Positions 1-45,700 of a stretch of DNA of 45,700 bases are shown one piece after another. Position numbers and translations under genes: made by a program. Numbering within the stretch: the first letter of the stretch is position 1; every line of letters begins with the position of its first letter. Under the pieces are notes generated by a model. It made no database searches. It worked only from the letters and a program-made list of their open reading frames with translations, and was not told the origin of the DNA. This DNA comes from Paracoccaceae bacterium (GTDB taxonomy: Bacteria; Pseudomonadota; Alphaproteobacteria; Rhodobacterales; Rhodobacteraceae). The stretch spans positions 1 through 45,700 of the forward strand of contig JACIYW010000005.1 in the NCBI GenBank assembly GCA_014359745.1, read 5' to 3'.

Positions 1-336
1 AAAACCCCCCGCCGCCTCCAACCGCTGCCAGGCGCGGGCGTTGGTGATCGTGGCCAATATCTTGGCGCGAGAGCGGACGATGCCGGGGTCGGCCATCAGG
101 CGGGCAACCTCGGGGTCGGTCCAACCGGCGATCACCTCGGGGTCGAACCCGGCGAAGGCCGCGCGGAAGGATTCACGTTTGCGCAGGATGGTGATCCAGG
201 AAAGCCCGGCCTGAAAGCCGTCAAGGACCAGCTTTTCCCAAAGCGCCCGGCTGCCGCGCTCCGGCACGCCCCATTCGCCATCGTGATAGGCCACATAAAG
301 CGGGTCGGTCCCGCACCAGCCGCATCGTTCCGACAT
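1..336 (-). CDS. tag: DNA-3-methyladenine glycosylase I (partial, N-terminal 112 residues)
   Basis: Base-excision repair enzyme that removes 3-methyladenine from alkylated DNA in the cytoplasm. The visible N-terminus carries the family hallmarks: Cys5 and His18, matching the zinc-snap ligands Cys4 and His17 of E. coli Tag, the YHDGEWG motif, and an FQAGLSW segment that lines the base-binding pocket. The reading frame is open to the window edge, so the C-terminal half, with the second pair of zinc ligands, lies outside. The start is the ATG at 336. It diverges from the EAL gene across about 97 nt that contain an AT-rich inverted repeat. Confidence 0.9.
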   Translation of the reverse strand, partial: MSERCGWCGTDPLYVAYHDGEWGVPERGSRALWEKLVLDGFQAGLSWITILRKRESFRAAFAGFDPEVIAGWTDPEVARLMADPGIVRSRAKILATITNARAWQRLEAAGGF

Positions 337-351
337 ATGCGCCCCCAATGT

Positions 352-380
352 TGAAAATTAGAACAAAATACGAATTTTCA
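352..380. promoter_or_regulatory. AT-rich inverted repeat between tag and the EAL gene (candidate operator)
   Basis: TGAAAATT at 352-359 and AATTTTCA at 373-380 are perfect 8-bp inverted arms with a 13-nt spacer. The centre-to-centre distance is 21 nt, about two helical turns, as expected for a dimeric regulator. It sits between two divergent starts in an otherwise GC-rich genome. It could be a shared operator or just AT-rich promoter sequence. Confidence 0.35.
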
Positions 381-433
381 TCGGTTGTTAAGCCCCAAGG
401 CAGAAGTTGGACACATAGCGCATGGAGGGGCTG

Positions 434-1267
434 ATGAGCAAACTGGTACCCGTGGCCGATCCCTTCGCCGGGCCGGAAAGCCCGCTGGCATTTGCCGTTT
501 CCGAACGCGACCGCTCGACGCTGGCGATGGTCGCGGGCGCGGTGGAACGCAAGCAGGTGCTTTTGGCCTATCAGCCGGTGATGCAGGCGACGGACCCGAC
601 CAAGATCGCCTTTCACGAAGGATTGATCCGCATCCTTGATCAAAGCGGGCGGATCATCCCGGCGCGCGATTTCATCGACGCGATAGAGAACCGCGAACTG
701 GGGCGGGCGGTGGATTGCCTGGCGCTTGAATTCGGTCTGCTGGCGCTGCGCGAAAATCCCGGTTTGCGGCTGTCGATCAACATGTCGGCGCGGTCGATCG
801 GTTATCCGCTTTGGGTGAAGACCCTGGATGCGGGGCTGGGGCGCGATGCCACGGTGGGCGAACGGCTGATCCTTGAGATCACCGAATCCTCGGCCATGCT
901 GGTGCCTGAAATCGTCGTGGCCTTCATGGAGGATGCCCAAAGGCGCGGTGTCAGCTTTGCGCTGGATGATTTCGGGGCGGGGTACACCGCGTTTCGCTAT
1001 TTCAAGGATTTCTACTTTGACATCCTGAAGATCGACGGCCAGTTCATCCGCGGCATCCATGCCGATATCGACAATCAGGTTCTGACAAGGGCGATGATCG
1101 CCATCGCGCAACATTTCGACATGTTCACCGTCGCCGAATCGGTTGAAACCGCCCAGGACGCGCAGTTCCTGATCGATGCGGGAATCGATTGCCTGCAAGG
1201 CTATTTCTTCGGTGCCCCGACCATCCGCCCCGAATGGCAGCGGCCCGCCAACAGGCGCCGCGCGTGA
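434..1267 (+). CDS. EAL-domain cyclic-di-GMP phosphodiesterase
   Basis: Stand-alone EAL protein of 277 residues that probably hydrolyses c-di-GMP to pGpG. The catalytic set looks complete: EGL in place of EAL (E62, L64), N116, the E148/E151 pair in LEITES, DDFGAGYT with D178-D179, K199 in ILKID, E235 in AESVET, and Q255 in LQGYFFG. No membrane segment, sensor domain or GGDEF partner is present, so it is a soluble enzyme with no visible input. I chose ATG 434 because GGAGG lies 5 nt upstream of it; the in-frame ATG at 422 has no ribosome-binding site. It is transcribed alone, followed by a 144-nt gap before phaA. Confidence 0.88.
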   Translation: MSKLVPVADPFAGPESPLAFAVSERDRSTLAMVAGAVERKQVLLAYQPVMQATDPTKIAFHEGLIRILDQSGRIIPARDFIDAIENRELGRAVDCLALEFGLLALRENPGLRLSINMSARSIGYPLWVKTLDAGLGRDATVGERLILEITESSAMLVPEIVVAFMEDAQRRGVSFALDDFGAGYTAFRYFKDFYFDILKIDGQFIRGIHADIDNQVLTRAMIAIAQHFDMFTVAESVETAQDAQFLIDAGIDCLQGYFFGAPTIRPEWQRPANRRRA

Positions 1268-1411
1268 AAACGTCGCGCAGGCGATGACGGCGCGCCGAAA
1301 ACCCACCCCGGCATTGCGCTTGAAGGCAGGTGCGCTTAGACATTTCAGGTGAAGGACAGACGCCGCCGCTGCGGTGCCGGTTCCGAACCATGACAAGGGA
1401 GAGGACCCATC

Positions 1412-2587
1412 ATGACCAATGTCGTTATCGTATCCGCTGCACGGACCGCGGTGGGCAGTTTCAACGGAGCCTTCGCCAACACCCCCGCCCACGATCTGGG
1501 CGCCGCAGTGCTGGAGGCAATAGTCGCCCGCGCCGGCATCGACAAGGCCGAGGTGTCGGAAACCATTCTGGGCCAGGTCTTGAACGCCGGACAGGGGCAA
1601 AACCCCGCCCGCCAGGCGCATGTCAATGCCGGGCTGCCGATCGAATCGGCCGCCTGGGGCATCAACCAGGTCTGCGGTTCGGGCCTGCGCGCCGTGGCGC
1701 TGGCCGCGCAGCATATCCAGCTTGGCGATGCCGCCATCGTGGCCGCCGGCGGACAGGAAAGCATGAGCCTGTCACCCCATGTCGCGCATCTGCGCGCGGG
1801 CCAGAAGATGGGTGACATGAAGTTCATCGATTCGATGATCCGTGACGGGCTGTGGGATGCTTTCAACGGCTATCACATGGGCCAGACCGCCGAAAATGTC
1901 GCCGAAAAATGGCAGATAACCCGCGAACAGCAGGACATTTTCGCCGTCGCCTCTCAGAACAAGGCCGAAGCCGCGCAAAAAGCCGGCAAGTTCGATGATG
2001 AGGTCGTCGCCTTCACCATCAAAGGCCGCAAGGGCGATACCGTCGTCGACAAGGACGAATACATCCGCTACGGCGCGACGCTGGAGTCGATGCAGAAACT
2101 GCGCCCGGCCTTCACCAAGGATGGCACGGTGACGGCGGCCAATGCCTCGGGCCTGAATGACGGCGCCGCCGCCGTTCTGCTGATGAGCGCAGATGAGGCC
2201 GAACGCCGTGGCCTGCAACCGCTGGCGCGCATCGCCTCTTATGCCACCGTCGGGCTTGATCCGTCGATCATGGGCGTCGGCCCGATTTTCGCCAGCCGCA
2301 AGGCGCTGGAAAAGGCCGGCTGGAAGGCCGAGGATCTGGATCTGGTCGAGGCAAATGAGGCCTTTGCCGCGCAGGCCTGCGCCGTCAACAAGGATATGGG
2401 CTGGAACCCGGATGTGGTGAACGTGAACGGCGGCGCCATTGCCATCGGCCATCCGATCGGTGCCTCGGGCGCGCGGATCCTGAACACGCTGCTGTTCGAG
2501 ATGGGCCGCCGCAACGCGAAAAAAGGCCTTGCCACCCTGTGCATCGGTGGCGGCATGGGCGTTGCCATGTGTCTTGAACGCCCCTGA
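1412..2587 (+). CDS. phaA: Acetyl-CoA acetyltransferase (beta-ketothiolase)
   Basis: Condenses two acetyl-CoA into acetoacetyl-CoA, the first step of polyhydroxybutyrate synthesis. It has 391 residues, the usual biosynthetic thiolase length. The active-site residues are all visible: C88 in VCGSG (acyl-enzyme cysteine), H347 in GHPIGASG and C377 in LCIGGGMG. The start ATG is preceded by an AAGGGAGAGG ribosome-binding region. It is followed after 86 nt by phaB on the same strand, the standard alphaproteobacterial pha pair. No phaC synthase lies in the window. Confidence 0.96.
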
Positions 2588-2595
2588 TCCAACCC

Positions 2596-2624
2596 GCCCG
2601 TGCGTAATATTGTTGCGCGCGGGC
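2596..2624 (+). terminator. Intercistronic hairpin between phaA and phaB (possible attenuator)
   Basis: GCCCGTGCG (2596-2604) can pair with CGCGCGGGC (2616-2624) over 9 bp including one G-U, with an 11-nt AT-rich loop, followed by a pyrimidine-rich stretch. It is too weakly T-rich for a strong terminator but could reduce phaB relative to phaA or stabilise the phaA message. Confidence 0.35.
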
Positions 2625-2673
2625 GCTTTCACTTTTATCATGATTGCGCAGGCCGTAAATTTCTGGAGGAAAC

Positions 2674-3396
2674 ATGGCAAGAGTAGCACTGGTCACTGGG
2701 GGGACGCGCGGGATCGGCGCGGCGATCTCCGTCGCACTGAAAAATGCGGGCTATACGGTCGCCGCGAACTATGCCGGCAATGATGCCGCCGCTGAAAAGT
2801 TCACCGCCGAAACCGGTATCCCCACCTATAAATGGTCGGTCGCTGATTACGATGCGTGCAAGACCGGCATCGCCAGGGTCGAGGCTGATCTGGGCCCCGT
2901 CGAGGTGCTGGTGAACAACGCCGGCATCACCCGCGACGCACCGTTTCACAAGATGACACCCGAACAGTGGCACGAAGTGATCGACACCAACCTGACCGGC
3001 GTGTTCAACATGACCCACCCGATCTGGCCCGGCATGCGCGACCGCAAATTCGGGCGGGTGATCATCATCAGTTCGATCAACGGGCAAAAGGGGCAGTTCG
3101 CGCAGGTGAACTATGCCGCGTCAAAAGCGGGCGATCTGGGCATCACCAAATCGCTGGCACAGGAAGGCGCGCGGTTCAACATCACTGCCAATGCCATCTG
3201 TCCGGGCTATATCGCCACGGAAATGGTGATGGCGGTGCCCGATAAGGTGCGTGAAAGCATCATCGCACAGATCCCGACGGGCCGGTTGGGGGAACCCGAA
3301 GAGGTGGCGCGCTGCGTGGTGTTTCTTGCCGCTGACGACGCGGGTTTCATCAACGGATCGACGATTTCGGCGAACGGGGGGCAATTCTTCGTCTGA
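2674..3396 (+). CDS. phaB: Acetoacetyl-CoA reductase
   Basis: NADPH-dependent short-chain dehydrogenase of 240 residues that reduces acetoacetyl-CoA to (R)-3-hydroxybutyryl-CoA, the monomer for PHB. The Rossmann glycine motif TGGTRGIG is at residues 8-15, NNAG at 81-84, and the catalytic triad S134, Y147, K151. The substrate-loop region and the C-terminal ISANGGQ segment are typical of PhaB rather than FabG. The start has a strong GGAGG ribosome-binding site. It lies directly downstream of phaA and ends before a strong hairpin. Confidence 0.95.
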   Translation: MARVALVTGGTRGIGAAISVALKNAGYTVAANYAGNDAAAEKFTAETGIPTYKWSVADYDACKTGIARVEADLGPVEVLVNNAGITRDAPFHKMTPEQWHEVIDTNLTGVFNMTHPIWPGMRDRKFGRVIIISSINGQKGQFAQVNYAASKAGDLGITKSLAQEGARFNITANAICPGYIATEMVMAVPDKVRESIIAQIPTGRLGEPEEVARCVVFLAADDAGFINGSTISANGGQFFV

Positions 3397-3447
3397 ACCG
3401 GTCTGCGTCCCACTCTGCGGCCCACACAGGCCGCCCCACCCAGGTTG

Positions 3448-3471
3448 CGGGCCGGTCAAACGACCGGCCCG
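3448..3471. terminator. Terminator hairpin after phaB
   Basis: CGGGCCGGTC (3448-3457) and GACCGGCCCG (3462-3471) form a perfect 10-bp stem with an AAAC loop, followed by GTGTTTATC on the plus strand. A second perfect 8-bp repeat, CCCTGATC/GATCAGGG, lies at 3485-3507. Together they separate phaB from the convergent ydcH-like gene. Confidence 0.6.
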
Positions 3472-3521
3472 GTGTTTATCGCCCCCCTGATCCCTTTGCG
3501 ATCAGGGCACGGCCTGCCTTG

Positions 3522-3689
3522 TCAGACACCGCCAAGGCGGCTGATTTCTTCTTTCAGTTTAAGCTTTTTCTTTTTCAATTCGGCAATGGCAAGGGCATCG
3601 GTGCCAGGGCTGCGCTGTTCCTTATCGACCTGTTCCGACAATGTCTGGTGTTTGCGGCGTAGCTCCTGCAGGTGTGCACTCATGGTCAT
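3522..3689 (-). CDS. YdcH/DUF465 family small protein
   Basis: A 55-residue charged, probably helical protein matching the YdcH (DUF465) family, whose function is unknown. The centre holds the family's Asp-Ala-Leu-Ala-Ile-Ala-Glu-Leu-Lys-rich segment, followed by KKKKLKLKEEI and a short tail. I chose ATG 3689 because GAGGAG lies about 7 nt upstream; ATG 3683 is a possible alternative that would remove two residues. It is convergent with phaB and lies downstream of the methyltransferase gene on the same strand, separated by about 130 nt. Confidence 0.8.
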   Translation of the reverse strand: MTMSAHLQELRRKHQTLSEQVDKEQRSPGTDALAIAELKKKKLKLKEEISRLGGV

Positions 3690-3820
3690 GCCTTGTCTCC
3701 TCTGCTGAAAATATCCGTGTTACAAGATCATCACATTCCGCGCGTCTTGTCACGCATAACCGATATGGGAAGTGTGCGGCATTCGCTCAATCATCCCGGC
3801 CGGACGAATTGCAAAACCGC

Positions 3821-4567
3821 TCAGCGCGCGGCCAGATTCAGCGGTTTTCCGCCGCGCAGAATGTCGGAAGCGGCCTGGGTAAAGCTGTCGCGGTCGCCAT
3901 CATGGGCGGGGCCCTCGTGCACAACCAGTCCCGGCAACAGGCAGAACGGCCCGCGCGCGCCCTTGCGCGCCTGCACGATCACCCGCCCCGCTGCCCGCCC
4001 CGCGCGTGGCATAAGCGGCAGAACCCTGATCTCACCGGCCCGGCCTGACAACGCGGCAAGCATCTCGGGCAGCCTTTGCGCCCGGTTGATCAGCGTCAGG
4101 CGCCCCCCCGGCTTCAGGCGGCGCAGGCCGCAATCGATCCACAGCGCCAGCGGTGTCGCCTCGCGTTGCGCCACATCGCGCCCGGCATCCTCTGCCTTGG
4201 TGGCGGCGGCATCGAAATAGGGCGGGTTGGCCATGACATGGTCAAAGCTTTGCGCGCGCAGATCGGCGGGCAAGTCGGCCAGATCGGCCATGATCACCCG
4301 CACGCCGTTCCGTTCGGCCAGGTCGGCGTAATCCGGCTGCACTTCGACCCCGGTCACCAGAACCCCCGGCACCCGTGCCATCACACAAAGCGCCGCCACC
4401 CCTGCCCCGCAACCCAGTTCCAGCACCGCCGCCCCAGGCCGCGCCGGAACCGCCGCCGCCAGGAACACCGCATCCGTGGCCGACCGATAGCCGCGCACCG
4501 GCTGCCACGCCGAAACCCGCCCATCAAGAAAATGATCCCGGCGCAACGCGTCCTGTGGGAAAGCCAT
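3821..4567 (-). CDS. TrmN6-like tRNA1(Val) (adenine37-N6)-methyltransferase
   Basis: SAM-dependent methyltransferase of the COG4123 group (TrmN6/YfiC-like), about 248 residues. The SAM-binding motif LELGCGAGVAALC and the N6-adenine catalytic NPPY motif, in a HVMANPPYF context, are both visible. The N-terminal WQPVRGYRSATDAVFLAAAV segment is typical of this group. The start at 4567 is 4 nt after the stop of the DUF2007 gene, indicating coupling; a longer frame from 4603 would overlap that gene and is less likely. RNA substrate assignment rests on family resemblance only. Confidence 0.8.
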   Translation of the reverse strand: MAFPQDALRRDHFLDGRVSAWQPVRGYRSATDAVFLAAAVPARPGAAVLELGCGAGVAALCVMARVPGVLVTGVEVQPDYADLAERNGVRVIMADLADLPADLRAQSFDHVMANPPYFDAAATKAEDAGRDVAQREATPLALWIDCGLRRLKPGGRLTLINRAQRLPEMLAALSGRAGEIRVLPLMPRAGRAAGRVIVQARKGARGPFCLLPGLVVHEGPAHDGDRDSFTQAASDILRGGKPLNLAAR

Positions 4568-4571
4568 GCCG

Positions 4572-4787
4572 TCAGCGACTGATCGGGATGTCATTGTCGG
4601 CAAGGATCACCCGCGCCTCTGACAGATCCTCATCCCGCACCATCAGGCGGCGCGGCAAAATGCCAATCGATCCTTCCAGCACGCTCATATGGACGTCCAT
4701 GAGAAAGACCTCTATATCCTCGCCTTGAAGGAGCGCGCTGGCAAAGGCGATGATCGTCGGGTCGGTGGTGCGCAAAAGCTCTTTCAT
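4572..4787 (-). CDS. DUF2007 family small protein
   Basis: A 71-residue protein of the DUF2007 (putative signal-transducing) family, beginning MKELLRTTDPTII and containing an alpha/beta pattern typical of that small fold. It is the first gene of a two-gene unit with the TrmN6-like methyltransferase, 4 nt apart. It diverges from the polyprenyl synthase gene across 51 nt. No catalytic residues are recognisable, and its biochemical role is unknown. Confidence 0.8.
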   Translation of the reverse strand: MKELLRTTDPTIIAFASALLQGEDIEVFLMDVHMSVLEGSIGILPRRLMVRDEDLSEARVILADNDIPISR

Positions 4788-4838
4788 CTGAATATCTAAC
4801 GGCAAGTTGGCGTGCTTGTCCATTGATCCGGGGGACGC

Positions 4839-5840
4839 ATGGGGTTGGATACGCCGAGAGAGACACCGCATGAACGGCTGGGGGCGTTTCTTGCCGACGA
4901 TCTGGCGGCGGTGAACGCGCTGATCCGCGAACGCATGGCCTCGCGCCACGCGCCGCGCATTCCGCAAGTCACCGCGCATCTGGTCGAGGCGGGCGGCAAG
5001 CGCCTGCGCCCGATGCTGACGCTGGCCGCCGCGCGTCTGTGCGGTTACGACGGGACGCATCATGTGCATCTGGCCGCGACGGTCGAATTCATCCACACCG
5101 CCACGCTACTGCATGACGATGTGGTGGATGAAAGCGACAAGCGGCGCGGGCGGCCCACCGCCAACCTGCTGTGGGATAACAAATCCAGCGTGCTGGTGGG
5201 CGATTACCTGTTCGCGCGGTCGTTCCAGTTGATGGTGGAAACCGGATCGCTGCGGGTGCTCGACATCCTCGCCGATGCCTCTGCGACCCTTGCCGAGGGC
5301 GAGGTGTTGCAACTGACCGCGGCGCGGGATCTGGCCACGGATGAGGGTATCTATCTTCAGGTGGTGCGCGGCAAAACGGCGGCCCTGTTCGCAGCGGCAA
5401 CCGAGGTGGGCGGCGTCATCGCCAGGGCCGCGCCCGCACAGATCGCGGCGCTGCGCAGCTATGGCGATGCGCTGGGCATCGCGTTTCAGATCGTTGACGA
5501 CCTGCTGGATTACGGCGGCGCGGCCGATGCGCTGGGCAAGAATGTGGGCGACGATTTCCGCGAACGCAAGCTGACGCTTCCGGTGATCAAGGCAGTGGCG
5601 CGGGCCACGCCCGAGGAACGCGCCTTCTGGGCGCGCACCATCGAAAAGGGCGATCAGGGCGCGGGCGACCTGGAAGAGGCGTTGCGCCTGCTGGCCCGTC
5701 ACGGCGCGCTGGAGGCCACGCGCGCCGATGCGCTGGGCTGGGCGGCGGCGGCGCGCGCGGCGCTGGGGGCGCTGCCCGACCATCCCCTGCGCGACATGCT
5801 CGACGATCTGGCCAGCTATGTGGTCGAACGCATCAACTGA
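4839..5840 (+). CDS. ispB: Long-chain polyprenyl diphosphate synthase (ubiquinone side chain)
   Basis: Trans-isoprenyl diphosphate synthase of 333 residues that builds the octa- to decaprenyl tail of ubiquinone from IPP units. Visible motifs are GGKRLRP at 52-58, the first aspartate-rich motif DDVVD at 93-97 with downstream RRGRP, GDYLFARSF, and the second motif DDLLD at 220-224 followed by the GKNVGDD and KLTLPV segments. Small residues ahead of the first Asp motif fit a long-chain enzyme. Chain length cannot be read from the sequence; decaprenyl is likely given the taxon. Its 3' end overlaps that of the convergent ispE by 25 nt. Confidence 0.92.
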   Translation: MGLDTPRETPHERLGAFLADDLAAVNALIRERMASRHAPRIPQVTAHLVEAGGKRLRPMLTLAAARLCGYDGTHHVHLAATVEFIHTATLLHDDVVDESDKRRGRPTANLLWDNKSSVLVGDYLFARSFQLMVETGSLRVLDILADASATLAEGEVLQLTAARDLATDEGIYLQVVRGKTAALFAAATEVGGVIARAAPAQIAALRSYGDALGIAFQIVDDLLDYGGAADALGKNVGDDFRERKLTLPVIKAVARATPEERAFWARTIEKGDQGAGDLEEALRLLARHGALEATRADALGWAAAARAALGALPDHPLRDMLDDLASYVVERIN

Positions 5841-6739
5841 TTGATCCGCGCCGCCTCAATGGCATCGGCGGGGTACAGCCGCCCCGCCGCCACCCACCAG
5901 CCAGGATGCGCCGTTGATATGGCCACGCCTGCCCGGCGCGCGGCGGCAAGATCGGGGAAAAGCGCAAAGCAGGTCGCGCCCGACCCCGACATCCGGGCGA
6001 TCAGCGCATCCGGCTGCGCCGACAGCGCCGCCAGCACCGCGCCGATTTCGGGGACGATCGCGCGCGCCGGGGCTTCCAGATCGTTGCGCTGCCCGGCCAG
6101 CCAGCGCGCCAGGTCGCCAACATCCGCCCAGACGGGCAGCGCGCCGGGCATCGGCGGGTTGTCGGGGGCGGCCAGAGCCGCGAAAACCGCGCCGGTGGGT
6201 GCCTCGACGCCGGGATTGACCAGAAGGATCGGCGCCTCGGGGAACGGCAGATAGTCCAGCCGCTCGCCAATGCCGCGCATGCGCGCAGGCCGCGACAGCA
6301 GGCAAACCGGCAGATCGGCGCCAAGGTCTAGCACCGCATCCGCATCGAGCGCCGCAAGCCGCGCGGGCATCCCCCCGGCATCATCCGCATCCAGCCGGAT
6401 CGCGGCCCGGATCGCCGCCGCCGCATCGGCGCTGCCGCCACCGATGCCAGATGCGGGCGGCAGGCGCTTTTCGAGCGTGAACGCCAGCCCCAGCGCGCCG
6501 GGCACCAGCGCGGCGGCCTTCATCACCAGGTTGTCCCGGTCGGCGGGCACGCGCGCCCCGAACGGCCCTTCCAGCGTCAGCGACGATATCCCCGCGCGGG
6601 TCGCAAGCAGCCCGTCGCCCACATCCGCAAAGGCCACCAGACTGTCAAGCAGGTGATAGCCATCGGCCCGCCGCCCGGTGACATGCAGTGTCAGGTTGAT
6701 CTTGGCCGGGGCCGCTTCACTTATCGGCGGCTGCGGCAT
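5816..6739 (-). CDS. ispE: 4-diphosphocytidyl-2-C-methyl-D-erythritol kinase
   Basis: GHMP kinase of the MEP isoprenoid pathway, 307 residues. The N-terminal PAKINLTLHV and DGYHLLDSLV segments and the ATP-binding loop PPASGIGGGSADAA (about 94-107) identify IspE. LGADLPVCL carries the probable catalytic Asp, and SGSGATCF is a C-terminal GHMP motif. It starts inside the end of the upstream TPR gene (23-nt overlap), suggesting co-transcription. Supplying isoprenoid precursor next to a polyprenyl synthase is a sensible though divergent pairing. Confidence 0.93.
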   Translation of the reverse strand: MPQPPISEAAPAKINLTLHVTGRRADGYHLLDSLVAFADVGDGLLATRAGISSLTLEGPFGARVPADRDNLVMKAAALVPGALGLAFTLEKRLPPASGIGGGSADAAAAIRAAIRLDADDAGGMPARLAALDADAVLDLGADLPVCLLSRPARMRGIGERLDYLPFPEAPILLVNPGVEAPTGAVFAALAAPDNPPMPGALPVWADVGDLARWLAGQRNDLEAPARAIVPEIGAVLAALSAQPDALIARMSGSGATCFALFPDLAAARRAGVAISTAHPGWWVAAGRLYPADAIEAARINQLMRSTT

Positions 6740-8435
6740 TGGCTTCGCGCAGCGGCGGCGCGCCTTCTTCCTTCAGCACCTGGTCCAGCCCCACCTCCAG
6801 CTTGCGGCGAATGCGCTGCGCGTCTTTTTCCTCGGGGCCGAAAGACAGGGCGCGGCGCCATTGAAACCGCGCCTCAAGCGTGCGGCCAACGGCCCAGTAC
6901 ACATCGCCTAGGTGGTCGTTCACGATCGGATCGACAGCCTCCAGTTGCGCCGCCTTTTCCATCGGGGCCACCGCTTCCTGATAGCGGCCCATCTTGTAAT
7001 AGGCCCAGCCAAGGCTGTCGGTGATATAGCCGTCATCGGGGCGGGCGGCGACGGCGCGTTTGATCATGTCCAGCGCCTCGTCAAGGTTCTGGCCCTTGTC
7101 GACATAGGAATAGCCAAGATAATTCAGCACCTCTGGCTGGTCGGGCTGCAAGGTCAGCGCCTCGCGGAAATCGGCCTCGGCCTTGTCCCAGTCGCCGATG
7201 CGTTCATGACTGATGCCACGGGAATAATAGATCGGCCACTGCCCCGGTTTCGGATCGCCAAGCAGGTCTATCGCCCGGCCATAGGCCGCCGCCGCCTCGG
7301 CATAGCGTTCTTCGCTGCGCAAACGGTCGCCAAGCGCCACCTGCACCGAGGGCAGATCGCCATGGGTGCGGCCAAGCTGTTGCAAGACCTCTATCGCGGC
7401 CTCGGTCTTGCCCGCGCGCGCCAGCGCAGTGGCGCGGCCGATTTCGGCGACATGGAACGACGGATCGACGGGCGGAACCCGCTGATAGGCCGCCGTTGCC
7501 AGATCATACTGGCCCTGCGATTCCAGGATCGAGGCGGTCAGCAAAATCTGGTCCACATCATCGGGGCGCAAATATTCGGCGGACCGCGCAAAGATCAGGG
7601 TGAAGGCATCGGCTGCCTCGCCCCGCAAGACGCCCGCGACGGTGTAAAACACCTCGGCAAGGCCATCGGTCGGGGATTTGACCAGATCGAAGGCCAGAAC
7701 CTCGCCCGCTTTCAGGCGTTCGGCCAGTGCGGCGAATTCCGGATCGGACGTTGTGCCGAATGTCTGCTCTATCAGCGCGATGGCGTCCTGGTTGCGATCA
7801 AGCTGGCTCAGGATCTCGACATGGGCAATCACCCCGCGCCGGGTCAACGGCACCGGGCCGCTGGCGGTGCCGGAAAAAATCGCATCCGCCGCCTCGAAAT
7901 CACCGACCGAGGCAAGGGCAAGCGCGCTGTGATAAAGGCCGAACGCCCTGGTGTCATCGTTCGCGGTGATGGCGTCAAAGGCGGTGCGGGCCTGCGAAAA
8001 CCGGCCAAGAGCCACCTCCACCCAGGCATTGACCAGCCGGTCCACCAACTGCCCGACCAGCTTGTCCTCGGCCAGCCCGGCGTTCGCCGCGGCGTAATCC
8101 CCCGCCTTCAGGCGCCGCACAAGCCGCACGATCGCGGCAACCTGGCTGTCGGTTTTCAACGATCCCATCCTGTCGGCCAATGGCCCGGCGGCATCGAAAT
8201 TCCCCAGCCCCACCTGCGCGGTGATCGCATATTCCAGAAGCACCGCGTTATCAGGATCACGCACCACCGCGGCACTGAAATAATCAGCGGCGGCGCGGTA
8301 ATCATTGGCGTGGGCGGCCACGCGCGCGGCCAGATAGGCCCCTGCCAGGCCGTCCTGGGCGACAAGCGGCGCTGCTGCGGTCAGGGCCGTGGACAGTATC
8401 GCAGCGGCAAGCGACAAACGGCGGGCAATATTCAC
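6717..8435 (-). CDS. Secreted/periplasmic tetratricopeptide-repeat protein
   Basis: A 572-residue protein with an N-terminal signal peptide (two Arg followed by a hydrophobic stretch, then an AxA-like cleavage region before QDG) and TPR helices over most of its length. The clearest repeats are near the C-terminus (consensus-like LNYLGYSYVDKG, DSLGWAYYKMGRYQEAV, NDHLGDVYWAVGRTLEA). Such proteins scaffold envelope complexes; the partner is unknown. The start is GTG 8435 with CGAGGT upstream, because an upstream ATG at 8440 is out of frame and the longer frame has no signal peptide at its start. It overlaps ispE by 23 nt. Confidence 0.8.
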   Translation of the reverse strand: MNIARRLSLAAAILSTALTAAAPLVAQDGLAGAYLAARVAAHANDYRAAADYFSAAVVRDPDNAVLLEYAITAQVGLGNFDAAGPLADRMGSLKTDSQVAAIVRLVRRLKAGDYAAANAGLAEDKLVGQLVDRLVNAWVEVALGRFSQARTAFDAITANDDTRAFGLYHSALALASVGDFEAADAIFSGTASGPVPLTRRGVIAHVEILSQLDRNQDAIALIEQTFGTTSDPEFAALAERLKAGEVLAFDLVKSPTDGLAEVFYTVAGVLRGEAADAFTLIFARSAEYLRPDDVDQILLTASILESQGQYDLATAAYQRVPPVDPSFHVAEIGRATALARAGKTEAAIEVLQQLGRTHGDLPSVQVALGDRLRSEERYAEAAAAYGRAIDLLGDPKPGQWPIYYSRGISHERIGDWDKAEADFREALTLQPDQPEVLNYLGYSYVDKGQNLDEALDMIKRAVAARPDDGYITDSLGWAYYKMGRYQEAVAPMEKAAQLEAVDPIVNDHLGDVYWAVGRTLEARFQWRRALSFGPEEKDAQRIRRKLEVGLDQVLKEEGAPPLREANAAAADK

Positions 8436-8675
8436 GGCATACCTCGTTCCGGTGGGACGGACAAAATCTAGCCGTCGCCCCGCCACATGTCCATGCACCA
8501 GAGCAAATGAACCGCGACCATCGGCGGTTTTGACCCGATCAACAGCCCCCCGCGCCGCTTTCCAACTTGACACACCCGGCAGTTCCCCCAAGTTTCGGGC
8601 GTTCCTGAGAGACTTGACCGGTATCTGTCACAAGCCGCGGCGGCGATCTGATCCCGCCCATATCGGAGCAGCAGC

Positions 8676-9653
8676 ATGACCAAGCCCCGCATCCTTCTGG
8701 TGGCGCTGGGTGGCACCATCGCCATGACGCCATCCTCCACCGGGGGCATCGCGCCCACGCTTGGCGCCGCCGATCTGGTGGCCGCGGTGCCCGGCCTGAA
8801 TGATCTGGCCCAGATCGACGCGCGATCGCCCTTCCAGTTGCCAAGCGCATCGTTGACACAGGTGCATCTGGCCGGGGTTGCCGCGCTGATCGATGCGGAA
8901 CTGGCGGCGGGGGCGTTGGGCGCGGTCGTGGTGCAGGGCACCGACAGCATCGAGGAAAGCGCGTTCCTGCTGGACTGCCTTGTGCAGTCCGACCGCCCGG
9001 TGGTGGTGACCGGGGCGATGCGCGGCGCGCAGATGCCGGGGGCGGACGGGCCGGCCAATATTCTGGCGGCGGTGATCGTGGCGATGCAGGCGCCGACCGG
9101 GCTGGGCACGCTGGTCGTGCTCAATGACGAGGTGCACGCGGCGCGCTTCGTGCGCAAGGGCAATACCGGGCTGACCTCGGCCTTTACATCGGCCCCGTTC
9201 GGCCCGGTCGGCCATGTGACCGAAGGGGTGTTTGCGCCCGCCCTGCGCCCCACTCCGCTGGCAAAGCAGCCCCTTCCGGGGGATGATGTGCCGCCGGTGG
9301 CCCTGATCCAGATCGGCATGGGCGATGACGGGCGGCTTTTGTCGGCGCTGCCGGGTCTGGGCTATCGCGGCGCGGTTCTGGTGGCGATGGGGGCCGGGCA
9401 TGTGCCCGCAGCCATGGTCATGCCTATTGCGGGGCTTGTGGCACGGATGCCGGTGATCCTGACCAGCCGCGTCGCCGAGGGGCCGGTGTTTTCGCGCACC
9501 TATGGCTATCCGGGGTCCGAACGCGATCTTCTGGCGCGCGGCGTGATCGGCGGGGCGGCGCTTGGCCCGCTCAAGGCGCGGCTGTTGTTGCAATTGCTGC
9601 TGGCGGCGGGAACGCCGCCGGGTAATATTTCTGCTGCCTTTGCGGGGGCCTGA
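8676..9653 (+). CDS. L-asparaginase/glutaminase family amidohydrolase
   Basis: Asparaginase-family enzyme of 325 residues that probably hydrolyses L-asparagine to aspartate and ammonia. The first active-site threonine is T14 in GGTIAM, and the second motif is QGTDSIEES with T89 and D90. TGAMR and ADGPANIL correspond to the region following the active site. The flexible-lid Tyr expected shortly after T14 is not obvious, so activity may differ from the E. coli type. There is no signal peptide, so it is cytoplasmic. It stands alone and is followed 11 nt after its stop by one copy of the dispersed 3'-end element. Confidence 0.85.
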   Translation: MTKPRILLVALGGTIAMTPSSTGGIAPTLGAADLVAAVPGLNDLAQIDARSPFQLPSASLTQVHLAGVAALIDAELAAGALGAVVVQGTDSIEESAFLLDCLVQSDRPVVVTGAMRGAQMPGADGPANILAAVIVAMQAPTGLGTLVVLNDEVHAARFVRKGNTGLTSAFTSAPFGPVGHVTEGVFAPALRPTPLAKQPLPGDDVPPVALIQIGMGDDGRLLSALPGLGYRGAVLVAMGAGHVPAAMVMPIAGLVARMPVILTSRVAEGPVFSRTYGYPGSERDLLARGVIGGAALGPLKARLLLQLLLAAGTPPGNISAAFAGA

Positions 9654-9664
9654 TCGGTTAGATC

Positions 9665-9685
9665 GAGTATTTTTGCCAAGATGAA
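9665..9685 (+). repeat. Dispersed 3'-end element, copy a
   Basis: GAGTATTTTTGCCAAG followed by ATGAA, lying 11 nt after the asparaginase stop codon and oriented with that gene. It has the same T-run and tail as copy d (30633-30653). No strong stem precedes the T-run here. Confidence 0.7.
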
Positions 9686-9785
9686 TGCAAGTGTGGCTTG
9701 CCGTACCCGCCTGGCGGCTTCGGCGGCTTGCATCCCCCCGGCGATTGCCGCACTCTGCCGCAAACACACAGATTTGGAGCTTGCC

Positions 9786-10916
<1,131 letters not shown>

Positions 10917-10937
10917 AGCCTTCAGGTCGGGCCAGCG

Positions 10938-11219
10938 TCAGGGGTGCGCGGCCCCTTCATAGAGATAGGCGAAGATGCCGCGCAGCAGGTCGCGCATGTC
11001 TTCGTCTGTGTCGAAATCCTCGCCGGTCAGATCTTCGTATTCCTGCGCGCTCAGCGCGGCACCGTCGATCGCCTCGCGCAGTTCGGCGCGAAAGATCGCG
11101 TTGATATCGGCGTTGTCAGGGTCTTGCAGATTTTCCTTCAGCCCCGCCAGATCAAAGGCGTTGACGTTGCAATACCCCGCAAGCCGGTCTTTCAGGATTT
11201 CGAATTTCTCAAAGGTCAT
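10938..11219 (-). CDS. Small acidic protein, candidate immunity protein for the adjacent toxin
   Basis: A 93-residue, strongly acidic protein (many Asp/Glu, notably in the DFDTDEDMRDLL region) of no family I recognise with certainty. It begins 16 nt after the stop of the toxin-like gene on the same strand and is probably co-transcribed with it. Small, acidic proteins immediately downstream of a nuclease-type toxin are typical immunity proteins, which bind the toxin's basic active face. Its function is inferred only from position, size and charge. It is convergent with frmA, 21 nt away. Confidence 0.65.
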   Translation of the reverse strand: MTFEKFEILKDRLAGYCNVNAFDLAGLKENLQDPDNADINAIFRAELREAIDGAALSAQEYEDLTGEDFDTDEDMRDLLRGIFAYLYEGAAHP

Positions 11220-11235
11220 GGTTCACCCGTGCTGG

Positions 11236-12549
11236 TCATTTCGGATCGGGATACATCGTCAGCAGCGTCACCGTACCGTCGCGCGCGACCTTGTACACCG
11301 CGATAAGGTTGCCATCGGTCAGGTCAGTGGGCGCGGTTCCGGTGGGGCGGCGGTTTGATCCCTGGCGTGTCTGCCCCTCGACCCTGGAAAGGTAATCCTC
11401 GCCCAGAACGCTTTTCAGCGTGGGCTTCATTTCGAACCTGGTGCTGCGCAGCCTCTTGGCCTCTGCCAGCTTGTCCTTGAAGCCCTGGCTTTCGCGCAGC
11501 TTGTCGTCGGCATCCACATAATCGCCCGCATCCTTGAACCGCGTGGCGCTTTTGGCGCAGCGGTGGGTGCCACCATGCACGCCGTCGCGGGTCGTGCCGG
11601 TCATCGGGTCTTTCTTTGATAGCGCGCGATCCGACAGTTGCTGCGGGGTCACATCGCCTTCGTGGCGCTGCGGGCCGTGGCCTTCGGCCTTCAGATAGGC
11701 CAGGAAGGTCTGATCCAGCTTGGTCTTCATCGCCTCCAGCTTGATCTTGTCCTCGGGCGTGGGCGTCCCCGCAAGGGCGGCTTTAAGCGCGCCGCGCATG
11801 TCCTTCATCAGCGGTTTCGCGGTCTTGTCAAAGGCGCTGTCAGCCCCGGCGCGCGTTGTCACATTGTCCAGAAGTTCCTGCATCTGCGCAAGCTTGGCGG
11901 GATCGTCCCTGGCCTTCAACGCCTCGGTCAGGCGGTCGGCGGAGGGGGTGGAAAGGATCAGCTTGCGCAGCGCGGTCAGCGATGTCAGCGCCGCGTCGTA
12001 ATCTTCGGCGGTCATCGCATCGGTATAGGCCTTGTTGGCGGTGGCGAGTTTGCGTTTGTGATCATCGGGGGCGGATTTCAACGCCGTCACCAGCGCGGGT
12101 TTGACCTTTTCATGGGCCTTGGCCAGCTTGGCGGCGATATCGGTGGCCGGTTCATCCGTTGCGCTGTCGTCATCCCCGCCGTCTTCGCCATCATCCAGAA
12201 CCCGGCCATCGGCCGTGGCAAGAACCACCTTGAAGCCAAGGCCGCGATCCTTGAGGTGGCGCTTGAACAGCTTGCCCAGCGTGCCGGGGGGATCTTCGCC
12301 TTCGGCGCAGGCCAGTTTGATGGTCTTGCCCTCAACCGTCATCACACCCACGGCACCGCGCGATCCGCCGCCCGCCTTCTTGGCCTGCTGGCGCATCGCG
12401 TCGGCGGATTTGGTGCGCGACAGCGCCAGATGCAGCCCCTCGGGACCGATCAGAAGCGCGAAGTTATGCGCGGCCTTGCGCGCCGCCGCGATATCGGCGT
12501 TCAACGCCTTGCCTTCTTCAACCAGCTCGGCCTTGGATTTTTTTGCCAT
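11236..12549 (-). CDS. Candidate polymorphic toxin with RNase-like C-terminal domain
   Basis: A 437-residue protein without a signal peptide or membrane segment. Residues 1-115 are a globular region I do not recognise, 116-135 an Asp-rich linker, and 136-285 Ala/Lys-rich helices. Residues 288-437 resemble toxin C-termini of Rhs/CdiA/T6SS effectors: GHGPQRHEGDVTPQQLSDRA with H291 and H296, PMTGT, then SATRF, ending in a beta-hairpin-like segment. The fit is by pattern recall, so the nuclease class (RNase A-like or BECR fold) is uncertain. The start ATG 12549 has no clear ribosome-binding site. No secretion gene is nearby. Confidence 0.6.
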   Translation of the reverse strand: MAKKSKAELVEEGKALNADIAAARKAAHNFALLIGPEGLHLALSRTKSADAMRQQAKKAGGGSRGAVGVMTVEGKTIKLACAEGEDPPGTLGKLFKRHLKDRGLGFKVVLATADGRVLDDGEDGGDDDSATDEPATDIAAKLAKAHEKVKPALVTALKSAPDDHKRKLATANKAYTDAMTAEDYDAALTSLTALRKLILSTPSADRLTEALKARDDPAKLAQMQELLDNVTTRAGADSAFDKTAKPLMKDMRGALKAALAGTPTPEDKIKLEAMKTKLDQTFLAYLKAEGHGPQRHEGDVTPQQLSDRALSKKDPMTGTTRDGVHGGTHRCAKSATRFKDAGDYVDADDKLRESQGFKDKLAEAKRLRSTRFEMKPTLKSVLGEDYLSRVEGQTRQGSNRRPTGTAPTDLTDGNLIAVYKVARDGTVTLLTMYPDPK

Positions 12550-12698
12550 CGGGGGAATCCACAGATCAATGCCAGAAGGTGACACATCCCCGAACCAAAA
12601 TCCAGACCGATACCGCGATCTGCTCGCAAGGGCCAAAGGGGGGCTTGCACTTGCCCCAAGGCTGGCGCAGCATACCCGCTCTGAGTACCGGAGCATGA

Positions 12699-13181
12699 AT
12701 GCGTATCCGCCGCGCGACACCCGCTGACAACCCCGCAATCTGGGCGATACTGGAACCGGTCTTCGCGGCGGGCGAAACCTATGCCGTCGACCGTGACATC
12801 ACCGCGCCGGATGCGTTGAACTATTGGTGCGGCGGCACCCATCAGGCCCGCGTCGCCGAGGCCGAAGGCATGATCGTCGGCACCTATTACCTTTGCCCCA
12901 ATCAGGGCGGCGGCGGCGCGCATGTGGCCAACGCGGGGTTCGTGACCGCCGAGGGCGCGGCGGGGCGCGGGGTGGCGCGCGCCATGCTGGCGCATGCGCT
13001 CGATTGCGCGCGTGGGGCGGGGTTTCGGGCGATGCAGTTCAATTTCGTCATCTCGACCAACCGGCGCGCCATCGACATCTGGCTGGCCTATGATTTCGCC
13101 GTGGTCGGCCGCCTGCCCAAGGCGTTCAACCACCCGACAGAGGGCTATGTGGATGCCCTTGTGATGTACCGCAGTCTTTGA
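12699..13181 (+). CDS. GNAT family N-acetyltransferase
   Basis: A 160-residue acetyltransferase of the GNAT fold. The acetyl-CoA-binding segment shows VTAEGAAGRGVARAML, a good match to the R/Q-x-x-G-x-G/A motif, followed by the helix and a C-terminal FNFVISTN-WLAYDF pattern. The substrate is unknown. It diverges from the toxin-like gene across 149 nt and precedes the NYN gene by 24 nt, probably in one unit. The last codons are part of a 14-bp tandem duplication that also copies the stop region. Confidence 0.85.
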   Translation: MRIRRATPADNPAIWAILEPVFAAGETYAVDRDITAPDALNYWCGGTHQARVAEAEGMIVGTYYLCPNQGGGGAHVANAGFVTAEGAAGRGVARAMLAHALDCARGAGFRAMQFNFVISTNRRAIDIWLAYDFAVVGRLPKAFNHPTEGYVDALVMYRSL

Positions 13182-13196
13182 ACCGCAGTCTTTGAA
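13169..13196 (+). repeat. 14-bp tandem duplication spanning the GNAT stop codon
   Basis: CCGCAGTCTTTGAA occurs twice in perfect tandem at 13169-13182 and 13183-13196. The first copy encodes the final residues and TGA stop of the GNAT protein; the second forms the spacer before the ribosome-binding site of the NYN gene. Confidence 0.95.
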
Positions 13197-13205
13197 AGGA
13201 TCGAT

Positions 13206-13922
13206 ATGGCCCGCGCCGGTATCCCGCTTCTGGCCGTTCTGGTCGACGCCGACAATTCCTCGCCCGTCTGGGCCGAGGCGATTTTTGAGGAGATCGCCAG
13301 CCTTGGCGAGGCCTCTGTCCGGCGCATTTACGGGGATTTTTCGCGCCCCGCGATGAAGGGCTGGTCAGACCGGCTGGCGGCGCTGGCGCTGGTGCCACAT
13401 CATCAACCGGCCAATACGGTAGGCAAGAATGCCTCTGATATCGCACTGGTGATCGATGCGATGGACCTGCTGCATTCGGGGCGCTTTGACGGGTTTGTGC
13501 TGATATCATCAGACAGCGATTTCACCCGGCTGGCCAGCCGCATCCGCGAACAGGGGCTGGATGTTTACGGGATCGGCCAGCAAAAGACCCCCGAGGCGTT
13601 TCGCAAGGCCTGCAAGCGGTTCATCTTTGTCGAGAACATCCTGACCGAAACCGATGTCGACCCACGGGAACCCGCCGCCAAGCCGGCCAAACTGACCCCC
13701 TCAAGTGCTGTGCCGCTGATCAAGGCCGCGATGAAGGCGATCGGCGGCGAGGATGAATGGTATTCGCTGGGCCAACTGGGGCAATTCATCAGCGCCGCCA
13801 ATCCCGATTTCGACAGCCGCAATTACGGCTGTTCGAAGCTGAGCGATCTGCTGGCCCGCGCCGGCCCCTTCGAGATCAAAAAAGGCGCCGGAAACCACGT
13901 TCTGGCGCGTTTGAAGGGCTGA
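13206..13922 (+). CDS. NYN-domain (PIN-like) protein with C-terminal OST-HTH/LOTUS domain
   Basis: A 238-residue protein. Residues 5-140 are a NYN (LabA/DUF88) domain of the PIN-like nuclease fold with the expected acidic residues: D14 and D16 in VLVDADN, D78 in NASDIAL, and D103/D105 in SSDSDF. Residues about 165-238 fit an OST-HTH (LOTUS) domain, which binds RNA. The combination suggests RNA processing or degradation, substrate unknown. AAAGGA precedes the ATG by 5 nt. It is probably co-transcribed with the GNAT gene and is followed by copy b of the 3'-end element. Confidence 0.85.
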   Translation: MARAGIPLLAVLVDADNSSPVWAEAIFEEIASLGEASVRRIYGDFSRPAMKGWSDRLAALALVPHHQPANTVGKNASDIALVIDAMDLLHSGRFDGFVLISSDSDFTRLASRIREQGLDVYGIGQQKTPEAFRKACKRFIFVENILTETDVDPREPAAKPAKLTPSSAVPLIKAAMKAIGGEDEWYSLGQLGQFISAANPDFDSRNYGCSKLSDLLARAGPFEIKKGAGNHVLARLKG

Positions 13923-13961
13923 TTTTTGCCCCGAAGGAGGCACGCGGTGGCAAATGCCGAC

Positions 13962-13992
13962 CCTCCGGGGGGAGTATTTTTATCGAGAGGAT
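13962..13992 (+). repeat. Dispersed 3'-end element, copy b
   Basis: CCTCCGGGGGGAGTATTTTT, followed by ATCGAGAGGATG, begins 39 nt after the NYN stop and is oriented with that gene. CTCC can pair with GGAG to give a short hairpin just before the T-rich run, so it may act as a terminator. Its tail matches that of copy e. Confidence 0.7.
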
Positions 13993-13998
13993 GGGCCG

Positions 13999-15144
13999 TC
14001 AGCTTTTCATGCTGTCCCAGAAGCTTTTGACCTTGGAAAAGAAGCTTGATCCTTCGGGGTTGTTGTTTTCCGACAGTTTTTCGAATTCGCGCAGGATTTC
14101 CTTTTGGCGGGCGGTCAGGTTGACCGGGGTTTCCACGGCCAGTTCGATCACCATGTCGCCCGCGCCACCACCGCGCAGCGCCGGCATACCCTTGGCGCGC
14201 AGGCGCATCTGCTTGCCGGTCTGGCTGCCTGCGGGCACCTTGACGCGGGCGCGGCCGCCGTCGATCGACGGCACCTCGATATCGCCGCCAAGGGCGGCCG
14301 TGGTGATGCTGACCGGAACACGGCAAAACAGATTGGCGCCGTCGCGCTGAAACAGCGGATGGTCGCGCACTTCGATGAAGATATAAAGATCGCCGCTCGG
14401 GCCGCCGCGCAGGCCCGCCTCCCCCTCGCCCGACAGGCGGATACGGGTGCCGGTTTCAACGCCTGCGGGGATATTCACCGAAAGCGAGCGATCCTTTTGC
14501 ACGCGCCCGGCACCCGCACAGGAACCGCAGGGGTTCTTGATGATCTGGCCCAGGCCGCCACAGGTCGGGCAACTGCGTTCCACGGTAAAGAACCCCTGTT
14601 GCGCGCGCACCTTGCCCATGCCGGAACAGGTGGGGCAGGTTACGGGTTCGGCCCCGCCCTCGGCCCCGGTGCCGTTGCATTTGCTGCACGCAACCGATGT
14701 GGGCACGGTGATGGTTTTCTGCGCGCCGCTATAGGCCTCTTCCAAGGTGATGCGCATGTTATAGCGCAGATCCGATCCGCGTTGCGCCCGGCTGCGGCCA
14801 CCACCGCGCTGCCCGCCCATGAAATCGCCAAAGAGATCCTCGAACACATCCGAAAACGCCGACGCGAAATCGCCGTTCTGTGCCCCTGCGCGCGGGCCGC
14901 CGCCGCCGCCCATGCCACCCTCGAATGCCGCATGACCGAAGCGGTCATAGGCCGCCTTGCGATCAGGGTCTTTCAGGGCGTCATACGCTTCGTTGACTTC
15001 CTTGAAACGGGCCTCGGCATCGGGTTTGTCGGAATTTCGGTCAGGATGAAGTTCCTTGGCTTTGGCACGATAGGCTTTTTTCAGTTCTTCGGCGGATGCC
15101 CCCCGGTTAACCCCGAGTACATCGTAAAAATCCCGCTTTGCCAT
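13999..15144 (-). CDS. dnaJ: Chaperone protein DnaJ
   Basis: Hsp40 co-chaperone of 381 residues that stimulates DnaK ATPase and delivers substrates. The J domain (1-70) carries the HPD motif in ELHPDRN, followed by a Gly/Phe-rich linker, then four zinc-finger repeats ([32 protein letters not shown]), then the two C-terminal beta-sandwich domains. The start at 15144 gives [12 protein letters not shown], the conserved N-terminus. It lies 70 nt downstream of dnaK, separated by a hairpin, and ends convergently with the NYN gene. Confidence 0.97.
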
Positions 15145-15169
15145 CCGTTGTTTCCCCGCCAACAGCAGA

Positions 15170-15193
15170 CCGGCCTGACCATGGTCAGACCGG
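15170..15193. promoter_or_regulatory. dnaK-dnaJ intercistronic hairpin
   Basis: A 24-nt near-perfect palindrome: on the transcribed strand, CCGGTCTGACC-AT-GGTCAGGCCGG forms an 11-bp stem with one G-U pair. There is no T-run, so it is more likely an mRNA-processing or stabilising structure that sets dnaK above dnaJ than a full terminator. Confidence 0.6.
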
Positions 15194-15214
15194 CCCAAGA
15201 TGCGTTACACGCGC

Positions 15215-17128
15215 TTATTTGCGCTTGTTTTCACCAAGATCCTCGAAATCGGCATCGACGATATCCTCGTCCACACCGCGCGGATTGTCGGCATCGGCGG
15301 CATCGGTGGCGTCACCTTCCTGCTGGGCCTTGTAGATCGCTTCACCCAGTTTCATCGCCGCTTCGGTCACGTTCTGGATGCCGCTCTTGATCTTGTCGGC
15401 ATTGTCGCCTTCAAGCGTTTCCTCAAGCGCGCCGATCGCCAGTTCGATCGCCTCGACGGTTGAAGGATCAACCTTGTCGCCGTGATCCTGAAGCGATTTT
15501 TTGGTCGCGTGGATCAGCCCTTCGGCCTGGTTGCGCGCCTCGACCAGTTCGCGGCGCGCCTTGTCAGCCTCGGCGTTCGCCTCGGCATCCTTGACCATCT
15601 TCTCGATATCCTCATCCGACAGCCCACCCGAGGCCTGGATGGTGATCTGCTGCGTCTTGCCGGTGCCCTTGTCCTTGGCATTGACCGACACGATGCCGTT
15701 GGCGTCGATGTCGAATGTCACCTCGATCTGGGGCATGCCGCGGGGTGCGGGCGGGATTTCTTCAAGGTTGAACTGACCAAGAAGTTTGTTGTCGGCAGCC
15801 ATTTCGCGTTCGCCCTGAAAGACGCGGATCGTCACGGCGTTCTGGTTGTCTTCGGCGGTCGAGAAGATCTGCGATTTTTTCGTCGGGATCGTGGTGTTGC
15901 GGTCGATCAGGCGGGTGAACACACCGCCCAGCGTCTCGATGCCCAAGGACAGCGGCGTCACGTCAAGCAGCACCACATCCTTCACATCGCCTTGCAGCAC
16001 GCCCGCCTGAATGGCCGCGCCCAGCGCCACAACCTCATCGGGGTTGACGCCCTTGTGCGGCTCTTTCCCGAAGAACTTCGTCACCTCTTCAACGACCTTG
16101 GGCATCCGGGTCATACCGCCGACCAGAACGACCTCGTCGATGTCGCCCTTGCTCAGCCCCGCATCCTTCAATGCCGCCTCGCAGGGTTTCATCGAGCGTT
16201 TGATCAAATCGCCGACCAGGCTTTCCAGTTTTGCGCGGGTCAGTTTCATCACCAGGTGCAGCGGCGTGCCGGTATCCTTGTTCATCGAGATGAACGGCTG
16301 GTTGATTTCGGTCTGCTGGCTGGAGGAAAGTTCGATCTTGGCCTTTTCGGCCGATTCCTTCAGGCGTTGCAGCGCCATCTTGTCCTTGCTCAGATCGACG
16401 CCGTGTTCCTTCTTGAACTCATCGGCCAGATAATTGACGATCTTCATGTCAAAATCTTCGCCGCCAAGGAAGGTGTCGCCGTTGGTCGATTTCACCTCGA
16501 ACAGGCCGTCGTCGATTTCCAGGATGGTGATGTCGAAGGTACCGCCGCCAAGGTCATAGACCGCGATGGTTTTCGCTTCTTTCTTGTCAAGGCCATAGGC
16601 AAGCGCCGCGGCGGTCGGTTCGTTGATGATGCGCAGCACCTCAAGGCCCGCGATCTTGCCCGCATCCTTGGTGGCCTGACGCTGGGCGTCATTGAAATAG
16701 GCCGGCACGGTGATGACGGCCTGAGTGACCGATTCACCCAGATAGGATTCGGCGGTTTCCTTCATCTTTTGCAGGATGAAGGCCGAAATCTGGCTGGGGC
16801 TGTATTTCTCGCCCCGCACCTCGACCCAGGCATCGCCATTGCCGCCGTCGATAATCGCGTAGGGGACAAGTTTTTTGTCCTTCTCGACCTCGGCATCGGT
16901 GGTGCGGCGCCCGATCAGGCGCTTTACCGCGAAAACCGTGTTGGTCGGGTTGGTCACGGCCTGCCGTTTGGCGGCCTGCCCGACAAGGCGTTCATTTTCC
17001 GTGAACCCCACGATCGAGGGCGTCGTGCGCGCGCCTTCGGCGTTTTCGATCACACGGGGTTTTGCCCCGTCCATGATCGCCACGCAGGAGTTGGTTGTCC
17101 CAAGGTCGATCCCGATTACTTTAGCCAT
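15215..17128 (-). CDS. dnaK: Molecular chaperone DnaK (Hsp70)
   Basis: ATP-dependent Hsp70 chaperone of 637 residues. The nucleotide-binding domain begins with [11 protein letters not shown] and includes the YDLGGGTFD phosphate loop and VGGMTRMP; the hydrophobic linker [11 protein letters not shown] leads to the substrate-binding domain and a charged helical tail. I start at 17128 (MAKVIG), with AAAGGTGA upstream, because an earlier in-frame ATG adds only three non-conserved residues. It is the first gene of dnaK-dnaJ. A heat-shock sigma factor promoter lies about 105 nt upstream. grpE is not in the window. Confidence 0.98.
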
Positions 17129-17180
17129 GATAGTCACCTTTTCTTGCGGCGATGAATTTGGGGGTCAGATCCGATTGCGG

Positions 17181-17258
17181 CCCCTGCACCCCGATCCCGA
17201 TTTCGGTCGGGATGGCCCCGACCCGTTACAAGGCCGTATATAGGAAGCGGTGCAGGGG
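17181..17258. promoter_or_regulatory. Long inverted repeat flanking the dnaK start of transcription
   Basis: CCCCTGCACC (17181-17190) and GGTGCAGGGG (17249-17258) are perfect 10-bp inverted arms 58 nt apart. Between them lies a second 7-bp repeat, ATCCCGA/TCGGGAT (17194-17200 and 17207-17213). The outer right arm falls inside the promoter spacer and is not transcribed from that promoter, so the outer pair cannot form an mRNA hairpin and would have to act as DNA sites. The inner pair can form a leader hairpin. Confidence 0.5.
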
Positions 17259-17266
17259 GCTGCAAG
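17235..17266 (-). promoter_or_regulatory. RpoH (sigma-32) heat-shock promoter of dnaK
   Basis: On the minus strand, CTTG (17263-17266), an 18-nt spacer, then CCTATATACG (17235-17244). This matches every specified base of the alphaproteobacterial heat-shock consensus CTTG-N17/18-CYTATnTnnG. The predicted start of transcription is near 17228, giving a leader of about 100 nt. Confidence 0.75.
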
Positions 17267-17346
17267 CGCCGCTTCGCGCGGAAAATCACGGATTTGTCAT
17301 GAAATCCGGGCCAATCGGGAATTGCAGAACCCGGTTTCGGCCCCGA

Positions 17347-17394
17347 CGACGGATATGGGGGGCGACGGATATGGGGGGCGACGGATACGGGGGG
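17347..17394 (+). repeat. 16-bp x 3 tandem repeat with G6 runs
   Basis: CGACGGATATGGGGGG is repeated three times head-to-tail with one base change (T to C) in the third copy. Each unit ends in six consecutive G, so the plus strand could form a G-quadruplex-like structure. It lies upstream of the dnaK promoter. Confidence 0.9.
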
Positions 17395-17487
17395 CGGTGC
17401 CGATCATTACGCAATCCACGCGGGCCGCTGCAAACAGGGTTGGCCTGTGGCCCCCGCCTCGCATCCCCCGGCGCGGCCGTCTTACCC

Positions 17488-18798
17488 TTATCCCGATGCC
17501 TCGGCCACGGGCGCATGGGGCCCCTGAAAGGTAAACAGAACGCCCGACACGTCATCACGAAATTCCGCATGGCCCTGAAAGGCGCACAGATCCCGTACCA
17601 GCGCCTCAAGAAACAATTCGCCCGGCAGGGCGGCGTTGCGGGTGATCAACCGGCTAAGCCCGTCCGTGCACAATTCGCGCCCGTCCGGCCCCTCGGCCTC
17701 GGTGATGCCGTCGGACATCAGGAACAACCGCTCTCCGGGTGCCAGACTGGTTTCGATGCGGCTGTAACGCGCGCCCTCTATCAGGCCGATGGGCAGCCCC
17801 CCTTCACCCAGATAGGCCACCCGGCCATCGGTGTGCACCAGCGCCGGATAGGGGTGACCGGCCTGCACCATCACGACCTTGCCGGTAATCAGATCGGCCT
17901 CGGCATAGGCCATGGTGAAATATTGATCGACATGCAGTTCCTCCAGCATCATCTTGTTGAAATGTGCGGCCACCATTTCCGGTGGCCAGGTCTCTTGCTG
18001 GCCATAGGCGCCGATCGCCATGGCGATATTGCGGTTGGCCGAAGCGGTTGACAAAAGCCCCGCCAGCCGCGCCGCCAGAAAGGCCGCCGCCACGCCGTGG
18101 CCTGACACATCGATGGAATACATCGCCACCCGGCGCGCATTGATCTGGAAATAGCCGACCAGATCGCCGCCGATATGGCCCGACGGCCGCAGCAGCAGCG
18201 ACACCGACGCGCGGCCAAAGTCGCGGTGCCGGTCGTGCACCAGGGTCATCTGCAACTGCCGCGCCTCGGCCAGGTCGCGGTCAAGGGACTGATAGACAGA
18301 TTGCAATTCGACCAGGGTTTCGCCAAGCATGCGGTTCTTCTCGCTCAACTCCCGCTCCATCCGCAGGATGCGTTCCCCCGCCATGATCCGCGCGCGCAAT
18401 TCATCGGCGTAAACCGGTTTGGTCAGAAAATCATCAGCCCCCGCATCCAGGCCGACGGCGATCTCACCCTTCTCGCTTTTCGAGGTCAGAAGGATGAAAT
18501 AGCCGTAACTGTCGCGCGGCAGCGCCCGGAAGGCCCGGCAAAATTCCAGCCCGTCCATTTCCGGCATCATCCAGTCGCTGATCACCAGATCCACCGGTTG
18601 ATGTGCGCATATCTTCAATGCCTCGGCCGCCGAGCCCGCCGCAACCACATCATAGCCCCAGCGCAACAGCGAGGCCGACAATATCTTGCGCTGCACCCGG
18701 CTGTCATCCACCACCAGAACGCGGCGTATCACCCCCGACAAGGTTGTCGGATCGGGCGGGTTTACATCGACCCGTGTGGAAAAAGCATGACCTACCAT
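17488..18798 (-). CDS. Receiver-domain PP2C-type serine phosphatase (RsbU-like response regulator)
   Basis: A 436-residue soluble regulator. Residues 25-145 are a receiver domain with D31-D32, phosphoacceptor D75 in VISDWMMPEMDG and K127. A coiled-coil linker (about 150-190) follows, then a SpoIIE/PP2C phosphatase domain with GGDLVGYF, DVSGHGVAAA, SDGITEAEG and RDDVSGVLF carrying the metal-binding aspartates. Such proteins dephosphorylate anti-sigma antagonists in partner-switching pathways. ATG 18798 is chosen because upstream residues look non-coding; its ribosome-binding site is weak. It diverges from an Hpt protein gene. No STAS or anti-sigma kinase gene is nearby. Confidence 0.88.
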   Translation of the reverse strand: MVGHAFSTRVDVNPPDPTTLSGVIRRVLVVDDSRVQRKILSASLLRWGYDVVAAGSAAEALKICAHQPVDLVISDWMMPEMDGLEFCRAFRALPRDSYGYFILLTSKSEKGEIAVGLDAGADDFLTKPVYADELRARIMAGERILRMERELSEKNRMLGETLVELQSVYQSLDRDLAEARQLQMTLVHDRHRDFGRASVSLLLRPSGHIGGDLVGYFQINARRVAMYSIDVSGHGVAAAFLAARLAGLLSTASANRNIAMAIGAYGQQETWPPEMVAAHFNKMMLEELHVDQYFTMAYAEADLITGKVVMVQAGHPYPALVHTDGRVAYLGEGGLPIGLIEGARYSRIETSLAPGERLFLMSDGITEAEGPDGRELCTDGLSRLITRNAALPGELFLEALVRDLCAFQGHAEFRDDVSGVLFTFQGPHAPVAEASG

Positions 18799-18978
18799 GC
18801 CCCAGAAGTGCCAGACGCGCCTTAACAGGACGTAAAGCGTAAAATGCCCGCGAAAGGATTTTTTCAGCTCACCAAGTGTTAATCCTGTCGGGTGCAGCAT
18901 CGGTGGCAGGTGGCAGGGCAAGGTGCCGCACGGTCGGCGCCCGAACCGTCGGCCCTGCCGCACAAGACGGAGGTTTGG

Positions 18979-19320
18979 ATGATCGACTGGGAACAGGTTG
19001 CGACACTGCGCGCCGAGGTGGGGCAGGACGACTTTCGCGAGGTTGTCGATCTGTTCCTGGAAGAGGTCGAGGATATCGTCGCGCGCCTGTCAACCGCGCC
19101 CGATCCAAAGCGCTATGAACAGGATCTGCATTTCCTGAAGGGCAGCGCGCTGAACCTGGGTTTCCGCCACCTGGGCACCCTGTGCCAGATCGGTGAAACC
19201 GAAGCGGCGGCAGGCCGGGCCGGGGGGGTGGATATCGGGGCGGTCGTGACATGTTATCATCGTTCGAAGGCCGAATTCATGGCCCGCCCCGACCTGTTCG
19301 GCCCTGCCACCGCGCCGTGA
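18979..19320 (+). CDS. Hpt-domain phosphotransfer protein
   Basis: A 113-residue single-domain histidine phosphotransfer protein. H51 in DLHFLKGSALNLGF is the expected phosphorylated histidine, within a four-helix pattern. GGAGG lies 6 nt before ATG 18979. It faces away from the receiver-phosphatase gene, which has a free receiver domain, so the two could pass phosphate between them; this is inferred from position. No hybrid kinase gene is adjacent. The 104 nt after it hold only GC-rich sequence. Confidence 0.87.
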   Translation: MIDWEQVATLRAEVGQDDFREVVDLFLEEVEDIVARLSTAPDPKRYEQDLHFLKGSALNLGFRHLGTLCQIGETEAAAGRAGGVDIGAVVTCYHRSKAEFMARPDLFGPATAP

Positions 19321-19424
19321 CACTTCCCCTCCGAAGGGCGCGCCGGTGGAGTCCCAGAACGGGCGCGATCCCGGCGGCCCCGCCCCATCGTCAGGGCGCG
19401 CCGCCGATTACGCCAAATGGCCGA

Positions 19425-20312
19425 TCACGCCGAACCGTTGATCGAGGCGATGACCTGACGCATGATCTGATCCAGCCATATCCTGACCGCATCGATCCCG
19501 CCACCAAGCGCGGTCAGCGCGGTTTCGGCCGCGGGCACCTGTGCCACGATCTGCGGTGTAAAGACATAGACCGCCCAAACCGCAACCCCGGCAAGCAACG
19601 CAATCCCGAACCCCAGCCGAAAGCCGCGCCGCGGATCGCTGGTGTCCGGCGCGGGGGACTCTGCCCGCATGTGATCGGCGTGATCGTCCGAGGCGTTGAG
19701 GGTGGCGTTGATCTGATCGATATCGGGCAAAGCCGCGCGGCCCGTTCGGGTGGTTTGCGGCGTCTGGGTGTCGTTGTCATCGGCGAACGGGTCTTTGGCG
19801 GCCCGATCCGCGCGACCGGTCCGGCCTTTGGCAAGCGCCGCCTCAAGCCCCAGATCGGCCTGCGATTCCAACCCGCCGCTTTCGGCACGGCGGGCCTGCT
19901 GTTCGCGCTCTGCCTCTTCGCGCAACAGGGCGGCCACATTCGCATCAAGCCCGCGCCGCTGCGGCGCTGCGGTGGCCGCAAGCGCCGCCACGGCCTGGGG
20001 CTGCGGCGTTGCGTCCTCTTCTTCCTCGAAATCGTCGCCCATCGGCGACACGCGCGCCGCCGCATCCGCATTGGCCCCGTCGCCTTGGGGCGGCACGGGT
20101 CCGTGTTGCGCCTGTTCCTGGTATGCCGGGGTTTCGTATTCGGGTTCTTCGAAGCCGACCTCTGGTCCCCCTGCGGGCGGATCAACCGGATCCCCCTGCG
20201 CATGAAACCAGGTATGCCCGCAATTGGAACATTGAACATCGCGGCCTTCAGCGGGAATGGCGCTGTCGTCCACTTCATACTGGGCATCGCAGTTCGGGCA
20301 GATCAATCGCAT
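19425..20312 (-). CDS. Zinc-ribbon (MJ0042-type) single-pass membrane protein
   Basis: A 295-residue protein. The N-terminal zinc ribbon has C5, C8, C28 and C31 in CPNC and CSNC pairs, followed by a long acidic, Gln/Ala-rich disordered stretch (about 45-225) and one membrane helix at about 231-252, then a short C-terminal region. The family is common in Rhodobacterales beside ftsE and has no assigned function. The start at 20312 makes the ribbon begin at residue 5. It diverges from ftsE across 147 nt. Confidence 0.82.
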   Translation of the reverse strand: MRLICPNCDAQYEVDDSAIPAEGRDVQCSNCGHTWFHAQGDPVDPPAGGPEVGFEEPEYETPAYQEQAQHGPVPPQGDGANADAAARVSPMGDDFEEEEDATPQPQAVAALAATAAPQRRGLDANVAALLREEAEREQQARRAESGGLESQADLGLEAALAKGRTGRADRAAKDPFADDNDTQTPQTTRTGRAALPDIDQINATLNASDDHADHMRAESPAPDTSDPRRGFRLGFGIALLAGVAVWAVYVFTPQIVAQVPAAETALTALGGGIDAVRIWLDQIMRQVIASINGSA

Positions 20313-20459
20313 CGGACCCCACATTCCGGAAATCTTTTGTTTCCATTCAACCGGCATATTGTAGCCTGCACCTGTGGCTAATCCAAGCATTTGTGCCGGA
20401 ACCGATTGAATCTCCTGCCGCGCTGGGCGAAACTGTCACGTCTTTTGCAGGAGTGGCCG

Positions 20460-21137
20460 GTGATCGCGCTGGAAAATGTTGCCCACAGCTATGGCGGTGG
20501 GGAATTGTTGTCTGACATGACGCACGAACTGGTGCCGGGGTCATTCCATTTTTTGACCGGGCCGTCGGGCGCCGGGAAAAGTACCTTTCTCAAGATCTGT
20601 TACGGTGAACTTGTGCCCAGCGCCGGGCGCGTGCACCTGTTCGGGCAGGATCTGCGCACCATGTCGCGCGATGCCATGGCCGATACGCGGCGGCGTATCG
20701 GGATCGTGCATCAGGATTGCCGGTTTCTGGATCACCTGCCACTGTCGGAAAACATCGCCCTGCCGTTGCTGGCCGCCGGTCGTGACCCCGCCGAAGCCGC
20801 AGATGACCTGCGCGCCCTGCTTGACTGGGTTGGCCTGGGTTCCCACGCCGATGCCCTGCCCCCCTCGCTGTCGGGAGGAGAGCGGCAGCGCGCGGCGCTG
20901 GCGCGCGCGGTGATCATGTCCCCCGACGTGATCCTTGCCGACGAACCCACCGGCAACCTTGACTGGGAAATGTCGCTGCGGCTTTTGCGCCTGTTGATCG
21001 AACTGAACCGGATGGGCAAGGCGATCCTGATCGCCACCCATGACCTGAACCTGATCCGCACCGCCAAGGCCGAGGTATCGGCCCGTGTCCTGCGCATCAG
21101 CGGCCGACGCCTGACCACCGCCGGGGCAGATCTGTGA
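20460..21137 (+). CDS. ftsE: Cell division ATP-binding protein FtsE
   Basis: ABC ATPase of 225 residues that with FtsX links the division ring to periplasmic peptidoglycan hydrolases. Walker A GPSGAGKS is at 34-41, with the LSGGERQRAALARA signature and ILADEPTGNLD Walker B. The start is GTG 20460, preceded by GCAGGAG; the longer frame from 20391 has no ribosome-binding site and extra non-conserved residues. It overlaps ftsX by 4 nt (GTGA), so translation is coupled. Confidence 0.92.
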   Translation: MIALENVAHSYGGGELLSDMTHELVPGSFHFLTGPSGAGKSTFLKICYGELVPSAGRVHLFGQDLRTMSRDAMADTRRRIGIVHQDCRFLDHLPLSENIALPLLAAGRDPAEAADDLRALLDWVGLGSHADALPPSLSGGERQRAALARAVIMSPDVILADEPTGNLDWEMSLRLLRLLIELNRMGKAILIATHDLNLIRTAKAEVSARVLRISGRRLTTAGADL

Positions 21138-22030
21138 TCCGGCCCGGCACCTTCCTGCAACGGGCCGAGGGCAACACCGGGCGCGTGGTGCCGCCTTCGG
21201 GGTTTACCGCGCGGCTGACCATCTTCAGCGCCGCCGCCATGGCGTTCCTGGCGGTGTTCGCGCTGGCGCTGGCGCTGGCTGCCGGCCGGATGGCCGACCG
21301 TTGGGATGCCGCCCTCGCCGATACAGCCACCATCCGCATCGCCGCCCCCCAGGGCCAGATGGAAACGCAAACCGCCATCGTTCAGGAAATCCTGCGCACC
21401 ACCCCCGGCGTCACCGAGGCGCGCGTGCTGCCGGTCGAGGAAAGCCGCGCCCTGCTGGAACCCTGGTTCGGCCCCGACCTGCCGATCGAAAGCCTTGCCA
21501 TTCCGCAGCTGATCGCGGTAAGAACCGCCGCACCGGGCTTTGACGCCCAGTCCCTGCGCCTGCGCCTGAGCGCCGAGGCCCCCGGCGCGGTGCTGGACGA
21601 TCACACCCGCTGGCGTCAGCCACTGGTCCGCGCCGCCGCCCGGCTTCGCAGCCTTGGCTTTGCCGCGATCGGGCTGATCGGCGCAACCGTGGCCGCGATG
21701 ATCGTTCTGGCCGCACAGGCCGCCCTTTCGGCGAATGCGCAGGTGATCACGGTGCTGCGCCTGATCGGGGCGCGCGATGCGTTCATCGCGCGCGCCTTCG
21801 TGCGCCGGTTCACCCTGCGCGCCTTTGGCGGGGCGGTGGCGGGAACCGCCCTTGGCATGCTGGCCTTGGCCCTGATGCCGGGCGATCCCGCAACCGGGGC
21901 CTTCCTGACCGACATCGGCTTTCACGGCGCAGAATGGCTCAGCCCGCTCTTGATCCCGCCCTTCGCCGCGATCACGGCTTTCATCGCCACCCGCGCCGCC
22001 GCGCTGCGTCGCCTCAAGGAACTGACATGA
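21134..22030 (+). CDS. ftsX: Cell division protein FtsX
   Basis: Permease-like partner of FtsE, 298 residues with four predicted membrane segments: one near residues 30-52, a periplasmic domain of about 120 residues, then three more between about 175 and 285. The start is GTG 21134 overlapping the ftsE stop. It overlaps plsC by 4 nt (ATGA), so ftsE, ftsX and plsC form one coupled operon. Identification rests on gene order and topology as well as sequence pattern. Confidence 0.9.
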   Translation: MIRPGTFLQRAEGNTGRVVPPSGFTARLTIFSAAAMAFLAVFALALALAAGRMADRWDAALADTATIRIAAPQGQMETQTAIVQEILRTTPGVTEARVLPVEESRALLEPWFGPDLPIESLAIPQLIAVRTAAPGFDAQSLRLRLSAEAPGAVLDDHTRWRQPLVRAAARLRSLGFAAIGLIGATVAAMIVLAAQAALSANAQVITVLRLIGARDAFIARAFVRRFTLRAFGGAVAGTALGMLALALMPGDPATGAFLTDIGFHGAEWLSPLLIPPFAAITAFIATRAAALRRLKELT

Positions 22031-22776
22031 TGGCAAATCTGCTGCAATGGATCCGGTCGATCGTTTTCCAGATCGTGCTTTACACCTCGATGCCGGTGAT
22101 CGGGCTGATCTATCTGCCCTGGGCCCTGGTCAGCCGACGCGGCGCTTACGGGGCGGTGCACGGCTTTTGCCGGTTCGCGCGCTGGGCGGCCCGCGTCATC
22201 GTCGGCCTGCGCTCGGAAATCCGCGGCACCCCGCCACAGGGCGCGGTAATGATCGCGGCAAAGCACCAATCGTTCTTTGATATCATAATGATCGTTTCGG
22301 TCACCCCGCACCCGCGTTTCATCATGAAACAGGAACTGCTGCGCACGCCCATAGTGGGCTGGTATTCCCGCCAGATCGGCTGCATCCCGGTGGATCGCGG
22401 CAAACGCGGCCGCGCCATCGCCAAGCTGATGGAGGCCGTGACCGAAGGCCGCGCCGAGGCCGGTCAACTGGTGATCTATCCCCAGGGCACCCGCACCGCG
22501 CCGGGCGCCAACCTGCCCTACAAGATCGGCACCGGCCTGATCTACGAGGAACTTGGCCAGCCCTGTGTGCCCGCGGGCACCAACGTCGGCCTGTTCTGGC
22601 CCCGCGGCGGCGTGTTCCGAAAACCCGGCCTGGCGGTCGTGGAATTCCTGCCGCAGATGCCCGCGGGCCTGCCCCGCGATGTGTTCATGGCCCGGCTTCA
22701 GGAAACGGTCGAAGCCTGTTCCAACCGCCTGATGGCCGAGGCCGGATACACCGCCCCGGCACACCCCGGTTCCTGA
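22027..22776 (+). CDS. plsC: 1-acyl-sn-glycerol-3-phosphate acyltransferase
   Basis: Membrane acyltransferase of 249 residues that converts lysophosphatidic acid to phosphatidic acid. The catalytic HX4D motif is H80-QSFF-D85, the acceptor-binding block is YPQGTRTAPG, and an N-terminal hydrophobic segment (about 10-35) anchors it. The start ATG overlaps the ftsX stop; a second ATG directly follows. Its place behind ftsEX couples phospholipid supply to division in this lineage. It ends 10 nt from the convergent peroxiredoxin gene. Confidence 0.9.
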   Translation: MMANLLQWIRSIVFQIVLYTSMPVIGLIYLPWALVSRRGAYGAVHGFCRFARWAARVIVGLRSEIRGTPPQGAVMIAAKHQSFFDIIMIVSVTPHPRFIMKQELLRTPIVGWYSRQIGCIPVDRGKRGRAIAKLMEAVTEGRAEAGQLVIYPQGTRTAPGANLPYKIGTGLIYEELGQPCVPAGTNVGLFWPRGGVFRKPGLAVVEFLPQMPAGLPRDVFMARLQETVEACSNRLMAEAGYTAPAHPGS

Positions 22777-22786
22777 CGCCTGCGCC

Positions 22787-23545
22787 TCAGCCCGCCATGG
22801 GCATCAGGATGGCCGGCCGATACCAGCCCTCACGCACCGGAACCACCTGAAGATAATCGCGCACCTCGCACACCTGCACCCCGAAGATTTCGCGGTTTTC
22901 CGCCACGGTGCGCCCCGGAACGCACAGCATGTCATCGCCCGGCTGCCAGTCGGCCGGGGTGCCAAGGTTATAGCGGTCGCTGGCCTGCAACGCATCGATA
23001 ACCCGCAAGGTTTCATCGGTACTACGCCCGATCATGCGCGGATATTCAAAGATCATCCGCACCCGCAACGCCGGATCAACCACAAACGATTTGCGGATCG
23101 GGCACGCTTCGCTTTGTTTGGGGTGGATCATGCCAAAGGCATTCGACAGGACACCGCTTTGATCGGCGACCGATGGAAAATCGATCTCCACCTCGAATAT
23201 CTCCTCGATATCCTTACGCCAGGCAACCTGCCGCTCCAGTGGATCGCCCGAGATCGTCATCAGACGCACCCCGCGCGCCGCGAAATCCGGCGCGGCGGCG
23301 GCGAACCCCGCCATTTCGGTGCTGCACACCGGCGTGAACGATCCAGGATGGCTGAACAAAAAGGTCCATTGCCCCTCTGCCCACTCATGAAACCGGATAC
23401 GGCCTTCGGTCGATTCCGCAGTGAAATCGGGAAACACATCCCCCAGTTTCGGAATCCACTTCACACGCTCACGGTATGATAGGGGCAAGCGAACGCTTTC
23501 CCCATCCTTGCCACGCCCTGAAAACAACTGCATACCCATACCCAA
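22787..23545 (-). CDS. 1-Cys peroxiredoxin (Prx6/AhpC-TSA family)
   Basis: Thiol peroxidase of about 252 residues with a C-terminal extension typical of the Prx6 group. The peroxidatic cysteine C74 lies in HPGSFTPVCSTE, where Ser replaces the usual Thr after Cys; the Thr three residues before Cys is kept. No canonical resolving Cys-Pro pair is visible, fitting a 1-Cys mechanism. The start is ambiguous among ATGs at 23545, 23539 and 23533; an AGGGGTGAG region lies upstream. An AT-rich 200-nt region precedes it, unusual here and likely its promoter. Confidence 0.85.
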   Translation of the reverse strand: MGMGMQLFSGRGKDGESVRLPLSYRERVKWIPKLGDVFPDFTAESTEGRIRFHEWAEGQWTFLFSHPGSFTPVCSTEMAGFAAAAPDFAARGVRLMTISGDPLERQVAWRKDIEEIFEVEIDFPSVADQSGVLSNAFGMIHPKQSEACPIRKSFVVDPALRVRMIFEYPRMIGRSTDETLRVIDALQASDRYNLGTPADWQPGDDMLCVPGRTVAENREIFGVQVCEVRDYLQVVPVREGWYRPAILMPMAG

Positions 23546-23709
23546 CTCACCCCTAGGTTGATCACGGAATATAACCTTTTTTTAAGGCCAGAATACAACC
23601 AACGGGTGAAACTTGACGGAATTAAGGCAAAGTAACAAATTTTATATGCCTTATTCACTTTTTTGAAACGCCGCCCGGAAACATGCCCCCAAGGCGGGCA
23701 CAGGCCCCG

Positions 23710-23733
23710 AAAAACCGACGGCCTGCCGCCGGT
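23710..23733 (-). terminator. Rho-independent terminator of accA
   Basis: On the minus strand ACCGGCGG-CAGG-CCGTCGGT forms an 8-bp stem with one G-U pair and a 4-nt loop, ending in TTTTTC. It begins 9 nt after the accA stop codon. Confidence 0.75.
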
Positions 23734-23742
23734 TCAGGCCAG

Positions 23743-24702
23743 TCACGCGGCCAGGCCCTTGCCGCCGATCTCCAGAAACTTCTGCCTGCGCGCCCGAACC
23801 AGCGCATCGGGCTTCTTGCCCGCCAGATCCTTCAGCATCGCACCCAGCGCCTTGCCCACCGACGCGATCGCCGCCGCACGGTCGCGCTGCGCGCCGCCCA
23901 ACGGCTCGGCGATCACCCGGTCGATGACACCCAGCTTTTCCAGATCCTGCGCGGTCAGGCGCAACGCCTCGGCCGCCTCGCGCATCTTGTCGGCATCCTT
24001 CCACAGGATCGACGCACAGCCCTCGGGCGAGATCACCGAATAGACCGAATGTTCCAGCATCGCCACCCGGTTCGCGGTGGCAAAGGCCACCGCGCCGCCC
24101 GATCCCCCCTCGCCGATAATCACCGACACCAGCGGCACCCCCAACGACAGGCACTTTTGCGTTGCGCGCGCGATCGCCTCGGATTGCCCGCGCTCCTCGG
24201 CGCCCTTGCCGGGATAGGCGCCGGGCGTGTCCACCAGCGTGATCACCGGCAGACCGAACCGATGCGCCAGATCCATCAGCCGGATCGCCTTGCGATAGCC
24301 TTCGGGGCGCGCCATGCCGAAATTGCGCGCGATACGGCTTTTGGTGTCATGGCCCTTCTCATGGCCGATCACCATCACCGGCTGATCGTTGAACCGCGCC
24401 AGACCGCCCATCACGGCATGATCGTCGGCAAAATTCCGGTCGCCGGCCAGGGGCGTATATTCGGTAAACAGCGCCTCGATGTAATCCTTGCAATGCGGCC
24501 TGTCGGGATGGCGCGCCACCTGGCATTTCTGCCAGGGCGTCAGCCCCTTGTAGAGATCGCGCAACATGGCCTCGGCCTTGCGGTCCAGCGCTGCGGCCTC
24601 CTTCTCGACATCCATGCCGGTATTCTGCCGGGCCAGCGCGCGCAATTCCTCGGATTTGCCCTCGATCTCGGCCAGTGATTTCTCGAACTCAAGATATTGC
24701 AT
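23743..24702 (-). CDS. accA: Acetyl-CoA carboxylase carboxyltransferase subunit alpha
   Basis: Half of the carboxyltransferase that makes malonyl-CoA for fatty acid synthesis; 319 residues, the usual AccA length. Visible blocks include [17 protein letters not shown] near the N-terminus, [11 protein letters not shown], the crotonase-fold [10 protein letters not shown] and the [12 protein letters not shown] oxyanion region, then [15 protein letters not shown] 24702 is used; the codon before it is GTG and would add one residue. It is transcribed alone with its own terminator. Confidence 0.96.
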
Positions 24703-24781
24703 CACGCATCCCTTTACCGACAGGGGCTATATGCCCGCCCTCACCCGCATTTGCAACGCCGTGCCCCTGCCCTGTTTTCGC

Positions 24782-24809
24782 ATCACCTTGAAAAAATACT
24801 CTCGGGGGG
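24782..24809 (-). repeat. Dispersed 3'-end element, copy c
   Basis: On the minus strand CCCCCCGAGAGTATTTTTTC followed by AAGGTGATG. It lies 58 nt after the stop of the ABC permease gene and is oriented with it. It is the most diverged of the five copies in the tail. Confidence 0.6.
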
Positions 24810-24867
24810 TGAGGCCGCAGGCCGAGGGGGGCAGACAGCCCCCCTGCCCGCCATCCCGCGTTCCCGA

Positions 24868-27408
24868 TCAGTCCTGCGCCCGCAACACCCGCGCCGGGCG
24901 CGCCGCGAGCGGTCGCAGGGCAAAGCCCAGCCCCGCAAGCAGCGTGGCGACAATCCCCCCCAGAATGATTGCAAGGGCCGACAGCGGCTCAAACCGGAAG
25001 GATGCCTCCATCACGAACACCATCACCGCCCAGCCGGCCAACCCGCCGGCGATCACCGCCACCCCGCCTGCCGCGGCCCCCAGCACCGCCGAGCGCAGCG
25101 CGAAAGACCACAATATCCGCCCCCGCGTCGCGCCGATGGTCTTCAGAACCGCCGCCTCGAACACCCGCGCCCTCTCGCCCGCCGCCGCCGCCCCGATCAG
25201 CACGACAAATCCCGTCACCAGCGTCGCGGCCGCCGCATAGGATGTGGCCGCCGCAATGGCGCCCAGCGCCTCGCTGACGCGCGCCACCACATCGCGGACG
25301 CGGATCGCGGTGATGTTGGGATAGGCACTGGCCAGATCGCGCAGGATCGGGGCCTCTGCCTCGGGCGTCGCATAGACGGTCGAAATGAACGTATGCGGCG
25401 CACCGGCCAGCGCACCGGGATTCATCGTCAGCACGAAACCGATCCCGGCGGTCGAAAAATCCACCTCGCGGAAACTGGTGATCGTGGCCTCGATATCGCG
25501 GCCCAGGATGTTGACGGTGATCCTGTCGCCCAGCTTCAGGCCAAGTTCCGCGCCCTCCTCGGCGGCAAAGCTGATCAGGGGCGGGCCTTGATAGCCCTCG
25601 GGCCACCAGGTGCCGGCGGTCAGCGTGGTATTGGCGGGCATCCGGTCGGCATAGGTCACGCCGCGATCGCCGCGCAGAACCCAGTGATTGCCCGCCACCT
25701 CGCGCGCCGGGCGGCCGTTGATGCGGGTGATCACGCCGCGCAGCATCGGCGCGCTTTCCACTTTCATGACAGCCGGATCCCGGTTCAGCCGGTCCATGAA
25801 CCCGGCCATCTGGTCGCCCTGTATATCGACAAAGAAATAGCTTGGCGCCCGATCCGGCAGATCGCGGTCAATTGCACGGCGCAGGTTTGCGTCTATCTGC
25901 CCCACCGCCGCCAGCACCGCCAGCCCCAGCCCCAGCGACAGGATGACCGAGGCCGAGGCCTCGCCCGGCCCGCCCACCGCGCCCAGCGCCAGACGCAGCG
26001 CGGTCTTGCCGCGCAGCCGCCGTGCCCGCGCGCCGCGCCGCGCCAGCCAGCGCACCGCCACCGCCGCCAACGCCAGCACCACCAGCGCGCCCAGAATGCC
26101 CGCCGCCGTGCCCAGCGCCAGACGCGGCACCCCCGAAAACCACACCGATGCCGCCACCAGAAGCGCCAGAACTGCGGCCAGCACCACCAGCATCCGCACC
26201 CCCGGCCAGCGCCGGTCCCCCGGCATGACGCCGCGATAAAGCGCCGCGGCCCGCACCTGCGCCGTGCGCCCCAGCGGCCAAAGCGTGAACAAAAGCGCCG
26301 TCAGCACCCCGTAAAGCGCCGCCTCGGCCAGCGGCGCGGGATAGACAGAAAACGCCACCGGAATCGGCAGCGCCGATGCGATCAGCGGCGCGAACAGCAG
26401 CGGCACGCCCGCCCCCAGGATCAGGCCCAGCACAACCCCCGCCGCCGTCAGCACGCCGACCTGCATCAGGTAAATCAGGAATATCAACCACCCCTCGGCC
26501 CCCAGCGTGCGCAGCGTGGCAATCACCGCCGCCTTGCCATCAAGATAGGAGCGCACGGCGGCCGATACGCCAACCCCGCCCACCGCCAGCCCCGCCAGCC
26601 CGACCAGCACCAGGAACGCCCCGATCCGTTCCACAAACCGGCTGACGCCCGGCGCGCCATTGCGCCGGTCCTGCCAGCGCATGCCGGTGTCGCGAAACCG
26701 CGCTTCGGCACGGGCCTTCACGGCGGGCAGGCTGGCGCCCTCGGGCAGCAGCAAACGATATTTCGTTTCAAAAAGCGTCCCCGGCCCCAACAGTTCAGAC
26801 CCAGTCAGCAGCGCCCCGGTCGCAACGATGGTGCGCGGACCCAAGCTGAATCCCCCCGCCGCCGCATCGGGTTCGCGGATCAGCGCGGCGGTCAGGCGAA
26901 AATCCTGCATGCCAAGGCGAAAGATATCGCCGGGCTTCATCCCCAGCCGATCCACCAGCACCTTGTCCATCACCCCGCCGGGCAGACCACCTCGCACCGC
27001 CAGCGCCTCGGCCAGCGGCATCGCCGGTTGCAACTCTACCTGCCCCAAGAGCGGATAGGCCGCGTCCACGCCCTTGACCTGCGTCAGCGCGCGCTCTGCC
27101 GTATCGCCCGTGCCCACCACGGCCATCGACCGGAAATCGACCACCTCCGACACCGCCGCGGCGCGGCGTTTCATGAACCGGCGCTCGTCCTCCGAGGCGA
27201 AGCGATAGGTGAATCCCATCTCGGCGTCGCCGCCCAGCAAGACCGCGCCCTGATCGCTCAGCCCCCGTTCAAGGCTGACCTGCACCGTGCCCACCGCGGC
27301 AATCGCGCCAACCCCCAGCGCCAGGCAGGCCAGAAACACCCGAAAACCCGCCAGCCCGCCGCGCAATTCGCGCCAGGCGATGCGCCAGGCCAATGCGATC
27401 CCCGTCAT
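24868..27408 (-). CDS. ABC transporter permease of the FtsX-like (MacB/LolC/YbbP) type
   Basis: An 846-residue permease with two FtsX-like modules: a membrane helix near residues 20-45, a large periplasmic domain, a helix cluster at about 265-400, further helices at about 415-465 and near 500, a second periplasmic domain, and three helices in the last 150 residues. This matches the YbbP-type exporter architecture. The neighbouring ATPase overlaps by 4 nt, and the divergent esterase resembles TesA, which sits beside ybbA-ybbP in E. coli. Substrate is unknown; lipid or lipoprotein handling is plausible. Confidence 0.88.
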   Translation of the reverse strand: MTGIALAWRIAWRELRGGLAGFRVFLACLALGVGAIAAVGTVQVSLERGLSDQGAVLLGGDAEMGFTYRFASEDERRFMKRRAAAVSEVVDFRSMAVVGTGDTAERALTQVKGVDAAYPLLGQVELQPAMPLAEALAVRGGLPGGVMDKVLVDRLGMKPGDIFRLGMQDFRLTAALIREPDAAAGGFSLGPRTIVATGALLTGSELLGPGTLFETKYRLLLPEGASLPAVKARAEARFRDTGMRWQDRRNGAPGVSRFVERIGAFLVLVGLAGLAVGGVGVSAAVRSYLDGKAAVIATLRTLGAEGWLIFLIYLMQVGVLTAAGVVLGLILGAGVPLLFAPLIASALPIPVAFSVYPAPLAEAALYGVLTALLFTLWPLGRTAQVRAAALYRGVMPGDRRWPGVRMLVVLAAVLALLVAASVWFSGVPRLALGTAAGILGALVVLALAAVAVRWLARRGARARRLRGKTALRLALGAVGGPGEASASVILSLGLGLAVLAAVGQIDANLRRAIDRDLPDRAPSYFFVDIQGDQMAGFMDRLNRDPAVMKVESAPMLRGVITRINGRPAREVAGNHWVLRGDRGVTYADRMPANTTLTAGTWWPEGYQGPPLISFAAEEGAELGLKLGDRITVNILGRDIEATITSFREVDFSTAGIGFVLTMNPGALAGAPHTFISTVYATPEAEAPILRDLASAYPNITAIRVRDVVARVSEALGAIAAATSYAAAATLVTGFVVLIGAAAAGERARVFEAAVLKTIGATRGRILWSFALRSAVLGAAAGGVAVIAGGLAGWAVMVFVMEASFRFEPLSALAIILGGIVATLLAGLGFALRPLAARPARVLRAQD

Positions 27409-28100
27409 TCGGCGGCCCGTTGCAAAGCGTCGCCGTCTATGCGCCCGTCCTTCAACCGCACCACCCGGTCGCAGCGCGCCGCCAGATCGGGCGCGTGGGT
27501 GACAAGGATCAGCGTCGCACCATGCGCATCGCGCAGACCGAACAACAGATCCATGATCGCCTGCCCGTTCACCCCGTCCAGATTGCCGGTCGGCTCATCC
27601 GCCAGCAGCACCTTCGGGCGCGGCGCCGCGGCGCGCGCCAGCGCCACGCGCTGTTGTTCACCGCCCGACATCTGCGCGGGATAATGATCCATCCGCGCGG
27701 CAAGGCCCACGGCGCGCAATTCCGCCTCGGCCCGCCCGAACGCATCGCGCACCCCGGCCAGTTCCAGCGGCGTTGCGACATTTTCCAGCGCCGTCATCGT
27801 CGGGATCAGGTGGAAAGATTGAAAGACAACCCCCATATTCCCCCTGCGAAAGCGGGCAAGCTGATCCTCGTTCATCGCGGTCAGATCATGGCCAAGCGCG
27901 TGCACCGTGCCCGCCGTCGCCCGTTCCAACCCGCCCATCAGCATGAGGAGAGATGACTTGCCCGACCCCGACGGCCCGACCAGCCCCAGCGTTTCCCCCT
28001 TGCCAACCGACAGCGTGATGCCCCGCAGCACCTCGACCGGGCCGGCATTACCTGCCAAGGTCAGACCGGCATCGCGCAGCATCAAAACGGGTTCGGACAT
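27405..28100 (-). CDS. ABC transporter ATP-binding protein (YbbA-like)
   Basis: ATPase of 231 residues. Walker A GPSGSGKSS starts at residue 42, with FQSFHLIPTMTALENV (Q-loop region), signature MSGGEQQRVALARA and LLADEPTGNLD. The start ATG 28100 has GAGGA 8-9 nt upstream. Its stop overlaps the permease start by 4 nt. Its start codon overlaps that of the divergent esterase within one CATG, so any promoter for each gene lies in or beyond the other's coding sequence. Confidence 0.92.
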   Translation of the reverse strand: MSEPVLMLRDAGLTLAGNAGPVEVLRGITLSVGKGETLGLVGPSGSGKSSLLMLMGGLERATAGTVHALGHDLTAMNEDQLARFRRGNMGVVFQSFHLIPTMTALENVATPLELAGVRDAFGRAEAELRAVGLAARMDHYPAQMSGGEQQRVALARAAAPRPKVLLADEPTGNLDGVNGQAIMDLLFGLRDAHGATLILVTHAPDLAARCDRVVRLKDGRIDGDALQRAAE

Positions 28101-28806
28101 GTCGAAATTCCTCAGGTTACCAATCCTTGCATATGGCGCGCTGGCCGCAAGGTGCAAGCGCCTGGCGGCAGTTTGGTGCGTGGCACTTTGGGCAGCGGTC
28201 GGCATCGCCCATGCCGAACCGGTCACCATCCTGGCGCTTGGCGACAGCCTGACACAGGGCTACGGTCTGCCGGTCGAAGACGGGCTGGTGCCGCAGATGC
28301 AGAAATGGCTGGCCGCGAACGGGCACGATGCGGTGGTGCTGAACGCGGGCGTGTCGGGTGACACCACGGCGGGCGGGCTGTCGCGGGTAGAGTGGTCGCT
28401 GACCGATCGGGTTGACGCGATGATCGTGGCGCTTGGCGGCAATGACCTGCTGCGCGGCATCGATCCGGCCAACAGCCGCGCCAACCTGCGCGGCATTCTT
28501 GAGGTGGCAAAGGCGCACAACCTGCCGGTGCTGCTGATCGGCCTGCCCGCACCCGGCAATTATGGCCCCGATTACAAACGCGATTTCGAAGCGATGTATG
28601 TCGATCTTGCCGCCGAATTCGACACGCTTCTGGTGCGCGACATGCTCGGCCCGATCACCGGGGCCGATGGGGCCGCCTCTGGCCGGATGCAGACCGATCT
28701 CTTGCAACCCGACCGCATCCACCCCAACGCCGAAGGCGTCAAGCGTATCGTCGAAGCCCTCGGCCCAGAGGTGGTCAAGCTGATCGCGCGCATGCCTCAG
28801 CGGTAA
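28099..28806 (+). CDS. tesA: SGNH-family arylesterase / lysophospholipase (TesA-like)
   Basis: Periplasmic GDSL hydrolase of 235 residues. Nucleophile S50 is in ALGDSLTQGYG; block II Gly is in NAGVSGDTT, block III Asn in GGNDLLRG, and the catalytic Asp/His pair in DRIHPNAEG. A hydrophobic signal segment (about 22-39) ends in AHA before EPV; the 21-residue n-region is long. The start ATG 28099 has no clear ribosome-binding site, but no better in-frame start keeps a signal peptide with positive charge. Divergent from the YbbA/YbbP-like pair, echoing the E. coli tesA-ybbAP locus. Confidence 0.85.
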   Translation: MSKFLRLPILAYGALAARCKRLAAVWCVALWAAVGIAHAEPVTILALGDSLTQGYGLPVEDGLVPQMQKWLAANGHDAVVLNAGVSGDTTAGGLSRVEWSLTDRVDAMIVALGGNDLLRGIDPANSRANLRGILEVAKAHNLPVLLIGLPAPGNYGPDYKRDFEAMYVDLAAEFDTLLVRDMLGPITGADGAASGRMQTDLLQPDRIHPNAEGVKRIVEALGPEVVKLIARMPQR

Positions 28807-28873
28807 AACCTTTGTGTGCACGTCCGAATGGGGGGTTTTTTGATTTTGTGATTCCGCACGCCCGTGAGACAAT

Positions 28874-28909
28874 CTTCCGGCAGACGAATGGCTTCCGGCA
28901 GACGAATGG
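28874..28909 (+). repeat. 18-bp tandem duplication before the secreted Cys-rich gene
   Basis: CTTCCGGCAGACGAATGG occurs twice in perfect tandem (28874-28891, 28892-28909), ending just before the GGGGGAA ribosome-binding region of the next gene. Confidence 0.95.
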
Positions 28910-28919
28910 GGGAAATGCG

Positions 28920-29378
28920 ATGTTCGAATCACCACACACCATCTGCATGATGGCGGCCCTGATCTGCGCGCCGTTCGCGGGCCATGCCGCCGAAGGCCAG
29001 CGGATCACCGTGACCGGCGAGGTCATCGATACTTGGTGTTATTATTCGGGCGTCATGGGCGGGCCGGACGCCATTCAGGGCACAGCACATCACACCTGCG
29101 CGCTGTGGTGTTCGGCGGGGGGCATACCGGTGGGGCTGCTGGCCAGCGACGGCACGGTTTACATGGTACTGAAAATCGAAGGCGATGCCACATCTGCCAG
29201 CGGCGACACGCAGTTGCGCCTTGCCAGCCACGAGGTGACAGCCGACGGCATCTTTTATGCGCGCGATGGGATCAATTATCTGGTGGTTGAAAAGGTGATC
29301 GCCGACCAAGGCATCACCAACCAATCCCACACGGTTTTCGGGCCGGTGCCCCCCTTCGCAATTCCCGAACCGCAATAG
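28920..29378 (+). CDS. Secreted Cys/His-motif protein of unknown function
   Basis: A 152-residue protein with an N-terminal signal peptide (hydrophobic about 8-20, cleavage probably after GHAA). The mature part has a beta-rich pattern and a striking set of potential metal ligands: C40 in VIDTWC, then H57, H58, C60 and C64 in HHTCALWC, followed by GGIPVGLL. I recall this Cys pattern in unassigned bacterial proteins but cannot name a family. It heads a likely operon with another secreted Cys protein (9 nt away) and a SCO1-like copper chaperone, so copper or thiol chemistry is a fair inference. GGGGGAA precedes the ATG. Confidence 0.75.
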   Translation: MFESPHTICMMAALICAPFAGHAAEGQRITVTGEVIDTWCYYSGVMGGPDAIQGTAHHTCALWCSAGGIPVGLLASDGTVYMVLKIEGDATSASGDTQLRLASHEVTADGIFYARDGINYLVVEKVIADQGITNQSHTVFGPVPPFAIPEPQ

Positions 29379-29387
29379 GGGCAGACC

Positions 29388-29951
29388 ATGAAACACCTCG
29401 TCGCACTTCTGTGCCTTTGCGCCACCCCCGCACTTGCCGACGATTTCTCGGCCGGTTCCGATGCACAATCCTGGGGCCTGCCCGGCGAAAGGCCTGCGCG
29501 CTTTACCGCAAAGGTGGTCGATGTGCTTTGCACCCTGACCGGCGATTGCCCGGGTGCATGCGGCGGCGGCGCGCGGCAACTTGGCCTGCTGCGATCCGCC
29601 GACGATGCGCTGATCCTGCCCAACAAGAACGCCGAACCTTTTACCGGCGCGGTTGTCGATCTTTTGCCCCATTGCGGCGGGATGGTAGAGGTGGACGGGC
29701 TGATGATCGAAGATCCGGCGATCGGGGCGCACAACATCTATGCGGTGCAAAAGCTGCGCCCAGCGGGTGCCGCCGACTGGACGAATGCCACGCGCTGGGT
29801 GGCAAACTGGGCCAAGGCAAACCCGCAGGCCCCCGACGATGGCGCCTGGTTTCGCAATGATCCGCGCATCAACGCTATGATCGGGGCAACGGGATATCTT
29901 GGCCTCGGGCTGGAAACCGATGCGACCTACCTGAAAGAGCTGTTTCCATGA
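29388..29951 (+). CDS. Secreted Cys-rich protein of unknown function, distant paralogue of its upstream neighbour
   Basis: A 187-residue protein with a clear signal peptide (cleavage probably after ALA, before DDF). After it comes KVVDVLC (C48), C54, C58 and then ARQLGLL, the same order of elements as the upstream gene (VIDTWC, Cys pair, PVGLL), so the two look like diverged copies. C96 is a fourth mature cysteine. The C-terminal 70 residues (WTNATRW, WFRNDPRIN) have no match to the neighbour. It overlaps the SCO1-like gene by 4 nt. Function unknown. Confidence 0.72.
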   Translation: MKHLVALLCLCATPALADDFSAGSDAQSWGLPGERPARFTAKVVDVLCTLTGDCPGACGGGARQLGLLRSADDALILPNKNAEPFTGAVVDLLPHCGGMVEVDGLMIEDPAIGAHNIYAVQKLRPAGAADWTNATRWVANWAKANPQAPDDGAWFRNDPRINAMIGATGYLGLGLETDATYLKELFP

Positions 29952-30574
29952 TCGGGCTGCGCGCCGTCACCCTGGCCCTTTCCCTGACACTTGCAATCAC
30001 CGGGATCGCACGCGCGCATGACGGGGCCGATCACGCCGCCCCCACCCCCGAAAAGGCGGCCGATCCAGTCACGCCGCTGCCCTTTCAGATTGGCGGGGCG
30101 TTTTCCCTGATCGATCAAACCGGCACCCCGCGCCGCGCGCCAGACCCGCGCGGGCAGTTCCAACTGTTGTTCTTTGGCTATGCCAATTGCCGCAGCATCT
30201 GTTCGGTGGCCCTGCCGATGATCGCCGAAACCGTAGATCTGCTGGCAGCAAATGGCATCACAGCGACACCGGTGATGATCACCGTCGATCCGGCCCGTGA
30301 CACGGTCTCGGCCATGGGCCCGGCCCTTGCCCGCATCCACCCGGATTTCATCGGGTTGACCGGGGATCGTGCCGCCCTTGATCAGGCCTATCGGGCGTTT
30401 CAGGTCGAAAGCCGGGTGGTGTTCGAGGATCCCGTCGATGGGCCGGTCTATGCCCACGGCAGCCATGTCTATCTGCTTGATCCGCAGGGCACGGTGGTCA
30501 CGCTGTTTCCGCCGATTCTGTCGGCGGCGCGCGCAGCACAGATCGTCACCAGATACGTCACCCACGGCGGTTAG
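29948..30574 (+). CDS. SCO1/SenC/PrrC-family copper-binding protein
   Basis: Thioredoxin-fold copper chaperone/thiol reductase of 208 residues, exported by an N-terminal signal segment. The copper site is present: C81 and C85 in NCRSIC (the CxxxC motif) and H170 in YAHGSHVYLLD, five residues before the conserved Tyr as in SCO1. SCO proteins deliver copper to the CuA centre of cytochrome oxidase or keep its cysteines reduced. Here it is the last gene of an operon with two unknown secreted Cys proteins, not beside oxidase genes. His-rich mature N-terminus (HDGADH) may also bind metal. Confidence 0.88.
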   Translation: MIGLRAVTLALSLTLAITGIARAHDGADHAAPTPEKAADPVTPLPFQIGGAFSLIDQTGTPRRAPDPRGQFQLLFFGYANCRSICSVALPMIAETVDLLAANGITATPVMITVDPARDTVSAMGPALARIHPDFIGLTGDRAALDQAYRAFQVESRVVFEDPVDGPVYAHGSHVYLLDPQGTVVTLFPPILSAARAAQIVTRYVTHGG

Positions 30575-30632
30575 CGTGTGGTTGCGCTCAATCAGACCCG
30601 CATCCTGACGGCACAAGAAAATGCCATGACGC

Positions 30633-30653
30633 TTCATCTTGGCAAAAATACGC
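30633..30653 (-). repeat. Dispersed 3'-end element, copy d
   Basis: On the minus strand GCGTATTTTTGCCAAG followed by ATGAA, almost identical to copy a. It lies 59 nt after the stop of the Hint-domain gene and is oriented with it, in the convergent gap with the SCO1-like gene. Confidence 0.7.
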
Positions 30654-30712
30654 ATCCCGCGCCCGCCATGCGCGCACCCGTCAAGGAAATGAACCCTACC
30701 GACTGAAATCCG

Positions 30713-31903
30713 CTAGCGGTGAATGCCGTTCTGCACCCGCATAGCGGCCAGGGTGCGCGCCTCGTACCCTTTGAGAACCCGGCGCGCGGTGTGGGTATGC
30801 ACCGGCAGCCGCGCCGCGGCGTCCGCCAGGCATGACGCCGCAACCCGTTCGGGGTGCCGCGCCAGCGTGCCCAACCACAGGCTTTCAACCCAGCACCCGT
30901 TGGCGCAAATCAGATCGGGTTCGGCAAACACCAGCCCGATATACTGCGTCATCCCCCCCGACGGGGCTGACACCGCCATGCGGCCATGCACGAAATACCC
31001 GGCTTCGACCAGAACCTCTTCTTCCCCGAAAAGATACTCCACCTCGGCGCCGCCGACCACGATCCTCTGGCGGGGCAGCACGCACAGATCGCGCCGCGCG
31101 CCCAGATAGTTGGCGCGAATGACCTCGGGCACCCAGGCCCCCCGGCCGGGCATCCGCACCCCCGCCGACCACAAAAGCGGCTGCGCGCCCATGTCGCGGG
31201 TGGTCACAAGATCGCCAGGGCGCAAATCGGCCGCCGCGACATAGCCTGTCGGCGTCAGGATCAGGCTTTGGGCGGCAAGGCCCGGCATCGGGCCCGCCAC
31301 CGGCATGCGCCCTTCGGCGACGCCGACCCAGATCACCGCATCATCCGGCCCCGCTGTGCTCGCATCGATCATCGCGCCAAGCGCCTGCGCGGGAAAGGGC
31401 TGCGGATCGTGGCCGGTGCTTACCGACACCGCGCCGGTCAGGACATCCTCGATCGCAAGCGACCAGAACCGCGCCGCCTCGTCCCAGTGATAGCCAAGGA
31501 TCACCGCCCCCGACAGGCCGCCGCCGGGCACCGGCGCCCCGGCCCGCAACAGTCGCCCGCCCTGCCGCTGGGCAAGGGAAACCCCGCTTTCGGCGTCGAT
31601 GCCCAGCATGAAATCATGGGTCTGGCTATTGTCCTGCCGGTGATGGATCAGGGTTCTGTGGCCGCGCCAGGTGTCGGGAAACCGGCATTCCACCACCAGC
31701 GATCCGCATCCGATGGCGCCCGCGCCCGGCCCCCAGGGCCGGGTTGGCACCGCCCCCTCGCCCGGCGCGCCCGACACCAGCCGCCATATCGGCGCGCCGG
31801 GCGCCCGCGCAGGTTCGCGCAACCGGATGACCGAACCGGCGACCGCCCCCACCCCGCCCGCAGGCGGCCCGGTTTCCGGCATATGGCGTCGCGCAACGGT
31901 CAT
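30713..31903 (-). CDS. Hint-domain protein with degenerate active site
   Basis: A 396-residue protein. Residues about 60-200 form a beta-rich region resembling a LamG-like sandwich; residues 208-396 align with the Hint (Hedgehog/intein) domain of the neighbouring gene. The nucleophile Cys position is Gly208, and the PQHR histidine motif reads PRQR (His to Gln). The histidines in the VHILFDRH block are also absent (IGLVFAEP). Self-cleavage is therefore unlikely. The start has GGGGGCTGA upstream. It lies 28 nt from the end of the other Hint gene, probably co-transcribed. Confidence 0.82.
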   Translation of the reverse strand: MTVARRHMPETGPPAGGVGAVAGSVIRLREPARAPGAPIWRLVSGAPGEGAVPTRPWGPGAGAIGCGSLVVECRFPDTWRGHRTLIHHRQDNSQTHDFMLGIDAESGVSLAQRQGGRLLRAGAPVPGGGLSGAVILGYHWDEAARFWSLAIEDVLTGAVSVSTGHDPQPFPAQALGAMIDASTAGPDDAVIWVGVAEGRMPVAGPMPGLAAQSLILTPTGYVAAADLRPGDLVTTRDMGAQPLLWSAGVRMPGRGAWVPEVIRANYLGARRDLCVLPRQRIVVGGAEVEYLFGEEEVLVEAGYFVHGRMAVSAPSGGMTQYIGLVFAEPDLICANGCWVESLWLGTLARHPERVAASCLADAAARLPVHTHTARRVLKGYEARTLAAMRVQNGIHR

Positions 31904-31931
31904 TCAGCCCCCGATCACCCCGCAGCTCCCG

Positions 31932-33521
31932 TCATGCCGCAGCACGCGAGAACAGCACCTGTGCCTCATACCCGCGCAGCGACCGGCGCGCGGCGGGGCT
32001 GTAGCCAAGCCCGCTTTGCGGATCAATCTCGGGGAAAATCGTGCATATTTCCTCAACGATCGCCCGCTCGAAACTGGCGGTGGTCTGCGGGCCTGGCAGA
32101 AAGCTTTCGGTGGCAAGCCCTTCGGACCAGACAACCTGATGCCGGTCAAAAAGGATGTGCACATATTCGACCATCCCGCCCGCGCGCACCTTCACGGATC
32201 GGCCATTCACCAGATCCTTGGCCGACACCAGCACCTCGGCCTCGCCGAACCACAGTTCGGCAAGCGCATCGCGGATCAGCACCCGGTGCTGCGGCGACAC
32301 CAGCAACGTGCGATGCGGCCCGAACGTGCCTGCGCGGATCTCGATCGGGGCCAGCACCCCCACGGCCTCGACCGTCCGCCGCCCGATCCAGCGCAGCGGT
32401 TGCGGCCCGTCATCATGGGTCAGCACCAGGTCGCCCGCGCACAAGGTTTCGACCGGCACCTCGCCATCGGGGGTGCGGATCAGCGTGCCCGCAACGAAAC
32501 ACGGTATGGAATTCAGGGTTACAAAGGCCGTGTCGGAAATGCCGTTCCCGTTGCCATTGGCCACCGTATAGGAAAAATTGACGCTTTCCTCATCGGCATC
32601 GGCGAGCACGGTCAGCGTGCCGTCGGCGTTCAGGGTGATCTGCTGGCCGGTGGCCAGCGTCACCGTCGAACCCGCCGTCACGTCCTGCCCGTTGATCTGG
32701 GTGATGGTCAGCGTGCTGCCGGGCGGGCCCTGATCATTGCCAAGCACATCGATCGTCGTGCTTTCGCCCGGTGCGACCTGAAGTTCGTCATCCAACGCGA
32801 TCAGCGCGGTCTGCACGCTGTTGCCGGCAATCAGGATGCTGCTGTCATAATTGGAATCGCTGACATCGGCGATGCCGATCCGGATCGAATTCACCTCGCC
32901 GGGGGTCACCGCCATCTTCAGCGTCAGGGTAACGGTAAAGCCGTCCATCTCGGTGTTGAACTGGCTGGAGGTGTTATCATTATAAAGGTTGATATTGCTG
33001 GTCTGGTTGATGTTGTTGACAGAGGTCTGCCCCTCTCCGATCACCAGTGGCACCGACGTGCCGTTCACCCACACCCCCATCACATCGTTGAACAGCGAAT
33101 TGGTGAATTCGGGATATTCATCCGAAGCAAACACGAATTGCATCGTCAGCGTGTCGCCGGTGGGGATGAAATCGACATCCAGCATCGACGCATCATAGGT
33201 ATTGGTGCCCGCCAGCGCGTTGAAATCGGCGTTGTTGTTCACGCCACTGGTGTTGGTGGAACGCGAATTGCTTTGGTTCGCATCGTTGTGTTTGCTGGTG
33301 CGGTTGGTGAAATCACCCGCGTCGCCCGTCGACAGGATGACGCCGGTGTCACCGGGCATCACGTCGGGCGACACGGAATCGCCGTTTGAATAGATGCCCG
33401 AAGAATCCCGGTCGCCGGTATAACTGGCCCCGACAACGGTCACGCCATCGCCAAAGATCGTCTCGGCCATCTGGGTTGCCGAAGCGTTGGTGTTGACCGG
33501 AAGTTGCGTTGCTCTAACCAT
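31932..33521 (-). CDS. Choice-of-anchor L / cadherin-like / Hint-domain surface protein
   Basis: A 529-residue protein. Residues 1-240 match the choice-of-anchor L region (LPVNTNASATQMAETIFG, FASDEYPEFT), Asn/Ser/Thr-rich and less GC-rich than the surroundings. Residues 245-335 are a cadherin-like repeat (TTIDVLGNDQG), and 341-529 a Hint domain with nucleophile C341 in CFVAGTLIRTPDG and H412 in SPQHRVLI. Such Rhodobacterales proteins are exported without a classical signal peptide, perhaps by type I secretion, and may self-process. The start is ATG 33521; its upstream AGGGGG is within a hairpin. Confidence 0.85.
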   Translation of the reverse strand: MVRATQLPVNTNASATQMAETIFGDGVTVVGASYTGDRDSSGIYSNGDSVSPDVMPGDTGVILSTGDAGDFTNRTSKHNDANQSNSRSTNTSGVNNNADFNALAGTNTYDASMLDVDFIPTGDTLTMQFVFASDEYPEFTNSLFNDVMGVWVNGTSVPLVIGEGQTSVNNINQTSNINLYNDNTSSQFNTEMDGFTVTLTLKMAVTPGEVNSIRIGIADVSDSNYDSSILIAGNSVQTALIALDDELQVAPGESTTIDVLGNDQGPPGSTLTITQINGQDVTAGSTVTLATGQQITLNADGTLTVLADADEESVNFSYTVANGNGNGISDTAFVTLNSIPCFVAGTLIRTPDGEVPVETLCAGDLVLTHDDGPQPLRWIGRRTVEAVGVLAPIEIRAGTFGPHRTLLVSPQHRVLIRDALAELWFGEAEVLVSAKDLVNGRSVKVRAGGMVEYVHILFDRHQVVWSEGLATESFLPGPQTTASFERAIVEEICTIFPEIDPQSGLGYSPAARRSLRGYEAQVLFSRAAA

Positions 33522-33523
33522 AT

Positions 33524-33546
33524 CTGCCCCCTATACTTAGGGGCAG
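33524..33546 (-). promoter_or_regulatory. Hairpin over the ribosome-binding region of the Hint gene
   Basis: In the transcript, CUGCCCC and GGGGCAG pair over at least 7 bp (extendable with UA/UA) and the 3' arm contains AGGGGG, the only Shine-Dalgarno-like sequence, ending 2 nt before AUG. Folding would hide the ribosome-binding site. Confidence 0.5.
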
Positions 33547-33767
33547 CACAAGCTGTTGATCCGCGCCGGGTTTGGCCCGATATTTTCTTTTGCCGTGGAC
33601 CTGGCCTTTTGACGGCCGTTTTGTCCCTGGCTTTGCCTGTACTGCCTCTGAACTCTTTTTTTCAATGTTTACCGGGGCTTTTCCAAATTTCCTAATGTTA
33701 AATGCCTGGGGAATGGCACGAAGTCCTGATCGGTGGCCGCTGTGCCACAACTGTTTCGAACATGGGC

Positions 33768-33793
33768 GCCGTCAGGGGCCGCCGTCAGGGGCC
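33768..33793 (+). repeat. 13-bp tandem duplication upstream of dapE
   Basis: GCCGTCAGGGGCC is repeated twice in perfect tandem at 33768-33780 and 33781-33793, about 83 nt before the dapE start. Confidence 0.9.
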
Positions 33794-33876
33794 GTGCGTC
33801 ATCGCCTCCGCGATTGCACGGCGCAGCCAGAACCGCTAGGCCAAGCCAACCCAACCGGCACCGATACGAGGCCCCG

Positions 33877-35043
33877 ATGACCCATCCCGATCCCGTCGAT
33901 CTGACCGCGCGGCTGGTGCGCTGCCCGTCTGTCACACCGCAAGAGGGCGGCGCGCTGACCCTGCTGGAAGGGGTGCTGCGCGACGCCGGTTTTACCTGTA
34001 CGCGGGTCGATCGCGGCGGCATCGCCAATCTTTTCGCGCGCTTCGGGCCCAAGGGGCACCCGCGCAGCTTTGGCTTCAACGGCCACACGGATGTGGTGCC
34101 GGTCGGACAGGCGGCCGATTGGTCGGTCGATCCCTTCGGGGCCGAAATCCGCGACGGCCACCTTTGGGGGCGCGGCGCCACCGACATGAAATCGGCCGTC
34201 GCCGCCTTTGTTGCGGCGGCCATATGTTTCGCGCGCGAAACACCGCCCGATGGCGCGATCATCCTGGCCATCACCGGCGACGAAGAGGGCGCGGGCCGTG
34301 ACGGCACCCGCGCGCTGCTTGACTGGATGGCGGACAATGACGAGGCGATGACCGATTGCCTTGTCGGCGAACCCACCTGCCCCGACCGCCTGGGCGAGAT
34401 GATCAAGATCGGCCGACGCGGGTCGATGACCGCCTATATCACCGCCACCGGCGTGCAGGGCCATGCCGCCTATCCGCACCGCGCCAAAAACCCGCTGCCG
34501 GTGCTGGTGCGCCTGCTTGACCGGCTGGCAAGCCACAAGCTGGACGAGGGCACCGCGCATTTCGATGCCTCGACCCTGGCGCTGACCACGATCGACACCG
34601 GCAACCCGGCCAACAACGTGATCCCGGCCGCGGCCACCGCCACCGTCAACATCCGCTTCAACGATGCGCATACTTCTGCCAGCCTGTCGGACTGGCTGCG
34701 CGGTCTTGCCGCCGAGGTGTCGAATGGCACCGGCACCACCCTTGATCTGCGCATAGAGGTGTCGGGCGAAAGCTTCATCACCCCGCCGGGGCCGCTGTCA
34801 GACCTTGTGTCGGCGGCGGTGCAGGCGGAAACCGGGGTGGTGCCGGTGCTGTCCACCTCGGGGGGCACATCGGATGCGCGGTTCATCAGAAACCACTGCC
34901 CGGTGGTGGAATTCGGGCTGGTGGGCAAGACGATGCACCAGGTCGATGAACGGGTCGAGGTGGCGCAGATCACCGCCCTTGCCGCGATCTACCGCCGTAT
35001 CCTGGGCGATTATTTCGACAGACCGTCGGGCGCCAGCATGTAA
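33877..35043 (+). CDS. dapE: Succinyl-diaminopimelate desuccinylase
   Basis: Zinc-dependent M20 hydrolase of 388 residues in the lysine/meso-diaminopimelate pathway that removes succinate from N-succinyl-LL-DAP. Metal ligands H70 ([10 protein letters not shown]), D103 (GRGATDMKS) and the E136-E137 pair (TGDEEG) are present, as is the dimerisation-domain [10 protein letters not shown] and the final KTMHQVDE block. The start is ATG 33877, the conserved N-terminus; the longer frame is not conserved-looking. Its 3' end overlaps convergent petR by 34 nt. Confidence 0.95.
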
Positions 35044-35735
35044 CCTGCGCCGCGCACCGTTTGCAGATAGCGCGGCTGTTTCGGGTCTGCCTCTATCTTG
35101 CGGCGCAGGCGGGTGATCTGCACATCGACCGCGCGTTCCTGCGCATGTTCGCCCTGTATCTTGTCGCGCCCCAGATCCTCGACCAGCCGCCCGCGGCTGA
35201 TCGCGGTGCCCGGCGTCGCGGCAAAGATCCGCATCAGCGCCGCCTCGGTCGCGGTCAGCCGGATCGGGCTGTCATCCATCCACAATTCGCCGCGTTCCAC
35301 ATCGTACCGCGCCCGTCCCAGTGTCAGCAGCTTTGGCCGCGTCTCGACCTCCGGCGGGGTTGGCACCCGGCGCAGGATGGCATTGATGCGCAGCAGCAGC
35401 TCGCGCGGCTCGAACGGCTTGACCAGGTAATCATCGGCCCCCGCCTCCAGCCCCGCGATGCGTTCATCGGTTTCGCCCTTGGCGGTCAGCAACATGATCG
35501 GCGTCTCGCGGGTTTCGCGGATGAAATGCGCCAGGCTCAGCCCGTCTTCGCCCGGCATCATCACGTCAAGCACGATCAGATCGAAATCAAGCCCTTCCAG
35601 AATGCGCCGCGCATGGGCGGCATCGCGGGCAGTGCTGACCCAGAAACCATTGCGCATCAGGAATTTCTGCAACAGGCCCCGAATGCGTTCATCATCATCG
35701 ACAATCAGAAGATGCGCATCATTTGCCCCGGTCAT
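35010..35735 (-). CDS. petR: OmpR-family response regulator PetR
   Basis: A 241-residue two-component regulator. The receiver domain (about 8-120) has D13-D14-D15, phosphoacceptor D57 in [12 protein letters not shown], and the KPFEP lysine. The C-terminal winged helix shows [12 protein letters not shown] and [13 protein letters not shown] with the [12 protein letters not shown] end. It follows a MarR gene with a 4-nt overlap, the petP-petR order described in Rhodobacter capsulatus, where the pair affects cytochrome bc1 expression. No histidine kinase is adjacent. Confidence 0.88.
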
Positions 35736-36238
35736 GAATTGCCATCCCTCAACCGTTGGTAATGCTGCCTCATATCAGGGTCCATCATCGCCTCCAACAC
35801 CTTCCTGAAACCGGCAACCGCATCGGGCCCGGCCTGGCGATAGGCGGTGCGCATGCGGCCGCGCTGCGCCTCTGACAGGTCGCGTTCCAGCGCCGCGCCT
35901 GCCTCGGTCAGCACCAGGTGGCGTTCTCGTTTATCCTTGGGGCCGATCTTGCTTTCGACCAGCCCGTCCTCGATCAATGCGCGCAGCACCCGGTTCAACG
36001 ATTGCTTGGTCACCCCAAGCAGGCCAAGCAGGTTGTTCACCGTGGTTTCGGGGCTGAGCCGGATGAAATGCAGCGCCCGGTGATGGGCGCGCCCGTAACC
36101 ATAGCCTTCAAGTATCCGGTCAGGATCGGCGGTGAATCCGCGATAGGCAAAGAACATCGCCTCAATGCCCTTGCGAAGGTGTTCATCCGTCAGAAACAAC
36201 AGGTTTTCCCCGCCGCCCGCAGCGCCGCCCTCGGCCAT
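35732..36238 (-). CDS. petP: MarR-family regulator PetP
   Basis: A MarR-type winged-helix protein of about 168 residues. The DNA-binding region includes VNNLLGLLGVTKQSLNRVLRAL as recognition helices and the wing segment KDKRERHLVLTEAG. Long helices at both ends fit a MarR dimer. Identification as PetP rests on sequence pattern plus overlap with petR. ATG 36238 with GGGGG 6 nt upstream is preferred; ATG 36244 would add two residues. It diverges from ilvE across about 160 nt of AT-richer DNA. Confidence 0.85.
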   Translation of the reverse strand: MAEGGAAGGGENLLFLTDEHLRKGIEAMFFAYRGFTADPDRILEGYGYGRAHHRALHFIRLSPETTVNNLLGLLGVTKQSLNRVLRALIEDGLVESKIGPKDKRERHLVLTEAGAALERDLSEAQRGRMRTAYRQAGPDAVAGFRKVLEAMMDPDMRQHYQRLRDGNS

Positions 36239-36274
36239 CCGCATCCCCCGTTCACATTTTCGCCTTGCAGGTTG

Positions 36275-36303
36275 ATTTTATGTCAGTCTTGTTGACTTTC
36301 CAA
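36275..36303 (-). promoter_or_regulatory. Candidate sigma-70 promoter of petP-petR
   Basis: On the minus strand TTGGAA (36298-36303), a 17-nt spacer, then TAAAAT (36275-36280), about 37 nt before the petP start. The surrounding region is AT-rich relative to the genome. The assignment is by consensus match only. Confidence 0.45.
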
Positions 36304-36400
36304 GAATCAATTGTTACCGAAACCCCCATAAAGCGAAACATTATGATAATTGAGCCCGTATGGAGCGCAATTTTCGGAAACCACCGGCCCGGAGGACCAC

Positions 36401-37270
36401 ATGAGCGAGGCTTACGACGATCGAGACGGGAAGATTTGGATGGACGGCACGCTGGTCGACTGGCGCGAGGCCAAAGTGCATGTCCTGACCCATGCGATGC
36501 ACTACGCCTCTTCGGTGTTCGAGGGCGAACGCGCCTACAACAGCCGCATCTTCAAAGGCCGCGAGCATTCCGAAAGGCTGCGCCGGTCGGCACAGATGAT
36601 CGATATGGAAGTGCCCTATACCGTCGATGAAATCGAGGCCGCCAAGGCCGCGGTGCTGGTCGCCAACGGCTTTACCGATGCCTATGTGCGCGCGGTTGCG
36701 TGGCGCGGGGCAGGCATGGACATGGGCGTTGCCAGCGCGCGAAACCCGGTGCATCTGGCGGTCGCCGCCTGGGAATGGGGCAATTACTATGGCGACGCCA
36801 AGACCCGCGGCGCCAAGCTGGATATCGCCAAATGGAAACGCCCCTCGCCCGAAACCGCGCCAAGCCAGGCCAAGGCTGCGGGGCTTTACATGATCTGCAC
36901 CATGTCCAAACACGCGGCCGAGGCAAAGGGCTGTTCCGAAGCGATGATGTTCGATTATCGCGGCTATGTGGCCGAAGCGACCGGCGCCAACATCTTTTTC
37001 GTGAAGGATGGCGAGGTGCACACCCCGCTGCCCGATTGTTTCCTGAACGGCATCACCCGGCAAACCGTGATCGGCATGCTCAAGGATCGCAAGGTCAAGG
37101 TTCACGAACGCCACATCATGCCCGAAGAGCTTGAGGGCTTTGAACAATGCTGGCTGACCGGCACCGCCGCCGAGGTGACACCGGTCGGCATGATCGGCGA
37201 CTATACGTTCGAGGTGGGCGCGCTGGCCCGCGACATCGCAAAGGGCTATGAAACCCTGGTTCGGGCCTGA
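36401..37270 (+). CDS. ilvE: Branched-chain amino acid aminotransferase
   Basis: Class IV PLP enzyme of 289 residues that transaminates leucine, isoleucine and valine with 2-oxoglutarate. VFEGERAY and RL RRSAQMI form the N-terminal blocks; the PLP lysine is probably K158 in SQAKAAGLY. The signature EAMMFDYRGYVAEATGANIF and the ITRQTVIGML block are typical of IlvE. The start ATG 36401 has GGAGG 7 nt upstream. It diverges from petP-petR and is followed by a GC-rich hairpin. Confidence 0.94.
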   Translation: MSEAYDDRDGKIWMDGTLVDWREAKVHVLTHAMHYASSVFEGERAYNSRIFKGREHSERLRRSAQMIDMEVPYTVDEIEAAKAAVLVANGFTDAYVRAVAWRGAGMDMGVASARNPVHLAVAAWEWGNYYGDAKTRGAKLDIAKWKRPSPETAPSQAKAAGLYMICTMSKHAAEAKGCSEAMMFDYRGYVAEATGANIFFVKDGEVHTPLPDCFLNGITRQTVIGMLKDRKVKVHERHIMPEELEGFEQCWLTGTAAEVTPVGMIGDYTFEVGALARDIAKGYETLVRA

Positions 37271-37284
37271 CGCAGCTTGACCGT

Positions 37285-37308
37285 GCGCGCCCCCGTGCAG
37301 GGGCGCGC
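37285..37308 (+). terminator. Hairpin after ilvE
   Basis: GCGCGCCCC (37285-37293) and GGGGCGCGC (37300-37308) form a perfect 9-bp stem with a 6-nt loop 14 nt after the ilvE stop. No T-run follows, so it may end transcription weakly or protect the 3' end. Confidence 0.5.
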
Positions 37309-37354
37309 CGCCACATCAGGTCGCCATATCAGGTCGGCAAACCAGGCCGAAAAA

Positions 37355-37549
37355 TCAGGCTGTCCACCCGCGCGCGATGCGCAGGAATTCCTGCATCCGC
37401 CGCCCGGCAACTGGCCGCGTGACAGGTCTGCGCCACAGCATCTTGCTGGCCGGATGCGCCGGGGCGCTTTGCCGTTCGATCGCCACATATTGGCGCAACC
37501 GGGCGCTGCCGGGGGTGGTGTGATCGGTATCCGCGACATGTCTGGTCAT
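37355..37549 (-). CDS. Small basic protein of unknown function
   Basis: A 64-residue Arg-rich protein beginning MTRHVADTDHT. I call it real because AAGGAGG lies 5 nt upstream of the ATG, a stronger ribosome-binding site than most genes here have, and the composition is not that of a shadow frame. No signal peptide, membrane helix or Cys cluster is present. The pattern of basic and aromatic residues (WRRPVTRP, ARGW) could suit nucleic-acid binding, but no function can be assigned. It diverges from arsR and is convergent with ilvE. Confidence 0.6.
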   Translation of the reverse strand: MTRHVADTDHTTPGSARLRQYVAIERQSAPAHPASKMLWRRPVTRPVAGRRMQEFLRIARGWTA

Positions 37550-37673
37550 CTTGGCCTCCTTCGATAACGGATCAGTGCGGAACTGTCCGCGACTCCAGAT
37601 AATACCTCATTTCCGAAAAAACAGGGCCCGAAAACAAATCGCCGGTTTTCAGCGGCTTGCCACATGCTTGCCC

Positions 37674-37702
37674 TTTACGAACCCGTTTATTTCCATTATT
37701 CA
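37674..37702 (+). promoter_or_regulatory. Candidate arsR promoter giving a leaderless transcript
   Basis: TTTACG (37674-37679), a 17-nt spacer, then TATTCA (37697-37702). Only 6 nt separate the -10 from the ATG at 37709, so transcription would begin at or next to the start codon. This fits the absence of any ribosome-binding site before arsR. Confidence 0.45.
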
Positions 37703-37712
37703 CGAATTATGG
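37693..37712. promoter_or_regulatory. Candidate ArsR operator overlapping the arsR start codon
   Basis: CCATTATTCACGAATTATGG is a 20-bp palindrome with 8 of 10 half-site positions matched. It covers the proposed -10 hexamer and the ATG. ATTC/GAAT arms resemble known ArsR/SmtB-type operators. Autorepression by blocking RNA polymerase is the expected role. Confidence 0.55.
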
Positions 37713-38053
37713 ATCGATTCGCCGCCCTCCAGGCCTTCGCCGCCCTTGGCCAGCCGACCCGGCTGGATGTGTTCCGCCTGCTGATCCAGGCTGGCCCCGA
37801 CGGGCGCGGCGCGGGCGAGATCGGCGAGGCGCTGAACGTGCGGCCAAACACGCTGTCGGCCAACCTTGCGGTGCTGCGTAACGCCGGGCTGATCCGCAGC
37901 ACGCGCGAAGGTCGCAACATCCGCTATCATGCGCATATTCCGGGCGTGCGCGGCCTTCTGGCCTATCTGATGCAGGATTGCTGCGGGGGTCGGGCCGACC
38001 TTTGCCAACCGCTCATCGCTTCGGTAACCGGCCAACAAACGGGGATATCATGA
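37709..38053 (+). CDS. arsR: ArsR-family arsenic-responsive repressor
   Basis: A 114-residue winged-helix repressor. The helix-turn-helix is in the GEIGEALNVRPNTLSANLAV region and the wing in STREGRNIRYHAH. A C-terminal cysteine cluster, C91, C92 and C99 in DCCGGRADLC, resembles the As(III) site of Acidithiobacillus-type ArsR (Cys95, Cys96, Cys102) rather than the plasmid R773 type. No ribosome-binding site precedes ATG 37709 or the alternative ATG 37664; a leaderless start is proposed. Its stop overlaps arsC by 4 nt. Confidence 0.9.
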   Translation: MDRFAALQAFAALGQPTRLDVFRLLIQAGPDGRGAGEIGEALNVRPNTLSANLAVLRNAGLIRSTREGRNIRYHAHIPGVRGLLAYLMQDCCGGRADLCQPLIASVTGQQTGIS

Positions 38054-38565
38054 CCGACCACATCCGAAACGTCCTGTTCCTGTGCACCGGCAATTCGGCG
38101 CGGTCGCTGATCGCGGAATCGATCCTGAACCGAGAAGGCGCGGGGCGGTTCCGGGCCTTTTCGGCCGGCTCGCACCCCGCCGCCGCGCCGCATCCGCTGG
38201 CGCTTGATCTGTTGCGGCGGCAGGGCCACGATACATCCACGCTTCGTTCCAAAAGCTGGGATGAATGGGCCGCCCCCGACGCGCCCGCCCCCGATTTCGT
38301 CATCACCGTCTGCGATGCGGCGGCCGCGGAAACCTGCCCGATCTGGCCTGGCCAACCGATCACCGCCCATTGGGGTGTGCCCGATCCGGTTGCGGTGACC
38401 GGTTCTGACGTCGAAAAGGCGCTGGCTTTCGCGCAAACCTATCGCCTGATGTTCCGGCGCATCGACCTGCTGTTGAACCTGCCGCTGGCAGCGCTTGACC
38501 GGCTTGCGGTCAAGCGGCACCTCGATCAGATCGGCACCACCCCAACCGATCCCGAAAATACCTGA
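38050..38565 (+). CDS. arsC: Arsenate reductase, thioredoxin-coupled (low-molecular-weight phosphatase fold)
   Basis: A 171-residue enzyme reducing arsenate to arsenite. The phosphatase loop is C12-TGNSA-R18, and the redox relay cysteines C88 and C95 in VCDAAAAETCP keep the seven-residue spacing of Staphylococcus pI258 ArsC (Cys82, Cys89); the general acid is the Asp of the GVPDP segment. The start ATG overlaps the arsR stop. No arsenite exporter (ArsB/Acr3) or ArsH follows; the next gene is on the other strand. Confidence 0.88.
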   Translation: MTDHIRNVLFLCTGNSARSLIAESILNREGAGRFRAFSAGSHPAAAPHPLALDLLRRQGHDTSTLRSKSWDEWAAPDAPAPDFVITVCDAAAAETCPIWPGQPITAHWGVPDPVAVTGSDVEKALAFAQTYRLMFRRIDLLLNLPLAALDRLAVKRHLDQIGTTPTDPENT

Positions 38566-38580
38566 CCGCCCGCACCCGGT

Positions 38581-39498
38581 TCAGGGGGTGCGCGCCCGGT
38601 TCTGCCGATCCCGCTCTATCCCCAACTGCCGCTCGCGCCAGATGATCAGCACCCCGGCCAGAATGATCACCGCCGCCCCGCCCAGAACCACCAGCGTCGG
38701 CACCTCGCCAAACACGAAATACCCGATGACAATGGCAAACAGCATCGAGGCATAATCGAACGGCGCCACCACCCCCGCCTCGGCGTGGCGATAGGCCGAG
38801 GTCAGGAATATCTGCCCGACCCCGCCCAGAAACCCGGCCAGCACCAGTTGCACCGCCTCTGCCGCAGTGGGCACCACCCAGCCAAACGGCAGCGTCAGCA
38901 GCGACAGAACCGTCGCCGTCACCGAAAACCAGAACACGATCGCCGATGTCGTCTCGACCCGCACCAGCCTGCGGGTGAACACCTGCGCCAGCGCCACACA
39001 ACCCGCCGCCGTCAGCGCGACAAAGGCGCCCAGCGTTTCGGCCGTCGTGACCGCATCGCGCCCCGATACCGAAAGCCGGGGCGACAGCACGATCAGCACC
39101 CCGATCATCCCCAGCCCCACCGCCGTCAGCCGGAACGCCCGCACCTGTTCCCCCAGAAACATCGCCGCGAAAACAACCGTCAACAGCGGCGCGGCATAGC
39201 CGATCGCCGTGGCCTCTGGCAAGGGCAGCAACCCCAGCGCCGTAAACCCCAGCCCCATCGCCGAGGTGCCCACCAGCCCCCGCCAGAAATGACCCAGCGG
39301 ATTGGCCGTGTAGAACCCCGTGCGCAATTCGCGCCGCAGCGCCAGCCAGCCCACGATCACCGGCATCGCAAACAGCGACCGGAAGAATACCGCCTCGCCC
39401 GGCGGCACATGCCCCGACGACGCCTTGATCAACGATGCCATGGTGATGAACAACACCACCGACATCAGCTTGTAAACGATACCGCGCAGCGGCGACAT
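38581..39498 (-). CDS. DMT-superfamily (EamA) transporter
   Basis: An integral membrane protein of 305 residues with about ten hydrophobic helices in two EamA repeats; the first ends near LGEQVRAFRL and the second near FGEVPTLVVLGG. Substrate is unknown; amino acid or metabolite export is common in the family. ATG 39498 is used. A TTG at 39531 overlaps the HIT gene stop (TTGA) and would add 11 residues, so coupled initiation there is possible. It lies downstream of the HIT gene on the same strand and is convergent with arsC. Confidence 0.85.
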   Translation of the reverse strand: MSPLRGIVYKLMSVVLFITMASLIKASSGHVPPGEAVFFRSLFAMPVIVGWLALRRELRTGFYTANPLGHFWRGLVGTSAMGLGFTALGLLPLPEATAIGYAAPLLTVVFAAMFLGEQVRAFRLTAVGLGMIGVLIVLSPRLSVSGRDAVTTAETLGAFVALTAAGCVALAQVFTRRLVRVETTSAIVFWFSVTATVLSLLTLPFGWVVPTAAEAVQLVLAGFLGGVGQIFLTSAYRHAEAGVVAPFDYASMLFAIVIGYFVFGEVPTLVVLGGAAVIILAGVLIIWRERQLGIERDRQNRARTP

Positions 39499-39527
39499 GG
39501 GGCGATTCCGATCCGGTTCCGGTGCGA

Positions 39528-39911
39528 TCAATCGGCCTTTTGCAACATCCGCCCCAGAACCCGGCCAGCCAGAATGTGCATATGGAAATGCGGCACTTCC
39601 TGAACCCCGTCGCGCCCGGAATTGACAATCAGCCGATAGCCGTCATCGCCGTCGCCGGGCCGCAGGCCCAGCATCTTGCACACTTTCCCGATCGTGCGGG
39701 TAAAATCGACGATCTCGGCATCCGATGCCGCCTCGGCAAAATGATCCTGCGTCACATAGGGGCCCTTGGGGATAACCAGCACATGATGCGGCGCCTGCGG
39801 GGTGATATCGTGAAACGCCAGCGTATGGTCGGTTTCCAGCAGGGTCTTGTTCGGTATCTCGCCGCGCAGGATACGGGCGAAAACGTTCTGGGTGTCATAG
39901 GTGTAGGGCAT
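39528..39911 (-). CDS. HIT-family nucleotide-binding hydrolase (HINT-like)
   Basis: A 127-residue histidine triad protein. The catalytic motif PHFHMHILAG contains the H-x-H-x-H triad, and the N-terminal block with ILRGEIPNKTLLETDHTLAF is typical of the HINT branch, purine nucleoside phosphoramidases. GAGG lies 5 nt before ATG 39911, so that start is preferred over ATG 39926. It precedes the DMT transporter gene with probable overlap. Confidence 0.92.
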   Translation of the reverse strand: MPYTYDTQNVFARILRGEIPNKTLLETDHTLAFHDITPQAPHHVLVIPKGPYVTQDHFAEAASDAEIVDFTRTIGKVCKMLGLRPGDGDDGYRLIVNSGRDGVQEVPHFHMHILAGRVLGRMLQKAD

Positions 39912-40044
39912 GTCGTCCTCATTCACGGGGTTTGCGGGCCTACGGCGCTTCGGCTTTGCGTTGAAGCGGCGGAACCGCTGAAGGGTATCAATTCATTGCA
40001 ATCCCGAACCGAAAAAGTCTATCGGCTTTTTTCTGAACTTGCTT

Positions 40045-41622
40045 TCAGTCAGCGAACAGATAATCGGTCGCCGCGATCTCGCGCGCAACCTCCGGGCTGA
40101 CGCCGAGGAAGTTCACAAGCGACATCGTGTTTTCTTCGACCGAGGCAGTTTCCCTGATCCGCTGATGGTTGGTCAGACCCGCATCGCGCAGACGCTCTGC
40201 CTCGAAACGGATATCCTCGCGGATGGTCGGCAACAGCCTGTTGATACTGTCCTGCGTCGTCTGTGCCCCGGCCAAACCCACGCGCTGCGCATGGCCGATC
40301 AGATATTCGTCGGAAAAACTGCACTCCACCTCCAGCAATCTGGTCACGGAACGATCCGAAAAGAAATCCTGCATCAGGTCAAGGCTGCCCGGATCGATAC
40401 AGATCAGCAGGCTGTTGGTCTGATGATAATCGAACAGCATCCGCATCAGCGCCCGGCGGTGGCGCGCGCGTTTCTCCAAACTTGTCTCGATCCCGCCCAG
40501 TTCCGGCAGGTCGGTCGCCTCTTCGTTGAACAGGTAATGCAGCGCCGGTCGGTTGGTCATCTGCCGCACCCGGTCGGCCAGCCGCTTGGCCACATGCCAT
40601 TTCTTGCACGTCACGATCATCAGCTCGCGTTCGCGCCCAAGCGACCCCTCCGTCTCCCAGAATCGCGGCGCGAACCGCCGCCCGATCCGGCCGCGCCCGG
40701 TCAGAAACCGGTAAAGCTGCCGCCCCTCGTTGGAAATCTGAAAGCGCAGATCGGGGCTTGAGTACAACTCTCCCAACCGTTCCTTCAACTCCACCGCCTC
40801 GGGCGATATCTTGCGGGCAAACAGGAAATCCTGGCTGATCAGCAGATCGTAGTGATCGTTGTAGAAATTCGCGGGCATCCCGTAATCCGAAAACACCAGG
40901 AACGTCAGCGTGCGGGTTCTGATCTCTGGCTCGGGCACCAGATGGCGCACCAGCGTCTGGAAAAACGTCTCATCCGGGATCCAGGTCGTGCGAAAGAACC
41001 GCATCACATCGGGCCGGGCGCGCACGAAATCCATCACCCATTCCACCGTGCGCCGCCGCAAACACCACCATTGCGACCCGATCATCATCTGGATATCCGC
41101 CGGCACCGCCCGCGCAAGCCCCAGCCGCTTCTGAATCTCGTAAGAGGTATAGAAAAGGCGCTTTTGCGTGCGTTCATTGAAGAAATGACGATAGATCAGC
41201 CGGTCTTCCTTCATGCCGGTCTTGATCCAGTCGGACGAAAAGTAATCAAAGCTTTCGATATAGTCGACGTCTTCGGCGTCCAGAAAGTCATGCGCATATT
41301 TCGCCGATTTGATCGCCATGCAATCGCCCGACAGCATGTAGAAATGCGAGGCGCGCGGAAACGCCTTCAACGCCACCGCGATCGCCTCCAACGTCGCCTG
41401 CACCAATGACCAGGCACCCCAGCCGCATTTCTGCCGCCGCTGCACGATGGCCACATTCGGGTTGTCGGCCAGGGCCGCGCGAATCCGCGCGAAATCGGCG
41501 GCCGATGCGCGCGCGTCGAAATGGATCGCCATGCAGTCGCCCGCCGCCGTCAACCGCTCTGCCTGCGCGATCACCCCTGCCGGATCCTTGTGGCACAGAA
41601 CGATAAAGGCTATTTTCGCCAT
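40045..41622 (-). CDS. Core-2/I-branching-type beta-1,6-N-acetylglucosaminyltransferase-like protein
   Basis: A 525-residue cytoplasmic protein. Residues 1-250 fit a GT14-type glycosyltransferase: AFIVLCHKDP at the start, HFDARAS, CGWGAWSLVQAT, YMLSGDCMAI, and GSQWWCLRRRTVEW with IPDETFFQT. The C-terminal half (about 260-525) is a separate domain with helices and an Arg-rich middle that I do not recognise. The start ATG 41622 gives the conserved N-terminus. It diverges from a sulfotransferase gene across 166 nt, suggesting joint surface-glycan modification. Confidence 0.8.
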   Translation of the reverse strand: MAKIAFIVLCHKDPAGVIAQAERLTAAGDCMAIHFDARASAADFARIRAALADNPNVAIVQRRQKCGWGAWSLVQATLEAIAVALKAFPRASHFYMLSGDCMAIKSAKYAHDFLDAEDVDYIESFDYFSSDWIKTGMKEDRLIYRHFFNERTQKRLFYTSYEIQKRLGLARAVPADIQMMIGSQWWCLRRRTVEWVMDFVRARPDVMRFFRTTWIPDETFFQTLVRHLVPEPEIRTRTLTFLVFSDYGMPANFYNDHYDLLISQDFLFARKISPEAVELKERLGELYSSPDLRFQISNEGRQLYRFLTGRGRIGRRFAPRFWETEGSLGRERELMIVTCKKWHVAKRLADRVRQMTNRPALHYLFNEEATDLPELGGIETSLEKRARHRRALMRMLFDYHQTNSLLICIDPGSLDLMQDFFSDRSVTRLLEVECSFSDEYLIGHAQRVGLAGAQTTQDSINRLLPTIREDIRFEAERLRDAGLTNHQRIRETASVEENTMSLVNFLGVSPEVAREIAATDYLFAD

Positions 41623-41788
41623 TTGGGTTCCAGATCCCTTCCCATTTGGGCGCTCCTTTGGAAATTTCCGTCGCTTCCCCCTAGATAGCGCGATCAGCCG
41701 TTGAAAAGACAGAACATCTTTGATCATTTACACATCTCAACAGGCCGGTACCAGTTGCACCGCGCCCCGAAAACGGAGACAGGCAGCG

Positions 41789-42592
41789 ATGGGCTTCCCC
41801 GGCACATGGATGACCGAAAGCGAAAGCGTTATCTACCGGGTGGTGCCCAAATGCGCCTGCTCGACCATCGGCCAGATCATGTTCTATGCCGATCACGGCC
41901 GGTTTTTTGACGGTGACATCCACGACGCCACCGACGGCCTGCACAAATGGGCCCGCGCCGACAGCCAGCCGCTGATCGAGGCGCGGGTGAAACAGCATGA
42001 CGCCTATGTGTTTTCCTGTGTGCGCAACCCCTATACCCGCATCCTGTCGTCGTTTTTCGACAAGATCTGTGGCATCCAGCGCAATGGCAAACGCTATCGC
42101 GGCAATCTGGTGCCGCTGCTTACCCAGAAATACGGCGTCAAGGTCGATGGCGATTTCGATCAGATCGAATCCTTCCGCCGCTTCCTGCTGTTCGCGCGCG
42201 ACACCATCCGCTGGCGCCGCCCGATGGAACCCGATATCCACTGGTCGGCCATGTCGGGCCATATCAGCACCTTCATCGCCAACGGTGGCCGATATGACCA
42301 CATATTCTTTACAGAAAAGTTCAACGAGGGCATGCAGCACGTCCTCGACAACATCACCACCGCCCATCCGATCGATCTGAAAACCATCCCGCGTTTCAAC
42401 GAATCAGAAGGCCACGGCCCCAAACGCGCCCACCCGGTCGAGGATTACTTCGACGATCTGTCGATGCACCTTGTCTATGAAATCTACAAACGCGATTTCC
42501 GGCTGTTCAGATACGACTTTGAAAACCCCGCCAACAAGATGCCGCTCGGCGACATCGACCTTGACGAGGTGCACGCGAAACTGGGCGGCTGA
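41789..42592 (+). CDS. Sulfotransferase family 2-like protein
   Basis: A 267-residue protein. VVPKCACSTIGQIMFY is a PAPS 5'-phosphosulfate loop of carbohydrate sulfotransferases (PKCACST at 20-26), and FSCVRNPYTRILSSFFDK is the 3'-phosphate-binding block with its Arg and Ser. The acceptor is unknown; polysaccharide or glycolipid is likely given the neighbouring glycosyltransferase. The start ATG 41789 has GGAGACAGG upstream. No PAPS synthesis genes are in the window. Confidence 0.85.
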   Translation: MGFPGTWMTESESVIYRVVPKCACSTIGQIMFYADHGRFFDGDIHDATDGLHKWARADSQPLIEARVKQHDAYVFSCVRNPYTRILSSFFDKICGIQRNGKRYRGNLVPLLTQKYGVKVDGDFDQIESFRRFLLFARDTIRWRRPMEPDIHWSAMSGHISTFIANGGRYDHIFFTEKFNEGMQHVLDNITTAHPIDLKTIPRFNESEGHGPKRAHPVEDYFDDLSMHLVYEIYKRDFRLFRYDFENPANKMPLGDIDLDEVHAKLGG

Positions 42593-42600
42593 CCGCCCCC

Positions 42601-42632
42601 TCATCCTCTCGACAAAAATACTCCCGCCGGAG
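42601..42632 (-). repeat. Dispersed 3'-end element, copy e
   Basis: On the minus strand CTCCGGCGGGAGTATTTTTG followed by TCGAGAGGATGA. CTCC and GGAG can pair before the T-run. It lies 49 nt after the stop of the adenosine kinase-like gene and is oriented with it; the tail matches copy b. Confidence 0.75.
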
Positions 42633-42642
42633 GCGTCAACAG

Positions 42643-42666
42643 CCGGGGCCCGCGCGCAGGCCCCGG
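42643..42666 (+). terminator. Hairpin between convergent sulfotransferase and kinase genes
   Basis: CCGGGGCC (42643-42650) and GGCCCCGG (42659-42666) form a perfect 8-bp stem with an 8-nt loop, followed on the plus strand by TTCT. It may terminate the sulfotransferase transcript. Confidence 0.55.
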
Positions 42667-42681
42667 TTCTATGCGCCGCCC

Positions 42682-43674
42682 TCAGATGACTCCGTGCTGC
42701 GCAAACAGGGCGCGCAAATCGGCCTCGGTCCGCGCGCCGATATGGCTGATCACTTCGGACGCCGCGATGCACCCCATCCGCCCGCACATCTCTGGCGCAT
42801 GGCCCTCGGCCAGCCCCCACAGGAACGCCCCGGCAAACAGATCGCCCGCCCCGGTCGCATCGACGATCTGCGTCGGGATCGCGGGCACATGCCAATGCTG
42901 CCCCCCGGTCAGGATATGCGCGCCATGCCCGGAATCGGTGCCGACGACAAAGGCCACCTCACCCGCAGCCGCCTTCAGCGCGGCGTCGAAATCATCGGTC
43001 TGATACATCGACAGGATCTCGGCGCGGTTGGCGAAAAGCAGGTCGATATCCTCAACGATCATCCGCCGGAACGCGTCCCGGTGCCGCTCCACGCAGAACG
43101 GGTCCGACAGCGTGATCGCCACGCGCCCCCCCGCGCCCCGGCAGGCACGGATCGCCTTGGCAAAGGCCGCATGGCTGTCGGGCCCGTCAAAACGATAGCC
43201 TTCCAGATACAGCCATTCGGTATCGCGCATCATCGCCTCGTCGATATCCTCCGGGCCCAGAAATTCCGACCACCCCAGACAGGTGCTCATCGACCGTTCT
43301 CCATCCGGCGTCACCAGCACGATGCAGCGCCCGGTTTCCTTATCGTCTGCCTTTGGCGCAAAGGGCGTTTCATAAACCGCCCCCTGCGCGCGCAGATCAT
43401 GGGCAAAGATCGCGCCAAGCTGATCGTCGCGCACCTTGCCGACATAGGCCGTCCGCCCGCCCAGATGCGCGATCCCCGCGATGGTATTGGCAGCCGATCC
43501 GCCAGAGATTTCCCGCGCCGGCCCGATGCGCCCGTAAAGATCAACCGCGCGCGGCATGTCGATCAGTTGCATGATCCCCTTGCCGATGCCGTTCTCTTCC
43601 AGAAACGCCTCATCGGTATGGGCCAGAACATCGACAAGGGCGTTGCCGATACCGACAACCTGAAACTTTTTCAT
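42682..43674 (-). CDS. Adenosine kinase-like PfkB-family sugar kinase
   Basis: Ribokinase-fold kinase of 330 residues. VVGIGNALVDVLA at the N-terminus, GGSAANTIAGIAHLGG in the sugar-binding region and DATGAGDLFAGAFLWG (anion hole and catalytic Asp) are all present. The N-terminal pattern and length fit the adenosine kinase branch, but ribokinase-like specificity cannot be excluded. The start overlaps the nth stop by 4 nt, so it is translated downstream of nth. It ends before copy e of the 3'-end element. Confidence 0.87.
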   Translation of the reverse strand: MKKFQVVGIGNALVDVLAHTDEAFLEENGIGKGIMQLIDMPRAVDLYGRIGPAREISGGSAANTIAGIAHLGGRTAYVGKVRDDQLGAIFAHDLRAQGAVYETPFAPKADDKETGRCIVLVTPDGERSMSTCLGWSEFLGPEDIDEAMMRDTEWLYLEGYRFDGPDSHAAFAKAIRACRGAGGRVAITLSDPFCVERHRDAFRRMIVEDIDLLFANRAEILSMYQTDDFDAALKAAAGEVAFVVGTDSGHGAHILTGGQHWHVPAIPTQIVDATGAGDLFAGAFLWGLAEGHAPEMCGRMGCIAASEVISHIGARTEADLRALFAQHGVI

Positions 43675-44330
43675 AGGGTCTTTTCCTCATAGGGGCAGAG
43701 ATCGCGGATGATGCACACCGCGCATTTGGGTTTGCGCGCGGTGCAGATATAGCGGCCGTGCAGGATCAGCCAGTGATGCGCATGGCGTTGATATTCAACC
43801 GGCACGTTGTCTTCAATGGCGCGTTCCACCGCGATAACGTCACGTCCGGGGCAGATGCCGGTGCGGTTGCCGATGCGGAATATATGCGTGTCCACCGCCT
43901 GCGCCGGGTGGCCCCACCACATGTTCAGCACCACATTGGCGGTCTTGCGCCCCACGCCGGGCAGCGATTGCAGAGCGGCGCGCGAGGATGGCACCTGTCC
44001 GCCGTACTCCTCCACCAGTATCCGGCTAAGCCGCATGACGTTCTTCGCTTTGTTGCGATAAAGCCCGATGGTGCGGATATGCGCCACCAGCCCCTCTTCA
44101 CCCAGCGCCAGCATCTTTTCGGGGGTGTCGGCAACCGGGAACAACCTCGCCGTGGCGCGATTCACACCCACGTCTGTCGCCTGCGCCGACAGCGCCACGG
44201 CGACCAGCAGGGTGTAGGAGTTCACATGATGCAATTCGCCCTTTGGTTCCGGCTCTGCGGCCTGGAACCGGGCGAATATCTGCTGCATCACATGATAATC
44301 GAGCTGCGCGGCCATGGCAGCAAATGACAT
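43671..44330 (-). CDS. nth: Endonuclease III
   Basis: DNA glycosylase/AP lyase of 219 residues that removes oxidised pyrimidines. The helix-hairpin-helix is LPGVGRKTANVVL with catalytic K129, followed by D147 in VDTHIFRIGNR. The [4Fe-4S] cluster cysteines C196, C203, C206 and C212 keep the C-x6-C-x2-C-x5-C spacing. ATG 44330 with GGGGCGG upstream is preferred; ATG 44315 is possible. A perfect inverted repeat lies 12 nt upstream. It is coupled to the kinase gene. Confidence 0.95.
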   Translation of the reverse strand: MSFAAMAAQLDYHVMQQIFARFQAAEPEPKGELHHVNSYTLLVAVALSAQATDVGVNRATARLFPVADTPEKMLALGEEGLVAHIRTIGLYRNKAKNVMRLSRILVEEYGGQVPSSRAALQSLPGVGRKTANVVLNMWWGHPAQAVDTHIFRIGNRTGICPGRDVIAVERAIEDNVPVEYQRHAHHWLILHGRYICTARKPKCAVCIIRDLCPYEEKTL

Positions 44331-44341
44331 GGCCGCGCCCC

Positions 44342-44371
44342 GTTCCGCAACATCAAACCTCGTTGCGGAAC
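44342..44371. promoter_or_regulatory. Perfect 10-bp inverted repeat upstream of nth
   Basis: GTTCCGCAAC (44342-44351) and GTTGCGGAAC (44362-44371) with a 10-nt spacer, between the choice-of-anchor gene stop (44401) and the nth start (44330). It may be an operator, a terminator stem without T-run for the upstream gene, or a leader hairpin beside the nth ribosome-binding site. Confidence 0.55.
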
Positions 44372-44400
44372 CAGATGCGACCAAACGTCGTTTTAAGCCG

Positions 44401-45582
44401 TTAGGTGGCGGTGGCGGCCCGCCGACGACGACGGACAAATCCCATCAGGCCCAGGGCGCCCAGCAACAGCGGCCCCGACATGGGCAGCGGAATCGCCGCC
44501 GGAACCGACACGACCCTCAGCGTGAAATCGCTGAAATTCACCTGGCCGCCCAGGTTGATCGCGTAATTGACGTTCAGGTTCGCCAGATCCTCGATGATGC
44601 CTTTTTCAAGGCTCACACCCAGCAGTGTTTCCACCGCCGTGTAATCCGTCCCGAGAACCTGCGCCGCAGCGCTGACTGCACTGAACTGATCATTTGGATC
44701 GACATCGCGCCGCACTTCCCACAACCCGTCCTGGTTGAGCCAGGCCATCAGGATAGCGTCGGTCGATGCGTCGCCGTCATTGTCCCAGAACAGCCCTTCC
44801 GGTGCCATGTCCTGCGACATCCAATCGCCGAACAGGCTGGCATAGGGGCCGGTCACGCCCGAGCCGGCAATCACATCCTCGCCCATCGACAGGGCGATGC
44901 CCGAACGTTCACTGGCGAAAAAGCCATCAAGCGTGAAATTCGGATTGGTCGAGGCATCCCCGAACAGGCCAAAGGGGAATTGGCTGAACGCATTGGCGTC
45001 ATCTGGGCCGGATTGGAACGTCGTCGAAAACGACACCCCGTCCGCCGCGCTCGAGCGCGTGAAGCCATCGCCCACCCCGAAACCCAACTCGATGCTGAAC
45101 TCACCAATCCGTTGCCCGGTCAGGTTCACCAACCGGTGGAACACCTGATACCCCACCGAATCCGTCGGCTGTACACCTTGCGGGTCCACATCGAACACCA
45201 GATCCACTGCGCCAAGGCCGGTCAACTGTTCCTTGAACCGCTTGCCGCTCTGGAAATCGCCGTCGCAGGTCGTGGTGCTTGACGCGCGAATGCAGCCCGA
45301 TTTGACCTGCCCCGCGCTTGAAAAGGGCGTCGGGTCGGCCATCATGCCGGGCGAGTTCGCCTCGGGCGCCGTATAGGCGATACGGCCATTGGTGACGGCC
45401 CCAAGGGCGAGTGGCGCGCGATCATAGACCACGCTGAACCCGGTTTCGCCATCGGCCACCACCGGGCCCACGGCCACATTGCCGGTGTTCCACCCGGTTA
45501 TCGTGGCCGCCTGGGCGGCCAACGGAAACGCTCCACCCGCTATCAAGAGCGGAAGCGCCAGTTTACGAACTACTACAGACAT
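44401..45582 (-). CDS. Secreted choice-of-anchor F-like protein with VPLPA-CTERM-like tail
   Basis: A 393-residue exported protein: signal peptide at 1-26 (cleavage probably after AQA), a beta-rich extracellular domain of the choice-of-anchor F type, and a C-terminal sorting tail of IPLP motif, hydrophobic helix and a five-Arg run. This is the layout of VPLPA-CTERM proteins processed by exosortase-type enzymes in Rhodobacterales. Two cysteines (in SGCIRAS and TTCDGD) may form a disulfide. The start ATG 45582 has AAAGGGA upstream. No exosortase gene is in the window. Confidence 0.82.
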   Translation of the reverse strand: MSVVVRKLALPLLIAGGAFPLAAQAATITGWNTGNVAVGPVVADGETGFSVVYDRAPLALGAVTNGRIAYTAPEANSPGMMADPTPFSSAGQVKSGCIRASSTTTCDGDFQSGKRFKEQLTGLGAVDLVFDVDPQGVQPTDSVGYQVFHRLVNLTGQRIGEFSIELGFGVGDGFTRSSAADGVSFSTTFQSGPDDANAFSQFPFGLFGDASTNPNFTLDGFFASERSGIALSMGEDVIAGSGVTGPYASLFGDWMSQDMAPEGLFWDNDGDASTDAILMAWLNQDGLWEVRRDVDPNDQFSAVSAAAQVLGTDYTAVETLLGVSLEKGIIEDLANLNVNYAINLGGQVNFSDFTLRVVSVPAAIPLPMSGPLLLGALGLMGFVRRRRRAATAT

Positions 45583-45700
45583 ATCAAATGTCCCTTTGTT
45601 TGTTGATAAAAATCCAAGAAGCCTGAGACATCGGGCCTTGCTATGCAACAACCCGAATCACAGCTGAAATGGCGCAATGGGCACGCCAACAAGCACAATA
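45583..45700 (-). other. Upstream region of the choice-of-anchor gene
   Basis: 118 nt to the window edge, AT-richer next to the gene and probably holding its promoter. I see no gene, repeat or confident promoter motif. Confidence 0.4.

Follow-up and report, generated by a model that had tools for sequence, protein, structure and literature searches.

Two secreted cysteine proteins of Alphaproteobacteria are inherited together, usually with an SCO1/SenC protein of their own

Analysis of a 45,700-nucleotide stretch of DNA (here called the window), together with genome-scale surveys, revealed that two small secreted proteins, designated P1 and P2, are always inherited together, usually with their own SCO1/SenC protein (SCO), and this linkage is well supported. 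The data establish P1, P2, and SCO as a functional module and point to a periplasmic system of metal or thiol proteins that has not yet been described. From these data we infer that P1 and P2 form a heterodimer, that the metal is copper, and that SCO acts on P1-P2.

Layout of the cassette in the window

The cassette comprises three tightly packed genes on the forward strand (28920-30574), encoding P1 (28920-29378; 152 amino acids), P2 (29388-29951; 187 amino acids), and a cassette-specific SCO (29948-30574; 208 amino acids) that the genome encodes besides its housekeeping SCO. P1 and P2 are separated by 9 bases, the last 4 bases of P2 (ATGA) are also the first of SCO, and a Sec-type leader was recognized by eye at the start of both P1 and P2. 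An earlier sequence-only reading had described this arrangement of two small exported Cys proteins followed by an overlapping SCO gene, and the arrangement is real. Directly 5' of the P1 ribosome-binding region lies an 18-bp tandem duplication (cttccggcagacgaatgg x2; 28874-28909, forward strand), and a GDSL esterase gene is found 5' of the cassette. Just 3' of the cassette, two consecutive Hint-domain (PF13403) genes occupy 30713-33521 on the reverse strand. The same reading had stated that no oxidase is nearby, and indeed the window genes that were scanned or read include no oxidase.

Sequence conservation of P1 and P2

The conserved pattern of P1 runs V-I-D-T-W-C40, M46, H57-H58-T-C60-x3-C64 and, farther on, V-G-L-L; that of P2 runs V-V-D-V-L-C48, C54-x3-C58 and then L-G-L-L, with an additional cysteine at C96. 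In mature numbering, P1 residues C17, M23, H34, H35, C37, and C41 were invariant in 58/58 close homologues. In a wider P1 set (n = 21), M23, H34, C37, and C41 were retained in 21/21 sequences and C17 and H35 in 20/21, with H114 being present in all 20 of the wide-set sequences that reach that position. For P2, C31, C37, C41, and C79 were kept in 69/69 homologues. Conservation of the Cys/His positions, which the sequence-only reading had proposed as a check, was therefore found in both families. Mean column identity was highest for P1 (81%), followed by P2 (70%) and SCO (56%). The P1 copy of one locus (L171:2375-2788) reads IDSWYLL where the first conserved Cys should stand, and a stop lies close to the match; the dedicated SCO is likewise missing from its family, and the copy possibly represents decay.

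Neither P1 nor P2 matched any Pfam or NCBIfam entry, whether searched as single proteins or as profiles. Searches of PDB sequences in both forms likewise returned no credible relative of either protein, no P1 or P2 match was found in the plasmid collection, and the literature searched yielded no paper on P1 or P2.

Shared domain and predicted fold

Comparison of the wide family alignments with hhalign revealed significant similarity between the core domains of P1 and P2 (E = 2.5e-5; 7.9e-7 after query and template were exchanged), with a score of 35.9 versus a maximum of 25.0 among 300 column shuffles, while P1 versus SCO and P2 versus SCO both remained at background score. In addition, the P2 homologue of one locus (L161) was matched by the P1 HMM (E = 7e-4). 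The ordered motif common to P1 and P2, as noticed earlier, thus exceeds chance, but the accompanying statement that the two proteins are otherwise dissimilar has to be dropped, since they have a whole domain in common and P2 carries an extra helical part at its C terminus.

AlphaFold models (pLDDT of 77 for P1 with 58 homologues and 82 for P2 with 69 homologues) predicted the same order of elements in both proteins, namely, strand-helix-helix-strand-strand-helix-strand-strand, with both Cys helices placed between strand 1 and strand 2. The P1 model is moderately confident, with lower pLDDT around the Cys/His loop. The best PDB matches of both models in Foldseek were OB-fold proteins (RPA, SSB, and LysRS, i.e., lysyl-tRNA synthetase), all with E > 0.04 and none significant; the strand order fits a five-strand OB barrel with a helix between strands 3 and 4, and "OB-like" is used here as a statement on topology alone. 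The predicted folds of P1 and P2 therefore do not differ, which was another check proposed beforehand, and with both significant profile similarity and the same predicted fold, the two proteins fall into one family. As judged from profiles and models, P1 and P2 are paralogues, diverged copies of one Cys-rich domain.

Distribution and gene neighborhood

P1 was detected at near-full length in 18/149 Rhodobacteraceae genomes, and P2 was detected in the identical 18; at the class level, P1 proper and P2 occurred in the identical 15/385 genomes, these counts being based on genomes from different genera or species, with kinship ignored. One further weak P1 match in the 149-genome set (G125) proved to be a membrane relative. 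No P1 or P2 match was found outside Alphaproteobacteria in the phylum sample. A scan of 84,980 genomes returned 265 relatives, from which 80 loci were kept, with open reading frame boundaries in other genomes taken from simple open reading frame calling. P1 and P2 were neighbors at each locus inspected, including 80/80 of these, and SCO came next in 78, the contig ending first in the other 2. The neighborhood survey suggested by the sequence-only reading thus turned out in its favor: SCO adjoins P1-P2 in all 78 named-genome loci on a long enough contig and in 17/18 positive Rhodobacteraceae genomes.

The surroundings of the cassette vary between loci. In 32/80 loci, the next gene after SCO, in the same orientation, encodes a membrane-anchored rhodanese that has its catalytic Cys, often with an alpha/beta hydrolase coming next; in the window this position is without a rhodanese. 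Examples in L087-L155 show the rhodanese gene directly 3' of SCO in the same apparent operon (e.g., L122:7549-8013). Other recurrent neighbors (MdoG, glycosyltransferase, ABC transporter, SHMT, and NAD kinase) look like lineage synteny, and no conserved third-party client gene was found beside the cassette in the loci examined.

A dedicated SCO clade

The window SCO matched PF02630 with an E value of 3e-37 (128 bits versus a cut-off of 22.8), and its solved relatives include human SCO2/SCO1 and Blr1131. The CxxxC motif and distal His are invariant in 17/17 aligned cassette SCOs, so the intact CxxxC-His site attributed to this gene from sequence is well founded. The motif reads CRSIC in the window and CxxIC in nearly all aligned relatives, while the remaining SCOs of the sample have CPDxC; this difference characterizes the subfamily and concerns no defining ligand. 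Copper binding and a role in copper-site assembly are putative for the cassette SCO.

A profile of the cassette SCO gave scores of 195.8 bits or more in 17 genomes, each of them positive for P1-P2, and no other SCO of the 149 genomes exceeded 128.1 bits. Accordingly, the cassette SCO occurred in 17/18 P1-P2 genomes versus 0/131 others (Fisher p about 2e-21, kinship ignored). Each positive Rhodobacteraceae genome also contains a housekeeping-type SCO. Phylogenetically, the cassette SCOs of Rhodobacteraceae form a 100/100 clade on a long stem, and those of other alphaproteobacterial families form a 99/99 clade, which includes the unlinked SCOs of two genomes (G435 and G512) that have P1-P2 without a neighboring SCO, yet carry the cassette-clade SCO elsewhere; the surroundings of these unlinked genes, inspected by eye, gave no clue. 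Two independent SCO recruitments were considered, and a single origin of all cassette SCOs was not rejected (p-AU 0.59).

The dependency between the partners runs one way, with the special SCO not found without P1-P2 (in the 149-genome Rhodobacteraceae sample) and P1-P2 found without the special SCO. One other alphaproteobacterial family (f81) has kept P1-P2 and has no cassette-type SCO, its members G229 and G513 having one SCO each. In the Rhodobacteraceae genome G066 (L044, 7000-9200), an intact P1-P2 pair lacks the neighboring SCO, with transposase-like open reading frames downstream (by eye) and the hydrolase gene still there. Such a one-way dependency fits P1-P2 as a client of SCO at least as well as P1-P2 as its fellow chaperones.

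Possible function

As a tentative reading whose chance falls somewhat short of even, we favor P1-P2 acting together as a two-subunit periplasmic metal/thiolate protein, most likely with copper, that is matured by its own SCO. A more specific and more doubtful version is that the two subunits make up a previously undescribed kind of periplasmic copper (or copper-sulfur) protein, which would be based on a Cys/Met/His OB-like domain and would have an SCO and, in some lineages, a rhodanese of its own for assembling the site. One OB-like periplasmic domain would have given rise to both P1 and P2; P1 would hold the candidate metal/thiolate site (Cys, Met, His, His, Cys, and Cys), most likely for copper as Cu(I), and P2 would be its thiol-only partner, with three or four Cys. 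The neighboring SCO would serve as a dedicated assembly factor that either loads copper into the P1-P2 cysteines or keeps them reduced, and the membrane-anchored rhodanese may supply or remove sulfur in some lineages. The roles of P1-P2 as client and SCO as assembly factor are favored because the special SCO is not found without P1-P2, whereas the reverse does occur, and because conservation is highest in P1. The identical genome sets of P1 and P2, the invariant ligand-type residues of P1, the cassette-clade SCO present elsewhere in G435 and G512, and the lack of a conserved third-party client gene at the loci examined also speak for this reading. Against it, the P1 model is only moderately confident, SCO proteins can serve as thiol reductants instead of copper carriers, f81 retains P1-P2 without a cassette-type SCO, its member L171 has lost the first P1 Cys, and G066 is without SCO.

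An unlikely alternative is a copper-delivery relay in which P1 and P2 assist SCO as additional chaperones that bring copper to a separate cuproenzyme encoded elsewhere. Secretion, the CxxxC spacing common to P1/P2 and SCO, and Cys/Met/His residues resembling those of known Cu(I) chaperones would suit such a relay, and SBP56 (the Cu-dependent methanethiol oxidase family) was commoner in positive genomes (13/18 versus 14/42 among 60 Rhodobacteraceae genomes; p = 0.0099, uncorrected). However, the association of SBP56/MtoX with the cassette is weak and may reflect shared ancestry, the window's own genome has no SBP56, and no client co-occurs strictly: the sulfur-oxidation link via SoxB was rejected (11/18 positive genomes versus 28/42), and PCuAC, being universal, was uninformative. 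Moreover, P1-P2 outlast the loss of the dedicated SCO, and P1 is conserved more than SCO, both of which argue against such a relay.

Rather improbable is a thiol-disulfide/persulfide relay in which disulfides or sulfane sulfur would be handed on among P1, P2, SCO, and the rhodanese in the periplasm without copper. The CxxxC pair in all three cassette proteins, the rhodanese that follows SCO at some loci, and the Cys-only makeup of P2, devoid of Met/His ligands, are consistent with it, as is the peroxiredoxin/thioredoxin fold, which is the fold of SCO. Thiol exchange, however, needs neither the invariant Met/His of P1 nor the distal His of SCO, and the rhodanese is missing from more than half of the loci, the window included. 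The periplasmic copper-delivery or thiol-redox relay put forward in the sequence-only reading is partly supported: none of its three refuting conditions (differing folds, lack of Cys/His conservation, and rare SCO adjacency) was borne out, while no metal binding and no client were found and f81 has P1-P2 without a cassette-type SCO.

Distant relatives of P1 bear on the nature of the site. The C, M, H, C, C signature of P1 was present in 8/8 distant membrane-anchored relatives (hhalign versus P1, E = 1e-14), whose genes adjoin a gene for a Ferric_reduct and Rieske protein, and this neighbor suggests that the role of the P1-like domain involves redox chemistry or a metal. In L172-L178 and L055 (e.g., L172:2512-4375), a two-gene unit pairs a Ferric_reduct+Rieske membrane protein with an unannotated protein that is anchored in the membrane and has the P1-like domain at its C terminus; neither this unit nor its second protein carries a family name. 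The least probable reading is that P1 binds Fe-S, zinc, or haem instead, that the cassette serves in electron transfer or has a structural function, and that SCO only keeps cysteines reduced. The Rieske/ferric-reductase proteins that accompany the distant P1-like domains are iron redox partners and speak for it; against it, they are absent at the P1-P2 loci examined, where the shared partner is SCO.

Comparison with known systems

SCO proteins are usually labeled as cytochrome oxidase assembly factors. The third gene of the cassette encodes a true SCO1/SenC protein (PF02630) by its CxxxC and distal His, and it differs from the other members in forming its own long-stem clade, in having CxxIC versus CPDxC, and in being found only in P1-P2 genomes. 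A distinct SCO clade tied in 17/17 cases to two unnamed, highly conserved secreted proteins would offer a new client or partner for SCO biology and would mean that common marine roseobacters (Roseovarius, Litoreibacter, Tateyamaria, and Jannaschia) possess a system for handling metals or thiols; in cassette-bearing genomes, the SCO gene count would mislead as a proxy for oxidase assembly.

NosL, PCuAC, and CusF carry Cu(I) in the periplasm by means of Met, His, and/or Cys, and CusF is an OB-type barrel. P1, P2, and their aligned relatives gave no Pfam match to these carriers, and the residue set differs. The membrane-anchored P1-like domain of L172-L178 and L055 shares the signature and profile similarity described above, but it is longer, anchored in the membrane, and without P2 or SCO alongside.

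In Rhodobacterales, the mtoX-SCO1/senC-mauG operon places an extra SCO beside a presumed copper client (PMC5739008), and because an SCO beside a proposed copper client is thus a known layout, it supports P1-P2 as the client of SCO. The partners here are P1 and P2, with no SBP56 or MauG gene among the cassette neighbors identified. CutF-like proteins are small secreted CxxxC maturation factors needed for a copper protein, and they are recognized by a size of <170 amino acids, a signal peptide, CxxxC, a conserved C-terminal PP, and a multicopper oxidase neighbor (PMC8456105). P1 agrees with them in size, leader, and CxxxC, while P2 has 187 amino acids; both differ from them in lacking an adjacent multicopper oxidase, DUF2946 similarity, and a conserved C-terminal Pro-Pro and in having a larger OB-like fold. 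By the tests made, P1-P2 belong neither to the mtoX operon type nor to the CutF-like type. The libraries searched contain no description of the P1 and P2 families or of the cassette SCO clade, and the kind of system that they represent, a dedicated metal/thiol maturation cassette, is already known.
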